Below are positions 1-64,000 of a stretch of 64,000 nucleotides of DNA, piece by piece. The DNA is taken from NCBI RefSeq assembly GCF_000478195.2, contig NZ_AUZM01000017.1, forward strand, positions 1-64,000, in the 5' to 3' direction. Every line of letters begins with the position of its first letter. Position 1 is the first letter of the stretch. Origin of the DNA: Lyngbya aestuarii BL J (GTDB lineage: Bacteria; Cyanobacteriota; Cyanobacteriia; Cyanobacteriales; Microcoleaceae). The notes below the pieces were generated by a model, which saw only the letters and a list, made by a program, of their open reading frames with translations, was not told where the DNA came from and ran no database searches. A program made the position numbers and the translations under genes.

Positions 1-1
1 T

Positions 2-169
2 GATGCGTCTATTGCGATGAAAATGGGTCATGTAGCCAGAGGGGCTTGTTTAGGCTTCCCCACTCAAAATACTCACGGCTATGAAATCGCCCATTTAGGT
101 GCCATTGTCAACTGCGTTCAAATCCTAGAAGCATACTGTCAAGGGAGTTTTAGCGAATTTCCTCATTAG
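2..169 (+). CDS. M42-family aminopeptidase, C-terminal fragment (5' end outside window)
   Basis: An open frame runs in from the left edge and stops at the TAG at 167-169, giving 55 residues. The piece has the layout of the end of M42 (glutamyl aminopeptidase/endoglucanase M) peptidases: an ARG-x-x-x-GFPT stretch, then THGYEIAHLGAI with the His-Gly and Glu of the metal-site region, then a short helix NCVQILEAY. The family are cytosolic di-metal exopeptidases. Only the tail is visible, so the family call rests on this pattern alone; M20-type enzymes are the alternative. Confidence 0.55.
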   Translation, partial: DASIAMKMGHVARGACLGFPTQNTHGYEIAHLGAIVNCVQILEAYCQGSFSEFPH

Positions 170-263
170 TCTCCAAAAAAAATTGAAGCTTGGGGTTGAC
201 AGAGCAAAATATTCTATTTATAGTAGTAAAGGTGAAAGGCGAAAAATGCTGGACACACAACTT

Positions 264-336
264 GCCCCCATCGTCTAGAGGCCTAGGACACCTCCCTTTC
301 ACGGAGGCGACAGGGATTCGAATTCCCTTGGGGGTA
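264..336 (+). tRNA. trnE: tRNA-Glu (anticodon TTC)
   Basis: A 73-nt cloverleaf can be folded by eye. The acceptor arms are GCCCCCA (264-270) and TGGGGGT (329-335) with a G-U first pair. The D arm begins TCGTCTAGA, the anticodon stem CCTCC/GGAGG encloses loop CTTTCAC with anticodon TTC at 298-300, and the T arm contains GATTCGAAT. The discriminator is A336 and CCA is not encoded. In cyanobacteria this tRNA serves translation and is also the glutamate donor for tetrapyrrole synthesis through glutamyl-tRNA reductase. Confidence 0.97.
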
Positions 337-426
337 CTAAAGAAAAACCAAATAATCAAACCAGAATTTAAGCTTGGGGTTAGAACGCCTCAAGCTTTAG
401 TTTTTATGGGTTTAATCGAGGTTTTA

Positions 427-1353
427 CTAGCCAAACACCAACAACCAAAGCGGTAGAGTCACTAACAAAGCCCCAGAACCCATCGCGAGAGTCGTAACTG
501 TTAACTCCCGATCTAAATTAAACGCTTCGGCTAATACCAACGTGGCAAAAGCAGGAGGAGTTGCCATTAATAATACCATAACTAAGAGCGGAGAACCCCC
601 AAATCCCAGAATAGAGAGAATCGTCCCGATAACTAACGGAACAATCAACATCTTAATAGTAAGACTAACAGAAGCTTGTTTAAAATAACGCCAAGAGGAA
701 AGCTGACTCAACCGCATTCCCATCAAAATCAACGATAAAGCAATCATCCCCCAAGCCATGAGTTGTAAAATTTGTTCGACTATATCGGGTAAAATTACAT
801 CACGAGATAACAAGCTAAACCCCAAACTCCACAACGCCGGATTTTTGAACATTACTGTCATCAAAGCGAGAATATTTTGAGTCTCTAAACCAAACCTCGC
901 CGCTAATAAAACCCCCAACCCATAAGCCCCAATCGCAGAACCCAAACCATCATAAAATACCGCCCAACCCAAGTATTGCGGCCCAACCAATGATAAGATA
1001 ATCGGAAAACCAATATAACCCGTATTTCCCACCATTGAACTTAAGATAAAACTCCCTTGCGTCGGGCGACTCCAAGATTCATTGAGATGAGAATTAGCCT
1101 GTTTTCGACTGATCCAAACCCAAGCCAAACCCCCACCCAATAACATAGCTATCCACGCCACCACAGGGGCTAACAAAATTTCTCCCGATAAATCTGCTTG
1201 ACGTAAAAAAACAAAAATTCCAATCGGAACCCCAACCCAAAATAAAAACTTTCCAATCCAAACCGGAACAAAGGCAGGTAAAAAACGTCGAAGAATCCAT
1301 CCCAATAGGACTCCGCCAATTAACCATTGATAGAGTTGTAGAAGTTGAGTCAT
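427..1353 (-). CDS. AEC-family (auxin efflux carrier-like) membrane transporter
   Basis: This 308-residue, very hydrophobic protein has about ten predicted membrane segments. The GNTGYIGFPI stretch near residue 110 is the conserved N-x-G-Y-x-G-x-P loop of the AEC/bile-acid-sodium-symporter-like fold. A loop near residues 80-95 is the only clearly polar part. AEC proteins are inner-membrane secondary transporters, often of organic acids; the substrate cannot be read from sequence. It is a single gene read towards the tRNA. The start is the first ATG after an upstream non-coding stretch. Confidence 0.8.
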   Translation of the reverse strand: MTQLLQLYQWLIGGVLLGWILRRFLPAFVPVWIGKFLFWVGVPIGIFVFLRQADLSGEILLAPVVAWIAMLLGGGLAWVWISRKQANSHLNESWSRPTQGSFILSSMVGNTGYIGFPIILSLVGPQYLGWAVFYDGLGSAIGAYGLGVLLAARFGLETQNILALMTVMFKNPALWSLGFSLLSRDVILPDIVEQILQLMAWGMIALSLILMGMRLSQLSSWRYFKQASVSLTIKMLIVPLVIGTILSILGFGGSPLLVMVLLMATPPAFATLVLAEAFNLDRELTVTTLAMGSGALLVTLPLWLLVFG

Positions 1354-1630
1354 GAGAGTAGAGATGAGAATGGCTAGATCTTGAATGTCATCATAGTCTA
1401 ATTCAACGAATTGAGTAAATAGGTCAGCTTTTTATAATCTTTCCGGTTTGAATCAAAATATTTTTTAATTATAAAAAAATTAGTCTTAATTTAACCCTAA
1501 AAAGATCTCAAACTTGACTTTTTGATTGATCTATTATTGCCGATAGAACTTTAAAATTACTCGTCTTGAATTTTCAGAAATTAGAAATTAGCCAAAATTC
1601 AGAATTAGTCGGAAGAACAACTCATCTCTG
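1354..1630. other. Non-coding stretch between divergent genes
   Basis: This AT-rich DNA lies between the AEC transporter gene and the leader of the VanY-type gene. It should hold both promoters. I see no convincing gene, repeat or clear sigma-70 promoter pair in it. Confidence 0.5.
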
Positions 1631-1838
1631 TGTAAACTCAAAAGGTAAAAATTAGATCCACTTTAGATTAGACCCTAAAAAAACAGTTTTAGAGTTACAC
1701 TGATCGGGTGCGATCCCCGTGTCACGAGTCAAACCCGACCCGTCAAATCAGATGTTAAGCAGGAATCGTTAAATTAATGCTGATAATCTTCAACTCACGG
1801 TCTAAAATCGATAAGTGGTGCTTTGACGAAAAGCAGGA
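1631..1838 (+). promoter_or_regulatory. Candidate ydaO-type (cyclic di-AMP) riboswitch leader
   Basis: A structured leader precedes the VanY-type gene. TGTAAACTC (1631-1639) can pair with GAGTTACA (1692-1699) with one bulged base. Next come GGGTGCGATCC (1706-1716) and AAACCCGACCCGTCAAA (1731-1747), which resemble the conserved GGGTGAATC and AACCCGACAGCTAAC blocks of ydaO-yuaA RNAs. A GCTTT/AAAGC hairpin (1820-1834) abuts the ribosome-binding site. Cyclic di-AMP riboswitches commonly control cell-wall hydrolases, which fits the gene downstream. The match is by eye; the limits are approximate and the RNA could be another structured leader. Confidence 0.5.
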
Positions 1839-1847
1839 GTGAAGCAG

Positions 1848-2753
1848 TTGAATAACGCAAGTCTGCCCGAAAATACACAACCCGTCTCAGAAATGGTTGC
1901 AGAGGACATCCCGGAGGCCATTCGAGATCCTCACGAGACTGAACCCGCAACGGCTAGCCAGTCGCAGCGAAAGAACCTATTTTGGAAGTTACTCGGACTG
2001 GGTATTGTTGCCTTTGGTCTGACCCTTGTCCTCAACTATCAATTTGGAATTCTGCTTCGACAGACACCGACTTCCTCACCCACTCCCACCGCCTCAGACA
2101 ACCCAACCGTTGTTTCTACAGAACCTTCATCCTCTGCGAGTGATTTTCCAGGCGAAGATCAAGCCCCAACCCCAGAAGTCACTTCCCGTGAAGACCCCTC
2201 AGAAGATTTACTCGGTCATCTACCCTACGAAGAAGCCTCCCTAGACCAACTGAAAAGTATTACCGGAGATAGTAGCATCAAATTACGTCCAGCGGCCGCT
2301 CAAGCTTATTTAACCATGGTAGACGCCGCCCGCCGACAGAATATACGTCTAGTGGCAATATCTGGATTTCGCGATATTCAAGATCAAGAATATCTATTTT
2401 TTGAAGTGAAAGCCCAACGGGGACAAAATGCCAGCACACGCGCCGAAGTTAGCGCCCCTCCCGGCTATAGTGAACATCATACAGGTTACGCCATTGATAT
2501 TGGGGATGGGAACTACCCCGATACTCATCTGGAAGTCACCTTTGAGGAAACAAAAGCCTTCAAGTGGTTGTCTGAGAATGCCGCTTTTTACAGTTTTGAG
2601 TTATCCTTTCCTCAAGACAATCCTCAAGGGGTGAGTTATGAGCCTTGGCATTGGCGTTATGTTGGCGATCGCCATAGTCTAGAAACTTTTTATAAGGCTA
2701 AGTCTAAGCTGGAAAATTCTCCCGACACCCCCAAAGCCGAGATCGAACCCTAA
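1848..2753 (+). CDS. Membrane-anchored D,D-carboxypeptidase (VanY-type, M15B)
   Basis: Trims the terminal D-Ala from peptidoglycan stem peptides in the periplasm. With the TTG start at 1848 it has 301 residues: a short cytosolic tail, one membrane segment (about 44-66), a Pro/Ser/Thr-rich linker (75-115) and an M15B domain. The zinc/catalytic set is complete: SEHHTGYAID (H210, D217), then E265 and H268 in EPWHWRYVG. The TTG is preferred over the GTG at 1839 because AGGAG (1835-1839) sits 8 nt before the TTG but overlaps the GTG. A candidate c-di-AMP riboswitch precedes it, and the next gene follows after 6 nt. Confidence 0.88.
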   Translation: MNNASLPENTQPVSEMVAEDIPEAIRDPHETEPATASQSQRKNLFWKLLGLGIVAFGLTLVLNYQFGILLRQTPTSSPTPTASDNPTVVSTEPSSSASDFPGEDQAPTPEVTSREDPSEDLLGHLPYEEASLDQLKSITGDSSIKLRPAAAQAYLTMVDAARRQNIRLVAISGFRDIQDQEYLFFEVKAQRGQNASTRAEVSAPPGYSEHHTGYAIDIGDGNYPDTHLEVTFEETKAFKWLSENAAFYSFELSFPQDNPQGVSYEPWHWRYVGDRHSLETFYKAKSKLENSPDTPKAEIEP

Positions 2754-2759
2754 TCTGTT

Positions 2760-3449
2760 ATGAACCAAACCTCCCTCAATCTGATTGCGATCACCATTTT
2801 TACCCTAACAATGTCCGCCCTAGTGGGGCCATTCGTCAATTTATCTCCTCTGATTCCCGCAGGTTTGGCTTTTTCGTTATTAGTTCTGGGGACAATTGAT
2901 ACTTTTGCTCTCCAGGGCCAAGGGTCAATGATTTTAATTGAGGGTATAGAAGGTATTTCGCCTGAAAAACGAGATCGGATTCTGCGTCACGAAGCGGGTC
3001 ATTTTCTCGTCGCCTATTTAATGAATATTCCTATTAGTGGTTATGCCCTCAATACTCTCGAGGCTTTTAAACAAGGGCAGACGGGACAAGGTGGAGTCAG
3101 GTTTAATGATCAGGAGTTATGGATTCAACTGCAAAAAGGCCAGCTTTCAGCCCAACGGATTGACCAATATTGTACGGTTTGGATGGCGGGGGTAGCCGCA
3201 GAAATTTTGGCTTATGAGAATGCCCAAGGGGGCCTAGAAGACCGAGGAAAAATTCGGGCGGTGTGGACTCAATTAAAACGTCCTCTTTCGGATGCCAATC
3301 TCAAAGAACGATGGGCAACTCTACAAGCTCAAACGTTAATTGAACAAAACCAATCTGCCTACACTGCGTTAGTCGAAGCGATGGAACAACGCATTTGCGT
3401 GGAAGAATGTTATCAAATTCTTGAGAAAACCTTAAAAATCAGTGCTTGA
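2760..3449 (+). CDS. FtsH-like M41 peptidase domain protein lacking the AAA+ module
   Basis: This 229-residue protein has two hydrophobic N-terminal segments (about 5-24 and 31-50) followed by a peptidase-like region with HEAGH at residues 77-81, the zinc-binding motif of FtsH-class M41 proteases. There is no Walker A or B sequence, so it is far shorter than FtsH (about 620 residues) and cannot unfold substrates itself. Similar short proteins are annotated as ATP-dependent Zn proteases in cyanobacteria; the ATP dependence is not supported here. It starts 6 nt after the VanY-type gene, so the two are probably cotranscribed. Function unknown. Confidence 0.7.
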   Translation: MNQTSLNLIAITIFTLTMSALVGPFVNLSPLIPAGLAFSLLVLGTIDTFALQGQGSMILIEGIEGISPEKRDRILRHEAGHFLVAYLMNIPISGYALNTLEAFKQGQTGQGGVRFNDQELWIQLQKGQLSAQRIDQYCTVWMAGVAAEILAYENAQGGLEDRGKIRAVWTQLKRPLSDANLKERWATLQAQTLIEQNQSAYTALVEAMEQRICVEECYQILEKTLKISA

Positions 3450-3648
3450 AGAAGGCTAAACCGCCTATTTTTTCGTAGATATTGACCTCAATTTCTCCTT
3501 TTCTGAGGAATTATGGTGAATTCTCCTTCAAATAGTGACAGTCTTGACCAAATACTTTGGGGTAGTCACGATAAATTATTTAGCAAGCAGTCAGTGGAAA
3601 ACCCTTGCCTCCATTGGTCTGGGAAGGGATATTAAACGGGAGAATCCA

Positions 3649-4029
3649 ATGACTATGACTATGACTATGACTTTCGATGACATTTATCGCTATTTTCAAA
3701 GCCCTCCGCCTGTTTATCTCAATAAAGAGTTGGCAGTGTGCTACATCTTATCTGTTGTTCTCAATGGAGATTCCTACGGTACTGAGTTAATTGACCGACT
3801 CGAAGAGGAATATTCCATCTACCGACTTTCAGATACTGTGCTTTACAGTGCCTTGAAGTTTCTCGAAGCACAAGGTAGCATTACAGGCTATTGGAAGAAG
3901 GTAGAGGGACGGGGGCGTCCTCGCAGAATGTACCAGCTTACTCCGGAATTTCGGCGCAAAGCTCAAGAGTTGTCTCACCTTTGGTACGAATATGCTCAAG
4001 AGTATGCGGTCGAACGTCAACTTGTGTAA
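3649..4029 (+). CDS. PadR-family winged-helix transcriptional regulator
   Basis: A 126-residue PadR-type DNA-binding protein. The N-terminal winged helix covers about residues 20-95: YGTELIDRLEEE forms the early helices, SDTVLYSALKFLEAQG the recognition helix region, and GRGRPRRMYQLT the basic wing. A short C-terminal helix probably serves dimerisation. The start at 3649 follows GGGAG (3638-3642); an in-frame upstream extension to 3535 has no family similarity. The first codons are four copies of ATGACT (MTMTMTMT). The circadian regulator Pex belongs to the same broad group, but nothing here shows a kaiA link. Target unknown. Confidence 0.82.
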   Translation: MTMTMTMTFDDIYRYFQSPPPVYLNKELAVCYILSVVLNGDSYGTELIDRLEEEYSIYRLSDTVLYSALKFLEAQGSITGYWKKVEGRGRPRRMYQLTPEFRRKAQELSHLWYEYAQEYAVERQLV

Positions 4030-4074
4030 AGTATTCTCAGGAAAACTTCACTCAAGCTGTCTGCACCGTAACCC

Positions 4075-4617
4075 ATGACTGTTCCTGTTCTACCTTCTAC
4101 CTTTGTGCTAACAGCACTTCTAGCCGTCGGTTTGTTTTTCTTCATCAAGGCTTCTGTAAAAGATCGCATTCAACAAGAAAAACTGATTGCTCAACAAGAG
4201 GCTGAGTCCTTGTTGACTCAGCTTCAAGCTTACTTTAGTTCTCGTGCTTATCGAGTGGCACAAACAAACCCAGCGGAAAATCAAATCACCTATGAGGGGC
4301 TTGTTCGTCCAAGTTGGTTTCTGGCTATATTTTTAACCCTGCTCACTGCCGTGGGATTATTGTGTTTAGCCCTAGTTCTATCCATGCTCGTTCAAGATAA
4401 CGGTGAATGGTTTCTGGGGCTAGTCATTCTTTCTCCCTTAACGGGATTATTTTATTGGCAACGATCTAGACGCATAGAGCAGGTCTCACTGAAGCTCGAA
4501 GCTGCCGTTGACTCCGTTTCTCAACCCCAGAGTATTATTACGGTGAGAGGACATCGAGATGAACTCGCCACCCTGAAACAGTCTCTTGGGTTGAAATCAT
4601 GGGACTCAACGCACTAA
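4075..4617 (+). CDS. Cytochrome b6f cofactor-assembly protein, CCB2/CCB4-like
   Basis: A 180-residue membrane protein with one N-terminal segment (residues 8-25, ending FFFIKASVKDR) and two further segments around 80-125, separated by a soluble stretch. The FIKASVKDR junction and the overall plan match the cyanobacterial family called cofactor assembly of complex C subunit B, related to chloroplast CCB2/CCB4, which help attach haem c(i) to cytochrome b6 on the stromal side. It lies 45 nt after the PadR gene and may share its transcript. The call is by pattern recall; catalytic residues are not known for this family. Confidence 0.65.
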   Translation: MTVPVLPSTFVLTALLAVGLFFFIKASVKDRIQQEKLIAQQEAESLLTQLQAYFSSRAYRVAQTNPAENQITYEGLVRPSWFLAIFLTLLTAVGLLCLALVLSMLVQDNGEWFLGLVILSPLTGLFYWQRSRRIEQVSLKLEAAVDSVSQPQSIITVRGHRDELATLKQSLGLKSWDSTH

Positions 4618-4631
4618 CTCTAGTGTGGCTC

Positions 4632-4655
4632 AGAGTCAGATCTGACTCTTTATCC
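4632..4655 (+). terminator. Likely intrinsic terminator after the CCB gene
   Basis: AGAGTCAGATCTGACTCT (4632-4649) is an 18-nt perfect palindrome that folds to a 7-bp stem with a GATC tetraloop, followed by TTATCC. It lies 15 nt after the stop codon. The T-run is short, so efficiency is uncertain. Confidence 0.5.
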
Positions 4656-4863
4656 TGGAGGAGACAGAAGTTCTCACTCCTCAAAAATTAGGCTAAACGT
4701 GTAATGGGTTCGGTAGAGAGTTATAATTAAATCTCTCTGATCGAGTTAACCCAACTCCGATCTGAGCCTACTTCTGCCAAATCAGCATCAACTCTAGGAA
4801 AGTTGTTGTAAGATGACGCTCAAACTTAGACAAAAAAAACGATGTTGCCCACAACACCCAAGT

Positions 4864-5175
4864 CTAAACTCGAGCGGGAGCCGCAGTAGTTGCTTTCTCT
4901 GCAATCTGTTTTAAACTGGGGAACAGAAAATGGTTTTCTTCGACATACTGAGCGCCGAACAAACCCTTTTCTGCCCAGAAGTACCGATCTGTGGTATGCT
5001 CGTTTCGCTTCACAAGAAGCAGAGCCGGGGGAATGATTCCTTCAGCATGAATGAATCGGCGAGCAGCGGTTACCGGCTTCTCTTCTCCACTAGAAATGCT
5101 GTATTGAGGTACACATTCTAGAATTCGACGGCCTTCTTGTCTGCGACGGCTCTTGCGTTTACGTCTTCTAGCCAA
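4864..5175 (-). CDS. DUF3155 small basic cyanobacterial protein
   Basis: A 103-residue protein with a very basic N-terminus (MARRRKRKSRRRQEGRR) followed by a small conserved domain with RRFIHAEGIIPPALLLVKR and the aromatic HTTDRYFWAEKGLFGAQYVEE. This matches the cyanobacteria-restricted DUF3155 family of unknown function; the basic start suggests nucleic-acid or ribosome contact, which is inference. The start codon is TTG (5173-5175 on the complement), supported by a strong AGGAGG (complement of 5184-5189) 8 nt upstream. It stands alone. Confidence 0.8.
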   Translation of the reverse strand: MARRRKRKSRRRQEGRRILECVPQYSISSGEEKPVTAARRFIHAEGIIPPALLLVKRNEHTTDRYFWAEKGLFGAQYVEENHFLFPSLKQIAEKATTAAPARV

Positions 5176-5671
5176 TTTAACTTACCTCCTGTTTTTTGCA
5201 GACGTGTTGTAAATCTAGCTACCAAATCCGGTTGAAGTATATCGATTCTGGCTCAAAATTTCAATATCTTTTAACAGATCGATACAAAAAAGCCTTGCAA
5301 TAAAGCAAAAGCGGTGCTAGTACAACTCATCATAACCCATCCCTAGGGTAGATAGAAAGCGCTTAGGGCCAATTTTTATGGAAAAAATTATTCTCGACGG
5401 GTGTCCAACAGTCATTAATCACCATTTATCAGGTGTTTCAGTTCAGAGTGAACAGTTAGAAGTTTTAAGATCAAAGAATAGGCAAGGGTCAAGTATCCGA
5501 CTCCCGACCCTAGCATCAGTCGCTCATCTGGTAAAAATGCTCTAAAATGCTAGATAAGCTCGCCAAATTGACTGGATTTGCGAGAAAAATGATTGACTGT
5601 ACGCTCTTGAGAGACTCTATAGCCAGCAAGCGAGGGTTGCTCATCCCCAAATTCAATGCTCCTGTTTTCTC
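5176..5671. other. Non-coding region between DUF3155 and the histidine kinase
   Basis: About 500 nt that must hold the divergent promoters. A 55-codon frame (5378-5545) exists but has no ribosome-binding site or recognisable product. I see no RNA gene or repeat. Confidence 0.5.
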
Positions 5672-7084
5672 ATGCCCAGTAGTTCCGAGTTCGTTACACT
5701 TTGCCAAGCTCAAGTCTCCCTTGTTGCTAGTTTGGGAGCGTCCTTGAGTATTGTCTACTTGGCGGAAGACTGGGTAGAAGGTGGCAGTCGAAAATTAATT
5801 CCCGTAGCGGCTTATCCAGAAACAAGTATAGATTGGCAAGAAAGTCAAGCCTTAATGCCTCCAGATTTTGAAACCGAAGACAGTTTGAACCCTCGTCCGC
5901 TTCTGCTATCAGGAACCTCCTCAAACCAATCCGAGCCGATTCCTCTCGTTGAGGTCGAATCCGAACAAAACTTTGATATCCCTTCTTCTCAACCTCTCTC
6001 CGAAGAACAACCCGTAGAACAGCGTCAATTTGTTTTACCCCTGATGCGTGAGGGTGTCGTTATGGGGTTTTTAGTCACGAGCCGAGAAGATCGACCTTGG
6101 ACACCTCAAGAACAGCATCAAATACAAGCGATCGCGCACACCCTGACAACAGCTTGCATTCTAGATCGACGTTTTCAGTGGTTTCAGCAACAATTTACAC
6201 AGCAGCAACAATTACAAGCCCAACAACACGACACCCTACACAGTCTCATGCACCAGTTGAAAAGTCCCTTAACAGCGGTGCGAACCTTTGGAAAATTATT
6301 ACTCAAGCGGCTGTTACCCGAAGATAAAAACCATAGAATAGCAGACGGTATTTTGCGAGAAAGCAATCGCCTCGAAGAACTCCTCCAACAAGTCGATCAA
6401 ACCCTCACCCTCAACGAGGAACTGATCCGTCTCCCGACAACCTTTGATCCCAGTATTATCCCGAGTTCAGAAACACTTACCCCTCCCGATAGCTATCTCC
6501 CAGAGGAAAACTCCCCCTCTCCTCGGACAACAACCCAAGTCTTGCTTCCGGCTTCCCAACCATTAGAAGCAACATCCATCAAAGCAGTTCTTGAACCCTT
6601 AATGGTTTCGGCCCAAGCGATCGCCGAAGAACGTGATCTTCACTGTATTGCAGAGATTCCCCCTCAATTACCCCTCGTACAAGCCAATTCTAAAGCCTTA
6701 CGGGAAGTTTTAAGTAATCTGATTGATAATGCCCTGAAGTACACTCCAGCAGGGGGCTGTATCTATATTCGGGTTCATCAACCTACCCACCCCAATCAAC
6801 CCTCAAATCAACTCGCGATCGCCATCAGTGATACAGGGCCAGGTATTCCCAAAGAAGATTTAGAACATTTATTTCAACGGGGATATCGAGGGGTTCAAGC
6901 CACAGGTCACATTCCCGGAACCGGATTAGGATTGGCGATCGCTCAAGACTTAATCAAAGAAATGCAGGGAAAAATTCAAGTCTTTTCTCCCGTCAACTCA
7001 GACTGGATACCCCCAAACCTCTCACTGTTTTCTCGTCTGGGTCAAGGAACAACCTTTATTGTTTGGTTAAAACTCTGGGGCTAA
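5672..7084 (+). CDS. GAF-like sensor histidine kinase
   Basis: A 470-residue cytosolic kinase without membrane segments. Residues 1-165 form a GAF-like input domain interrupted by a low-complexity Glu/Ser/Pro insert (about 68-118). A Gln-rich coil leads to the HisKA domain with H194 in HQLKSPL. After a variable linker (250-300) the ATPase domain shows N353 in LIDNALKYTP, DTGPGIP (387-393) and GTGLGL (416-421), so autophosphorylation motifs are complete. No response regulator gene is adjacent; the nearest is at 52.4 kb. Signal unknown. The ATG has no clear Shine-Dalgarno sequence. Confidence 0.88.
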   Translation: MPSSSEFVTLCQAQVSLVASLGASLSIVYLAEDWVEGGSRKLIPVAAYPETSIDWQESQALMPPDFETEDSLNPRPLLLSGTSSNQSEPIPLVEVESEQNFDIPSSQPLSEEQPVEQRQFVLPLMREGVVMGFLVTSREDRPWTPQEQHQIQAIAHTLTTACILDRRFQWFQQQFTQQQQLQAQQHDTLHSLMHQLKSPLTAVRTFGKLLLKRLLPEDKNHRIADGILRESNRLEELLQQVDQTLTLNEELIRLPTTFDPSIIPSSETLTPPDSYLPEENSPSPRTTTQVLLPASQPLEATSIKAVLEPLMVSAQAIAEERDLHCIAEIPPQLPLVQANSKALREVLSNLIDNALKYTPAGGCIYIRVHQPTHPNQPSNQLAIAISDTGPGIPKEDLEHLFQRGYRGVQATGHIPGTGLGLAIAQDLIKEMQGKIQVFSPVNSDWIPPNLSLFSRLGQGTTFIVWLKLWG

Positions 7085-7198
7085 TCAACCCCTTTTTAGG
7101 TTTCACCCGATATCGTATAATGCAAGTCGCAGAGTTAGAAAAACAACTCGCAGGCGTTGACCAAACTTTACCCCCATTTACCCCAGAATTTACGATCA

Positions 7199-7813
7199 AT
7201 GACGAATACAAACGACCCTGATCTCATCAATCAGGATAATCCCAACGTTAATGTTCCTCCCCCAGTCAGTACCCCTCCTCATGCTGATTCTTCAGTCCAA
7301 CGAGAAGATATCATGGCACGCGCAGAAGATCGCCGCAATGTGTGTCGAATTTTGAGTCGAGCGCACGTTTTAGTGTCAATTCGTTGGTCAAATACTCATC
7401 TGTATATTGGGATTCCTAGCACCGTTTTTGCGGCTTTAGCTGGGGTGCAAGCCATCTCAGAACTCGGTCAAACGGGTAGTAACTCCGGAAAAATCATTCA
7501 AATTATTCTTTCAGTTTTAGTCGCCGGGTTAGCCCCCTTACTTACTTTTTTAAATCCAAACGAAAGAGCCAATAATAATCAAACCGCCTCTAGAGTTTAT
7601 GAACAAATCGGCGATCGTTATGATGCCTTTTTACTGCGATGTCTTGTCGAAAGACGCAGCTTAACACAAGAACTCGATGAATTAGTCCAGCTAAATCTAT
7701 CTTATTCCGAAGAAAAAAAAGCCCTTCCCCTCACCCCGGAATGGGCATTTCAACAAGCGAAACGAGGTCAAATGATGACTCCTTTTGCACAAGACCATAA
7801 AAGCAAAACTTAA
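7199..7813 (+). CDS. SLATT-like two-transmembrane protein
   Basis: A 204-residue protein with a polar N-terminal tail, a helix with many Arg residues (EDRRNVCRILSRAH), two membrane segments (about residues 60-80 and 95-120) and a C-terminal helical tail with ASRVYEQIGDRYDAF and RRSLTQELDEL. This order resembles SLATT domains, predicted pore-forming effectors linked to SMODS/SLOG conflict systems. No nucleotidyltransferase or SLOG gene is nearby, so a defence role is unproven. The ATG at 7199 is chosen over a TTG at 7157, which would add 14 unconserved-looking residues. The next gene encodes another two-TM protein. Confidence 0.6.
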   Translation: MTNTNDPDLINQDNPNVNVPPPVSTPPHADSSVQREDIMARAEDRRNVCRILSRAHVLVSIRWSNTHLYIGIPSTVFAALAGVQAISELGQTGSNSGKIIQIILSVLVAGLAPLLTFLNPNERANNNQTASRVYEQIGDRYDAFLLRCLVERRSLTQELDELVQLNLSYSEEKKALPLTPEWAFQQAKRGQMMTPFAQDHKSKT

Positions 7814-7876
7814 TAACCGTCACCTTTTGCTAAAATTAAACACAGTTTATATGGGCATCCTTGTCGATTATCCTCC

Positions 7877-8527
7877 ATGCGCTCTGAACTTCAAGGCTTA
7901 GAAATAACCAAAGGAGAATTAAAACATCTCAGTGGTTTAGGAATGAATCAGGTTTATCGACCTGCAACCTGGCAGAAATTCGCAAAGGAAGGATTTAAAA
8001 GCTTAATCATATCGATCTTAATTTTAATCAGTTACGGAATTCTAGCGACAGTTTTTGAATACCATCACCCGTTACTTATTCTTACCCATGTGATCATTGT
8101 AATCAGCGTTCTTCTCGATGATTTATACAAAATTTTTATCAGTGTCAGAAATCCCGACTTACTGTATATTTTTGATAAAATTGATCGCTATAATGCCATT
8201 GTTCAGAGCTTAATCTTACATGAAGACTTAGAAAAAGCGGGAAATTTGGAAGTCAAAATCTATCAGCGAGAACAAGTCCTAGCCGCACTCAACTTTCTTC
8301 GCGCCGATCTGGTTCGAGCCTTAAAAACAGAAAAAATCATTCGGAAAAATAAACAGTTTATTGCCAACAATCAGGAACTCTTAGAAACTGATTTAAGCAC
8401 CATTATCACTCCTTTCAACTCCGACGAAACCACCGAACCGGGACGATTACTCAACGAGTCCCTCCAACTTGCTACAGAAGTCCATCAAAAACTTAAACAG
8501 TTGCAACAGAAACACTCTACCCGTTAA
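7877..8527 (+). CDS. Unknown two-transmembrane protein, partner of the SLATT-like gene
   Basis: Not recognised. It has 216 residues: a soluble N-terminus of about 38, two hydrophobic segments (about 43-62 and 68-85) with almost no loop, then a long helical cytosolic tail containing IDRYNAIVQSLILHEDLEKA and a leucine-rich end. The topology (two close TM helices followed by a coiled tail) mirrors the gene 63 nt upstream, although the sequences are not obviously similar. The shared orientation and spacing suggest a functional pair. It could be a diverged SLATT-type protein. Confidence 0.6.
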   Translation: MRSELQGLEITKGELKHLSGLGMNQVYRPATWQKFAKEGFKSLIISILILISYGILATVFEYHHPLLILTHVIIVISVLLDDLYKIFISVRNPDLLYIFDKIDRYNAIVQSLILHEDLEKAGNLEVKIYQREQVLAALNFLRADLVRALKTEKIIRKNKQFIANNQELLETDLSTIITPFNSDETTEPGRLLNESLQLATEVHQKLKQLQQKHSTR

Positions 8528-8568
8528 ATGTTAGGCTGTTGTATTATGCACTCGACAAATCACAGCCG

Positions 8569-9888
8569 ATGCAACCTAAAATTATTGTACTTGATGACGA
8601 TCCGACAGGTTCTCAAACCGTTCACAGTTGCTTGTTATTGACACAGTGGGATATCGATACCTTGCGACTCGGACTTCAAGATCAGTCGCCGATTTTCTTT
8701 ATCCTGACCAATACAAGAGCATTAACTCCAGAACAAGCCTCCCGCGTCACTCGGGAAGTCACTCAAAACCTTAAACAAGCGATCGCCGCAGAGAAGATCG
8801 AAGATTTTTTGGTCGTTAGTCGTTCCGACTCCACCTTGCGGGGTCATTATCCAGTCGAAACAGACGTGATCGCCGAAGAACTCGGGGGTTTTGATGCTCA
8901 TTTTCTGGTTCCCGCCTTTTTTGAAGGGGGACGCATCACCCGTAATAGCGTTCATTACTTGATGGTTAACGGAGTTCCTACCCCTGTCCATGAAACTGAA
9001 TTCGCCAAAGATTCTGTATTTGGCTATAGTTACAGTTATTTACCCGATTATGTAGCGGAAAAAACCCAGGGTAAAATTCCCGCGACTGCGGTTGAACGCT
9101 TTGTTCTCGATGATCTTCGGATCGGGACTCAACACCGCCTGATGCAGCTTTCTGGGAACCAATGCGTTGTGGTTGATGGAGAAACCCAAGCGGATTTAGA
9201 TCGGTTTGCATCTGAGGTATTAGCCACCGCTAAAAAAGGAAAACGGTTTTTGTTTCGCAGTGCGGCGAGTATTCTGACTTCTTTAGCTTCCCTCGGACTG
9301 CAACCTGTTCCCGCCTCGGAGATGTCAAAATATAGCCGTGAGGGGAAACCGGGTGTTGTTTTAATGGGTTCTCATGTCAAAAAGTCAACCCAACAACTCG
9401 AACGCCTCCTCCAAGAATCATCAGTTGTGGGAATAGAAGTGGATGTCTCTCATTTACTCGAAGACAGTGCCGTTCAACGTCAAGATTTATTAACTCAAAT
9501 TCTCCAACAAATTCGAGCCGTACATAGCGAAGGGAAAACACCCGTTATTTATACCAGTCGTGAAGAACTGACTTTTAACAGTGTTCAAACTCGGTTAGAA
9601 TTTGGGGCAGCGGTTTCTGATTTATTGATGGATATTGTGCGAGGTTTACCCGCAGATATTGGATTTTTAATTAGCAAAGGTGGAATCACCTCCAATGATG
9701 TTTTAAGTAAAGGTTTAGCCTTGAAAACGGCTCGTTTGTTAGGTCAGGTTATCGCCGGATGTTCAATCGTAAAAACTTCCGATCATCATCCCCAATTTCC
9801 TAATTTACCTGTGGTTTTATTTCCCGGAAATGTAGGAGATACCGATGGGTTAGTCACAGTTTATCACCGACTTAGCCCACAGAAGTGA
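8569..9888 (+). CDS. Four-carbon acid sugar kinase family protein (DUF1537/OtnK-like)
   Basis: A 439-residue cytosolic kinase. The N-terminal domain opens with VLDDDPTGSQTV, the hallmark of DUF1537 (N domain), followed by VVSRSDSTLRGHYPVE. The C-terminal nucleotide-binding domain shows SKGGITSNDVL and LFPGNVGDTDGL. Members phosphorylate four-carbon acid sugars such as D-threonate, D-erythronate or 3-oxo-tetronate. The usual dehydrogenase and aldolase partners are absent, so the substrate is unknown. ATG 8569 (MQPKIIVLDDD) matches the family start; an in-frame TTG lies 30 nt earlier. Confidence 0.88.
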   Translation: MQPKIIVLDDDPTGSQTVHSCLLLTQWDIDTLRLGLQDQSPIFFILTNTRALTPEQASRVTREVTQNLKQAIAAEKIEDFLVVSRSDSTLRGHYPVETDVIAEELGGFDAHFLVPAFFEGGRITRNSVHYLMVNGVPTPVHETEFAKDSVFGYSYSYLPDYVAEKTQGKIPATAVERFVLDDLRIGTQHRLMQLSGNQCVVVDGETQADLDRFASEVLATAKKGKRFLFRSAASILTSLASLGLQPVPASEMSKYSREGKPGVVLMGSHVKKSTQQLERLLQESSVVGIEVDVSHLLEDSAVQRQDLLTQILQQIRAVHSEGKTPVIYTSREELTFNSVQTRLEFGAAVSDLLMDIVRGLPADIGFLISKGGITSNDVLSKGLALKTARLLGQVIAGCSIVKTSDHHPQFPNLPVVLFPGNVGDTDGLVTVYHRLSPQK

Positions 9889-10006
9889 ATCTCGAGGAGA
9901 TCAGGACATTAACTCAACTCCAAACGCTAAATTAGCCGCTGACTGGGTTGATTCATTCCATTTTTTGTGGCTAATCAAAGCATTTTCACCGGATGGGAAA
10001 TAAGAT

Positions 10007-11407
10007 TTAAGGAAGATTATCCCATCCTTGAATTGGAGCCACTTCTAAGACTCCAGACGGCATCATCACCACTGTAAATTCTATCAAATTTTGGGGTAAA
10101 AGATTCGGTTGATGTAACTCCTCTAAAGGTGTTTCTGCTACCCAATCAGAAGCAGCAACATTCATCGGTTGATAAGAGGCAATTTTTCCATCAGCAGTCA
10201 GTTTCACCCGATAAACTAAAGTGTCGTTAAACCGAACAGACTGCCAATTTTGATCAATAGAGTTGTACAAGATTTGATTTAACTCCACCAACGTCTTAGA
10301 ATCGGTAACTTCAGAGGATTTCAGTGAGGGTTTTAAATGAATTTCACTTGAGGTTTGGGTATTCATGGGTTGGAATATTTTCGGTGTATCAATCTCCCAC
10401 AACTTCACCATTTCATCACTACTTCCAGTTGCTAAAACTTGACTATCTGGGCTAAATACTAGCGACCAAATTGGCTTTTTATGACCTTCCCATTGACGAA
10501 TTTGTTGACCTGTCTTTGGGTTCCACAGTTGAATTGTTTTGTCATAACCTCCGCTAGCTAAAATCTGACTATCTGGACTAAATGCCAGTGACCAAACTGC
10601 TCTAGAATGTCCTTTGAGTGTATGCTGAAGTTGGAGGTTATTTAGTTGCCATAATTTAATCGTTTTATCGGTACTAGCAGTAGCTAAAGTTTGACCATCT
10701 GGACTCAATGCAACTGACCAAATAGCTTGAGAATGTGCTGTTAAAGTTTGTAACCGTTTTCCATCTGTTAATGACCAAATTTCAACAGACCCATTTTCAC
10801 TCCCACTCACTAACGTTTGAGTATCAGAATTAAAGACAATTGAACGAACCCAGTCAGAAGTTTTTAGGGTTAAATGTTTTTTTCCAGTTGACAAATTCCA
10901 GAGTTTAATTGTTTTGTCAACACTCCCACTAGCCAACCATTTTCCATCAGAACTAATCGCTAAGGTTTTAACATCTTCTATATGACCTTTGAGAGTACGA
11001 ATTAGTTCACCTGTTTCTAGATTCCAAAGTCTGATGCGGTTATCCCAACCTCCACTTGCAAGAATCTTGCTATCAGGACTCACAACTAACGTTTCAATCG
11101 CATCCGTATGACCCGAAAGGCTATGAAGAAGTTGACCGGTTTTCTGGTTCCAAATTTTAATTTTACCGTCATAACTTGCACTAGCTAAGTATTGATTATT
11201 AGGAGAAATTGCGATCGCATAGACCCAAGTTGAATGTCCCATCAGGGTTTTAGAAGCGGGTAAGCGCAAGGGTTCTTGAGTCTTGGGTTCGGTAAAAACG
11301 GAAGGTTGAAACTGTGGCTTCGGCCAACTTAAACCCAGTACAATCGTAATCGTAGAAAGGGTCAGGAGCGTCGGATATTTCCAGTGGTAACGTTGTGACT
11401 GTATCAT
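10007..11407 (-). CDS. Membrane-anchored WD40-repeat protein
   Basis: A 466-residue protein with an N-terminal signal anchor (about residues 12-30) and seven WD40 repeats, each with the pattern GHS..V..LA.SPD.Q.LASGS.DKTIKLW; they would close one seven-bladed propeller, a protein-interaction platform. A C-terminal domain of about 110 residues without repeats follows (SDSKTLVELNQILYN onward). The location is probably the thylakoid lumen or periplasm. ATG 11407 is chosen; an in-frame TTG sits 21 nt upstream. The neighbouring ferric-reductase-like gene is read the same way. Partner unknown. Confidence 0.85.
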   Translation of the reverse strand: MIQSQRYHWKYPTLLTLSTITIVLGLSWPKPQFQPSVFTEPKTQEPLRLPASKTLMGHSTWVYAIAISPNNQYLASASYDGKIKIWNQKTGQLLHSLSGHTDAIETLVVSPDSKILASGGWDNRIRLWNLETGELIRTLKGHIEDVKTLAISSDGKWLASGSVDKTIKLWNLSTGKKHLTLKTSDWVRSIVFNSDTQTLVSGSENGSVEIWSLTDGKRLQTLTAHSQAIWSVALSPDGQTLATASTDKTIKLWQLNNLQLQHTLKGHSRAVWSLAFSPDSQILASGGYDKTIQLWNPKTGQQIRQWEGHKKPIWSLVFSPDSQVLATGSSDEMVKLWEIDTPKIFQPMNTQTSSEIHLKPSLKSSEVTDSKTLVELNQILYNSIDQNWQSVRFNDTLVYRVKLTADGKIASYQPMNVAASDWVAETPLEELHQPNLLPQNLIEFTVVMMPSGVLEVAPIQGWDNLP

Positions 11408-11510
11408 GAGTTTATTCTCTGTGTTCAATGTGAGGTTAATGGGTGATAAAATAATAAGCTCAGAGGGTCTAGTCAGGAGATTCAGTCAAGTTTTGGCGTG
11501 AAAATTAACA

Positions 11511-12053
11511 TTAGGAATTGCGAGCGACAGGCTTTTTGGTTTTATTTTTTCCTTGATTTTCCATCCACATCCGCACCAAGAATAACACCGTTGTTCCCGT
11601 CATTAAAATCATTGCGATGGGAGTGAGATAAGTCCAATGTCCTGACATTTTATCCCAAACGTGCCAAGTCAAAAGAAAGATGGCAACATAAGTTAATTGA
11701 TGGATTTTCTTCCAATTTTTCTTGAGCTTTTTAACACTCCAGTCATTAGAAGTAATTGTCAGAATAGCGAAAATTAGGAAAGTAAAGATTCCTTGAATAT
11801 AAATCCAAGAGGTTTTCAAATCGAAAAAGTCAATACTGCGCTGACGAACGAGTAAATATCCATGACCAACAGCAAAACCGAATGAAATAATTCCAATTAG
11901 ACGTCGTTGTTTGAGGAGAAATTTAGGAATTCCGGTTTGTCGGGTTTGAGGAAAGACAATTCTAAGAATCGTTGGTGAGAGTGTGATGACATAGCTAATT
12001 AACGCCAAAATTCCTAAAATATGAGGCAATGAAGGTGTATCTAAGGTGAACAT
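11511..12053 (-). CDS. Ferric-reductase-like haem membrane protein
   Basis: A 180-residue integral membrane protein with about five helices. Histidines in VGHGYLL, KIHQLTY and LTWHVWDK sit in consecutive helices, as expected for the haem b ligands of ferric-reductase-like transmembrane domains (the MsrQ/YedZ and NOX fold). No FAD/NAD domain is attached, so electrons must come from another protein. The ATG at 12053 has GGAAAG 5 nt upstream; the in-frame TTG at 12077 does not. It lies upstream of the WD40 gene, probably in one transcript. Confidence 0.78.
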   Translation of the reverse strand: MFTLDTPSLPHILGILALISYVITLSPTILRIVFPQTRQTGIPKFLLKQRRLIGIISFGFAVGHGYLLVRQRSIDFFDLKTSWIYIQGIFTFLIFAILTITSNDWSVKKLKKNWKKIHQLTYVAIFLLTWHVWDKMSGHWTYLTPIAMILMTGTTVLFLVRMWMENQGKNKTKKPVARNS

Positions 12054-12549
12054 AACTCTTTCCAGTAAATGACTCAAGAAGAACTCGATACAGTTCGATT
12101 TGTCGGGTAGTAACAGTCACCTTGGGGTATGATCAAGACATCAATAAATAGCTCTATAATTCAAGCAAAGACAAATAATGCTGAATTTCTTTTCTATTTG
12201 CCCTTGCCTATTGCATCAGCTTTTACCTAAACTCACAGATCACTCACTTTAGTTTTGTCTAAATACTGTTGGTATAAATGACCAAGTTTTTAGACTTTTT
12301 GGGCTGATTCTCTGTAAATCAACTATACAGGGATAAACTGATCAAACGCACCCATCTATTGTTGAGTTTTCAACCTAGACTAAAGATTAGGTATTAGCTG
12401 ACCTGGAGTTTAGGAATGAATCTGAACTTAAGGCTAAGAGCAAAGAACATTCCTAATTACAGCACTACGCATTTAAGTTAGGACATTTCTAGATCCTAAA
12501 ACCCTTTCACAGTCTACTGTTCCCTGATCCGGTGTTCCCTGTTCCCGAT
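12054..12549. other. Non-coding region with TGTTCCC heptamers near its end
   Basis: About 500 nt upstream of the ferric-reductase-like gene and downstream of the haloperoxidase gene. At 12519-12546 there are three near-tandem copies of TGTTCCC (the complement of GGGAACA), the same short repeat found at 54650. I see no gene or RNA in the rest. Confidence 0.5.
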
Positions 12550-14688
12550 TCAAGTAGCGCTATACACAACCGCAACAAAGTCAGTCGGTGCTAAACTTGC
12601 AGTGACACCATCGACAATCGCTAAAGTTTCATCTCCGAAAAGCACTTCGGTACTGTTACCATTGACATTGAAAGAAAGCTGACTAACCTCTAAACCGTTC
12701 ACCAAACCAATCAAATCTTTACCGATATTAAAGTCAGCAATCAAATCAGTTCCTTGACCCACACCGACAACAAAAGTATCATTTCCTTGACCGCCAGTGA
12801 CCGTATCATTACCCAAACCGCCCCAGAGTAAATCATCACCGTGATCGCCCCAGAGTTGATCGTCGCCTTGATCGCCATAGAGAGTATCATTTCCGCCCTT
12901 ACCGCCCAGGCGATCGTTACCAAAGCCGCCAGAAAGGATGTCATCACCGCCAACGGAACCGCCCGGAGAACGATGATTGCGATCGCCGCGTAGGATATCA
13001 TCCCCATCTCCACCAAACAGTTGATCGTCGCCCAAACCGCCTGCTAGAGTATCATCACCGGAACGACCATACAATTTCTCTGAGATTTCAGTACCGACGA
13101 GTTCATCTGCGTCTCGGCTACCAAACAGAATATTTTGTTCTTGTCCGCCCTCAATGTAAAATTGAGCTTGTTCAAAGACTTCCGTCGCCACATCTTGTCC
13201 GAGAGTCCGACCATTCAAGTCGCCATCTTCAAAGTGAATTCCTCCATAGAGGCGAGACAAACCCGCTTCATCAGCCGCTTCAGAAAACGTATCCCAAGCC
13301 AGCGTCACGTCTTGTTGGGGAGTGAAATTAGGTTCAAAGCGAGATTGACCCGGTTCAAAGGTAACAGAAGCCCCAAAATTATCACTTCCGGTTGCTAATT
13401 CTAGAATAGTTGCAGCAGAAGCACTAAAGGTACTGTGTCCAGAAACATATTCTGCAAAAGGCGGCGATACATGGCTTCCGGGAGTTTGATAGGTGGTAAA
13501 ATCTGTAGCTAAAATGGTTTGAGTGCCTTCTTCTGGGCCTGCCCAAGCTTCAACCGCATAACCGCCGAGTTCTTCGTTAAACTCACCAATTAAGCCCAAT
13601 TCACCCAGTTCTCGCACCAAACGCACCGGACGAGTATAGTTATAATGAGTCTTGGCTTCCCAAGTAGCGACCCCCGCATCAAATACTGCATTTCCCAAAC
13701 CGAAGAATAGCTTTGCATCTTGATCGAGAGAATGATCGTTTTGGGCGGAAGTATATTGTCCAAAGGTCATCCAAGTTCCTGGAGGAAAGGACGTACCGCC
13801 TCCATCTTCCCAAAATTCCGCAATCAGTTTTTGTTCATCGGTGAGGTTAGCACTGGTTTCGACAACTTGTTCAGCTTGGGCGATAAATTCGGGGTTGATA
13901 ATGGTGCCGACAATATCGCGGTTAATGTCTACTACAGCACCATCTGCTAAGGTGATAGTCCGTGCTTCTAAGTCAACCTCTGCTTCGACCAATAAAAAGG
14001 GTTCTGGGGCTTCAGGACGCAACTGATCGCCGGAGTCCAAGCCAAAGGGAATCACATCGCCCCACTGTGGGGTTAAATATTCTTGTAGGGGAGCATTGTG
14101 ATCGTCAACGGGGATGTGTTCTGGTGTCCAAGCTGCGATGTCTACCAGTTGTTCAGGGGTGTTAACCGCTTGATAATCAGTGGTATTGGCGTAGTCATTG
14201 AGTTGGTTAGAACCGTCTTGCTGACGAAATTCTAATAAAGCGTTTGCGGAGACGTTCCCAATTCCGGCGGCTGTGGTGGTGTCGGAGGTGGTATTATTGG
14301 GGTCAAAGCCCAAATCTGCCATGAGTTGATCAAAGATCTCAACTTGCTCGGGAAATAAATCTGTTAACACCCGATAAGCCGAATAGCTCATCGCTTCTGT
14401 TTTATGAGCATCGGTGTTTTCCGCTTCTGGACGTTGGAGTTGATCGCCCAGTTGAGTGGCGATCGCTGTTGGATCATAAGCAGCCCAAGCATCAAACATG
14501 GCGGTGTGTACCATACTGTAAGCACGAGAGCCAACAGTTGGGCCGACTTTGGTTTCAGTAACAGCTTGTTGAGCGGCTTGATCCCACATGACAGAAATAG
14601 TCGGTGAAGGGTCGTTGATATTCACCAGTTGGGTATTGGGATCAAGAAGCAGTTCCACAGAGTTGGTTTGACTTTCTGAGGTAGACAT
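12550..14688 (-). CDS. Vanadium-dependent haloperoxidase with C-terminal RTX calcium-binding repeats
   Basis: A 712-residue enzyme predicted to oxidise halides with hydrogen peroxide using vanadate. Candidate vanadate ligands are K346, R353/R356, the SGH loop in YVSGHSTFSASA (residues 414-425; S416, G417, H418) and RLYGGIHFEDGD with R479 and H485. From about residue 520 to 640 there are RTX nonapeptides such as GGLGDDQLF and GGDGDDIL, which bind calcium and are typical of type I secreted proteins, followed by a C-terminal domain with IADFNIGKDLIGL. There is no Sec signal. No transporter gene lies nearby. Halide specificity cannot be read. Confidence 0.88.
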   Translation of the reverse strand: MSTSESQTNSVELLLDPNTQLVNINDPSPTISVMWDQAAQQAVTETKVGPTVGSRAYSMVHTAMFDAWAAYDPTAIATQLGDQLQRPEAENTDAHKTEAMSYSAYRVLTDLFPEQVEIFDQLMADLGFDPNNTTSDTTTAAGIGNVSANALLEFRQQDGSNQLNDYANTTDYQAVNTPEQLVDIAAWTPEHIPVDDHNAPLQEYLTPQWGDVIPFGLDSGDQLRPEAPEPFLLVEAEVDLEARTITLADGAVVDINRDIVGTIINPEFIAQAEQVVETSANLTDEQKLIAEFWEDGGGTSFPPGTWMTFGQYTSAQNDHSLDQDAKLFFGLGNAVFDAGVATWEAKTHYNYTRPVRLVRELGELGLIGEFNEELGGYAVEAWAGPEEGTQTILATDFTTYQTPGSHVSPPFAEYVSGHSTFSASAATILELATGSDNFGASVTFEPGQSRFEPNFTPQQDVTLAWDTFSEAADEAGLSRLYGGIHFEDGDLNGRTLGQDVATEVFEQAQFYIEGGQEQNILFGSRDADELVGTEISEKLYGRSGDDTLAGGLGDDQLFGGDGDDILRGDRNHRSPGGSVGGDDILSGGFGNDRLGGKGGNDTLYGDQGDDQLWGDHGDDLLWGGLGNDTVTGGQGNDTFVVGVGQGTDLIADFNIGKDLIGLVNGLEVSQLSFNVNGNSTEVLFGDETLAIVDGVTASLAPTDFVAVVYSAT

Positions 14689-15227
14689 TTTAGGATTGAA
14701 GGTGAAAAATAAAATGAATTTGAGAGTAAAACTTGATTTTGACTCTTCTTTTTTTAGAGAAGTCGAATAGCTTTCCTAATCTAACCTATCTCTTGGATTT
14801 GAGAACTTATGCAACTTGTTGCCAACTGTTCCGCTCCAAATCAGACGATGCTTTATTTGTTGGCAGAATTGGCAAAAATTTCACATCTTGTTGATTTTAT
14901 ATACGGTTTGACTCCACAAACATATGCAGAAAAATCATACATTTTTTTTAGAGACAACCTAAGATTAGGAGTTTGAACTTATTACTATCATTAAATATGG
15001 ATCGAGTTTTTGCAGTGGGAAAAAGTGGGTATTTGTTGGCAACGAGGGACTGACATTTTCTCACTGATCAAAGGTTTGACAAAAATCCAGTCTCAACCCA
15101 ATCAAGTCAGATCAGGCCTAATCACGCAATCGGGCAACCAATTCCTGTTAAAATAATCAAGCCGAAAATGTTGCTGTTGAGTGATCGGCTCGTTTTCCGT
15201 CTCAGTGCTAGACATTAACGCAGAATC
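14689..15227. other. Non-coding region between divergent haloperoxidase and minC genes
   Basis: About 540 nt, AT-rich near the haloperoxidase start. It must contain two divergent promoters, but I cannot assign boxes with confidence. I see no gene, RNA or repeat. Confidence 0.5.
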
Positions 15228-16067
15228 ATGCAATCTGATACCTCATCCTCTACGACTGTTACGCCCGAAAATACGGTTCAACCCAAAGACCAAGCGACCC
15301 CACCCTCTGTTAATCTTCAGCAGCAAGTGCGGTTTAAAAGTCTCGATGGACGGCTGTTATTAATATTACCCCCAGAAACCCCCAATTTAGAAGATTCCGA
15401 TCCCCCCACAGGTAGCCAGTGGACAGAACTTTGGCAACAGCTTAAACATCGAATTAACGGGAGTGAACACGCTTGGAAACCTGATACAGAAGTTCATTTG
15501 ATCGCCGGAAATCGACTGTTAGATGTGCGTCAACTCCAAGAGATTGCCGAAGCTTTAACCATCGCCCAACTGCACCTGAAGCGAGTCCAAACCTCTCGAC
15601 GCCAAACTGCTGTAGCCGCAGCCACCGTTGGTTATTCTGTCGATCAAGACTCAGAACGCAATAAACTTAATAATACGCCGACAAACAAAGCAGACTCTCA
15701 AGCAGATCCTCTCTATTTGCAAACGACTCTGCGTTCGGGAATGGAAGTCAAACATCCGGGGACTGTGATCATTGTCGGAGATGTCAATCCGGGAAGTACA
15801 GTCGTTGCAGAAGGAGATATTATCATTTGGGGACGATTGCGCGGTAGCGTTCATGCCGGAGTGAATGGCAATCTCAAGAGTATGATTATGGCGTTGCAGA
15901 TGGAACCGACTTTAATTCGGATTGCGGATCAGATGGCCAGAGGCCCCGAAAAACCACCTGCTCAATTTTATCCAGAAATTGCTTATATGACCTCTCAAGG
16001 TGTTCGGATTAGTAAAGCTTCTGATTACGCTAAAGTGAAGCTTTGGCAAGTTCGAGGTGATCGATAA
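15228..16067 (+). CDS. minC: Septum site-determining protein MinC
   Basis: A 279-residue FtsZ-polymerisation inhibitor that blocks division away from midcell. The conserved C-terminal beta-helix domain (about 165-275) contains VIIVGDVNPGSTVVAEGDI and IWGRLRGSVHAG, the surface that binds MinD. The N-terminal half is divergent, with an extended Gln/Pro-rich start (1-40), usual in cyanobacteria. It leads the minC-minD-minE series, but the 263-nt gap before minD may hold a second promoter. Confidence 0.95.
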   Translation: MQSDTSSSTTVTPENTVQPKDQATPPSVNLQQQVRFKSLDGRLLLILPPETPNLEDSDPPTGSQWTELWQQLKHRINGSEHAWKPDTEVHLIAGNRLLDVRQLQEIAEALTIAQLHLKRVQTSRRQTAVAAATVGYSVDQDSERNKLNNTPTNKADSQADPLYLQTTLRSGMEVKHPGTVIIVGDVNPGSTVVAEGDIIIWGRLRGSVHAGVNGNLKSMIMALQMEPTLIRIADQMARGPEKPPAQFYPEIAYMTSQGVRISKASDYAKVKLWQVRGDR

Positions 16068-16330
16068 TAAAGACTGAAATTGTTATTCAACCTGAGTTGC
16101 AACTCTACCCCACTGGGTTATCCTCAAGTTCTTCAGCCAAAAACCAGCGCAAACTAGACAAATAGGAGCAAGACAGTGGCAAGCTTGCATTTGCAGACAT
16201 TCTCAGGCATGATTCTCTCAAAACATCTGATTTTTAAAATGTGTTGAGTAGACAAATGATTACCTAGATTGGCGATTTAACGACTATTCTAATATTCTTA
16301 AGTCCCTAACGGCTAACACACAAAACGAGC

Positions 16331-17143
16331 ATGAGTCGCATTATTGTTATTACCTCAGGCAAGGGAGGAGTGGGTAAAACCACCTGTACAGCAAACATTG
16401 GCATGGCTCTGGCAAAAAAAGGACGTCAGGTTGCCGTGATTGATGCCGATTTTGGATTGAGAAATCTAGACCTACTGTTAGGCTTAGAAAATCGGATTGT
16501 TTATACAGCGTTGGAAGTGCTATCAGGAGAGTGTCGTCTAGAACAGGCATTAGTCAAAGATAAACGACAGCCGAATTTGGTGCTATTACCTGCCGCTCAA
16601 AACCGCATGAAAGATGCAGTCACCCCCGAACAGATGAAAGAATTAGTTGGGATGTTAGAAGCAAAATCCTATGACTACGTGGTGATTGACTGTCCAGCCG
16701 GAATTGAACAAGGCTTCCAAAATGCGATCGCCCCGGCGAAAGAAGCAGTAATTGTAACCACACCCGAGATTTCAGCAGTACGAGATGCAGATCGGGTGAT
16801 TGGTTTACTCGAAGCCAATAGTATCAAACGAATCCGCCTTCTGATTAACCGCATTCGACCTCAAATGGTAGAGTCAAACGACATGATGTCTGTCCAAGAT
16901 GTCGAAGAAATTCTGGCTATTCCGCTCGTGGGTGTTGTTCCCGATGATGAAGGAGTGATTGTTTCCACGAATAAGGGAGAACCCCTAGTCTTGGCGGAAA
17001 CTGTGACTCCAGCAGCAAAAGCTTTTAGCAATATTGCGCGGCGTCTCGAAGGCGAAAAAGTGGAATTTATCGATTTTAATCCTCCCCCAGAAGGATTCTT
17101 AACTCGATTACGCCGACTATTCTCGTCTAAAATTTTGGGTTAA
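16331..17143 (+). CDS. minD: Septum site-determining ATPase MinD
   Basis: A 270-residue ParA/MinD ATPase. The deviant Walker A motif GKGGVGKTT is at residues 10-18, switch I near VIDADFGLRNLD, and Walker B near YDYVVIDCPAG. The C-terminal FLTRLRRLFSSKILG is the amphipathic membrane-targeting helix. ATP-bound MinD dimerises on the membrane, recruits MinC and is released by MinE. Full length for the family, and between minC and minE on the same strand. Confidence 0.97.
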   Translation: MSRIIVITSGKGGVGKTTCTANIGMALAKKGRQVAVIDADFGLRNLDLLLGLENRIVYTALEVLSGECRLEQALVKDKRQPNLVLLPAAQNRMKDAVTPEQMKELVGMLEAKSYDYVVIDCPAGIEQGFQNAIAPAKEAVIVTTPEISAVRDADRVIGLLEANSIKRIRLLINRIRPQMVESNDMMSVQDVEEILAIPLVGVVPDDEGVIVSTNKGEPLVLAETVTPAAKAFSNIARRLEGEKVEFIDFNPPPEGFLTRLRRLFSSKILG

Positions 17144-17418
17144 GGGGCAGTTTTTCGATAGCTCTGAAAATTTTTCTCTGGAAATTGTCGTTGATCACCG
17201 CTGATCCAATTCGGTTATAGATTATGAGTTCCCCGTCAACCAACACTTCCCTCTATAACCGTTCGTCAACAGAGGAAAATCAAAAGTCGATAGAAACCAA
17301 ATCAAGTCTGAATTTTGAGCTAAATGGATAACTGATGACGGCTCACAAAAACCCCCCGCCTCTGAGTGCAATCTCCAGTTCTAACCCGAAACGCGATCCT
17401 CACCGAATCGAAAATCCG

Positions 17419-17730
17419 ATGAAACTCAATGAACTCCTGGAACGACTCTTTCCGCGTAGTACCAATAGCCGCGAGGATGTCAAACGTCGCCTAAAATTGG
17501 TTCTCGCCCATGATCGCGCCGATCTGACTCCTGAGCTAATCGAAGCCATGCGTCAAGAAATTTTAGAGGTGTTGTCTCGCTATGTCGAAATTGACACTGA
17601 AGATTCGGAATTTGGTTTAGAAAGCGATCAACGTGCGACCGCTTTAATTGCCAATCTACCAATTCGACGGGTCAAAAATACTCCCGACGTGAATCAAACT
17701 TCACCCACTTCCCCCGATGCTCCCCTGTAG
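17419..17730 (+). CDS. minE: Division topological specificity factor MinE
   Basis: A 103-residue MinE. It has the N-terminal membrane/MinD-binding region ([13 protein letters not shown]), the [23 protein letters not shown] core that stimulates MinD ATPase, and the topological specificity domain ending [11 protein letters not shown]. The start at 17419 fits family alignments; an in-frame ATG at 17335 would add 28 residues of low complexity without a ribosome-binding site. It follows minD by 275 nt with this start. Confidence 0.93.
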
Positions 17731-17913
17731 TTTGGGGAAATTTTCCCGAGACAGAAGGCTGAACCGACTATTCTCGACTCGGACTTGCCAAAGTGAAACT
17801 AAAATCTTAAATCGACAATTTCTTGATGTTCCCATCAGTGATACGCTAAAAGATGGTAATTATCTAGATGTTAAGCTTTCCGAGAAATCGGATGAAGCGA
17901 TTTAAGGAAATAG

Positions 17914-19371
<1,458 letters not shown>

Positions 19372-19494
19372 AAAGGTCAGAGGCTCAGGGGAACTGGAAA
19401 TCAGTCCTCTGTGATCACAGTTTGATTTCCCCCCTTCCGCCTTTGTCTTCTGTTTACTTGAGATCACGAACTACTTTCTATTTATACTTGACAA

Positions 19495-19908
19495 ATGACA
19501 CTTAATGTGCGTGTAATTGCTCCAGATAAAACAGTCTGGGACGATCAAGCTGAAGAAGTTATTCTTCCCAGCACAACGGGTCAATTGGGTGTTCTTAGTG
19601 GACACGCACCCATGATGACTGCTCTTGATGTGGGAGTGATGCGAGTTCGGTCTAAATCGGAATGGGTTCCGATTGCCCTACTGGGAGGATTCGCTGAAGT
19701 TGAAGAAAATGAAGTTACTATTTTAGTCAATGGAGCCGAACGAGGTCAATCCATTGATAGAAGTCAAGCTCAGACTGCTTATACTGAAGCCCAAGCAAAC
19801 TTAGAAAAAGCAGACAGCAATGGTAGCGATCAAGAAAAAATGAAAGCCAAAAATGCGCTGAAACGGGCTAGAGCGCGTTTTCAAGCCGCAGGGGGCATGG
19901 CTGAATAG
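19495..19908 (+). CDS. atpE: ATP synthase F1 epsilon subunit
   Basis: A 137-residue rotor subunit linking gamma to the c-ring and modulating ATP hydrolysis. The N-terminal beta-sandwich begins [24 protein letters not shown] and includes [16 protein letters not shown]; the C-terminal two-helix hairpin holds [19 protein letters not shown]. The name atpE follows plastid/cyanobacterial use (atpC in E. coli). Second gene of the atpB operon. Confidence 0.97.
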
Positions 19909-19977
19909 ATCCTAGCCATCGGATGGAGTGATTAGTCCTGAGAGAGTGGCATAGCATTTACTCGGGGCTAATCGTCT

Positions 19978-20292
19978 CTAGACTCCTACTTGAGATAACA
20001 GAGGTTGGATACTATCCCAGGTTAGTCCTTGCTGAAGATAATCGGGTTGGGTTGGGTTGTAGGGACTGGCAACACGGTCAATTTTTATAATTTTCGCTTC
20101 ATTAGGTAGTACAGGAACATCGGGATCAAAAGCCGTCGGACGCATCAAAGAACTGGAAAATCCTTTAAAAATAGCAATTTCGTCAGGTTCACCCTCGATT
20201 TCGATGTGAACAATCAAAACCTCTTGAGGGCGTTTTTCGGTGTATTGTTCCAAACGTCGGGCGATTAAGTTAGTCATCGAACTGGCAAGCAT
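19978..20292 (-). CDS. Conserved small cyanobacterial protein of unknown function
   Basis: A 104-residue soluble protein that I cannot assign with certainty. After an N-terminal helix (NLIARRLEQYTEKRP) it has strands EVLIVHIEIEGEPDEIAIFKG, then SLMRPTAFDPDVPVLP, AKIIKIDRVASPYNP and a C-terminal helix. The compact alpha/beta pattern and ordered motifs indicate a real gene; it looks like a family shared by cyanobacteria and plastids. It converges with atpE, 69 nt apart. Confidence 0.7.
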   Translation of the reverse strand: MLASSMTNLIARRLEQYTEKRPQEVLIVHIEIEGEPDEIAIFKGFSSSLMRPTAFDPDVPVLPNEAKIIKIDRVASPYNPTQPDYLQQGLTWDSIQPLLSQVGV

Positions 20293-20716
20293 GGTTGGTT
20301 AGGAGGTGAACAAGAGAGTCTTTGTTCTACTTTTTTATCTTAAACAATCAGGGGAAAAATCAATCAACTCAATCCAAAAAACCTGATCCCAACAAAACAG
20401 CGAGAACATTTCAACGCTCTCGCTTCAATCCTATTTACACAGGTTTTTCAACCTATTTATCATCTGTTGTAACCTAATAACAACATCAGGTTATTTGTTC
20501 CCCCTAGCACCGCTAAGATCATTAACATTTTAGCTATTGCTATTGCACTCCTCTCTTAAAGCTTCTTGAAGTGCTGTCGTTTGATCTTTTTCAGCTCCAA
20601 ACTGATGTAATTATGGTTTGTTTAATCAAACCTGATAAAACTCTAACAGTCATTTTTTAAAAAATCTTTGTTTTATATCACGGCTCAGGGTGATCTTTAT
20701 CACAAAGACAATAATA
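20293..20716. other. Non-coding region, about 420 nt
   Basis: This lies upstream of the small conserved gene and downstream of the LD-carboxypeptidase gene. Several short inverted repeats are present (for example CAGGTTTTTCAACCTATTT near 20440), but I do not recognise an RNA family. Confidence 0.45.
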
Positions 20717-21730
20717 TCAAATCACGGCACTTTCTAACATTTTAATTATACCCAAATTAGCATCAATTTCGACTTCGACACCAAGCGGTACGGTAAACTG
20801 ATTGCGAATATGACCAATCATCGAACCATACCAAGCCGGAATTCCTAAAGGTCGAATATGATCATTTAAAACCTGCCACAAACTCAGTGTGGGAGAATCA
20901 TCCTCCTCATCGAGACAGCGAGTACATTGACCAAAAATAAAACCCCCCAGTTGTTCTAGTATTCCCGCTAATCTCAAATGATTTAACATTCGATCAACGC
21001 GATATATATCCTCTCCAACATCTTCTACAAATAAAATCGCTTGATTCCAGTCAGGTAAAAAACCAGATCCAACTAATCCCCCAATCACCGATAAATTCCC
21101 CCCAACTAACCGCCCTCTCGCCTGTCCTGGAGTAATCGTTTCAACCCTAACTTCAGCGGGGTTTTGAAAGGTGATTGCTTCTGCGTTAAATAACAACCGT
21201 CTCAAGTAAGCGACGGAAAACTCATTCCAGACTGAAGTTCCTAAAAGTCCGTGAAAGGTAGTTAATCCACTGCGGCTATAAATAGCAACAAGTAAAGCCG
21301 TAATATCGCTATAGCCCAAAATGATTTTAGGATTGCGGCGAATCAAATCATAATCTAAAAATGGTAAGATGCGACTACTTCCCCAACCCCCTCCCGTAGA
21401 AATTAAAGCTTGAACTGATCCATCTGCAAAGAAAGCATTAATATCGGCTGCCCGATCTCGATCAACTCCGGCTAAATACCCGTATTCATCTAAAGCATGA
21501 GGGGCAACTTTAATCTTTAATCCCTGTTGGGCTAATTGAAGTTGAATAAACTTTATATGTGACTTCTTAATCGGACTTGCCGGAGTCACTAACCCTACAG
21601 TATCTCCTATTTTTAGTCGTGAAGGCTTGAGAATCTTCGGAGAAGAATTCGCTGTTATCGGAGAAATAGGGGAAAATTGAGTGAGTAATAAGGAGTGTCC
21701 AAACCTGCTTAAAAATTGACGACGGTTCAT
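20717..21730 (-). CDS. LD-carboxypeptidase (muramoyl-tetrapeptide carboxypeptidase, S66)
   Basis: A 337-residue serine peptidase that removes the terminal D-Ala from murein tetrapeptides during recycling. GLVTPASPI starts the fold; the nucleophile is in STGGGWGSSRILPFLDYD, the Glu in ILFVEDVGEDIYRVDR and the His in GSMIGHIRNQFTVPLG, so the Ser-Glu-His set looks complete. The N-terminus has a twin-arginine start (MNRRQFLSRFG) and hydrophobic stretch, suggesting Tat export; many homologues are cytosolic, so this is notable. Confidence 0.88.
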   Translation of the reverse strand: MNRRQFLSRFGHSLLLTQFSPISPITANSSPKILKPSRLKIGDTVGLVTPASPIKKSHIKFIQLQLAQQGLKIKVAPHALDEYGYLAGVDRDRAADINAFFADGSVQALISTGGGWGSSRILPFLDYDLIRRNPKIILGYSDITALLVAIYSRSGLTTFHGLLGTSVWNEFSVAYLRRLLFNAEAITFQNPAEVRVETITPGQARGRLVGGNLSVIGGLVGSGFLPDWNQAILFVEDVGEDIYRVDRMLNHLRLAGILEQLGGFIFGQCTRCLDEEDDSPTLSLWQVLNDHIRPLGIPAWYGSMIGHIRNQFTVPLGVEVEIDANLGIIKMLESAVI

Positions 21731-21796
21731 TAATTTGATTTCCTCCCCGACTCGAATGTACAGGAGTAAAGGGAAAAAGGGGAAAAGAGAAAAGGG

Positions 21797-22762
21797 TTAA
21801 AGAGTTCTCCCGGAAACGCACACTACACGAAAACCGAGATTGTAGTGGCGGTTGTCGCGCCTATAATTGTAGCGGTAAGCGGAACGGCAGAAAGTAGAAA
21901 TGTAGTCCCAGGAACCGCCCCGCTGCGGAGAAGAATTTTCATTTCCATTTAACCAAACACTTCCATCAGTAGGCGCACCATGATAATTATCATGCCAAAC
22001 ATCAGCGCACCACTCGAAGACATTACCGTGCATATCATACAAACCAAAAGCATTGGGAGGAAAAATTCCCACATCTGTTGTTTCGTCACGATATATTCCT
22101 TCTGGTTCATCAGCATAAGTAGAAAGGCGATTATAGTTAGCTAACTCAGACGTTATAGTTTCGCCAAAATAGAAGGGAGTAGTTGTCCCGGCACGGGCAC
22201 CATATTCCCACTTGCTCTCACTGGGTAAACTATATTTTTTGCCTGTTCTAAGTGAGAGTTTCTGACAAAATTCTGTCGCTTCGTTCCAAGTTACTGTTTC
22301 TACAGGACGACCTGCATCTTGAAAGTTGGAGGGATTATTTCCCATCACTGCTTGCCATTGTGCTTGAGTGACTGGATATTTTCCCATGAAAAATTCTGGC
22401 ACGTCTACATTATGTTGCGGACCTTCATAATCATTTCTTCCTGCTTCTGTCTTTGGAGACCCCATGAGAAATCTACCTGCGGGTATTTTTACCATTTCTA
22501 GGGAGATTCTGTTGCCGAGGTTTTCTGTCATTACCTCTGCTTGATGTTGAGAGCGATTTATTATTTCTCCTTTTTCATTAACTGTGACTGTCTCAAATTT
22601 CTGAGTCGAGTTTGATGAATTTAATGAGTATGCTTTTGGCAGCAAAAATCTATGCCACCAATTTTTACTTAACGTTGCTGCGGCAAACCCACTTCCGGCT
22701 AAACCTGCTAATATCAATATTTGTCTTCTGGTTTTATTGGGTTGGGGTTGAGTTTTAGGCAT
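21797..22762 (-). CDS. FGE/sulfatase-modifying-fold protein with DGR-like variable C-terminus (copy 1)
   Basis: A 321-residue protein with an N-terminal signal anchor (QILILAGLAGSGFAA, preceded by a TRR) and a formylglycine-generating-enzyme (C-type-lectin-like) domain: EMVKIPAGRFLMGSP, FFMGKYPVTQAQWQAVMG, YSLPSESKWEYGARAG, FGLYDMHGNVFEWCADVW and RGGSW. The tail after RGGSW is rich in Tyr/Asn/Asp/His codons of the form xAC/xAT (YRYNYRRDNRHYN) before GFRVV, as in DGR variable regions. The start at 22762 is set by the near-identical copy 2; an upstream extension runs only through repeat DNA. True oxidase activity is doubtful; a binding role is more likely. Confidence 0.82.
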   Translation of the reverse strand: MPKTQPQPNKTRRQILILAGLAGSGFAAATLSKNWWHRFLLPKAYSLNSSNSTQKFETVTVNEKGEIINRSQHQAEVMTENLGNRISLEMVKIPAGRFLMGSPKTEAGRNDYEGPQHNVDVPEFFMGKYPVTQAQWQAVMGNNPSNFQDAGRPVETVTWNEATEFCQKLSLRTGKKYSLPSESKWEYGARAGTTTPFYFGETITSELANYNRLSTYADEPEGIYRDETTDVGIFPPNAFGLYDMHGNVFEWCADVWHDNYHGAPTDGSVWLNGNENSSPQRGGSWDYISTFCRSAYRYNYRRDNRHYNLGFRVVCVSGRTL

Positions 22763-22766
22763 GGAT

Positions 22767-23014
22767 GGAATTGTTGTTTTGGCGTTGAATAAAAAGTCAT
22801 GCGTATGCGCGAAAAACCCCCAACACTTAAATTGTATCACGACGGGAGAGCAGATGCAAGGCAATTTCTCTGTTTTTTTCGAGTGCTTCACACAATGATA
22901 AATGTGGAGATCAGAGATGATGGTGGAGGCGAGTGTATTTGTGGTTTTTCATCGCCTCTGTCTGGGTGCTTCACAGAATGAGATATCGGCAAAATTTGGG
23001 TTTTTGGGGTGAGG
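22767..23014. repeat. 248-bp direct repeat, copy A
   Basis: Nearly identical to 23052-23299 at a constant offset of 285 nt, with only a handful of differences (for example GCGCGAAAAA against GCGCAAACAA, and TATTTGTGG against TATTTCTGG). It ends 5 nt upstream of the start codon of FGE copy 1, so it is the leader of that gene. It also contains an internal pair GTGCTTCACA(C/G)AATGA. Confidence 0.93.
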
Positions 23015-23051
23015 GTGGCGATCGCTTTTTTCTACTATATGCCTTGAGTCG

Positions 23052-23299
23052 GGAATTGTTGTTTTGGCGTTGAATAAAAAGTCATGCGTATGCGCAAACA
23101 ACCCCCAACACTTAAATTGTATCACGACGGGAGAGCAGATGCAAGGCAATTTCTCTGTTTTTTTCGAGTGCTTCACACAATGATAAATGTGGAGATCAGA
23201 GATGATGGTGGAGGCGAGTGTATTTCTGGTTTTTCATCGCCTCTGTCTGGGTGCTTCACAGAATGAGATATCGGCAAAATTTGGGTTTTTGGGGTGAGG
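23052..23299. repeat. 248-bp direct repeat, copy B
   Basis: Second copy of the repeat at 22767-23014, separated from it by 37 nt that include a HIP1-type GCGATCGC. No FGE start lies next to it, so it looks like an orphan leader left after duplication and deletion. Short open frames inside both copies are identical by duplication and are not taken as genes. Confidence 0.93.
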
Positions 23300-23405
23300 T
23301 AATGCGGCTACTCTGAAAAAAATTTGACGCGCTTCGCGGGAAGGAAGGGAAAAGAGGAAGAAGAGGAAGAAAGGGTAAAGGGAAAAAGGGGAAAAGAGAA
23401 AAGGG
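23300..23405. other. Purine-rich spacer downstream of FGE copy 2
   Basis: Contains a GA-rich tract (about 23337-23402) made of GGAAG/GGGAAAAG units. The last part, reading AAAGGGAAAAAGGGGAAAAG, also occurs just downstream of FGE copy 1 (about 21768-21790), so the duplication included the 3' flank of the gene. Confidence 0.6.
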
Positions 23406-24377
23406 TTAAAGAGTTCTCCCGGCATCGCATACTACACGAAAACCATCTACTCTCAAGGAGATGGGGCCCGTATCGCCGATGCCGCGTCTGGCAGAACGGC
23501 AGTTATAAGGATTGCTGAACCAGCTACCACCCCGCTGCGGAGAAGAATTTTCATTTCCATTTAACCAAACACTTCCATCTGTAGGGGCACCTTGATAATT
23601 ATCATGCCAAACATCAGCGCACCACTCGAAGACATTACCGTGCATATCATACAAACCAAAAGCATTGGGTGGAAAAATTCCTACGTCTGTTGTTTCTTCA
23701 CGATATATTCCTGGCGGTGCATCAGCATAAGTAATATGGCGACCATCATAGTTAGCTAACTCAGACGTTATAGTTTCGCCAAAATAAAATGGTGTTGTTG
23801 TGCCTGCACGGGCACCATACTCCCACTTGCTCTCACTGGGTAAACTATATTTTTTGCCTGTTATTTGGGAGAGTTTCTGACAAAATTCTGTCGCGTCGTT
23901 CCAACTTACTTTTTCTACAGGACGACTTGCACCTTGAAAGTTGGAGGGATTATTTCCCATAACGACTTGCCATTGTGCTTGAGTGACTGGATATTTTCCC
24001 ATGAAAAATTCTGGCACGTCTACATAATGTTGCGGACTTTCATCATCTCTTCTCCCTGTTTCTGTTTCTGGAGAACCCATGAGAAATCTACCTGGGGGAA
24101 TTTTTACCATTTCTAGGGAGATTCTGTTGCCGAGGTTTTCTGTCATTACCTCTGCTTGATGTTGAGAGCGATTTATTATTTCTCCTTTTTCATTAACTGT
24201 GACTGTCTCAAATTTCTGAGTCGAGTTTGAGGAATTTAATGAGTATGCTTTTGGTAGCAAAAATCTATGCCACCAATTTTTACTTAACGTTGCTGCTGCA
24301 AACCCACTTCCTGCTAAACCTCCTAATATCAATATTTGTCTTCTGGTTTTATTGGGTTGGGGTTGAGTTTTAGGCAT
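23406..24377 (-). CDS. FGE/sulfatase-modifying-fold protein (copy 2)
   Basis: A 323-residue paralogue of the gene at 21797-22762, with the same signal anchor, domain order and motifs (KIPPGRFLMGSPE, YPVTQAQWQVVMG, FGLYDMHGNVFEW, RGGSW) and near identity for most of its length. After RGGSW the tails differ sharply: this copy reads SARRGIGDTGPISLRVDG, a conventional FGE ending, and is one codon longer before the shared GFRVVC and GRTL. It is upstream of copy 1 on the same strand. FGE proteins oxidise a Cys in sulfatases or serve as binding folds; no sulfatase is nearby. Confidence 0.85.
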   Translation of the reverse strand: MPKTQPQPNKTRRQILILGGLAGSGFAAATLSKNWWHRFLLPKAYSLNSSNSTQKFETVTVNEKGEIINRSQHQAEVMTENLGNRISLEMVKIPPGRFLMGSPETETGRRDDESPQHYVDVPEFFMGKYPVTQAQWQVVMGNNPSNFQGASRPVEKVSWNDATEFCQKLSQITGKKYSLPSESKWEYGARAGTTTPFYFGETITSELANYDGRHITYADAPPGIYREETTDVGIFPPNAFGLYDMHGNVFEWCADVWHDNYQGAPTDGSVWLNGNENSSPQRGGSWFSNPYNCRSARRGIGDTGPISLRVDGFRVVCDAGRTL

Positions 24378-24461
24378 GGATGGAATTGTTATTTTTGGCG
24401 TGATTTTACCTCGGGGAATTGAGTTGAAAGGGAAGTTTGTGTAGAAGTTCAGAGGATATGA

Positions 24462-24779
24462 CTATGACTTACCGAATTGGCGATGATAAACTTCGTCTTC
24501 TTTTTCCGTTTCGATTTTCAAGTTAGATCGAGGATAAGAAACACATAATAGGGCATATCCTTCGGACTGAAGTTCAGGACTCACACCCATACCTTCACTC
24601 TGATCAACCTCACCCTCTTGTAGTTTAGCCGCACAGGTGGTACAGACTCCGGCATGACAGGAACTCGGTAACTCTAGTCCGGCTTCATCTGCAACTTCTA
24701 GAATCAATTGATCTTCACAAACGTCTAGGGTATGAACGTTTCCTTGATGATAAATTTCAACAGTGTAAGTTTTTGACAT
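24462..24779 (-). CDS. Plant-type [2Fe-2S] ferredoxin
   Basis: A 105-residue electron carrier. CHAGVCTTC supplies three cluster cysteines (C-x4-C-x2-C) and the fourth is in YALLCVSYP. The fold begins TYTVEIYHQGNVHTLDV. Compared with the main photosynthetic ferredoxin it has a longer, charged C-terminus (EKEDEVYHRQFGKS) and HAGV rather than RAGA in the loop, so it is probably a minor isoform. ATG 24779 is used because the protein fold starts there; the 26 codons upstream look unconserved. It lies 183 nt downstream of petE on the same strand. Confidence 0.9.
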   Translation of the reverse strand: MSKTYTVEIYHQGNVHTLDVCEDQLILEVADEAGLELPSSCHAGVCTTCAAKLQEGEVDQSEGMGVSPELQSEGYALLCVSYPRSNLKIETEKEDEVYHRQFGKS

Positions 24780-24962
24780 GATCTTTTGCAAAGGTATATT
24801 CAATAAATTTCTCCTCCCCTTGTTTGAGAAAGTTGCTTTAACTTCACTACAACACATAAGAAAATCTTAAGTCTGGAGGAATCACTTTCTGCTAAGGAGA
24901 GGAGAGAATTTCTAACAGTTAAAGTTAGAATTAACTCTCGTCAGACGACGTTCATTGAGAGA

Positions 24963-25373
24963 TTACTCAACTACAATTTTTCCAACCATACCCGCACCCC
25001 GGTGAGGCTGACAGTAGAATTCATAGGAACCTGTTGGTGCATCTTCAGGGATAGTCACTTTGAAATCTTGTCCGGGGGAGTAGAGAAGTCCCTCGTGAGA
25101 AAGCTTAGAAGCGATCTCTGAACTGGGGGATTTGCTCTTGTCAAAAACGACGTTGTGAGGAGGGAGTTTATTATTTACAAAGTCTATTGTGTCGCCAGGT
25201 TTGGCTTTAATAGTGCTAGGTTCAAATGCTAACATTCCATTATTAGCACCCATTTTTACCTCATAGGTTGCTGCGGCCGCAGGAGAAGCATTGAAGACCA
25301 AGCTGCTCACCATCAACAAAACAAGAGATAATCCTAATACTATTCGCTTAGAGATTGACAAAACGAAGTTCAT
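24963..25373 (-). CDS. petE: Plastocyanin precursor
   Basis: A 136-residue precursor of the lumenal copper protein that carries electrons from cytochrome b6f to photosystem I. The signal peptide (h-region IVLGLSLVLLMVSSLVF) ends at ASPAAAA before TYEVKMG. Copper ligands are His in LPPHNVVF and Cys, His and Met in FYCQPHRGAGMVG. The start at 25373 has AAAGGAG 5 nt upstream, whereas an in-frame upstream ATG (25412) has none. The divergent petR and petP genes encode its presumed copper-dependent regulators. Confidence 0.97.
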   Translation of the reverse strand: MNFVLSISKRIVLGLSLVLLMVSSLVFNASPAAAATYEVKMGANNGMLAFEPSTIKAKPGDTIDFVNNKLPPHNVVFDKSKSPSSEIASKLSHEGLLYSPGQDFKVTIPEDAPTGSYEFYCQPHRGAGMVGKIVVE

Positions 25374-25572
25374 ATTCTCCTTTGAAATTGCTCGCTTTAT
25401 GCAGATTTTCACACTTCTACTTTAGCATCCCAAGTTCAGAACTTGCTGAGAGGAAAACTGGTTTGAAGTGGAACCGATGATTATTGTACCATAGAGACTC
25501 AAGCTTGATCAGAAAATCTAAAAATGAGAGGTATGGTTATAGAGTTTACGACTAAATAACAATCTAAGGAAA
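25374..25572. promoter_or_regulatory. petE-petR divergent control region
   Basis: About 200 nt shared by the two divergent genes. By analogy with Synechocystis, where PetR binds the petE promoter, the operator should be here. Possible partial dyads include GAGTTTACGACTA around 25543-25555, but I cannot identify a confirmed PetR site by eye. Confidence 0.5.
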
Positions 25573-25995
25573 ATGACACCAAAACCCAATTATCGTCCTG
25601 AAAAAATGTCTCTTGGCCCTCTAGAACGAGAAATCTTAAACATTATCTGGGATTTGGGCTGTGCTACCGTCAAACAAGTCCATGAACAGATTCTCGCCGA
25701 TCCGGATCGAGAATTATCCTCGCCCAGTGTAACAACCGTATTAAATCGTTTGCGCCGAAAAGGGTGGCTGTCTTGCGATCGCAGTGGACGGGCTTATATG
25801 TGGAAACCGCGACTTTCTCGAACCCAAGCCCAAGCCATTATTGCTTACGAACACCTCAATCAGTTTTTAGCTTTGGGCAATCCTGATATTGTGGCAGCGT
25901 TTGCCAGTGATCTCGATTCTGCTAGTTTAGATCAACTTGATGCAATCGCACAACGCTTAAAAGCTTTACGAGAAGCCAGAAACGAGGAGAAGTAA
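25573..25995 (+). CDS. petR: BlaI/CopY-family repressor, PetR-like
   Basis: A 140-residue winged-helix regulator of the BlaI/MecI/CopY family: LGPLEREILNIIWDLGCATVKQVHEQI, then SSPSVTTVLNRLRRKGWLSCDR (recognition helix and wing) and a C-terminal dimerisation helix. It overlaps the membrane peptidase gene by one base (TAATG) and diverges from petE. In Synechocystis, PetR (slr0240) represses petE and activates petJ without copper and is degraded by PetP (slr0241) when copper is present. Gene order and family match that pair; petJ is not in this window. Confidence 0.85.
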   Translation: MTPKPNYRPEKMSLGPLEREILNIIWDLGCATVKQVHEQILADPDRELSSPSVTTVLNRLRRKGWLSCDRSGRAYMWKPRLSRTQAQAIIAYEHLNQFLALGNPDIVAAFASDLDSASLDQLDAIAQRLKALREARNEEK

Positions 25996-26852
25996 TGCAC
26001 TTAATTTTGATTTTAGTCTCCGGTGGATTGGCCATGAGTTGGCGAGGGGTAAATGTTTCGAGTTCTGGAACTTGGGCGCAACGTTGGCAGCGATCGCTAA
26101 TTAAGTTAATTGTACCGCCTTTGATGTTATTGATCAGTGCGATCGCCGTGATTTGGATGGGGCCACAAGGACAGATGCTGGGACAACCGACAGGTTGGTT
26201 GGGTTATGGGTTAGCCTGGGGGCTGTGGGGATGGGCGATCCTGTTAGGTTTAGTTTTAGCCTTTAAAAGCTGGAGATTAATCAACCAAGTTGATCACTGT
26301 TCTCAAATTGTCGTTCAAGGAATTACCGTTCGAGTCTTAGAAAATCCGGTTTTATTTTGCGCTCAAATCGGGCTTTGGAATCCAGAATTAGTGGTGAGTC
26401 AAGGACTGCTAAAAATCTTAACTCCTGAACAACAAAAAGCCGTTTTCATTCACGAACAAGCCCATCGTTATTATCAAGATACATTTTGGTTTTTGGGGTT
26501 GGGATTTTGTCGGCGTTTAACGGCTTGGTTGCCGGGTACTGAAGACATTTGGCAAGAATTGTTACTATTACGAGAACTGCGAGCTGATCGCTGGGCTGCT
26601 CAACAGATTGATCCTTTACTTTTAGCAGAGTCGCTCTTATTGATGGTTCGTCAATCGGTTGCGATTTCAGAAGAAAGTTGTGCTGCGTTTAGTTGTGTTG
26701 CCCCTCAAAACCGGATGACAGAACGGATCGAAGCTTTGCTCAAGGATGATTCTACACTGGAATCTGATTCCCAATTAAATTACTGGAGTTGGAGTCGAGT
26801 TTTCTTTGTGTTTTTACCCTTAATTTCTGTACCGTTTCATTATCGTTGTTGA
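25995..26852 (+). CDS. petP: M56-family membrane metalloprotease, PetP-like
   Basis: A 285-residue membrane peptidase of the BlaR1/MecR1 (M56) family without the penicillin sensor domain. Hydrophobic segments lie at about 2-18, 35-55, 65-90 and near the C-terminus (ending FHYRC). HEQAH (residues 153-157) and a downstream ELRAD with E194 and D198 form the zinc site. The ATG overlaps the petR stop codon and follows GAGGAGA, showing translational coupling. Presumed role: copper-dependent cleavage of PetR, as in Synechocystis. Copper binding cannot be seen directly. Confidence 0.85.
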   Translation: MHLILILVSGGLAMSWRGVNVSSSGTWAQRWQRSLIKLIVPPLMLLISAIAVIWMGPQGQMLGQPTGWLGYGLAWGLWGWAILLGLVLAFKSWRLINQVDHCSQIVVQGITVRVLENPVLFCAQIGLWNPELVVSQGLLKILTPEQQKAVFIHEQAHRYYQDTFWFLGLGFCRRLTAWLPGTEDIWQELLLLRELRADRWAAQQIDPLLLAESLLLMVRQSVAISEESCAAFSCVAPQNRMTERIEALLKDDSTLESDSQLNYWSWSRVFFVFLPLISVPFHYRC

Positions 26853-26861
26853 AAACTAATT

Positions 26862-27281
26862 TTAATCAGAATCTTCCGTTTCATCGAGATGTTCAGCCAC
26901 CGCTTGATAGAGATCGAGAACATGATGATCTAGCAGTCGATAATAAACTTTTCGTCCTTGTTTACGATAACTGACTAATCGTAGCGCACGCAGCGATCGC
27001 AATTGATGAGAAACGGCAGATTCACTCATCTCTAAAATTTCTGCTAAATCACAAACACATTGCTCTTGTCGGGCTAATATAGATAATAATCGTAGACGGT
27101 TCGCATCTCCTAGCAAACTGAAAAACTCTGCCATTTGTTGAGCTTTTTCGACACTCAGAGTTTGAGTTCTCACATTCTGGATATCTTTTAAATCAACAGC
27201 ATGATGTTGATCGCAAGTTGGGGTTTCTGCATTTTCGATGCGGTTCGTTATAGCGTTGTTTATGGCTGAGTCTGTTAACAT
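26862..27281 (-). CDS. ArsR/SmtB-family metal-sensing repressor
   Basis: A 139-residue winged-helix repressor. SESAVSHQLRSLRALRLV is the recognition helix region. It has the alpha-3N cysteine pair CVC (C75, C77), an N-terminal CDQHH (C23, H26, H27), and a C-terminal helix with DHHVLDLYQAVAEHLDE carrying the alpha-5 Asp/His/Glu ligands. These match ZiaR/BxmR-type sensors with both alpha-3N and alpha-5 sites. It diverges from the copper ATPase; BxmR of Oscillatoria brevis controls a P1-type ATPase in this way and responds to several metals. ATG 27281 is used; a TTG lies two codons upstream. It converges with petP, 9 nt apart. Confidence 0.85.
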   Translation of the reverse strand: MLTDSAINNAITNRIENAETPTCDQHHAVDLKDIQNVRTQTLSVEKAQQMAEFFSLLGDANRLRLLSILARQEQCVCDLAEILEMSESAVSHQLRSLRALRLVSYRKQGRKVYYRLLDHHVLDLYQAVAEHLDETEDSD

Positions 27282-27406
27282 TATCAATTTTCTTAAGGTG
27301 GCATCTAGTTTTTATTTGAATTAAGTATAACAGATCGCGCTTAACTCCCTATTTTTAATTCTTTTTTGCCGTGATTAAAGAGTCGTTTTCTGAATCTATA
27401 ACGTAT

Positions 27407-27417
27407 TGAACTGTTCA
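27407..27417. promoter_or_regulatory. Candidate ArsR/SmtB operator
   Basis: TGAACTGTTCA is a perfect 5-1-5 inverted repeat, followed by TTCATCAG. SmtB/ZiaR-type operators contain TGAA...TTCA half-sites in AT-rich divergent regions. It lies between the ArsR gene and the ATPase gene. Single copy, by-eye match. Confidence 0.5.
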
Positions 27418-27527
27418 TTCATCAGCAAGTTTTAGATTGTTTTGGGAGTGTCTGTGAAGCGATAGAAGATGTGATTTACCCTTAATCCCTGTTTCAAAAT
27501 TGGGAAAAGACAAACCTGATTCAGGTC

Positions 27528-27559
27528 TTGACTCTCCACTTTACTGGAGACTATAGAAT
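27528..27559 (+). promoter_or_regulatory. MerR/CueR-type promoter of the copper ATPase
   Basis: A -35 TTGACT (27528-27533) and -10 TAGAAT (27554-27559) are 20 nt apart, too far for ordinary sigma-70 use but typical for MerR-family activators, which untwist a 19-20-nt spacer. The spacer holds the dyad CTCCA-N6-TGGAG inside ACTCTCC...GGAGACT, the usual heavy-metal MerR operator form. A degenerate second copy (TTGAG...ACTGGAG) lies at 27576-27597 and supplies the ribosome-binding site. No merR gene is in the window. Confidence 0.65.
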
Positions 27560-27605
27560 GAAAGAATACTTCTCATTGAGTCTCACATCTACTGGAGTCA
27601 AGGCG

Positions 27606-29879
27606 ATGGAAACCAGCTATTTACGACTAAAAGGTATGGGGTGCGCCGCTTGTGCCAATAAAATTGATCGTGCTATTCACGAAGTTCCCGGCGTAACAGA
27701 ATGTAACGTTAATTTTGGAGCAGAACAGGCAACCGTTCAGTATAATCCGAAACAAACAAATATAAACAATATTCAACAAGCGGTTAGTGATGCGGGATAT
27801 AGTGCCGAACCGTTAGAAAGCACTCAAAATAGCCAAGAAGAACGGGATAAAGAAAACCGCAAAATCGCCCAAAAACTGAGAAAAAAAGTTCTTATTAGTG
27901 CGGTGATTAGTAGCATTTTAATTATCGGCAGTTTACCGATGATGACGGGGTTAGAAATACCCTTTATTCCGATGTGGTCACATAACCCTTGGTTACAATT
28001 AATTTTAACAACTCCCGTGATGTTTTGGTGCGGAAAAACCTTTTTTATAGGAGCCTGGAAAGGCTTAAAACGTCACAGTGCCGACATGAATACATTAATT
28101 GCAGTCGGAACAGGTTCGGCTTATCTTTACTCAATATTTGTGACAATTTTTCCCGGATTTTTTATCAGTCAAGGATTGAGTGCAGATGTTTATTATGAGT
28201 CAGCCGCAGTTATTATTACTTTAATTTTACTCGGACAATTACTCGAACATCGGGCGAGGGGAAAAACCTCAGAAGCCATTCGGAAATTGATGGGTTTACA
28301 AGCAAAAACCGCTCGGGTTGTACGAGATGACAAAGAGGTTGATATTCCTCTAGAAGCGGTTAAAGTTGGCGATATTGTGATTGTTCGTCCCGGTGAAAAA
28401 ATACCTGTTGATGGTGAACTGATAGAAGGACGTTCAACCATTGATGAATCGATGGTAACAGGCGAAAGTGTACCTGTTGAAAAGAAACCCGGAGATGACA
28501 TTATTGGCGCGACGATTAATAGAACCGGAAGCTTTAAATTTCGGGCATCTAGAGTCGGAAAAGATACGGTTTTAGCCCAAATTGTCCAACTGGTACAACA
28601 GGCGCAAGGTTCAAAAGCACCGATTCAAAAATTAGCCGATCAAGTCACAGGTTGGTTTGTTCCAGTGGTGATTGCCATTGCCATTTTAACCTTTATTATT
28701 TGGTTTAATTTTACGGGAAATTTAACTCTAGCAACTCTCACCAGTGTCGGGGTTTTAATTATTGCTTGTCCTTGTGCTTTAGGATTAGCAACACCAACTT
28801 CTGTCATGGTCGGAACGGGATTAGGTGCTGAACATGGAATCTTAATTAAAGGGGCAGATAGCTTAGAAATTGCTCATAAGATTCAAACAATTATTCTTGA
28901 TAAAACAGGTACATTAACAGCCGGAAAACCAACAGTTACTAACTATATTACCACCGGAGGAACGGCTAATGATAACGAATTAAAACTCTTACGATTAGTC
29001 GCCGCAGTGGAACGAAAATCAGAACATCCTCTAGCTGAAGCCATTGTACAATATGCGGAATCTCAAGGAGTAGATTTTCCCTTACCTGAACCCGAAGATT
29101 TTGACGCGATGACAGGAATGGGAGTTCAAGGTTATGTTTCAGATCGATTTATACAAGTTGGAACAAGTCGCTGGATGGGAGAATTAGATATTGATATTGA
29201 AGCCCTAAAACAGTTTCAACAACAATGGGAAACTGAAGGAAAAACAACCGCTTTAGTCGCTGTTGATGGTATAATAGAAGGGGTAATTGGAATTGCTGAT
29301 ACGCTCAAACCCACTTCTGAAAATGCCGTAAAATCCTTACAAAGAATGGGGTTAGAAGTCGTTATGATTACCGGAGATAATCAAAAAACAGCCGAAGCCA
29401 TTGCATCACAAGTAGGAATAGAAAGAGTATTTGCAGAAGTACGTCCCGATCAAAAAGCAGATTTAGTTAAATCTATTCAAAAAGAAAAGAAAAGAAAGGG
29501 GGAAAATCATCGAATTGTGGCGATGGTTGGCGATGGAATTAATGATGCACCCGCCCTCGCCCAAGCGGATGTGGGAATTGCGATCGGTACTGGAACAGAT
29601 GTGGCAATTGCAGCCGGAGATATTACCCTAATTTCTGGAGAATTAACGGGAATTGTCACCGCAATTAAACTCAGTCGGGCTACCCTGAATAATATTCGCC
29701 AAAATCTGTTTTTTGCCTTTATTTATAACACAGCCGGAATTCCCATCGCCGCCGGAATTCTCTATCCGTTTTTTGGCTGGTTATTAAATCCAATTATCGC
29801 CGGAGGTGCGATGGCTATGAGTTCAGTTTCTGTGGTGACAAATGCGTTGCGTTTGCGTAATTTTAAACTTTCATCGTGA
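27606..29879 (+). CDS. Cu(I)-exporting P1B-type ATPase
   Basis: A 757-residue pump of the CopA/PacS class. One N-terminal metal-binding domain with GMGCAAC (C13, C16) is followed by eight membrane helices. CPC (388-390) with [10 protein letters not shown] in [11 protein letters not shown], and the final [13 protein letters not shown] are the P1B-1 copper signatures. DKTGT (432-436), TGES and [12 protein letters not shown] complete the catalytic core. ATG 27606 follows ACTGGAG by 8 nt; an earlier ATG at 27558 overlaps the promoter -10 and would precede transcription. Whether it sits in thylakoid (PacS-like) or plasma membrane is not visible; a CtaA-type importer role is the alternative. Confidence 0.93.
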
Positions 29880-29896
29880 AAAACATTCAGTTATAT

Positions 29897-29947
29897 GGTG
29901 CGTTAAATTATGCCATCTTTATTCAGTATAAATAAGTTTAATGCACC
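29897..29947. repeat. Inverted repeat between ATPase and cupredoxin genes
   Basis: GGTGCGTTAAA (29897-29907) and TTTAATGCACC (29937-29947) pair with one mismatch around a 29-nt loop. There is no following T-run, so it may be a small palindromic repeat or an mRNA processing/attenuation structure. Confidence 0.5.
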
Positions 29948-29990
29948 CTATCTATCAAATTAAATTGCCGCCTCAATGGAGACTAAACTC

Positions 29991-30500
29991 ATGCTAAAAC
30001 ATCGGAAAATTGGATTCTATTTGAGTCAAATTTTACTCTCTTTAATTCTGGTAACTTCTGTTCAAGCTGCTTCTACAGAATCTCCTTCTCAATCTACCGA
30101 TAAATTTCGCCAAATTCAACAACCCATTCCTGTTAAAATTGCAATCACAACTGCGGGTTTAGGGTTAATCGGTTTAGAACTGTGGTGGTTTATGTTTAGC
30201 AAACCCAAAGCAAAACAAGCCACCAAAACTGAAGACACCCAAGAATTACAAATTCTAGTAGATGGTGGATACGAACCCAACAGAATAACCGTTAATTCGG
30301 GTCAACCCGTTCGTTTACAATTTTACCGCAAAGACCCTAGCCATTGTTTAGAAAAAGTCCTCTTTCCTGATTTCAATATCTCCAAAGATTTACCTCTAGA
30401 TAAAACCACAACGATTGAATTTACTCCTGAAAAACCCGGAGAATATACGTTTAGTTGTGGGATGAATATGGTACGAGGAACACTAGAAGTTCGAGGATAA
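29991..30500 (+). CDS. Membrane-anchored cupredoxin-domain protein
   Basis: A 169-residue protein with an N-terminal signal peptide (LSQILLSLILVTSVQAAS), a second hydrophobic segment (about 45-65, ITTAGLGLIGLELWWFMF) and a cupredoxin domain (about 80-168). Probable copper residues are in DPSHCLEKVLFPDF and in FSCGMNMVRG; the usual second His is replaced by the C-x-M-x-M arrangement, as in the Cupredoxin_1 group near copper ATPases. ATG 29991 is preferred because GGAG lies 9 nt upstream. It precedes the multicopper oxidase gene by 6 nt, so they form an operon, probably for periplasmic copper handling. Confidence 0.82.
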   Translation: MLKHRKIGFYLSQILLSLILVTSVQAASTESPSQSTDKFRQIQQPIPVKIAITTAGLGLIGLELWWFMFSKPKAKQATKTEDTQELQILVDGGYEPNRITVNSGQPVRLQFYRKDPSHCLEKVLFPDFNISKDLPLDKTTTIEFTPEKPGEYTFSCGMNMVRGTLEVRG

Positions 30501-30506
30501 ACTAAC

Positions 30507-31985
30507 ATGATTAACCGCAGAACATTTCTGACTTTAAGCACCTCAGCAGCGAGTGGGATTTTGTTAACGCAATGTGTTTCTAACTCAATAAAAGCCCAAT
30601 CCTCTAGTTCTTTGACAAGTTCTGCAACTCAAAGTAGTGTCGGAAACTTATTAGAGGTTGATTTAGAAGCAAGCTTTGATCAGGTTTCTATTGCCGGACA
30701 AAAGGCAAAACTGTTAAGTTATAACGGACAAATTCCGGGGCCAAGATTGGAAGCAAAACCCGGAGATACCATCCGAATTAACTTTACCAATAAACTCTCA
30801 CAACCGACCAATTTACACTATCACGGTTTGCACATTCCGCCCACAGGAAACGCCGATAATGTGTTTTTAAAGATTCAACCGGGCGAAAGCTTTACCTATG
30901 AATTTACCCTTCCTAAAAATCATCCATCTGGAACGTTTTGGTATCATCCCCATTTACACGGTTTGGTTGCAGAACAACTTTTTGGGGGTCTAGCAGGTTT
31001 ATTGATAGTACGGGGTGAACTGGATGAAATTCCTGAAATTCAAGCCGCAGAAGAACAATTTCTCGTTTTAAAAGATTTTGCTTTAAATGGAAATCAAGCC
31101 AACTTTCAAGGTCACATGGGGATAATGTTGGGGCGAGAAGGTGAACTTTTAACGGTTAATGGTGAACTCAATCCTAACTTTTCAATTCCCAAAGGGGGGT
31201 TATTGCGTCTAAGAATTTTAAACGCTTCTACCTCTCGTTTTTATCGCTTAAAATTAGAAGAACATCCTCTTTATTTAATCGCCACAGATGGCGGTTCTAT
31301 TTCCGAACCTGTTGAATTATCAGAAGTGTTATTAACTCCCGGTGAACGGGTGGAAATATTGGTTCGAGGAGAACGAGAACCCGGACAATATCGCCTTTTA
31401 AACTTACCTTATGATCGCACGGGTGGTATGGGAGGTGGAATGATGGGAAGGGGAATGATGGGAGGCGGAAGGATGGGAGGTGGAATGAGGGGAAATCGTT
31501 CTAATACAAATACTCCCCAAACTTTAGCGACTTTTAGCTATAAAAACTCGGTTGAAACTCTACCTTTACCCAAACAATTAATTGCTGTTCCTGAACTTCC
31601 CGAACCCCAAGAAACACGCCGTTTTACCCTCAATCATGGGATGGCGCCGGGAATGGGAATGGTGTTTTTAATTAACGGTGAACCTTTTGAGATGGGAAAC
31701 CCGGATACTGTGGTTAAATTGAATACGGTTGAAGACTGGGAAATTGCCAATACCGGGACGATGGATCATCCTTTTCATTTGCATACTAATGATTTTCAAG
31801 TTATTAGCCGAGATAATAAACCTGAACCTTATCGGGCTTGGAAAGATACAACCTTAGTGAAGCGGGGGGAAGTGGTTCGCATTCGTATTCCGTTTAAAGA
31901 TTATCCCGGTAAAACCGTTTATCATTGTCATATTCTCGACCACGAAGATTTAGGAATGATGGCAACAATTGACATGAAAGCTTAA
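30507..31985 (+). CDS. Tat-exported multicopper oxidase (CueO-like)
   Basis: A 492-residue three-domain oxidase. NRRTFLTLS at residues 3-11 is a twin-arginine start. Copper sites are in HYHGLHIPP, FWYHPHLHG, HPFHLHTNDF and YHCHILDHEDLGMM, covering the type 1 and the type 2/3 cluster ligands. A Met/Gly-rich loop (about residues 309-331, MGGG/MMGRG units) resembles the methionine-rich segment of CueO that binds Cu(I). Predicted role: periplasmic oxidation of Cu(I) to the less toxic Cu(II). In an operon with the cupredoxin upstream; the small Cys-Cys gene follows after 112 nt. Confidence 0.93.
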   Translation: MINRRTFLTLSTSAASGILLTQCVSNSIKAQSSSSLTSSATQSSVGNLLEVDLEASFDQVSIAGQKAKLLSYNGQIPGPRLEAKPGDTIRINFTNKLSQPTNLHYHGLHIPPTGNADNVFLKIQPGESFTYEFTLPKNHPSGTFWYHPHLHGLVAEQLFGGLAGLLIVRGELDEIPEIQAAEEQFLVLKDFALNGNQANFQGHMGIMLGREGELLTVNGELNPNFSIPKGGLLRLRILNASTSRFYRLKLEEHPLYLIATDGGSISEPVELSEVLLTPGERVEILVRGEREPGQYRLLNLPYDRTGGMGGGMMGRGMMGGGRMGGGMRGNRSNTNTPQTLATFSYKNSVETLPLPKQLIAVPELPEPQETRRFTLNHGMAPGMGMVFLINGEPFEMGNPDTVVKLNTVEDWEIANTGTMDHPFHLHTNDFQVISRDNKPEPYRAWKDTTLVKRGEVVRIRIPFKDYPGKTVYHCHILDHEDLGMMATIDMKA

Positions 31986-32097
31986 ATATTTTTCTCGAAA
32001 AGTTAAAGTTTTGTAATGTTATCTAAATTGTTGATTTTGGAGGTGTTTTCTGTTAAAATAGAAAGTAGAAAAACTGGTTGTAAACCAGGAGGACTGA

Positions 32098-32604
32098 ATG
32101 ATGAGTTTATATTTCAGTGCTGCGACAATTCTCAGTGCGGCCCTAATTGTACTCAGTCCCATTGATCGATCTGCTGATTCGACCTTTGATATTTCTCAAG
32201 CCTCTCCCCCCTGTTGTCAATCTGGTAGACCGGGAATGATGCCCGGAAACCTCGGGGGTGGATACGGAAGACACAGAGGAATGATCTTTAACTCCAATGA
32301 AGTCGAAACGGTCACGGGAAAAGTGCTTCAAGTTGATACTTGGACGCAGGGAGAATGGCAAAGGGGAGGGGTTCATGTTGTCCTCCAAACCGACAATGAA
32401 ACGATTAATTTACATTTAGGGCCGGCGTGGTATATTAACAATCAAGACATTAGAATCGAGCCGAACGATCAGATTCAAGTCACAGGAATCAGAGTGACTT
32501 CCGGTGATGGACGAGCGATGATGGTGGTCAGTGAAGTCAGCAAAGGCAATCAAGTAATCACGCTCAGAGATGTCGGTTTCCCAACTTGGATGAGGGGAAG
32601 ATAA
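32098..32604 (+). CDS. Exported small protein of the copper block, unknown function
   Basis: A 168-residue protein with a signal-like N-terminus, then PPCCQSGRPGMMPG, a Cys-Cys and Met-rich segment that could bind copper, and a beta-rich domain (VETVTGKVLQVDTWTQG ... INLHLGPAWYINNQ ... NDQIQVTGIRV) resembling OB-fold periplasmic modules. Family not recognised with certainty. GGAGG (32088-32092) precedes two adjacent ATGs (32098, 32101). Position after the multicopper oxidase and the CC/Met segment suggest a copper-related role, which is inference. Confidence 0.75.
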   Translation: MMSLYFSAATILSAALIVLSPIDRSADSTFDISQASPPCCQSGRPGMMPGNLGGGYGRHRGMIFNSNEVETVTGKVLQVDTWTQGEWQRGGVHVVLQTDNETINLHLGPAWYINNQDIRIEPNDQIQVTGIRVTSGDGRAMMVVSEVSKGNQVITLRDVGFPTWMRGR

Positions 32605-32642
32605 TATTGATCTCAGTTGGGATAGAACAGTTTAAGATTTTT

Positions 32643-32685
32643 AGACAGTTGGCGAATAGAGTTCAACTGTCTGTTATTATATTAA
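32643..32685 (+). terminator. Intrinsic terminator of the copper operon
   Basis: AGACAGTTG (32643-32651) and CAACTGTCT (32664-32672) form a perfect 9-bp stem with a 12-nt loop, followed by a T-rich GTTATTATATT. It lies 38 nt after the last copper-block gene. Confidence 0.65.
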
Positions 32686-32849
32686 GTTTTGATTCTAACT
32701 GAATGAAGCAATGTTAAGGTCGGGTGAATAGGCAGACAATTGCAGATTAGAAGTTTTTAGAATCCTTAAAAAATTGATAACGCTAAAGCCTAACTTCAAG
32801 GATATAATGACCGAAAAAGCAAACGACTCTCAAGATATTTCCATTCAAT

Positions 32850-33881
32850 ATGAAACTACAGGATCTTGTAGGAACAGATCAGCGTTATGATGTGAAAGCG
32901 ATCGCCGCAGATGAGGAATTAACTCGTCAAATTCAGACGTTGGTGATTAACCTGGGTTTACTGAACCCACCTGCTGATGGTAAATTTGGCCCATTATCAA
33001 CCGCAGCATTACATCGATTTCAAATCTTGATGGACTGCGGCGAACCGGGATATTTAGGTAGAATTACAGCAAAACTATTAATTGAAACCAAGCCAGAAGA
33101 CTTACCGACTCCAGCTTTGGTGCTAAAAATTACTAAAGAAACAATTCTCAAACTTAGACCCGTTCAATCCAGTGAACTCAACGAATCTGAAAAGCAGGGA
33201 ATTAAAGAAAATGAGTCTTTTTCTCTGATTGCCTTTGAACCGATTCGTAATCACGTCAGAGTTGCATTTCGAGGAGAAACTTTTCAAGACCAATCTATTT
33301 GGTATGTCTTTGAAAAACACGCCGAAATTTATGAAGGAAGTAAGCTTAGTTTTCCAAAAATTTTACCGAAACGAGTCCGATTAGAAAACTTTCCCTACAA
33401 ACCCCAAACCGATAATTTCTTCAATCCCACAGGTGCTTGTAACGTCACTTCTATGGCGATGTGTTTGACTTATTTTAATACTCCAAGACGCAAAGGTTAC
33501 GGACAGTTTGAAGATGAACTGTATGAATATGCGATTCAAAGAGGCTACAGTCGATGGAGTCCCTATGATTTGGCAAAAATTGTTAGAGATTACGGCTGTC
33601 AAGATTATTTCACCGAAAAAGGAGATATGGATGATTTAAAAGATTGGTTAGCTGAAGGAAAACCCTGTGTAATTCACGGATATTTTACCGCCTTTGGTCA
33701 TATTATGCCTGTGGTGGGTTATGATGACTATGGGTTAATTGTTCATGATCCTTATGGAGAATGGTTTTCAAGTGGATACCGAACCGATTTAAGTGGTGCT
33801 TATTTACGTTATTCCTATGGTTTAATTCGACGGACTTGTATGCCAGATGGTAACTTTTGGGTACATTTTATTTCTAAATAA
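32850..33881 (+). CDS. C39-like cysteine peptidase with N-terminal peptidoglycan-binding domain
   Basis: A 343-residue protein. Residues about 15-75 form a PG_binding_1 module (LVINLGLLNPPADGKFGPLSTAALHRFQ). After a mixed linker domain with an SH3-like stretch (120-165), the C-terminal part is a C39-type papain-like fold: catalytic Cys in NPTGACNVTSMAMCL, His in FGHIMPVVGYDDYG and Asp in IVHDPYGEW. It has no signal peptide, so it is cytosolic or released by lysis or an unknown route. It may act on peptides or on cell-wall stems; no bacteriocin gene is nearby. Single gene. Confidence 0.8.
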   Translation: MKLQDLVGTDQRYDVKAIAADEELTRQIQTLVINLGLLNPPADGKFGPLSTAALHRFQILMDCGEPGYLGRITAKLLIETKPEDLPTPALVLKITKETILKLRPVQSSELNESEKQGIKENESFSLIAFEPIRNHVRVAFRGETFQDQSIWYVFEKHAEIYEGSKLSFPKILPKRVRLENFPYKPQTDNFFNPTGACNVTSMAMCLTYFNTPRRKGYGQFEDELYEYAIQRGYSRWSPYDLAKIVRDYGCQDYFTEKGDMDDLKDWLAEGKPCVIHGYFTAFGHIMPVVGYDDYGLIVHDPYGEWFSSGYRTDLSGAYLRYSYGLIRRTCMPDGNFWVHFISK

Positions 33882-34087
33882 AACTGAATTAACAGGAGGT
33901 TAAAACGCTTATTTTGTCAACCTGAGAGTGAACTAAACCTCTTGAAATAGAACTTCCCTGATGAATTGATCACTCTCCATGGATTAATCAAATATAAAAT
34001 TTTTCTCATCAACTTTTTATCGAAATTTAACGCACTTGATTAAAATCTGAGCCATTCTAGTAATCAAGTCGAGTTATTTGATTGATC

Positions 34088-34384
34088 ATGTTTAGTCTCA
34101 ATTCAGCACCCCCAACCTCACACACGACCCACCCTCAAACTCGGGTTACTCCATTTTCTGATCAATTCTTCTGGCGACAGATCCTTTGTTATACAGGTAA
34201 TGCTATCTTTGTAGTCATCGCCCTGGTGATTCTTGATTGGTTGTATAATGCAACACCCGTATCGCTGAAGTTGGATTTAGGAACTTCTAATGAACCTTCC
34301 GTCTTTTCTGTGGCTGTGGAAGATAGCTGCTTGGTCAATGGGATTTTCGCTGTTTGCTTACCTGATGCTCGCCGTCACAGGTAG
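34088..34384 (+). CDS. Possible small single-TM protein overlapping the DUF4079 gene
   Basis: A 98-codon frame with a hydrophobic segment (residues about 36-54, TGNAIFVVIALVILDWLYN). It lacks a clear ribosome-binding site and its last 31 codons overlap the DUF4079 gene in another frame, where the residues look random. It may be a short real gene with a degraded end or a remnant of a longer N-terminal part. Low confidence. Confidence 0.3.
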   Translation: MFSLNSAPPTSHTTHPQTRVTPFSDQFFWRQILCYTGNAIFVVIALVILDWLYNATPVSLKLDLGTSNEPSVFSVAVEDSCLVNGIFAVCLPDARRHR

Positions 34385-34727
34385 TTGGATGTTTTATACT
34401 CGTAATGTGAAAAAACCTCGCCCTCCAGGGTTACGAACCGCTCATTATGTGATTGGCGGTACAATGGTCGGGTTAATATTACTCCTGTTGGCAATTGGTT
34501 TGATTGGCACCCTCGGTTACTATGGGAGTCTCGGTCATTCAGCCCACTTGCCTGCGGGATTAACCGTTGTCAGTTTAGTTTTCGTTTCAGCGTGGAGTGC
34601 GACTCAGATTCATCCTTCCCGACCTTGGGCGCGATCAGTTCATATTACGACAAATATTGTACTTTTCTTCGCCTTTGCTGTTGTTTCTCTTACAGGCTGG
34701 ACTGTCGTACAAAAATACTTACCATAA
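34290..34727 (+). CDS. DUF4079 membrane protein
   Basis: A 145-residue protein with four predicted membrane helices. RTAHYVIGGTMVGLILLL, GHSAHLPAGLTVV and ARSVHITTNIVLFF carry conserved histidines on successive helices, as in the cyanobacterial DUF4079 family, which has a cytochrome b561-like plan; haem binding is therefore possible but unproven. AGGA 7 nt upstream supports the ATG. No clear operon partner. Confidence 0.75.
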   Translation: MNLPSFLWLWKIAAWSMGFSLFAYLMLAVTGSWMFYTRNVKKPRPPGLRTAHYVIGGTMVGLILLLLAIGLIGTLGYYGSLGHSAHLPAGLTVVSLVFVSAWSATQIHPSRPWARSVHITTNIVLFFAFAVVSLTGWTVVQKYLP

Positions 34728-34772
34728 GATAGAGTTCAGGAATCAAACCCCACCTTATAGTATAGATAGAGA

Positions 34773-34988
34773 TTAATTGATCACAGATAATTCATCGATT
34801 ACCTGAATCCGTCCTCTCATAACAGCCCGAAGTAAACGATCAACAGATTTGCGCTCATCTTCACTGAGAGTATCATCTAAGATAGCAGCCATTAATCCGT
34901 ATCGATCAGCTTGAGTTAAATAATTGTTATTTCCGACAGATGCAACAATGGCGTAAACCGCTCCGGGAAGAAGATTAATTAAGGGCAT
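34773..34988 (-). CDS. Small conserved cyanobacterial protein, unknown function
   Basis: A 71-residue soluble protein with NLLPGAVYAIVASVGNNNYLTQADRYGLMAAILDD and a second helical half (EDERKSVDRLLRAVMRGRI). The well-ordered amphipathic pattern supports a real gene; family function is unknown to me. It converges on the DUF4079 gene with a 45-nt gap. Confidence 0.7.
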   Translation of the reverse strand: MPLINLLPGAVYAIVASVGNNNYLTQADRYGLMAAILDDTLSEDERKSVDRLLRAVMRGRIQVIDELSVIN

Positions 34989-35442
34989 AGGTCTAAATTG
35001 AACTTTTATATTACCCTTAATTATCTCCTATTTTGGTGATTGGATCTGTGACAAATTGAATTACGTTTTGTTGACAGCACTAGAAAAACCTAGTGACTTG
35101 TTGCTTCATATACCTGTGATATATATCACAATAGTAATTATACCACTTTCTCCGTGTCTAAGCATAAAAGCCTTAAAAGCCTGACTCATTCAGCTAGAGA
35201 TCACCCTCGTGCACCTCAGCAAAGACAGAGCCAAATCGCTCTCTACATCAGAGTTATGAGATGAAATACTAACTCCAATTCAAAAAATAAGCAGATGAAT
35301 CTTGCGAAAACCGTACCTCAATAGACGGTACATACGAAAAATGAGAGATTGCATAAAACGTTTACATTTCGTTACGATAGATTCATAGATTAAATTAAGG
35401 AAATAAACCGTTTACACACGCTGAATTCAAAGGACATATTTA
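34989..35442. other. Non-coding control region upstream of the site-2 protease gene
   Basis: About 450 nt between divergent genes. The distal part is featureless to me; the part near the protease gene has CGTTTACA twice (35359-35366 and 35409-35416), one of them within a candidate HLR1 site listed separately. Confidence 0.55.
35361..35378 (+). promoter_or_regulatory. Candidate HLR1 (RpaB-binding) element
   Basis: TTTACATTTCGTTACGAT matches the HLR1 consensus (G/T)TTACA(T/A)(T/A)NN(G/T)TTACA(T/A)(T/A) except at one base (G for A at the end of the second half-site). RpaB binds such sites in high-light-responsive promoters. It lies 65 nt upstream of the protease start. Confidence 0.5.
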
Positions 35443-36564
35443 ATGAATAACTCTATACGAGTCGGTAACTTATTTGGTATTCCGTTCTATGTCAACGCCT
35501 CCTGGTTCATCGTACTAGGATTAATGACATTAAGCTACGGAACCAACTTATCATCGGAATTTCCCACCTTGGGCGGTGTTAATTCTACATTCCTCGGTTT
35601 AGTCGCCGCTTTGCTATTATTTGCATCAGTATTAGCCCACGAACTCGGACATAGTTTTGTCGCCATCAAACAAGGAATCAACGTTAAATCAATTACGCTA
35701 TTTCTGTTTGGGGGACTCGCAAGTTTAGATAAAGAAGCCAAAACCCCCGGTGGCGCTTTTTGGATTGCGATCGCAGGCCCGGCGGTGAGTCTCGCGCTAT
35801 TCTTACTATTAACCGGAATTGGAACTAGCGTGGCGACAAGCGGGCCGTTAGGGGCAATGGTGGGTTTACTGGCTTACATTAACCTGGCGCTGGCATTATT
35901 TAACCTCATCCCAGGCTTACCCCTTGATGGCGGAAACGTTCTCAAAGCGTTGGTTTGGAAAATTACCGGAAAACAATATACTGGGGTAATTTGGGCGAGC
36001 CGAGTCGGTCAAGCTTTAGGTTGGACAGCGATCGCATTAGGATTTCTCCCGACCTTATTATCTGGACAATTCCCCAACTTTTGGACAATCTTAATCGGTT
36101 GGTTCCTGTTACAAAATGCAGGTGTATTAGCCCAAGATGCAACCCTACGCAGCAAACTGTCTGAGTTCACCGCAGAAGATGCTCTAACCAACGATACTCC
36201 GATCATTTCTGAGGATTTATCCCTGCGCGAATTAGCCAATGAATATATTATCGGAAAAGCTCAAACTCGACGGTTCTTTATTGTCAACGAAGAAGGCGAA
36301 TTGTTAGGTCAATTTGAAGTGGATCAAATGAAAGCCATCCCCACCTCTCAATGGCCGACAACTCAAGTTAAAGACCTCATACAACCCGTTGAACTCTCCA
36401 AAACCATAGACGCCGAACGTTCATTACTCGATGTTGTCACCTTATTTGAAAAAGAACAACTCGACGAACTGGCAGTGATGCGAAATGGAATGTTAGTCGG
36501 GTTAATCGAAAAAGCCTCAATTCGCCAAGTGTTACAACGCAACGCCGAAGCCAAACCCGCTTAA
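35443..36564 (+). CDS. Site-2 protease (M50) with C-terminal CBS pair
   Basis: A 373-residue intramembrane metalloprotease of the S2P/SpoIVFB group. HELGH (residues 66-70) and LDGG (D162) in LIPGLPLDGGNVL are the zinc site. About six membrane helices fill residues 15-225, followed by two CBS motifs (about 235-365) that usually sense adenine nucleotides. S2P enzymes release membrane-bound regulators such as anti-sigma factors; the substrate here is unknown. The promoter region has a candidate HLR1 site, consistent with light-stress control. Confidence 0.92.
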   Translation: MNNSIRVGNLFGIPFYVNASWFIVLGLMTLSYGTNLSSEFPTLGGVNSTFLGLVAALLLFASVLAHELGHSFVAIKQGINVKSITLFLFGGLASLDKEAKTPGGAFWIAIAGPAVSLALFLLLTGIGTSVATSGPLGAMVGLLAYINLALALFNLIPGLPLDGGNVLKALVWKITGKQYTGVIWASRVGQALGWTAIALGFLPTLLSGQFPNFWTILIGWFLLQNAGVLAQDATLRSKLSEFTAEDALTNDTPIISEDLSLRELANEYIIGKAQTRRFFIVNEEGELLGQFEVDQMKAIPTSQWPTTQVKDLIQPVELSKTIDAERSLLDVVTLFEKEQLDELAVMRNGMLVGLIEKASIRQVLQRNAEAKPA

Positions 36565-36584
36565 ATTTTAAGCATTGTAACTAA

Positions 36585-36621
36585 CCCAGAACCCGGTTTC
36601 TTTGAGAAGTCGGGTTTCTTA
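36585..36621 (+). terminator. Intrinsic terminator of the site-2 protease gene
   Basis: AACCCG (36590-36595) pairs with CGGGTT (36611-36616) and additional TTTCT/AGAA pairing is possible inside; TTCTT follows. It starts about 25 nt after the stop codon. Confidence 0.6.
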
Positions 36622-36742
36622 GCATTTGGGGCTGGTTTACAGAGATTGATGTATCCTATACATATTTGTGTAAAACCTGCCCTCTATATATGAAATCTTT
36701 TTTGCAAAGGAGGCTCTCAAGATGCCTCGAATTTAGTTATAT

Positions 36743-37924
36743 ATGAATTCTCTTAAGAAAAAACGGTTTGCAGATTACGGTCCTTACTCTCATTGGAATT
36801 GGCAAGCACAATCAGAGAATAGCTTACCCCACTGTGCTGTAGAAATTGAATTATTTAGTGATGCCTGTTTTATTAGAAGTAAAGAAGTTGAGCATGGTCC
36901 ATATTTAGTTATAGACGCTGAACCGTTTCCACCCATAGAACCTCGGCAATCAATGCACGGTCGGCTAATTTTAAGATGTGAGTATTATCTAGACCCTAAT
37001 CAAGATCCAACTATTTCCCCTCGTAATACAGATACATCAAGATATCATGGAGGGAGTTTACAAGATGAGATAGCTGCTATCTATTCACTCTGCTTGGGTG
37101 TAAGGCTCAAAGCAGGAGGTATTGTCCGACAGTTTTCTCATGGCAATGAGTATGGTAGACCTCGTATTCCTAGATTAGATGAAACTCCAATATTTTTTAC
37201 TCCTCGTAATGGCAGATACATTTTACCGTGGCATCCAATTGAACGAAAATTAGATGGAATGCAAGAACAAATTAATTCATACATTCTCTTGACACCTCAA
37301 CAAGCTTCCATCCTAGTTCGTGCCGCTAGACTTTATCAAGATGCAGTATGGTTAGCAGAAAGTGATCCTGAAATCTCTTGGCTGTTACTAGTATCAGCAG
37401 TTGAAGTAGCTGCTGACTATTGGTATGCTGAAAGTAATCCTGATCCTATTAAACAACTAGAGCAGCTTAAACCGGATTTGTTTCAAAAATTGAAGGATTT
37501 AGAAAATGATGGATTACAAGCTATTGAGATTGTGAGTAAAAACCTAGAAGGTCTTTTCGGCTCCACTAAGAAGTTTAGACAGTTCCTTTGTAAATTTAAG
37601 CCTCATAAACCACCCGCAAATAGACCAATCTGTTATCAGGTAGATTGGAGCCAATCATCACTAGATAAGATTTTCAGCAAGGTTTATACCTATCGTTCAA
37701 AAGCATTGCATGGAGGTACACCATTTCCTAAACCCATGTGCAGACCACCAACAATAGATCATCAAAATCAAATGTTTGCAGAATGTCCAGATGTTGGACT
37801 GGCTGAAGCATCACTTGGAGCGTCTTGGAAAGCCAAGGATGTTCCAATACATCTGCATATATTTGAATACATCGTAAGACATTCTTTATTGAACTGGTGG
37901 CAAAGCATGATTGAGATTAGCTGA
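36743..37924 (+). CDS. Orphan HEPN-like (possible ApeA-related) protein
   Basis: A 393-residue protein not assignable to a named family with certainty. The N-terminal half (1-170) is beta-rich. The C-terminal half is helical, with SWLLLVSAVEVAADYWY and VYTYRSKALHGG; R318-SKAL-H323 fits the R-x4-H ribonuclease motif of HEPN domains, and the YRSKALHG form is common in ApeA-type and other HEPN proteins of phage defence. No partner toxin/antitoxin or methylase gene lies beside it. Its DNA is AT-rich compared with chlI nearby. A defence RNase is an inference; an inactive HEPN scaffold is possible. Confidence 0.6.
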   Translation: MNSLKKKRFADYGPYSHWNWQAQSENSLPHCAVEIELFSDACFIRSKEVEHGPYLVIDAEPFPPIEPRQSMHGRLILRCEYYLDPNQDPTISPRNTDTSRYHGGSLQDEIAAIYSLCLGVRLKAGGIVRQFSHGNEYGRPRIPRLDETPIFFTPRNGRYILPWHPIERKLDGMQEQINSYILLTPQQASILVRAARLYQDAVWLAESDPEISWLLLVSAVEVAADYWYAESNPDPIKQLEQLKPDLFQKLKDLENDGLQAIEIVSKNLEGLFGSTKKFRQFLCKFKPHKPPANRPICYQVDWSQSSLDKIFSKVYTYRSKALHGGTPFPKPMCRPPTIDHQNQMFAECPDVGLAEASLGASWKAKDVPIHLHIFEYIVRHSLLNWWQSMIEIS

Positions 37925-38026
37925 AGGTGAAAGTGTTGAACGAACTTCCCAAGTGGAGGATGTTAGAGTAAAAAGCATCAGCCTAAATAACATGGTTAGA
38001 TGACATCGTAACGAAATAGAGTTGCC

Positions 38027-38500
38027 ATGATTCGACTAATTACCCCCGATGACACAGCAGCGCTCATCGCCCTAGCTAAAGACACAATTAGCTTTAAACC
38101 AAACGAACTTGAGGAACTGGGTAAAATGTTCTCCGACTACTTCAATAGTAATAGCGATGACATCTGCATCACCGACGAAGATAATGGGCTGGTGGGAGTA
38201 GCCTACTGCACCCCCGAACACATGACCAACGGGACTTGGAACCTGCTGTTGATCGCCATCCACCCCAACTATCAGGGACAAGGACGGGGTACTGCATTGC
38301 TGCGCCAGGTTGAGCAAACGTTGACGAGGCGAGGTGAGCGTATACTATTGGTGGAAACTTCAGGATTACCCAGTTTCGAGCGCACACGAGCATTCTACCG
38401 CAAATGTAGCTACGATGAAGAAGCACGAATTCGCGACTTCTACGATGTTGGCGACGATCAGATTGTTTACCGCAAGGTGTTGGCTAACCCGTTGAATTGA
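38027..38500 (+). CDS. GNAT-family N-acetyltransferase
   Basis: A 157-residue acetyltransferase. LLLIAIHPNYQGQGRGTALLRQVEQ contains the acetyl-CoA pyrophosphate loop (QGQGRGTA), and VETSGLPSFERTRAFYRKCSY is the C-terminal strand-helix of the GNAT fold. The acceptor substrate is unknown. It precedes chlI by 67 nt on the same strand but is probably unrelated in function. Confidence 0.85.
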   Translation: MIRLITPDDTAALIALAKDTISFKPNELEELGKMFSDYFNSNSDDICITDEDNGLVGVAYCTPEHMTNGTWNLLLIAIHPNYQGQGRGTALLRQVEQTLTRRGERILLVETSGLPSFERTRAFYRKCSYDEEARIRDFYDVGDDQIVYRKVLANPLN

Positions 38501-38567
38501 TAAACCCGTCCCTACACAAATATGAGACAATATAGAACGGTACATCGGAATAGAGAATTGAAAAACT

Positions 38568-39671
38568 GTGAGTTCAACCGTCGTCACGACTGAAAATTCA
38601 AAATCAACAGCTAGCCTAGCCCGTCGTGCTGTTTTTCCCTTCACCGCAATTGTCGGTCAGGAAGAAATGAAACTGGCGTTGCTGCTGAATGTGATTGACC
38701 CCAAAATCGGTGGTGTGATGATTATGGGCGATCGCGGAACGGGCAAATCGACCACCATTCGGGCTTTAGCTGACTTATTACCCGAAATAGAGATCGTTGC
38801 AGATGACCCCTTCAACAGTCATCCAGATGACCCAGAATTGATGAGTGATGAAGTCCGTCAGCGAGTCTTCGAGCAACAATCAGTTCCCGTCGCGCGTAAA
38901 AAAGTCTCGATGGTTGATTTACCGTTGGGGGCGACGGAAGATCGGGTTTGTGGCACCATTGACATTGAGAAAGCCTTAGCCGAAGGGGTAAAAGCTTTTG
39001 AACCGGGTTTGTTGGCGAAAGCCAATCGCGGTATCCTCTACGTCGATGAGGTGAACCTGTTAGATGATCACTTGGTTGATGTATTATTAGATTCGGCCGC
39101 CAGTGGTTGGAATACCGTTGAACGCGAAGGTATCTCGATTCGTCACCCGGCGAGGTTTGTATTAGTCGGTTCAGGAAACCCCGAAGAAGGAGAATTACGC
39201 CCTCAACTGTTAGACCGTTTTGGAATGCACGCCGAAATTCGCACGGTAAAAGAACCGAATTTGCGCGTTCAAATCGTTGAACAACGCACTGCTTTTGACG
39301 GCGCTCCGAACGAATTTCTCGCTCAGTATGTCAGCGATCAAGAAAAGCTCCAACAGACGATTATTGAGGCTCAACAAAGACTTTCTTCTGTTGAAATTAG
39401 CCATGATTTTCGCGTGAATATTTCTCAAGTTTGTGCAGAACTTGATGTTGATGGGTTGCGAGGTGATATTGTTACTAACCGCGCCGCTAAAGCGATAGCC
39501 GCCTTTGAGGGTCGAACAGAAGTAACTGTCGAAGATATTGGTCGGGTAATTACCCTGTGCTTGCGTCATCGTCTGCGAAAAGATCCCTTAGAATCAATTG
39601 ATTCCGGATACAAAGTGCAGAAGGTTTTCCGTCAAGTATTTGGTTTACCCGAACCCGAGGATGGTAATTAA
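38568..39671 (+). CDS. chlI: Magnesium chelatase ATPase subunit I
   Basis: A 367-residue AAA+ subunit that, with ChlD and ChlH, inserts Mg2+ into protoporphyrin IX at the first step of chlorophyll synthesis. It shows Walker [10 protein letters not shown] (54-62), Walker [11 protein letters not shown], and the arginine finger region [16 protein letters not shown]. The start is a GTG at 38568 with the usual short cyanobacterial N-terminus before [13 protein letters not shown]. Full length and monocistronic in appearance. Confidence 0.97.
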
Positions 39672-39727
39672 TTGAAAAGGTTTAAGGGTTAGAAATTGGA
39701 ACTTTAACCTAGAACAAATCCTAACCC

Positions 39728-40237
39728 ATGCAAAGACGTATTATTGGATTTGATCCTGGACTTGCAACTTTGGGCTTTGGTGTGATTCATTGTCAAAATA
39801 AAAGGGAACGGGGTGGCAATTATCCCGTTTCTTTAATTGATTTTGGAGTGATTAAAACACCTGCCCATCAAGAAATGGGAAAGCGTCTTTGTACAATTTA
39901 TGAGGATTTACACACCTTAATTGAACAGTTTAAACCTGATTTGGCGGTAGCTGAAAAATTGTTTTTTTATCGGATGGGAAATGTGATTTCTGTCGCGCAG
40001 GCTAGAGGGATTTTAATGTTAGTTTTAGCCCAGGAAAAAATTCCCCTAGTTGAGTTTGCTCCGCCTCAAGTTAAACAAGCGTTAACCGGATATGGTAACG
40101 CCAATAAAGTTGAGGTACAAAATGCCGTCGCCCGTGAGTTAGACTTAGAGAAAATTCCCAAACCTGATGATGCAGCCGATGCTTTGGCGGTTGCTTTAAC
40201 GGCTTGGTTTGATGATGACATCGTTCCCAAGCAATAA
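39728..40237 (+). CDS. ruvC: Holliday junction resolvase RuvC
   Basis: A 169-residue endonuclease that resolves recombination intermediates. The acidic active site is visible: Asp in [14 protein letters not shown], Glu in [12 protein letters not shown] and Asp residues in [13 protein letters not shown]. Family length is normal (about 160-180). It follows chlI by 56 nt; ruvA and ruvB are not near, which is usual for cyanobacteria. Confidence 0.95.
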
Positions 40238-40265
40238 AATAGAAAAAAATATCAATTTAGGATAG

Positions 40266-40646
40266 ATGGTTATTTTAACTTCTCAAGAAATTGCTCAATT
40301 TCGTTCACAACTTTCTGAATATTCCCAAGCATTAGAAGCGTTGGATACGATAGAAGACTGTGAAGGTGATATCGAAGATGCGGCTATTTCCATCGCGATT
40401 CAAGTTGGACAAATGCCCACAACTTCCGATAATTGGTTAGCGGGTGTGGCAAAACGGTATCGGGTAACAATTTGTGATCAAGAATATCGTGACGAACTGT
40501 TGCAAGGTAATATTAGTAAAATAGTCGGGCATTTAATCGAACAAAATACTTGTCCACAACTGTTAGTCACTCCTGTGGTTATTTATGCTGTCAAAACAGG
40601 AATTAATCAATTCTGTGAACCCTTAGAATACAAATTGTCTTCTTAA
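40266..40646 (+). CDS. Conserved cyanobacterial protein of unknown function
   Basis: A 126-residue soluble, mainly helical protein (EIAQFRSQLSEYSQALEALDTIEDCEGDIEDAA ... NWLAGVAKRYRVTICD ... LLVTPVVIYAVKTG). It starts 28 nt after ruvC and is probably cotranscribed. No known domain is recognised. The acidic first half and regular spacing support a real gene. Confidence 0.7.
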   Translation: MVILTSQEIAQFRSQLSEYSQALEALDTIEDCEGDIEDAAISIAIQVGQMPTTSDNWLAGVAKRYRVTICDQEYRDELLQGNISKIVGHLIEQNTCPQLLVTPVVIYAVKTGINQFCEPLEYKLSS

Positions 40647-40831
40647 AGAATGACAACAACACAAAGTTAACCAAAACTTAGTTTAAAGCTCTTGACATAA
40701 AATCAGTTTATCCCCTAAAATACACATCAAAGTTAACCCTTAAAGAAAAGGCGTTAATGTCTTTTTAATGTCCAAATTAAAGAAACCTTTCTAATGGGTG
40801 TTCTAGGTGTTCTACAAAGGGGTGTAATGGG

Positions 40832-42463
40832 GTGATAAAATTTAAGTTAAATTTCAATTTCAAGTTAAACCTATGGAATCAAGGCCTAGTTTACTGCGGT
40901 TTATTCCTCTCACTTTCCGCCTGTACAACCTCATCAACAGTTTCTCCTCAACAAACAGAAACACCAACAACAAATCCCGATAAAATTGTTGAAGTTATCC
41001 CAACATTTGAAGCTAAACTTGTTAACGAAAAAGGCGGATATTATTGTTCAGATGGTCAAACCGCCTTCGGGCCAGTCACCCAAAAAATGATCAAAAAATG
41101 TGTAGACTGGGGAGGTGGAAGTGCTTGTAATAATACTTACTGGTCAGAAACACTCTTTCTCAAAGCCTACGGAAATGGACAATGCCCAGACGGTTCTCGC
41201 CTCAACTCTGTTACAGGTTACTGTGTAGAAGGTCAAAATGCAATCGGCCCTTTTCCTCAACAATTAGTAACAGCTTGTAGCAACGCAGATGGGGGAAACT
41301 CTTGTAAATCTCATCGTTGGAATACTCGTTTATTATATAATCTTTTAAGAAACGAAGAATTAATTAAAGCACCGGAAACGCCGCCCCAATTTGTTTTGTT
41401 AGCCTTTGATGGTTCGAGTTCTTTAGAGGCTTGGAATAAATCACGAAAATTTGCCAAAACCTTAGAACAAAAAGGCATCAATTTACGCTTTACTTATTTT
41501 ATCAGTGCCGTTTATTTTGTCAACAACGAAAATCGCAAACTCTACGACGCACCAGCCGGAAAAGGTCGCGGACGTTCAGCCATTGGTTGGGGCGGTTCAG
41601 CCGATGACATTCAAAAACGACTCGAACAAGTCAATTTAGTTTATCTTGAAGGACATGAAATTGCTTCCCATGCAGTCGGTCATTTTAACGGCAATAACTG
41701 GAGTGAAGCTGACTGGAAAAAAGAGTTTGAATACTTTGATAAATTCATTTTTGACGCTTATAAAATCAATGGTTTAACAGGTCGCCTTGCCTTTGAGAGA
41801 AGTGCAATTGAAGGGTTTCGCGCACCCGAATTAGGAACCGGTCCCGGTTTATTTCGCACCTTAGAAAAACAAGGATTTCGCTATGATACCAGTCGCACAA
41901 ACCAAGCCAACTATTGGCCGCAAAAACAAAATGGAGTTTGGAATTTTCCCTTAGCCAGTATAACGACAGCTTTAACAAAAAAAAGTTTACTGTCAATGGA
42001 CTACAACTTTTATTATCTTCACTCAAAAGCAAAATCTAACCCGAGTAACGCAAAATATTATGAGGAGGATATGTTCAAAAGCTATATGAACTATTTTGAG
42101 AAGAACTATAAAGGAAATCGCGCCCCGCTACACATCGGACATCACTTTTCGGCTTGGAATAATGGTGCCTATTGGAATGCTTTATTTCGGTTTGCAGAAG
42201 CGGTTTGTGGTCAACCTGATGTGCAATGTGTGACTTATCGTGAACTAGCTGACTTTATGGATATGTTAACACCGACTCAAATTGCAGCTTATCAGAAAGG
42301 CAGTTTTCCGAAAGTTATAGCGGATAAGAGTCCTCAAACAAACCCCGTAAAAGTAGAAGAAATTCAACCCGAACTCTGTCAAGTTTCAGAGCCAATTGGA
42401 AATCAAACTAAACAACAGAAATTGACACCAATCTCCCGTCTTAATAATGGGGTTTTAGATTAA
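40832..42463 (+). CDS. Lipoprotein polysaccharide deacetylase-like protein with duplicated Cys domain
   Basis: A 543-residue protein with GTG start and lipobox LSAC (C31). Residues about 65-180 hold two similar Cys-rich modules (YCSDGQTAFGPVTQKMIKKC and YCVEGQNAIGPFPQQLVTAC, each followed by GG-x-x-C-x-x-x-x-W). The rest is CE4-like: FVLLAFDG (motif 1), SHAVGH (H-x3-H zinc ligands) and GFRAPELGTG. Motif 1 reads FDGS rather than FDDG, so one metal-site or catalytic Asp may be missing. Likely cell-surface sugar or chitin-like deacetylation or binding. Its 3' end overlaps the convergent pentapeptide gene by 23 nt. Confidence 0.8.
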   Translation: MIKFKLNFNFKLNLWNQGLVYCGLFLSLSACTTSSTVSPQQTETPTTNPDKIVEVIPTFEAKLVNEKGGYYCSDGQTAFGPVTQKMIKKCVDWGGGSACNNTYWSETLFLKAYGNGQCPDGSRLNSVTGYCVEGQNAIGPFPQQLVTACSNADGGNSCKSHRWNTRLLYNLLRNEELIKAPETPPQFVLLAFDGSSSLEAWNKSRKFAKTLEQKGINLRFTYFISAVYFVNNENRKLYDAPAGKGRGRSAIGWGGSADDIQKRLEQVNLVYLEGHEIASHAVGHFNGNNWSEADWKKEFEYFDKFIFDAYKINGLTGRLAFERSAIEGFRAPELGTGPGLFRTLEKQGFRYDTSRTNQANYWPQKQNGVWNFPLASITTALTKKSLLSMDYNFYYLHSKAKSNPSNAKYYEEDMFKSYMNYFEKNYKGNRAPLHIGHHFSAWNNGAYWNALFRFAEAVCGQPDVQCVTYRELADFMDMLTPTQIAAYQKGSFPKVIADKSPQTNPVKVEEIQPELCQVSEPIGNQTKQQKLTPISRLNNGVLD

Positions 42464-44015
42464 GCTGTTGGCGAAAATCCTCATTATATTCAGCTTCCCA
42501 ATAAAATTGAGCCGATTTAATTTGTAACGGGTTGAGAATTTCGACATCACTGAGATTGGCGTGTTTGAGGTTGGCGTTTTGAAAATTTGCATTTTTGAGA
42601 TGAACCCCTCGAAGGTTGGAACCTTTGAGGTTAGCATCTTGAAAATTTGCATCTTGAAAATCCGTGTTAAATAGATTGTCAAGGCAATAAAAATCTACTC
42701 GAATTAAAATAGCTTGATAAAATTGAGTTTGATTTAAACACGCTCCACACAAATTAGCATCGGTTAAATTCGCGCCCTGAAAGTTGGCTTGAGCTAAATT
42801 CGCCACTTCTAAATTACCTCGTTCTAAGTTAACCCCTTGAAGTTGAGCGTTTTGGAGTTTGGCTTCTCTTAAGTTAGCCTTCATTAAGTTAGCATCGGTT
42901 AAATTCGCGCCTTGTAGGATAGCCTGTTGTAAATTCGCCCCTTGTAAATTCGCGCCTTGTAAGTTCACTGCTCGTAAATTCGCCCGAGTTAAATTCGCCC
43001 CTTGTAAATCTGCTTCCCGAAGATTTTGAACCTCTCGTAAATGGTTAGTTCTAACTAAATAGGCTTGACGCAAGTTCGCACCTTTTAAATTCGCACCTTG
43101 CAATTCTACGCCCATAAAATCTGCTTGTTCAAAGTTCGCTTCAATGAGGTTCGCATCCGTAAGATTCGCTTCAGATAAAATCGTCTGTTTGAGATGGGCA
43201 CCCCGTAAATTAACGCCTTGAAAATCCACACTAGAAAGGTTAGCTTGTGCAAATTTCGCTTTTCGTACAGAATAGGCTTGTTTGAGATGGCTTCCTTGCA
43301 AGTTAGCCCCTTGAAAGTCTGTACATTTGAGGTTTGCACCTGTTAAGTTAGCACCGCTGAGATTTGCGCCGGTGAAGTTAGTTTCATGGAGATTTGCGCC
43401 TTGGAGGTCAGCACCTTGCAAGTTGGCTCCACTGAGGTTAGCATGACTAAGGCTAGCTCCTTGTAAGTTAGCACCTTCTAAGTTGGCTTCAACTAAATTA
43501 GCGCCAGATAGATTAATCTCTTTGAGGTAAGCTTGAGAAATATCGAGTCCATCGAGAGAAACACCTTCATTATTGAGGTCTTGCAGGGCTTTCAGTCGCG
43601 CTCGACTGGCGAAAACTCCCGATGTGGCGGTACTGTCAACAACCTGCCATGCTTCATAAATTGCCCGTTTTCGGCGTTTACGACTTTCGAGTAAATATAA
43701 AGCTGCAACCGTAGAAATGCTGAAGCTTTCTACATGGTCAACAGTAATTAGAGAAAGAACTTCCTGAGTGATACAGTGTAAAGCTGTGTCTTGTACCTGA
43801 CAAATCGTTTCACCTGCAACCCAGTTTTCAACACGGTTGACAAACAGCAGACCAATATAAGCAATCACCAACGCCAGGTAAATCCGAAACCACAGACATT
43901 TATCAAAGGAACGAAATAAAGGCGAGCGGGCTTGAATATTTTTCCACTGATACCACTTTACACGTTCAGGTCGCTTCAAGGTCATACTAGATTTTACTGC
44001 CTCAAAAGAAGTCAC
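42441..44015 (-). CDS. Membrane-anchored pentapeptide-repeat protein
   Basis: A 524-residue protein. The N-terminal third carries two hydrophobic segments (about 43-60 and 95-110). From about residue 145 to 500 it consists of some sixty A(D/N)LxG/A pentapeptides (NLQGA, NLSGA, DFQGA), forming a long right-handed quadrilateral beta helix with short breaks. Such domains are binding scaffolds in the cytoplasm or lumen; DNA-gyrase mimicry is known for some families but cannot be inferred here. The start is GTG 44015 or ATG 43985; the sequence does not decide. Confidence 0.88.
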
Positions 44016-44072
44016 GAGTTGACGACAACCCGTGCTTTTTCAAATCTTAACCGAATTAGCGTAAATTTATTC

Positions 44073-44834
44073 TTACCATAAACCGCGAACAGGTGTACCA
44101 TTAGGCGGTTCAGAAGGTTGAGACGGTTGGGGTTGAGGCGGTTGCGGGGGTTGACTTCCCACCGCTACACAACTTCCATAAAGCCGTTTACAAATTTCAT
44201 CTATTTTATCTTGGTCGGGTAACGGATTTTGATACCCTCGAAATAACGGCCCGGTAATAATGGCTTCGTATTCTTGTTTAGTTATCTGTTCAATCGTAAT
44301 ATCAGCGAGTGCTAAACCTTGGGTTAACCCCGCTACTCTCTGTCCACCTGAAATCACTAGGGCGTTGGGGTCGTCGGGGTTGTCTTGGAGAGCGAGTTGA
44401 ATTTGACCTTCTAACACCGTAATTGTACCAATTCCGTCTTCATCAGCACTCATCAAATAAGTCGTTCCTTGAACACCAACAGCAAACCCTGAAAGACACC
44501 CATTCGCGGGGCCAGAAGCCACTACAACCCCTTGTTGAACTTCAATACACTGACCCACAACAATCGAAGAATTTTCGGTCATTCGTCCCGACGCGCCTGT
44601 ATTAAAGTCAAGTTGCGCCCGGGCTTGTTCGGTACGAACTTCTTCGCCTAAAGCCGCATCATCGTTTTCTTGGGCGACTTGGTTCTCGATAAAAACTTCG
44701 TTGTTATCTCCAAGAATTTCTGTTAATATTGCTATGTCTATTTGTGCAATCGCTGGAATAGCAGCAAGCGTGATTGTTAAGGCGACTCCTAAACTACCAA
44801 AACCAGATTTTATTGATTTGACTGAACTCCTCAT
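44073..44834 (-). CDS. Secreted FecR-domain protein
   Basis: A 253-residue protein with a signal peptide (LGVALTITLAAIPAIAQ), a FecR-type beta domain (LGEEVRTEQARAQLDFNTGASGRM ... VGVQGTTYLMSADEDG ... VLEGQIQLAL) and a Pro/Gln-rich C-terminal tail. FecR domains are found in surface-signalling and in many cyanobacterial envelope proteins without a sigma factor; no sigma gene is adjacent. GGAGAGAGGAG precedes the ATG. It is upstream of the pentapeptide gene (57-nt gap) and could share its transcript. Confidence 0.83.
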   Translation of the reverse strand: MRSSVKSIKSGFGSLGVALTITLAAIPAIAQIDIAILTEILGDNNEVFIENQVAQENDDAALGEEVRTEQARAQLDFNTGASGRMTENSSIVVGQCIEVQQGVVVASGPANGCLSGFAVGVQGTTYLMSADEDGIGTITVLEGQIQLALQDNPDDPNALVISGGQRVAGLTQGLALADITIEQITKQEYEAIITGPLFRGYQNPLPDQDKIDEICKRLYGSCVAVGSQPPQPPQPQPSQPSEPPNGTPVRGLW

Positions 44835-45194
44835 CTCCTCTCTCCTTTCTTTATAAATGATTAACTCATGGGTCGATGAACTTTTCCATGCAAAGGTCAG
44901 TATTTCGGGATAGTTTATCTCCTTCAGTAATAAATTAAAAGATTATCGGACAATACAAATTTTATTCTATAGTTTAGGAGTTCAGAAATAATTGTCATTG
45001 GTGAGTGGAACGAAGAATCTCTAAAACACGGACGTTTGACTCCGAGTAACAGGATAACCGATAACAGATAACTGAAAAATGAGGTGTTAAGTCAGAAGAC
45101 CGAACACCTCATTGATTTTAGACAAGTTGTGACGAGAGGGGTTTTCTCACCTCCCCAGTTAAACTAGGAAGGATGAGAGAGTAGTGGCTAACCG
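44835..45194. other. Non-coding region between FecR and giant-protein genes
   Basis: Contains the FecR promoter region and, near its right end, the terminator of the giant gene listed separately. I see nothing else. Confidence 0.5.
45075..45111 (-). terminator. Intrinsic terminator of the giant acidic protein gene
   Basis: TGAGGTGTT (45080-45088) and AACACCTCA (45103-45111) form a perfect 9-bp stem; read on the minus strand it is followed by TTTTT (complement of 45075-45079). It lies about 85 nt after the stop of the 1651-codon frame. Confidence 0.75.
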
Positions 45195-48100
45195 TTAAAC
45201 AATTCCTTCAGAAGAATTAGTTGTCGTTCCAACAAAACCCTGGGAAACTTGATACTCAAAGGCTTGATAGAAGTTGATTTGAGTCACTTCTTTAACCCCG
45301 TAGAATTGAGTCAACTCTTGAGCATTTCCGCTGATGAATTTATCCAACTCTAACTCAGGATTTTCAGTGAGGAAATCATCGCTATAGGGGTCAATACCCG
45401 CTTCTAAACCTGCACCGAAAGCATACTCAACAACTTCACGTTTGCTGATTTCAGTGAGTTGTTTACTGTAGAAGTTGGTGAGAACATCTCCATTTTCTGC
45501 GGTGTATTCATCGAGGTCATAAGAGTCATCAGTTTCAAATCCATCTTCGAGGAATTGACCCTGCATTTCACCGATTAACTCATCATCTTCAACCTCTCCG
45601 CTAGCATCAGTATCGAGTTCTGCTTTGTTGTCCTCAATTAACTGAGCATTTTCTTGTTTGAACCACTCCGTATCTAACAGAGAAGAAGTGCTGACTCCTT
45701 GGGTTTCGGTGTAGTTGAAAGCTTCTTCGTAGTTGAAAGAGTAAACCTGTTCAACCCGATAGTTTTCAACCAGTTCCTCACCCAAACCGCGATAGTAATC
45801 GAGTTTAACAAACTCTTTCACATCCAAACCAATTTCGGTCGCAGTTTCGAGGATGAAGGTCTTGACAACGGAAGTATCGAGTTCGGCAATTTGTTCTTCA
45901 GGAATCTCGAAGTGTTCAGCGATTTCTGACTTATACTCTCCGATAAATCCATGAACATCAACCGCAGACATTTCTAAGTTATTCGCCAAGCCGTAAGTTG
46001 AAGCGTGTTCAACAATTTGACTTTCGCTGAGTTCATTAACCGAGACACCGTAATTGGCTTCTAAAACAGATTGGTGAGTGGATTTGTAGAACTCGATATC
46101 GACTTCTTCTTCCGCTACAAACTTGCTGTACAAACCACCGACAACCATCTCAGAAGGAAGTTCTGCGACTTGTTCAACCGCTATTTCAAACCGTTCAGCG
46201 AGTTCATGTTTAAATTCTTCCTTCAGGTAGTCTTCATCGACGTATTCTAACGGGTTAATTCCGTTTTTCCATCCCTTACCGAACATGAACTTCATTAAGT
46301 CTTTATCGGGGATAGAAGCAACATCAACATCTCCGTCTTCCATGTCGTCGGTGTCATCGATATTGTCACCTACGCCATCTTCCGACTCATCATCCATTTC
46401 CGACTCATCATCCATTTCCGACTCATCATCCATTTCATCGGAATCATCATCCATTTCCGACTCATCATCCATTTCCGACTCATCATCCATTTCCGACTCA
46501 TCATCCATTTCCGACTCATCATCCATTTCCGACTCATCATCCATTTCCGACTCATCATCCATTTCCGACTCATCATCCATTTCCGACTCATCATCCATTT
46601 CAGAATCATCATCCATTTCGTGATAGAACTCGGCGATTTGTTCAGCGTTATCTTTACGGTATTTATCGAGGTCGATAGCGCTGTATTGTACCTTCTCAAC
46701 TTCAAGGATTTCTTTGAAGTCGCGACTGAAGCCAATATCAATCACCTGTTTAACATCGAGTTGAGAGATATCGGTGACTTCAATTTCCAAGTCTGCAAAT
46801 AATTGAGTTTGTTGTTCAGCAGTTAACTCGGAGATTTGATATTTCAGGTAGTGAACATCGAGGTTAGCGAAAGTCTCATCGAAACCATCGAGAATTTCCG
46901 CATCCGTCAGAGGAACAATTTCTCCCTTGAGAACATCCTCTTCAGAGACTTCGTAGAATGTGGCAATTTCGGTAGTCTCGGTTGTACGAATATATTCGTA
47001 ATCAATTTCAGACTGAACCAGTTTGAGTTCGACACTTTGGAATGTTTCGCTTCCAGACAGTTGAACCAGTTGTTCAGCAGTAAGTGCTTCAACGCTAGCG
47101 ACTTCAACTTCGAGGACTGTGCTAATTTGTTCTAGGGTAACGGTTCCTGCTTCAACTAAGCCACTCAGTTGGAACTCAACGTAATTCTCGTCAACTTCAA
47201 CTGATTTAGCGACAGTCTCAATATCGAGTTGTTTGATGTATTCTAGAACATCCGCATCGGTAAAAGAAGTTTCTTCTGTTCCGTCATCGGTAGTTCCGTC
47301 ATCGGTAGTTCCGTCATCGGTAGTTCCGTCGTCGGTAGTTCCGTCATCGGTAGTTCCGTCGTCGGTAGTTCCGTCATCGGTAGTTCCGTCGTCGGTAGTT
47401 CCGTCATCGGTGGTTCCATCGTCAGTGGTTCCGTCGTCGGTAGTTCCGTCATCGGTTCCATCATCCTCGGTTGAACCATCATCGGTTCCATCATCATCGG
47501 TTGAACCATCATCAGTTGGAGGTTCAACAGTATCATCACCTTCATCACCGACTGAAGAATCATCGCCTTCGTCTTCAGCAACATCATCGCCTTCGTCTTC
47601 CGCAACAAACGTTTCAATTTCAGTGGCGAAAGTTTCGCTGAAGTATTCAATAACTTGTGCTTCGGTGATTTCAGCATCCGCTTCTAAATCAAGAGCGGTA
47701 GTAATATCTTCACCGTAGACAGAGGTAACAAACTCTAAGTCAAACCCGGTTGGAACCAGTTCAACAGTGGTTTCTTCGCCGAGAAGTTCCTCGAACTCGC
47801 TATCAGAAATTAACTCAGCAACTTGTTCGTCAGTCAGACTATCAATATCCTCGACAGTCGTTAACTCAACCTCTAGAATTTCCGCAACACTGGTGAGATT
47901 TTCTTCAGTGATAACTTGATTGAGTTGATAGCGAACGAAGTCATAATTAATGTCTTGTTCTCCATGTTCAACACTGACAACGTTCGACTCTGTGAACCAT
48001 TCTGTTGCTAATTCATCAGTGACTTCAGCTTCAGTAACTTCCGCATATTCAGCGATTGCCGTAACATTTGTTTCCGCTAAGAAATCGAGAATTTCAGTGT

Positions 48101-50150
48101 CGGAAACCATCACCACTTCTTCACCCGTGATGGCGGCGATGTCAACATCAAGCGCTTCAGCAATAGCGGCGGCGTAAGTGGTTTTAACGTATTCGAGGTC
48201 AACTAATCCTTCTAAGCTAAATTCTTCGCTGTGTTCAACTGCAAACTTGAAGACTTGCTGGAAGGAAAGTTCAGAGATATCATCGACATCCTTGTAGACA
48301 TCTTTCAATGCTTTCTCGAGGTCTTCACCGAATTGTGCTTTGTATTCTTTGCTATCGAACCAGTTCAACTTTTTGAAATCAACAGTGCCTTCTTGTTCGT
48401 AGACAAATTCAACAATTTGCAGTTTGCTAACTTCGGTAATAGACTCGACACCAAAGACAGTTTGAACATCGCCTTCAAAGGTTTGACGGAAGTAGTCATA
48501 GTCAATGTCTTGAGACAAACCACCGACTACAAAATCAATGACAACCTTGGCATCAAGTGTGCTAACTTCGGTGACTTCAATGTTGTAGAAAGCAGCGATT
48601 TTTTCAGAGAATTCTGTGCGGTAAACTTCGACTGTTTCTTCTTCGATGTAAGTTGAAAGGTCAATTCCTTGTTCCAAGCCAACCGTAACCATGTAGTTGT
48701 AGACTTGTTCGGAACTGATTAAACTAACGTTACTAACTTCAAAGAAAGTGGTCAGTGCTTGCGCGTTTTCTGTGCGATAAACTTCAACTTGGAAGGCAGA
48801 GAGTTGTTGTTCGGGTTCAAAGTTATCAGCAAAGAAGTATTTTTTGAGGTCTTCGAGAGTTAGGTCTTTTTCTTTCTTGCCGATAGATTCTGCAAAGTCT
48901 TTTAGTTCATCTTTGAATTGCTTGCGAACCCATTTTTCATCGATGAAGGGATGCTTTCCACCGAAGACAAATTCTAAAGTTTCATCAACGGTAACGTCTG
49001 TACCGAATTGAACTTCTAAAGCTTCTTTGTAGACATCTTTGAGGTATTCAACATCAACAACTTGTTTCAAGATTCCAAGTTTTAAACCTTCGCCTTTTAA
49101 GAAGGCTTTGAGTTGACCATCAGTTAAGTCATCAAGGTCTTTAACTCCACCTTTGAAGAAGTCTTTGACATCTTTCTCAAATTCTTTGAATTCTTTCTTA
49201 AATTCTTTCCGCAGTTTCTTGAAGTCAATTTCAGAACTGCTTAACTCTTGGTCAAGAACAAAGAACTTAATTTGAGAAACTTCTAAGCTGCTGACTGCCT
49301 CGATTTCAACACTGTAGAATTGAGCGAGTTGTTCCGCATATTTAACCTTGCAGTAGTCAACATCAACTTCAATTTCTAAGTTGGCACTATCGAGAACATC
49401 TTCATCACTGATTTCGCTAGTATTCTCAACATCAACTTCTTCGCGAATCTTGTCACCGTATTGTTTCTTGATGAATTTGAAGTCGAAGAAAGCAGAAGTA
49501 TTTAAACCTGCTTTAATTCCTTTTTCTTCAAGATATTCAAGAATTTGTTCAGGAGTTGCATTTTCTCCCAGTTCTTCTGTCAGTTTTTCGCCATGAATGG
49601 ATTTTAGATAATCAAAGTTAACTTTCGGGGAAGGACTCTTTCCTTTACCAACAACTTCTTCTTGAACGAATTGGATTAAATCGCCTAACTTCAGACCTTC
49701 AACAGATTCAACTGAGAAGAAAGTTTTAAGTTCAGCGTCAAACTCCTTCAAAAGTTTATCAACATCAAAGAACTTAGAAAGTTTGACTCCTTTCAGGTCA
49801 GCTAAGTCTTTTGTGACTAACAAGTCTTGCAGGTCTTCGTTGCTAATTTCGCCGTCGATACCGAGTTTTTCAAGCAGGTCAGCGTTACCTTTAACAACTT
49901 TGACATCTAGATAAACCTTAGACGGGGGTTCTACATCATCGGGAGTTTCACCGTCATCGGGAGTTTCACCGTCATCGGGAGTTTCACCGTCATCGGGAGT
50001 TTCACCATCATCGGGAGTTTCACCATCATCGGGAGTTTCACCGTCATCGGGAGTTTCACCGTCATCGGGAGTTTCACCGTCATCGGGAGTTTCACCGTCA
50101 TCGGGAGTTTCACCGTCATCGGGAACATTCACATCAGGAACTTCTCCCAC
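45195..50150 (-). CDS. Giant acidic repeat protein, downstream frame (1651 codons)
   Basis: The larger part of a surface- or calcium-binding-like protein of unknown function. It begins with ten PDDGET units, then about two dozen degenerate 55-65-residue helical repeats of the form (I/V)D-x-x-Y-(6-8)-ELx-x-FY-x-V-x-x-V-x-x-L-x-x-x-Q-V-x-x-FV. Two more low-complexity spacers interrupt these: DDGTT units (about 47280-47455) and MDDESE units (about 46380-46615). There is no signal peptide or RTX motif. The frame starts with a GTG inside the end of the upstream frame and has a stop just before it, so this is probably the 3' part of one gene split by a one-base frameshift. Confidence 0.75.
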   Translation of the reverse strand: MGEVPDVNVPDDGETPDDGETPDDGETPDDGETPDDGETPDDGETPDDGETPDDGETPDDGETPDDGETPDDVEPPSKVYLDVKVVKGNADLLEKLGIDGEISNEDLQDLLVTKDLADLKGVKLSKFFDVDKLLKEFDAELKTFFSVESVEGLKLGDLIQFVQEEVVGKGKSPSPKVNFDYLKSIHGEKLTEELGENATPEQILEYLEEKGIKAGLNTSAFFDFKFIKKQYGDKIREEVDVENTSEISDEDVLDSANLEIEVDVDYCKVKYAEQLAQFYSVEIEAVSSLEVSQIKFFVLDQELSSSEIDFKKLRKEFKKEFKEFEKDVKDFFKGGVKDLDDLTDGQLKAFLKGEGLKLGILKQVVDVEYLKDVYKEALEVQFGTDVTVDETLEFVFGGKHPFIDEKWVRKQFKDELKDFAESIGKKEKDLTLEDLKKYFFADNFEPEQQLSAFQVEVYRTENAQALTTFFEVSNVSLISSEQVYNYMVTVGLEQGIDLSTYIEEETVEVYRTEFSEKIAAFYNIEVTEVSTLDAKVVIDFVVGGLSQDIDYDYFRQTFEGDVQTVFGVESITEVSKLQIVEFVYEQEGTVDFKKLNWFDSKEYKAQFGEDLEKALKDVYKDVDDISELSFQQVFKFAVEHSEEFSLEGLVDLEYVKTTYAAAIAEALDVDIAAITGEEVVMVSDTEILDFLAETNVTAIAEYAEVTEAEVTDELATEWFTESNVVSVEHGEQDINYDFVRYQLNQVITEENLTSVAEILEVELTTVEDIDSLTDEQVAELISDSEFEELLGEETTVELVPTGFDLEFVTSVYGEDITTALDLEADAEITEAQVIEYFSETFATEIETFVAEDEGDDVAEDEGDDSSVGDEGDDTVEPPTDDGSTDDDGTDDGSTEDDGTDDGTTDDGTTDDGTTDDGTTDDGTTDDGTTDDGTTDDGTTDDGTTDDGTTDDGTTDDGTEETSFTDADVLEYIKQLDIETVAKSVEVDENYVEFQLSGLVEAGTVTLEQISTVLEVEVASVEALTAEQLVQLSGSETFQSVELKLVQSEIDYEYIRTTETTEIATFYEVSEEDVLKGEIVPLTDAEILDGFDETFANLDVHYLKYQISELTAEQQTQLFADLEIEVTDISQLDVKQVIDIGFSRDFKEILEVEKVQYSAIDLDKYRKDNAEQIAEFYHEMDDDSEMDDESEMDDESEMDDESEMDDESEMDDESEMDDESEMDDESEMDDESEMDDDSDEMDDESEMDDESEMDDESEDGVGDNIDDTDDMEDGDVDVASIPDKDLMKFMFGKGWKNGINPLEYVDEDYLKEEFKHELAERFEIAVEQVAELPSEMVVGGLYSKFVAEEEVDIEFYKSTHQSVLEANYGVSVNELSESQIVEHASTYGLANNLEMSAVDVHGFIGEYKSEIAEHFEIPEEQIAELDTSVVKTFILETATEIGLDVKEFVKLDYYRGLGEELVENYRVEQVYSFNYEEAFNYTETQGVSTSSLLDTEWFKQENAQLIEDNKAELDTDASGEVEDDELIGEMQGQFLEDGFETDDSYDLDEYTAENGDVLTNFYSKQLTEISKREVVEYAFGAGLEAGIDPYSDDFLTENPELELDKFISGNAQELTQFYGVKEVTQINFYQAFEYQVSQGFVGTTTNSSEGIV
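46380..46616 (-). repeat. In-frame 18-bp minisatellite (MDDESE units)
   Basis: About thirteen copies of an 18-bp unit (plus strand CATTTCCGACTCATCATC), with one variant carrying an inserted codon (GATGAA context at about 46436-46450). Unit length is a multiple of three, so copy-number change keeps the frame. Confidence 0.9.
47280..47458 (-). repeat. In-frame 15-bp minisatellite (DDGTT units)
   Basis: About twelve copies of a 15-bp unit (plus strand CCGTCATCGGTAGTT, with C/G alternation giving GTCATC or GTCGTC). The alternation of variants suggests duplication of a two-unit block. It encodes a hinge-like acidic linker. Confidence 0.9.
49935..50126 (-). repeat. In-frame 18-bp minisatellite (PDDGET units)
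   Basis: Ten full copies of an 18-bp unit (plus strand TCATCGGGAGTTTCACCG) plus a partial one, differing only at one synonymous base (CCGTCA or CCATCA). It lies immediately downstream of the frame break between the two giant frames. Confidence 0.92.
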
Positions 50151-51601
50151 AATCTGTCATCGCCTTCACTACCCACATCGGAGTCGTCGCTATCATCTCC
50201 TGCGATTACATCATCATCTGCATCGTCGGAGTCATCATCGTCGGAGTCATCGTCTTGGTCGTCGGTATCGTCTCCATCATCATCGGAGTCGTCGTCTTGG
50301 TCATCGCTATCATCATCAACGTTATCATCACCACCATCAACAGGAACATCGTTACCGTCGGTGTTATCATCGCCTGTCGCAATTAAGTTGAAGTTGCTAA
50401 CGATAGACTCAACTAATTGTTCGATATCTAACTCAGCGAGGGTGGAAATTTCGAGAACTTCTAGAACTTTTGAAACCGAGAAGGAGAAGCTAAATTCACG
50501 ATTTTCTTCGCGTCCAAATTTTAACCAGTGGTCAACAGCTGTAATTTGACCCGACTGCACAAAATCAACGAGTTCTGGGTTCAGTTGTAGGTATTCGCCA
50601 ACTTTAAAGAAGTTGCTAAATTCCCGTCTTTCTTTTTTACCAAACTTAGCAAAATGCTTGAACAGACTGAATTGACCGCCTTGAACAAAGGATTCTAAAT
50701 CAGAGTTCAGACTGAGATATTCACTCGGTTTAAAGAAATCACCGCATTCGCGTTGTTCGTATTGTCCATCTTTGAGGAAGTGACGGAAAGCACTTACAAA
50801 TTTACCTTGACCTTGGAAGAAGCTGTCGAGGTCAGTATTCTTTTCTAGGTATTTTTTGACACTAAATAAGCTGTTAAACTCCCGTCCTTCTTCTAAACCA
50901 AATTCGAGGAAATGTGAGAGTAAACTCTGACGACTGACAACTTGAGAGACATCAACGTTTTTCGTAGAGTATTCGGTGATATTAAAGGTATAACTAAATT
51001 CCCGACCTTCAAATTGACCAAACTCCATGAAGTGGGCTTTCGCATCAAGTTGACCTGCTTCTACTAGGGTCTTGATGTCGGAGTTGAATTCTAGGTAAGC
51101 ATCTACATCAAATAATTCGTCTAGGATATCATTTGTTGCTTCTGTATCATCCATTTCAACTCCGGTTTGTACGGCTTCATCAGGAAGGGGTTCTGCGCCG
51201 TCTCCAATTCCGCCATCGGGTTCAACGGGGATGGGGGTCATGTCGTCCATGTCGTCCATGTCGTCCATGTCGTCTGAGGTGACATCTACAGGTTCGTCCA
51301 TGTCGTCGATGTCTTCGTCCATGTCGTCTGAGGTGACATCTACAGGTTCGTCCATGTTGTCCACGTCGGGAAGGGGTTCTGCGCCGTCTCCAATTCCGCC
51401 ATCAGGTTCGACAGGAATAGGGGTCATGTCGTCCATGTCGTCTGAGGTGACATCTACAGGTTCGTCCATGTTGTCCATGTCTTCGTCCATGTCATCATCT
51501 CCCGTTACAACATCAACAGACTCAACAGGTTCTTCTGTGATGGTTTGGGTTTCTTCGTTTACAGGAAGGCCTGTTAAAGGGTCAAAGATTAAGTCGTCCA
51601 T
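50129..51601 (-). CDS. Giant acidic repeat protein, upstream frame (490 codons)
   Basis: Probable N-terminal part of the giant protein. After an Asp/Met-rich start with repeated DDMDDMTPIPVEPDGGIGD blocks it has five degenerate repeats of about 40-50 residues: F-x-V-x-x-YLx-x-N-x-DL-x-x-F-x-x-GQ-(4-6)-HFx-x-FG-x-x-E-x-REF. These resemble modules of large bacterial calcium-binding or surface proteins. A very acidic DDxDDD linker follows and the frame ends GDDRLWEKFLM, overlapping the next frame by 22 nt. No Sec signal is visible; type I or another secretion route is possible. The ATG at 51601 lacks a strong ribosome-binding site. Confidence 0.75.
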   Translation of the reverse strand: MDDLIFDPLTGLPVNEETQTITEEPVESVDVVTGDDDMDEDMDNMDEPVDVTSDDMDDMTPIPVEPDGGIGDGAEPLPDVDNMDEPVDVTSDDMDEDIDDMDEPVDVTSDDMDDMDDMDDMTPIPVEPDGGIGDGAEPLPDEAVQTGVEMDDTEATNDILDELFDVDAYLEFNSDIKTLVEAGQLDAKAHFMEFGQFEGREFSYTFNITEYSTKNVDVSQVVSRQSLLSHFLEFGLEEGREFNSLFSVKKYLEKNTDLDSFFQGQGKFVSAFRHFLKDGQYEQRECGDFFKPSEYLSLNSDLESFVQGGQFSLFKHFAKFGKKERREFSNFFKVGEYLQLNPELVDFVQSGQITAVDHWLKFGREENREFSFSFSVSKVLEVLEISTLAELDIEQLVESIVSNFNLIATGDDNTDGNDVPVDGGDDNVDDDSDDQDDDSDDDGDDTDDQDDDSDDDDSDDADDDVIAGDDSDDSDVGSEGDDRLWEKFLM

Positions 51602-52401
51602 AGCTAGATTAAACCTCTACTTAAATTGCAAAAAATTTACTGAAAAAAATCTGTAGATTAGTGACTGAAAGGGATTTAATTCTCCCCTCTAAATTTCAGT
51701 CAGACTATAAGGGGTTTTGGGTTAATAAAGACTCAGAGTTTAGTTTTTATTGTCTGAGTTGCAAGCATAAATTTGTTGCCTCCTTTCTGCTTGAAGTTGT
51801 AAGCTCTCATCTTTCATAATTTAATCTGAGGTCTCACACCGAACTTTTTGTTCTCTACCCTGATTGTAATAAACACTTTTAAGATCTCTATGAGGGTCAG
51901 ATGAGAAGTTTTTTATGATTTCTATTCAACCCATACCTTTAATTGTTACATCTGGAATGAATAGTGGCATCCGTTAAAACACGGAACTTCTAAATTCAGA
52001 AGAAAAAGGCTTGCAATGACGTTTTAACAGGGATTTTTGCCTCAAAGCCTAAGTGATAGTTATAATTAACTAGGGGGATTTGCGTGATTATACTGAGGTC
52101 AGGAAGTGATCATTATGTCATTGAAAATTTGTGCCATGCAAAAATAAGTCACTCCTGTTTATATTTCAATTTATGAGTAGGAATGACTCAAAAATAAAGA
52201 TTGATGAATTGTCAAGCTTCCTATGAAAAGAAGCAAAAAAGCTACAGCATTAATCAATCTTCAGTCTCGATCTTTCAATAGATAGATTGCAGAAAATTGT
52301 TAGGGCTACAAGTTGTAGCGGCTCTGATCCGAATCCTGGAGTCAGAACCCTTCTATCGGAGACGTAATTTTAAAAGTTAGGTTCCTCAATATTCCTTGAT
52401 A
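51602..52401. other. Long non-coding region, about 800 nt
   Basis: Upstream of the giant gene and downstream of the response regulator gene. It is AT-rich. GACTCAGAG (51729-51737) and TGTCTGAGTTG (51751-51761) suggest a small hairpin, but no known RNA or gene is recognised. The length suggests a long 5' leader or a regulatory RNA. Confidence 0.45.
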
Positions 52402-53070
52402 TTAGGGACAAAGGCGATAACCCATTCCTCTAACGGTTTCAATGCGATCGCCGCCCAATTTTTTCCGTAAATATCCAACATAAACATCAACAATATTCGA
52501 TCCGGGATCGTAATCATAACCCCAAACGCGATCAAGGAGTTGTTCTCGACTCATCACTTGTTCAGGATGACGCATCAACGTTTCTAAAAGCTGAAATTCT
52601 TTAGCGGACAGTTTGATGGGACAATCAGCGACTTGGGCTTGACGAGTATACAAGTCCAGCAAAATATCCCCGGCGGTCAATACCCGTTCCTCTTTAACAG
52701 GTGAGAGAGTCTGATGACGTAAGCGGGCGCGTACTCTCGCTAACAACTCCGCAAAGCGAAACGGCTTAGTGACATAATCATCAGCGCCTTCTTCCAAACC
52801 AGCAACTTTATCTTCGATATCATCACGAGCCGTTAAGATAATGATGGGGACTTGTTCTCCCTGGCCCCGTAATTGTTTCAAGACTTGAAAGCCATCCTGA
52901 TGGGGAAGATTTAAGTCCAGGATCAGCAAGTCAAATTGATTTCCCAGTGCTTTTTCTAAGGCATCAGAGCCATCATTGGCGACGGTAATGGTAAAGCCGT
53001 TGGCTTTTAGCCCTTTCTCTAAAAAGGCAGCGATACGAGGTTCATCTTCAGCGATCAAAATCCGGCTCAT
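52402..53070 (-). CDS. OmpR/PhoB-family response regulator
   Basis: A 222-residue two-domain regulator. The receiver has the acidic pair in LIAEDEPRI, phospho-acceptor D52 in LLILDLNLP, and TARDD and KPFRFAELLARV (switch Thr and Lys). The C-terminal winged helix (about 128-222) includes KEFQLLETLMRHPEQVMSR and DVYVGYLRKKLG with the recognition helix. GAAGGAAG precedes the start. No kinase is adjacent; a partner may be the orphan kinase at 5.7 kb, but there is no evidence for it. Confidence 0.93.
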   Translation of the reverse strand: MSRILIAEDEPRIAAFLEKGLKANGFTITVANDGSDALEKALGNQFDLLILDLNLPHQDGFQVLKQLRGQGEQVPIIILTARDDIEDKVAGLEEGADDYVTKPFRFAELLARVRARLRHQTLSPVKEERVLTAGDILLDLYTRQAQVADCPIKLSAKEFQLLETLMRHPEQVMSREQLLDRVWGYDYDPGSNIVDVYVGYLRKKLGGDRIETVRGMGYRLCP

Positions 53071-53616
53071 TAGACAGAACTTCCTTCAGGAGAATGATTT
53101 CAAAATAATTGATTAAAACGAATGCTGTATGTGAAATCCTCAAGATGCAGCCCTGCTGGTTTGAGTCGCTCTGAATCAAAATCTATATTCTGTAACAGTT
53201 TACCTTTTGTTCTCAGCATCTTGAGCAGTGACCTCAACTCTAAACTGAACGGATGTAGATCATCTTTGTTTTCTATCGGTAGATGCTTTGTCTGCCTTGG
53301 GATTCACACCCTATGGGATCTATCGATTCCATCATAACTCTCATTAGGACTGGTGAGATCAAGGATTCAGCGAAAAAAGTCTGCATTAACCCCAACCGAT
53401 ACCCGATACATAGACACAATTTCCCTGACTCTTAGTTTGCCCAATCACCCAGCTAAAATATCAACCCTTGTAGTTATACGGCTCAGAAATTAATTTTTCT
53501 CAACGAATAGTCGGTTTTCCTCACCTGATGTCTGCCGTTGAACCCCTCCGGGTTGTGTGGAATCTCTTAAAATATCAAGTGATGTCAACAAAGGCAGTCC
53601 CCAATAGAAGCGCAAA
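53071..53616. other. Non-coding region before the ABC exporter
   Basis: Divergent promoter space, about 545 nt. A 30-codon frame (53528-53620) overlaps the ATG of the ABC gene in ATGA fashion and is described in the findings. I see nothing else recognisable. Confidence 0.5.
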
Positions 53617-54636
53617 ATGACACCTGCCATCTTAATTGAAAAACTGCAAAAACGTTATGGTTCTGTCGAGGCCGTCAAAGAGGTCTCTCTGTTCGTCAAA
53701 CCGGGGGAAATCTTCGGTTTACTCGGCCCCAACGGTGCGGGTAAAACCACGACTCTACGGGCATTGTGTACGTTAATTACTCCGGATTCGGGTCGTCTGG
53801 AAGTCTCAGGGGTGAATGTTATCGAAAAGCCCCGACAAGCGAGACAACGCCTGGGTTATGTGTCTCAAGAAGTCGCCTTAGACAAGGTGCTAACAGGTCG
53901 TGAACACCTGCAACTGCAAGCGGCATTGTACCATCTGCCTCGGCCAATGATTAAAGATCGGATTGCCAAGGCGATCAATTTATTGGGTTTAGCAGAATGG
54001 GCCGATCAAAAAAGCGGTACCTATTCGGGCGGTATTCGCAAACGTCTCGACTTGGCTGCTGGCCTTCTCCATCAACCCGATGTGTTGGTGTTGGATGAAC
54101 CGACGGTGGGCTTGGATATTGAAAGCCGAGTAGCGGTTTGGGATTTCCTGCGTCAGTTGCGTCAAGCCGGAACAACGGTGTTAATTACCAGCCACTATTT
54201 AGAAGAAGTAGACGCTTTGGCCGATCGCGTGGCAATTATTGATCAGGGGGTTGTGATTGCGACAGGAACCCCTTCTCAACTCAAAGATCAAGTTGGAGGC
54301 GATCGCATTACCCTCAGAATTCGGGAGTTTTCGCCGATGGAGGAAGCCGAAAAAGCCAAATCTCTCCTGGAATCTTTACCGTTTGTCACCGAAGCCATTA
54401 TTAATACTGCCCAAGGGAATTCTCTGAACTTGGTCGTTCAACCTCAAAGTGATGCGCTGTTAACGGTACAACAGGCGTTAAAAGAGGCGGACTTACCCAC
54501 GTTTGGGATCGCCCAATCTCGACCCAGTTTGGATGATGTTTATCTAGCGGCGACAGGTCGAACCCTGATGGATGCGGAAATCGCAGCCGTTGCGGTTCGT
54601 GACCCCAAAGCGGAGAAAAAACAAAATATGCGTTAA
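53617..54636 (+). CDS. ABC exporter ATP-binding protein (DrrA-like)
   Basis: A 339-residue nucleotide-binding subunit. It has Walker A GPNGAGKTT (about 37-45), the signature YSGGIRKRLDLAAG (standard form SGGxxxR), Walker B VLVLDEPTVGLD and H-loop ITSHYLEE. The C-terminal 100 residues are the DrrA-type regulatory extension. It would energise the ABC-2 permease encoded after the inserted TnpB element, together exporting a lipid, drug or metabolite. The original operon partner is now 1.6 kb downstream. Confidence 0.93.
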   Translation: MTPAILIEKLQKRYGSVEAVKEVSLFVKPGEIFGLLGPNGAGKTTTLRALCTLITPDSGRLEVSGVNVIEKPRQARQRLGYVSQEVALDKVLTGREHLQLQAALYHLPRPMIKDRIAKAINLLGLAEWADQKSGTYSGGIRKRLDLAAGLLHQPDVLVLDEPTVGLDIESRVAVWDFLRQLRQAGTTVLITSHYLEEVDALADRVAIIDQGVVIATGTPSQLKDQVGGDRITLRIREFSPMEEAEKAKSLLESLPFVTEAIINTAQGNSLNLVVQPQSDALLTVQQALKEADLPTFGIAQSRPSLDDVYLAATGRTLMDAEIAAVAVRDPKAEKKQNMR

Positions 54637-54649
54637 GGTGAAGGCAATA

Positions 54650-54699
54650 GGGAACAGGGAACAGGGAACAGTTAACAGGGAACAGTTAACAGGGAACAG
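54650..54699. repeat. GGGAACA short tandem repeats
   Basis: Five copies of GGGAACA, partly separated by GTTAACA, between the ABC ATPase gene and the TnpB element. Similar TGTTCCC copies (complement) occur at 12519-12546. Such heptamer repeats are common between genes of filamentous cyanobacteria. Confidence 0.85.
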
Positions 54700-54832
54700 T
54701 TTTTAGCTTCTGCGGCAAAAGCCTCACACCTGAAAACGAGCGTGTCAGTGTCAGATGAATCGCCGACAAAATCTCGAATTTCTCCGAGTTCCGTTACAGT
54801 TGTAATAAAGTATATTTGCTTTAAGTTGCCCA

Positions 54833-56176
54833 ATGAGAAACGTAGCAAAAGTCAGACTATACCCAACGGATGACCAGAAACAAACCCTTGCAAAAGCGTT
54901 TGGCTCTGTACGTTGGGTGTGGAATTACTGTCTAGAGCTAAACAACCAAGTCTACAAAGAAACAGGCAAGGGGATCTCAGGGATGCAGCTAAAAAAGCAA
55001 CTACCAATCCTTAAGAAGAAAGAAGAAACAGCCTGGTTAAAAGAAACTTATTCACAGTGCTTACAGCAGTCTGTTTTGAATCTTTCTAGAGCTTTTGTCA
55101 ACTTCTTTGAAGGTCGAGCTAAATTCCCGAGGTTTAAGAGTCGTCATGGAAAACAGTCGATCCAATACCCCCAAAACGTCAAGATTATTGAAAACTATTT
55201 GAGTTTCCCTGTAATTGGCAACATCAAAGCTAATATTCATAGAAGGTTTGATGGAAGTCTAAAAACGGTAACAATAACTAAGACGAAAACAGAAAAGTAT
55301 TATGCTTCAATACTGTTTGAGAACGAGGAGCAAGAACCCGAGATTTCAAGCGAAGGAAAAGCGATTGGACTGGACTTGGGATTGACTCATTTTCTAATTA
55401 CAAGTGAGGGGTCTAAATACAATAATCCTCGACACTTCAAAAAACACTCACACAACTTAAAACGGAAACAACAGAAGTTATCCCGTAAGCAAAAAGCGTC
55501 TAACTCTAGGAATAAAGCACGTAGGTTAGTCGCAAGAGCGCACGAGAAAGTCAGCAACGCAAGGCAAGATTTTTTGCATAAATTGTCTCGCAAAATTGTC
55601 AACGAGAACCAAGTGATAATTGCTGAAAATCTCAACGTAAAGGGCATGGTACGCAACCATAATCTTGCCTTAGCAATAAGCGATTGTGGTTGGGGAATGT
55701 TCTTAAACTTTGTTGATTACAAAGCTAAACGGGATGGAAAGACCTTTGTGGAGATAGATCGGTTTTTCCCATCCTCAAAGACTTGTAATGTTTGTCTGAA
55801 TGTTGTAGAAAGTTTGCCACTTGATATTCGTCAATGGGAATGCAATCATTGTCATACCCAACATGATCGTGATATTAACGCAGCCATAAACATTCGAGAC
55901 GAGGGATTACGAGTCATCGCGGGGCGTATAAACTGCGCGGGAGACCCACGCAGACAGCCCCTTGCCTCGGGGACGGAGGCGACTGCCAGTGGAGGAGGTG
56001 TAAGACGAAATCTTCGCAGCTCTCGGAGCTTGCATCCGAGAGAACGAAGACCTCTCATTGGACGCAAGTCCTCTGTGCGGCAACTTCCGATCAATGAACA
56101 ATCTAAAGATGCTTCGACCAAGACTGTTCAAGAAACTGGAAGCTTACGACCGAAAGCGAAGCGTCGGCGTAGGTAG
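54833..56176 (+). CDS. tnpB: TnpB RNA-guided nuclease of an IS200/IS605 element
   Basis: A 447-residue OrfB/TnpB protein. The split RuvC site is intact: D181 in IGLDLGLTHF, E265 in IIAENLNVKGM and D347 in HDRDINAAINI; the zinc ribbon is C318-x2-C321 and C337-x2-C340. The N-terminal helix-turn-helix-like region begins VRLYPTDDQKQTLAKAFG. After residue 360 the frame continues for about 85 residues, rich in Arg and Ser, into the region that in this family encodes the guide (omega/reRNA) scaffold and right-end hairpin. No transposase (tnpA) partner is present. Confidence 0.92.
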   Translation: MRNVAKVRLYPTDDQKQTLAKAFGSVRWVWNYCLELNNQVYKETGKGISGMQLKKQLPILKKKEETAWLKETYSQCLQQSVLNLSRAFVNFFEGRAKFPRFKSRHGKQSIQYPQNVKIIENYLSFPVIGNIKANIHRRFDGSLKTVTITKTKTEKYYASILFENEEQEPEISSEGKAIGLDLGLTHFLITSEGSKYNNPRHFKKHSHNLKRKQQKLSRKQKASNSRNKARRLVARAHEKVSNARQDFLHKLSRKIVNENQVIIAENLNVKGMVRNHNLALAISDCGWGMFLNFVDYKAKRDGKTFVEIDRFFPSSKTCNVCLNVVESLPLDIRQWECNHCHTQHDRDINAAINIRDEGLRVIAGRINCAGDPRRQPLASGTEATASGGGVRRNLRSSRSLHPRERRPLIGRKSSVRQLPINEQSKDASTKTVQETGSLRPKAKRRRR

Positions 56177-56180
56177 TTCA
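55915..56180 (+). ncRNA. Predicted TnpB guide RNA (omega/reRNA) scaffold
   Basis: TnpB guide RNAs come from the 3' end of tnpB and the right end, with the guide just beyond it. Here the segment is GC-richer than the rest of tnpB and has pairable blocks such as CCCCTTGCCTCGGGG (about 55959-55973), TCTCGGAGCTTGCATCCGAGA (split loop, about 56021-56041) and the terminal hairpin. The guide would be the bases after 56180, beginning CAGAGAATTATTCC. Inferred from family knowledge; limits approximate. Confidence 0.5.
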
Positions 56181-56246
56181 CAGAGAATTATTCCATTAAA
56201 CGTCTTGCTGAAATTTGTAAAAAAGTTGTAACGAGATCTTGTAAAT

Positions 56247-57131
56247 ATGACAGGTACAACCACTCCTAGTTCATCTAATCTAAGTTTATCTCCGAGTCAA
56301 CGGGAAACGATTCAACCCAATCCCGTCGGAGAATTTCTTCAAGAAACTCTGGCGTTAACTCGTCGGTTGTTTATTCAGCTTCAGCGCCGTCCGTCAACTT
56401 TGGTGGCGGGTGTGATTCAGCCGTTGATGTGGTTAATTTTATTTGGGGCGTTGTTTCAAAATGCACCGAAAGGTTTATTTGGAGAAAGCCAAAATTATGC
56501 TCAATTTCTCGGTGCGGGTGTAATTGTGTTTACGGCTTTTGCAGGGGCTTTAAATGCCGGATTACCCGTAATGTTTGACCGGGAATTTGGCTTTTTGAAC
56601 CGTTTATTGGTGGCGCCACTCACGACTCGCTTTTCGATTGTGGTCGCCTCTGCAATCTTTATGATCACCATGAGTTTTATCCAAACCGGAGCGATTGTAG
56701 CCGCAGGTGCTTTTCTGGGGGCGGGACTTCCGGGAATTCCTGAGTTGGGTTTGATTGCTGTGATGTTGTTTCTGTTGGTTTTGGGCGTCACGGGTTTAAG
56801 TTTGGGTTTGGCGTTTGCCTTACCAGGACACGTTGAATTAATTGCGGTGATTTTTGTCACCAATTTACCGCTATTATTTGCCAGTACCGCTTTGGCACCG
56901 CTTTCGTTTATGCCGAGTTGGTTACAGGTTGTGGCTTCCTTGAACCCATTGAGTTATGCGATTGAACCGATTCGTTATTTGTATTTACACGCCGATTGGT
57001 CTTTTGGAAGTATCGTCATGCAAGCGCCTTTTGCTAATATTTCTTTAGGAGGTGCGATTGGGGTTCTATTTGGCTTTGCGATCGCTGCGTTATTAGTGAT
57101 TCAACCGCTTCTGCGCCGTCGCTTTGCATAA
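56247..57131 (+). CDS. ABC-2 type exporter permease (DrrB-like)
   Basis: A 294-residue inner-membrane protein with six helices. The N-terminal amphipathic region (LTRRLFIQLQRRPSTLVAGVIQPLMWLILFG) and FDREFGFLNRLLVAPLTTRFS are typical of DrrB/ABC-2 permeases. The ATP-binding subunit is at 53617-54636; a TnpB element separates the two, so cotranscription may now be reduced or depend on a promoter within the element. Substrate unknown. Confidence 0.92.
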   Translation: MTGTTTPSSSNLSLSPSQRETIQPNPVGEFLQETLALTRRLFIQLQRRPSTLVAGVIQPLMWLILFGALFQNAPKGLFGESQNYAQFLGAGVIVFTAFAGALNAGLPVMFDREFGFLNRLLVAPLTTRFSIVVASAIFMITMSFIQTGAIVAAGAFLGAGLPGIPELGLIAVMLFLLVLGVTGLSLGLAFALPGHVELIAVIFVTNLPLLFASTALAPLSFMPSWLQVVASLNPLSYAIEPIRYLYLHADWSFGSIVMQAPFANISLGGAIGVLFGFAIAALLVIQPLLRRRFA

Positions 57132-57165
57132 CTAAAGCTTCTAAGTTGGATTCAATAAAGTTTGT

Positions 57166-57191
57166 AACCCTCTCTATCTCTAGGGAGGGTT
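57166..57191. terminator. Possible terminator after the permease gene
   Basis: AACCCTC (57166-57172) and GAGGGTT (57185-57191) form a 7-bp stem. No T-run follows on the plus strand, so it may be weak or act only as an mRNA end structure. Confidence 0.4.
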
Positions 57192-57244
57192 AAAATCTGC
57201 TCAATTAGTCTATCGTTAGAAATAGTGATTTAGGTGTGAATGCA

Positions 57245-57616
57245 ATGAAACTTCAAGTCAAATCTGGTGTGGGGATGGCAATATCAATCCTATCGGCAGT
57301 TGGAATCAATGTAACGCTGTTGTCCCAACTGAGTATTGCTCAACAAAACAATCTGAATCCGCTCCAGGATTTTAACAGTCAGCATAATGATAATGGGACG
57401 AGTTTGGGGATTGATCAAAGTACCATGTATAACCTGATTCATCGGGCGCAAATGGGAACTTTGGATCTGAATGTGAACTCTGTTCATGATCAACAAAAAG
57501 ATAATATTCGCGATGCAGCAGCAGAATTTCGCGCCAAGCAACGTCAAAGGTTTGAACAACGCAATCCTGAAGTGGCGGGAGAGACTTCTTCTGATGGCGA
57601 GCAACTCAATCCATAA
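57245..57616 (+). CDS. Secreted small protein of unknown function
   Basis: A 123-residue protein with a signal-like N-terminus (MAISILSAVGINVTLLSQLSIAQ) and a polar, Asn/Gln-rich mature part including STMYNLIHRAQMG and a charged helix KDNIRDAAAEFRAKQRQRFEQRNP. Similar small secreted proteins occur in cyanobacteria, but I know no function. An in-frame GTG at 57236 is an alternative start. It stands between the permease and clpX. Confidence 0.68.
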   Translation: MKLQVKSGVGMAISILSAVGINVTLLSQLSIAQQNNLNPLQDFNSQHNDNGTSLGIDQSTMYNLIHRAQMGTLDLNVNSVHDQQKDNIRDAAAEFRAKQRQRFEQRNPEVAGETSSDGEQLNP

Positions 57617-57957
57617 TCTCTTTGAGTAATTACCCTCACCCACTTAGGCTAGGTCGCAGGGCTGTTTCCAAGTCGGACGAAATTTTGATTGATAGGGAGG
57701 TCGGGAAAAATCTATCAACTTCAAGGTAGATTTTCCCTTCTCACTCGGCTTTGTAACTGAGGCTCTAGATATTAAAAAAAGCTTAGACTTCCTTCTAGTG
57801 AGAGGATGTGGGGTGCAGAAAAGCCAAATAAACAGTACACTAAAAGAGTAAGAGGTAATTCACCTCTATAAAACTCCCCCGCACTTGCTCTATTGTTCAT
57901 AATTCACATCATTTTCGACGGGGAAAGCCACAAGCAACTGTTTACAAAAAGGCAAAT
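57617..57957. other. Non-coding region upstream of clpX
   Basis: About 340 nt. AAATCTATCAACTT and AAGGTAGATTT (57709-57732) can form a hairpin, which may be the terminator of the small secreted gene or part of the clpX leader. No gene is seen; tig and clpP, often next to clpX, are absent. Confidence 0.45.
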
Positions 57958-59307
57958 ATGTCCAGGTATGACTCCCACTTACGCTGCTCTTTTTGCGGCA
58001 AGTCCCAAGAGCAGGTTCGCAAGTTAATTGCTGGCCCTGGTGTTTACATCTGTGATGAATGTGTAGAACTCTGTAATGAAATTTTAGAAGAAGAATTTTC
58101 AGATCCGACTAAAACTACGCTTGCAGATCTCGAATCCAATTATCTTTCTACAGGTTCAGTCCAGACAACTCCTTCATTACAACAGATCCCCAAGCCCACT
58201 GATATCAAGCAGTATCTTGATGATCACGTTATTGGTCAGAATGATGCGAAAAAGGTGTTATCGGTCGCGGTTTATAATCACTATAAACGTCTGAGCCTAG
58301 ATCAAGCGAGTTTGAGTGGAGATCTCAATCCTGATGATGGCGTAGAACTCCAAAAATCAAATATTATGTTAGTCGGGCCGACGGGTTGTGGTAAAACCCT
58401 TCTGGCTCAAACCCTTGCCAAGCAGCTAGATGTTCCGTTTGCGGTGGCTGATGCGACAACGCTCACCGAAGCTGGATATGTTGGGGATGATGTCGAAAAT
58501 ATCTTGCTGAGACTGCTACAAGTGGCAGACTTTGATATTGAAGCGGCTCAACGTGGAATTGTTTACATTGATGAAATTGATAAAATTTCCCGTAAAAGCG
58601 AAAATACTTCGATTACTCGCGATGTTTCGGGTGAAGGGGTACAGCAAGCACTACTCAAGATTTTAGAAGGAACGATTGTTAATGTTCCCCCTCAAGGTGG
58701 ACGTAAGCATCCTTACCAAGATTTTATCCAGATTGATACGAGTAAGATTTTATTTATCTGTGGTGGTGCTTTTGTCGGTTTAGAAAAAGTGATTGAACAA
58801 CGGTTGGGTAAAAAGTCTTTAGGCTTTATTCAACCTTCGGAGACGGCAAATAATACAGCCGTTAAATCTGTTCAACGTCAAGATGAACTATTCCAACACG
58901 TTGAACCCGATGATATGGTGAAGTTTGGGTTGATTCCTGAATTTGTTGGCCGAATTCCAGTTGTAACGGTGATTTCACCTCTGAATGAAGAAGCATTGAT
59001 GCGGATTCTAACAGAACCCCAAAATGCTTTAATTAAGCAGTATAAGAAGCTGCTGAAAATGGATAATGTTAATTTAGAATTTGAACAGGATGCTTTAAAA
59101 GCGATCGCCGCAGAAGCTTATCGTCGCAAAACGGGTGCTAGAGCATTGCGAGGAATTTTGGAAGAATTAATGCTTGATGTGATGTATGAGTTGCCTTCTC
59201 GTAAGGATGTGGTTCGGTGTATTATCACTCAGGAAATGGTTGAAAAACGATCAACGGCTGAGGTTTTATGGCATCCAACCTGGCGTAGACAACATGAGTC
59301 GGCTTAG
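57958..59307 (+). CDS. clpX: ATP-dependent Clp protease ATP-binding subunit ClpX
   Basis: A 449-residue AAA+ unfoldase. The N-terminal zinc-binding domain has CSFC and CDECVELC. The AAA+ core contains Walker A GPTGCGKT, Walker B IVYIDEID, and the [14 protein letters not shown] and GRIPVV segments; the IGF-type loop lies in the [19 protein letters not shown] region. It delivers substrates to ClpP-type peptidases in the cytoplasm. It is full length. In cyanobacteria it often follows clpP; here it stands alone. Confidence 0.96.
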
Positions 59308-59390
59308 GTTGATCAGCTTGAGTTTATCAGTTTAGGGATGGGATGGAAAGTTAAATAATTTTGTTTTCTATCCCTAATTTTGCTGATTAA

Positions 59391-61415
59391 TTAATTGTTA
59401 GAAGCTGATGTTGGGTCTGTGGTTGCGGCTATTTTCACAGAGCGTAACTCTTTTTGAATCGAAATCGCTTTTCCCAAAGATGAAATAGCTTCTTGATAGT
59501 TTTTGAGTTTGGAGAGTAATGCACCTCGAAAACGCCATGCTTCTGCATCATTGGGTTGGAGTTTGATAGCTTGATCGTAGGCGGTGATCGCATCAGGATA
59601 TTGTTCTAGTTTTTCAAATAAAAGCCCTTTATGTCGCCAAGCTTCTGAAGCTTCGGGTTGGATTGTGATCGCTTTTTCGTAAGTTTCTAATGCTTCTGAA
59701 TATTGCTTAAGTTGTACGAGAACTGAACCTTTACCCAGCCATGCTTCATAACAGTTGGGTTGATGTTCAATTGCATTTTCAAAGGAATCAATTGCCTCTG
59801 AGTATCGTCCTAATTGTTGTAATAAAGATGCTCTCATATTCCATAATTCGGGAGAAGTTGGATCGAGTCCAATGGCTTGTTCAAAAGATGCGATCGCCTG
59901 TTCGTAGCGTTTCAATTTACACAGGGCAACAGCTCGATTTAACCAAACTTCTCGTTTTCCAGCATCAATAGTAATGGCTCGATCATAAGAGATAATCGCT
60001 TCTTCATATCGTTTTAATTTTCCTAAGACATTACCGCGATTATGCCAGGTTTCATATTTATTGGGTTGAATTTCTAATGCTTTGTCATAGGAAGTTAAAG
60101 CCTCGTCATAACGCTTGAATTTTCGCAGCAATGCACCTCGATTGTGCCATGCTTCATCATCCTTCGGTTGAATTGCCAAAACATGATCATAGGATTCTAA
60201 GGCTTCAGAATATCGCTTCAACTTAACCAAAACATTACCGCGATTATACCAAGCCTCGTATTTTTGAGGATGAATTTGTACAACCTTTTCATAAGCCTTT
60301 AACGCTTCTTTATAACGATTTAGACGCACCAAAATATTACCTTGATTATACCAAGCTTCCTCTAACTCTGGATTCATTTTAGCCGCTTTTTCAAAGGAAA
60401 TTAAAGCTTCTGAATAGCGTTTTTCGTTATTTAAAGCTTCTCCTTGTTTGAGATAATCATCTGCAATAAAGTCCGGAGAAGAATTAAACTGAAAACTCCC
60501 ATCAAATTCGGAAGGAAAATTGGAGTTTAATTGATTTCTTTTCGGTAAATTATTATGGCTATTATGACCCCCGGGAAACTGAATTAAATTCGATTGCTCT
60601 TTAGACTTAAAATCAGACTTAAGTTTTTGTAAACTTTCAATTAAATTTAACTGTAATTGCTTTAATTCCTCAATCGACGCTTGAGATGCGGAGGCTTCTT
60701 GTTTCAAAAAATTAATAGAGTCTTGAGTTGCCTTAATTTGCGCTTCTAATTGTTGAGCTTGCTGCTGAGATTGATGACGAGATTGAGCGATTTGTTCTTC
60801 TAAACCATCAACCCGATTTAAACCCCGATTTGCCTCTGTTACTAACTCTCGAATCACCAAACGCCGCACTAACCAAAAAAATGCCATCGTTATGACAGGT
60901 GATAAGATCCCAATAATCAATAAACTATTAAGCAGCGTAATGGTTTGATTAAAATCGGAGTCGCTCTCGTCATTCGGACTAATTTCTTGAGCTAAATTTG
61001 TGTCGTCTAGGCTTAAATTTACCTCGGAGGATAAATTATTTTGATTGGAAAAAGTTTCAACCAATAAAGCCAACCATGTCCGACTTAAGACTTGATTCAG
61101 CTTTTGTTGATTGGACTGCGAGAATGCTGAGGATGGAGTCAAAGGTGGGATCGCCGAAGCCAGAATCAACTCCTGATCCGATGTAGACTGAGATCTTAAA
61201 GGAGAAAACTCCTGGCCGATCAGCATTTCCGGCATACTTACCGATGGTGTATGCTGCGATATGAGGTTCTCAATCCAATCACTCTTGCTATCGATAGTAG
61301 GAATTATACCCGAAGAACTCGATAACAAACTCTCAGGAATAGAACGAGCTTCGCCTACGGAGTCCTGAGCGACTAAAGCCGCCAAAGTTAAAAATGCTAC
61401 ATTTGATAATTTCAT
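59391..61415 (-). CDS. Membrane-anchored TPR protein
   Basis: A 674-residue protein. A signal-like N-terminus (LSNVAFLTLAALVAQDS) is followed by a Ser/Gln-rich region, a membrane helix (about 165-185, LLIIGILSPVITMAFFWLVRR), a coiled coil (about 195-270, rich in Gln/Glu) and ten tandem TPRs (about 330-660) of the AWYNRGNVLxKLKRYEEAI type. The TPRs face the side opposite the signal, depending on topology. Likely a protein-interaction scaffold; no enzymatic domain. ATG 61415 is preferred over the TTG at 61424. It converges with clpX. Confidence 0.87.
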   Translation of the reverse strand: MKLSNVAFLTLAALVAQDSVGEARSIPESLLSSSSGIIPTIDSKSDWIENLISQHTPSVSMPEMLIGQEFSPLRSQSTSDQELILASAIPPLTPSSAFSQSNQQKLNQVLSRTWLALLVETFSNQNNLSSEVNLSLDDTNLAQEISPNDESDSDFNQTITLLNSLLIIGILSPVITMAFFWLVRRLVIRELVTEANRGLNRVDGLEEQIAQSRHQSQQQAQQLEAQIKATQDSINFLKQEASASQASIEELKQLQLNLIESLQKLKSDFKSKEQSNLIQFPGGHNSHNNLPKRNQLNSNFPSEFDGSFQFNSSPDFIADDYLKQGEALNNEKRYSEALISFEKAAKMNPELEEAWYNQGNILVRLNRYKEALKAYEKVVQIHPQKYEAWYNRGNVLVKLKRYSEALESYDHVLAIQPKDDEAWHNRGALLRKFKRYDEALTSYDKALEIQPNKYETWHNRGNVLGKLKRYEEAIISYDRAITIDAGKREVWLNRAVALCKLKRYEQAIASFEQAIGLDPTSPELWNMRASLLQQLGRYSEAIDSFENAIEHQPNCYEAWLGKGSVLVQLKQYSEALETYEKAITIQPEASEAWRHKGLLFEKLEQYPDAITAYDQAIKLQPNDAEAWRFRGALLSKLKNYQEAISSLGKAISIQKELRSVKIAATTDPTSASNN

Positions 61416-61424
61416 AACGCTCAA

Positions 61425-61797
61425 CTCGCTTGCAAGCTAGGAGTAAATAGCAGACTAAGATTAGCTCGAACTAAAATATAAACTCATCCCCCTTTTCTAC
61501 AGACAAACGTAGGCTAGAGTTAGAGTCATACATACTCTTACACCATTCACCTGATTAATCAGGAAATACTCAGTAAAAACTTTTCTGGTTTTCGCAGTTG
61601 ATTACGGTGGGTCAAAAAATATAGCAATAATCCTGAATCGCTCAACAGTCAAGAGAAAAGAACACTTAACTTCAGGATGCAGAAATTAGCATTTTAAAGG
61701 TAATAAAAATCTCTGAAGCCGATAGCAGTGCGTTGAGGTTTCCCAACTTTGAGCCACTGTTGTTCAGTATTAATCTCTTGAAAAAATAGAAAATCTA
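61425..61797. other. Divergent promoter region, about 370 nt
   Basis: Between the TPR and subtilase genes. I see no gene, RNA or strong promoter match. Confidence 0.45.
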
Positions 61798-62868
61798 ATG
61801 GATTCACAAGTGCCTCAATTGCCTGAAACTGGGAGTGACGAACCGATTTTTGTCCTACCTCCTTACAAAGTTGAACGGGTTCTGATTGCAGCGGCAGAAA
61901 TTACCGACTGGGGATTAGAAATGTTTGCTATCCCCAATTTATGGAAACAAACCAAAGGTAAAGGGATTAAGGTAGCGGTTCTCGATACTGGAGTTGCTCT
62001 GAGACATCCAGAACTTGTTGATGCTGTCGAAAATGCTCGCGACTTCACCAATAGTCCTTCTGGGCCGAGTGATGTAGACGGACATGGAACTCACGTTGCG
62101 GGAATTATCGCCGCTCGTGAAAATCGAGGCGGAGTGGTTGGTGTGGCACCGGAAGCAAAACTGTTAGTGGGTAAAGTCTTAGGTGATAATGGCTATGGAA
62201 CCGCCGGGCAGCTTGTCAAAGGAATTCGTTGGGCAATTGATCAAAAAGCTGATATTCTTTCGATGAGTTTGGGAAGTCCTCTCCCGAGTGATGAAATGCA
62301 CGAGGCGATTAAAGCCGCAGTTGAAGCGGGTATTTTTGTGATTTGTGCGGCAGGGAATAGCGGCCCAAATCTAGATACAGTAGACTATCCAGGGATTTAT
62401 CCGGAAACGATATCAGTCGGAGCGATTGATCGAACTCGTCGCATTACTCAGTATTCTTCTCGGGGTAAAGCGGTTGATATTGTCGCACCGGGAGATAATA
62501 TTCTTTCAACTTATCCGCCCAGAGGTGTGGCGGTTTTGAGTGGAACCTCGATGGCGACGCCGTTTGTGAGTGGAGTGGTGGCGTTGATGGTGGCGAAACA
62601 TCGGAGTTTTGGCGGTAAAACTGCGGTGAAAACTCAAGCGGATTTAATCGAACATTTGCGGAAAACGGCGACTGATGCAGGAATGCCGGGATTTGATCCT
62701 TATTATGGGTTTGGGTTGATTAATCCTGAAGCGTTGTTGTTATCTAATTTGGATCATACATTACAAACCATTGCTAAGGAAGAATTAACCAGCAAATACA
62801 TTGAGAAATTGAAACAGTTCACACAAAATTATACAAATAATCTTGGAAATTCTCAAGATTTTCGATGA
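61798..62868 (+). CDS. Subtilisin-like serine protease (S8)
   Basis: A 356-residue protease with the complete triad: D63 in VAVLDTGV, H96 in DGHGTHVAG and S251 in SGTSMATPF; oxyanion N187 is in AAGNSGP. There is no signal peptide and no clear prodomain: the 45-residue N-terminus precedes the catalytic domain directly, as in intracellular subtilisins. Predicted cytosolic, possibly controlled by that N-terminal extension. A 50-residue Lys/Gln-rich tail follows the domain. Substrate unknown. Confidence 0.92.
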   Translation: MDSQVPQLPETGSDEPIFVLPPYKVERVLIAAAEITDWGLEMFAIPNLWKQTKGKGIKVAVLDTGVALRHPELVDAVENARDFTNSPSGPSDVDGHGTHVAGIIAARENRGGVVGVAPEAKLLVGKVLGDNGYGTAGQLVKGIRWAIDQKADILSMSLGSPLPSDEMHEAIKAAVEAGIFVICAAGNSGPNLDTVDYPGIYPETISVGAIDRTRRITQYSSRGKAVDIVAPGDNILSTYPPRGVAVLSGTSMATPFVSGVVALMVAKHRSFGGKTAVKTQADLIEHLRKTATDAGMPGFDPYYGFGLINPEALLLSNLDHTLQTIAKEELTSKYIEKLKQFTQNYTNNLGNSQDFR

Positions 62869-62898
62869 AGTGATTCCTTTTCTGAGGAATATTGATGC

Positions 62899-62936
62899 AA
62901 AAACCCGGTATCTTTGGGAAACTGGGTTTTTATTTT
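62899..62936. terminator. Bidirectional terminator between convergent genes
   Basis: AAAACCCGG (62899-62907) and CTGGGTTTT (62922-62930) pair almost perfectly, followed by TATTTTT on the plus strand and preceded by A-rich sequence that gives T residues on the minus strand. It serves the subtilase gene and probably also the convergent unknown gene. Confidence 0.75.
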
Positions 62937-62949
62937 TCACAACTGTATT

Positions 62950-64000
62950 TTACAATTCTGGATTGAGTAGATAAAAACTCGGTTCAGAATTTTGACTGGG
63001 AAGAATATCCCGAATATTTTTCACCCCCAAACGTTGACAGAGTTTGGAAAAAGCCTGTAAACTTTCTAGTCTTGCTGATAGTTCGCTCAACGTGTCTAAA
63101 TATTCGGCGATCGCAATTTGTTGATACGTCCATTTTTGATCGAGTTGGGAAGCGTGAAACATCTCAAACTCGACCTCTGCTTCTTGTTGTCGCTCTTTTA
63201 TTTTATTCGCGGATAATCCACAATCAACGGAAGAAATTTGAGCGATGCGTTCAACTCGCTCTCGACTAATATGGGGATGAAAACGGGACGCACCAAACCG
63301 ATAAGCGGTTGAGAATTGCGAACGTTCATCAACTAATAATTTATCCGCCCATTGAATAGCTACTTGTTTAAACCGGGGAGCTTCTAATGTTAGCAATTGT
63401 TCCGCATCATTAATCAGTCCAGTTTCTAACAGAAGATTGGCTTCAACCGCAGTCGCAACCGCCCAACCTTGTACCGCAATATCGGCTTTTAAAATCGTTT
63501 CTGCGTCCAACTCCGGTAGAGTTTGCACGGCTTGGTTAGACAGAATCATTCTAACTTTGGAAGCCACTTTTAGGGTGTCTTGTACGGGAGAATCAGGAAA
63601 ACGATTGCGGTTGAGAAGTTCTGCTTGTAAAGCCGCTATCTCTTTGAGAATAATCGTTTGATGAAGTTCCGCGATCGCATTTCCCAAACGTTTTTGTTCT
63701 TCGGTGTTGTATTCGACTAATAAACACAGATAAACTAGCTGGTTGCTCATCTGATTTAAGCGGTTTTCTATGCGATCAAAGCCTGCTTCTACGAGTTTAT
63801 GCAGAGTATCTAATGAAGCTTGAATTTGGTGGAGTTTAAAACCCATATAGATGAATCCCGCCACACTCACACCCAGATTTAGAACAGTTGCTCCCGCAGA
63901 AATTTGAGTGAGTTTTAAGACAGAAGCCAAGTTTTCTTCAACTTTATTAAACTTAGACAGAGTTTTTATTAAGCCGGGGGGTTCGACGAGATGGCGAACA
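62950..64000 (-). CDS. Unknown membrane-associated helical protein (5' end outside window)
   Basis: Not recognised. The frame is open to the right edge of the window (reading RHLVEPPGLIKTLSKFNKVEENLASVLKL upstream of the first possible internal start at 63930), so the gene is incomplete. The visible part has a hydrophobic segment (ISAGATVLNLGVSVAGFIYMGFKL), then a heptad-like coiled coil (HQIQASLDTLHKLVEAGFDRIENRLNQM) and a long helical domain. The TM-plus-coiled-coil start resembles membrane-tethered effector or adaptor proteins. No family can be assigned. Confidence 0.7.
   Translation of the reverse strand, partial: VRHLVEPPGLIKTLSKFNKVEENLASVLKLTQISAGATVLNLGVSVAGFIYMGFKLHQIQASLDTLHKLVEAGFDRIENRLNQMSNQLVYLCLLVEYNTEEQKRLGNAIAELHQTIILKEIAALQAELLNRNRFPDSPVQDTLKVASKVRMILSNQAVQTLPELDAETILKADIAVQGWAVATAVEANLLLETGLINDAEQLLTLEAPRFKQVAIQWADKLLVDERSQFSTAYRFGASRFHPHISRERVERIAQISSVDCGLSANKIKERQQEAEVEFEMFHASQLDQKWTYQQIAIAEYLDTLSELSARLESLQAFSKLCQRLGVKNIRDILPSQNSEPSFYLLNPEL

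Follow-up and report, generated by a model that had tools for sequence, protein, structure and literature searches.

The C-terminal tail of one of two tandem FGE-fold genes of Lyngbya aestuarii BL J is, to judge by its codon pattern, very probably a variable region created by a diversity-generating retroelement (DGR). The original prediction had proposed a DGR origin, and both related variable regions and plasmid cassettes carrying the same type of template give it good support. The assembled genome contains no template, reverse transcriptase or Avd, so that the gene, here called copy 1, looks like an orphan or remote target.

Two tandem FGE-fold genes

Two FGE genes had been predicted on the minus strand of the window, the 64-kb stretch of DNA that was analysed, and the sequence places them there.

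22762-21797, minus strand: copy 1 gene, encoding a 321-aa FGE-fold protein (Pfam PF03781, E 1.2e-51)
24377-23406, minus strand: copy 2 gene, an FGE-fold paralogue of 323 aa (PF03781, E 1.7e-51)
22767-23299, no strand assigned: two 248-nt direct repeats, 99% identical and 285 apart, between both genes (read from the sequence)

The start of copy 1 is better set at the ATG at 22762, as read from the sequence, and PF03781 spans residues 88-313 of its product. The pair is flanked by genes that we read as ferredoxin-like and LD-carboxypeptidase-like. At the N-terminus both proteins carry KTRRQILILxGLAGSGFAAATLS, which reads as a putative twin-arginine export signal.

The two copies had been described as nearly identical. 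Their bodies are indeed alike, but the figure is only about 94% identity, with 51 aligned nucleotide differences over 279 codons when the tail is excluded. The changed codons comprise 22 synonymous and 23 non-synonymous ones. The differences come in patches next to stretches of full identity, and at the protein level copy 2 is 86% identical to copy 1.

What might such a protein do? The solved structures nearest to copy 1 are PvdO and Treponema denticola variable protein 1 (PDB 2y3c; second-best, E 1.1e-26). The latter is a DGR target whose C-terminal region is variable, as that of copy 1 would be, although it is distant in sequence. Alignment to 6s07 shows that the first cysteine of GGSFLCHESYC is replaced by tyrosine in copy 1 and only the second is retained. 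These two cysteines are presumably the catalytic pair of formylglycine-generating enzyme, and because one of them is missing we do not expect copy 1 to be such an enzyme. It may be a ligand-binding protein with a diversified binding loop, exported by the twin-arginine route. Confidence in the AlphaFold model of copy 1 is low over the C-terminal half (mean pLDDT 59.6), and the model was not used.

Codon signature of the tails

The variable-region signature of copy 1 is observed directly in the following segments.

21836-21907, minus strand: core of the probable copy 1 variable region, 24 codons between RGGSW and GFRVV (delimited by fixed columns and third-base identity)
21828-21835, minus strand: GGTTTTCG, its constant 3' border, common to the templates of plasmid cassettes (from alignments)

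The tail reads GAC TAC ATT TCT ACT TTC TGC CGT TCC GCT TAC CGC TAC AAT TAT AGG CGC GAC AAC CGC CAC TAC AAT CTC GGT TTT CG, in agreement with its earlier description as dominated by codons one first-base change away from AAC or AAT. The divergent core lies at the C-terminal end of an FGE-fold gene, between RGGSW and GFRVV, which is the placement of a DGR target. Of the 105 positions that can be aligned downstream of RGGSW, 33 differ between copies 1 and 2, and there are gaps in addition. Within the first five changeable codons, 9 of the 10 first and second positions differ and none of the 5 third positions; given the divergence of the bodies, at least 9 such differences in 10 would be expected with P = 1e-10. 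Differences confined to first and second positions are the opposite of what protein-coding drift produces.

For comparison we searched 99 genomes, comprising its own and 98 relatives, with no other genome of the same genus among them. A 114-base query from the copy 1 tail matched in 24 of the 99, its own included, and the related loci came mostly from Okeania and Trichodesmium. From the retrieved loci, 169 distinct tails of copy 1-like shape were gathered. One type, of 25 codons, is shared by 45 tails from Okeania, Trichodesmium and relatives, its own genome not counted. It consists of NNC/NNT codons with hypervariable, A-rich first and second positions, the other positions being nearly fixed. 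Copy 1 agrees with the fixed columns of these 45 regions at 34 of 39 positions; the five mismatches speak against a DGR origin and have to be put down to a divergent template. Synonymous resampling of the copy 1 protein gives a mean of 17.4 fixed-column mismatches as against the 5 observed, a test that, taking no account of common descent, makes the result look more significant than it is, and we prefer a codon contrast. Where copy 1 and its homologues encode different amino acids, third bases agree in 65% and 72% of cases in the two parts of the copy 1 tail and in 46% in the body, whereas first bases agree in 24-26% in the tail and 38% in the body. At same-residue codons, third-base identity of the body is often 70-80% in close homologues. 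The template expected for copy 1 would have the form GGTTCCTGG(AAC AAC AAT)TCT(AAT AAC)TGCCGTTCCGCT..CGC..AGGCGCGAC...GGTTTTCG.

The Okeania and Trichodesmium relatives hold dozens of variable regions of one type, and nearly all differences between their close pairs fall in hypervariable columns. In eight pairs with upstream sequences 91-98% identical, 142 hypervariable and 9 other positions differ; the P value of this pooled comparison is only indicative, as the pairs are non-independent and the columns were defined on the same data. No matching template repeat was found in the Okeania and Trichodesmium drafts searched.

Copy 2 had been thought to keep a conventional FGE tail and never to have been made from the template.

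23445-23519, minus strand: core of the copy 2 tail, 25 codons, of which the 5' part fits the variable-region pattern and codons 17-24 do not

Codons 1-16 follow the template pattern with two exceptions: codon 11, and codon 10, whose third base differs synonymously. Fixed columns are matched at 30 of 40 positions, and 7 of the 10 misses fall within codons 17-24. Third-base agreement at codons with a different amino acid is 62% in the first part of the tail and a body-like 48% in the second. The tail is thus not a conventional one: the codon signature is present in its 5' half and the departure lies in its last third. Nor is there support for excluding copy 2 as a former target, since this 5' half bears the codon signature of the copy 1 type. 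On these patterns we read copy 1 as a complete variable region and copy 2 as a partly replaced one.

Further tails of this kind occur in the same genome. At C9:90758-95607 a MoxR-like AAA ATPase, an 868-aa SAV_2336_NTERM-FGE protein and a 301-aa FGE protein stand in a row, and both FGE tails show the variable-region pattern. No reverse transcriptase or Avd was found in 9 kb around them. The layout resembles the DGR-linked ternary conflict loci of PMC10907252. A truncated fragment at C11:47132-47251 has lost its gene body and retains a variable-region-like tail of 25 codons (47133-47249), of a slightly different template type.

No cassette in the assembly, cassettes on plasmids elsewhere

Is the rest of the retroelement present elsewhere in the genome? 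The window holds no reverse transcriptase, Avd or template, as had been noted before. The assembly (6.86 Mb in 437 contigs, 99.96% completeness) likewise lacks a DGR reverse transcriptase: searched with a profile built from seven such enzymes, it yields 7e-10 at best, as compared with about 1e-200 in relatives that possess one. All matches to PF00078 (RVT_1) in the genome are of the group II intron or UG35 type; none of them has the DGR motif, and they were rejected as the missing enzyme. Among them is a 770-aa reverse transcriptase of the defence-associated UG35 class at C2:91026-93335 (PADLOC E 1.6e-243). Avd gave no match at E 0.01 in the genome. Two synthetic all-A templates match only both window genes and the one truncated fragment. 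The pattern of the template 3' end finds nothing in the genome, and viral contigs scanned for the template gave no match either. No downstream hairpin rises above shuffled sequences (z 0.74), which counts against a DGR origin; to our knowledge a downstream hairpin or cruciform is not needed in every DGR.

The original prediction had made copy 1 a remote target of a DGR elsewhere in the genome, and named the lack of a template repeat or DGR-type reverse transcriptase anywhere in the genome as grounds to discard it. Both are absent from the assembly, as is Avd, so the remote DGR is not confirmed and on its face the result speaks against the prediction. However, the assembly is a draft of 437 contigs; that no cassette was found in it neither cancels the sequence evidence for a DGR origin nor proves loss.

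Cassettes with this type of template exist on plasmids, complete in Nostoc, Anabaena and Fischerella and with an added insertion sequence in Microcystis. A synthetic all-A template matches plasmids of Nostoc, Microcystis, Anabaena and Fischerella, and in these four genera templates of the copy 1 type sit downstream of plasmid-borne reverse transcriptases. On Nostoc sp. UHCC 0926 pn2, Anabaena sp. 90 pANA02 and Fischerella sp. NIES-4106 plasmid3 the gene order is FGE-type targets, avd, reverse transcriptase, template. On Microcystis aeruginosa FD4 p1FD4 it is avd, insertion sequence, reverse transcriptase, template and a further FGE gene. The Fischerella genes are annotated as hypothetical except for the reverse transcriptase, and a small one is taken as avd from its sequence. 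Like the copy 1 locus, the plasmid cassettes have FGE-type targets, and their templates have the same codon pattern and 3' border. Unlike in the window, which holds targets alone, Avd, reverse transcriptase and template adjoin the targets. Several draft relatives carry DGR cassettes on contigs of 4-5 kb. In one relative the cassette is decaying (G006:C32): a kinase-FGE target, an Avd with a stop and a reverse transcriptase with four stops, with the template adjacent.

Such distant templates, used as proxies, and the related variable regions fit the copy 1 tail. Mismatches at the template adenines are in excess for copy 1 and for copy 2 too. By itself this simple test does not discriminate, because copy 2 also passes it, and it was dropped as proof.

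Origin of the tail

How could such a tail have arisen? In a DGR origin, copying of an A-rich template RNA would have introduced random errors at A, after which the error-bearing copy would have replaced the 3' end of the copy 1 gene, rewriting the C-terminal loop of an FGE/C-type-lectin-fold binding protein. Both tandem copies were probably targets once, and the 3' part of copy 2 would later have been replaced or have decayed.

Is the tail still being rewritten? We consider loss of the cassette and a frozen tail, inactive at present, somewhat likelier than survival of the cassette on unassembled or plasmid DNA; counted for loss are the lack of any cassette trace at very high completeness, the damaged copy 2 tail and the truncated third gene. 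A live system is nevertheless a serious, if less probable, alternative: a DGR may reside in the organism but outside the assembly, on a small repeat-bounded contig or a plasmid, with copy 1 as a remote target diversified in trans. Cassettes with the copy 1 type of template are plasmid-borne in four genera, those of several draft relatives lie on the short contigs mentioned above, close pairs in relatives vary almost only at hypervariable columns without a matching template in the drafts, and remote targets are reported to be common in cyanobacteria (PMC7517822). This is countered by the 99.96% completeness without a trace of reverse transcriptase, Avd or template, by a copy 2 tail whose 3' part no longer fits a template, and by the reduction of another variable region in the genome to a truncated gene fragment. 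In its broader form the idea would extend to all of a filamentous cyanobacterial lineage (this genome, Okeania and Trichodesmium), whose variable regions, dozens in number, share one template type: a DGR with template and enzyme beyond the sampled chromosomes, for instance on plasmids, would rewrite them in trans. We regard this as rather unlikely.

Could ordinary recombination have brought in the tails from other variable-region paralogues, with no retroelement acting at the locus itself? The genes are tandem, share repeats and diverge in patches, and the last third of the copy 2 tail resembles a replaced segment. Yet a donor tail would bear the DGR signature anyway, so that the DGR event is merely moved elsewhere, and no donor with the same tail is present in the genome; we give this explanation about one chance in five. 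FGE tails are generally loop-rich and variable, and PF03781 proteins are common in cyanobacteria, which would suit an ordinary tail of this family under diversifying selection, with no DGR involved. Selection on the protein, however, accounts neither for the conservation of third bases in changed codons, which exceeds that in the body, nor for the sharing of one and the same C or T between genera, and we consider this reading highly improbable. A DGR origin of the copy 1 tail remains the explanation that we prefer.

Even where an assembly lacks the retroelement, a DGR target can thus be recognised by its codon pattern and by comparison with its relatives. Copy 1 also adds a case for the fate of targets once the machinery is lost or has moved to a plasmid. 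If it is true that the machinery is plasmid-borne, a mobile module that can be lost would be diversifying chromosomal targets in these cyanobacteria, which form mats and blooms.

Remote and remnant cyanobacterial targets and incomplete DGR loci are already known, and copy 1 is a further example. Cyanobacterial remote variable proteins of the CLec/FGE fold, with paralogues dispersed away from the cassette, were described in BMC Genomics in 2020 (PMC7517822), among them a paralogue in Nostoc PCC 7120 that retains remnants of template homology but has no reverse transcriptase close by. Like copy 1, these proteins have a C-terminal variable region, the same fold and a position away from the cassette; unlike the assembly studied here, which holds no DGR, their genomes still contain them. 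Thiohalocapsa PB-PSB1 has incomplete DGR loci, and for some of its targets a perfect template match is lacking in the rest of the genome (PMC10907252). Its targets resemble copy 1 in standing without a complete cassette; there, long reads revealed intact variants.
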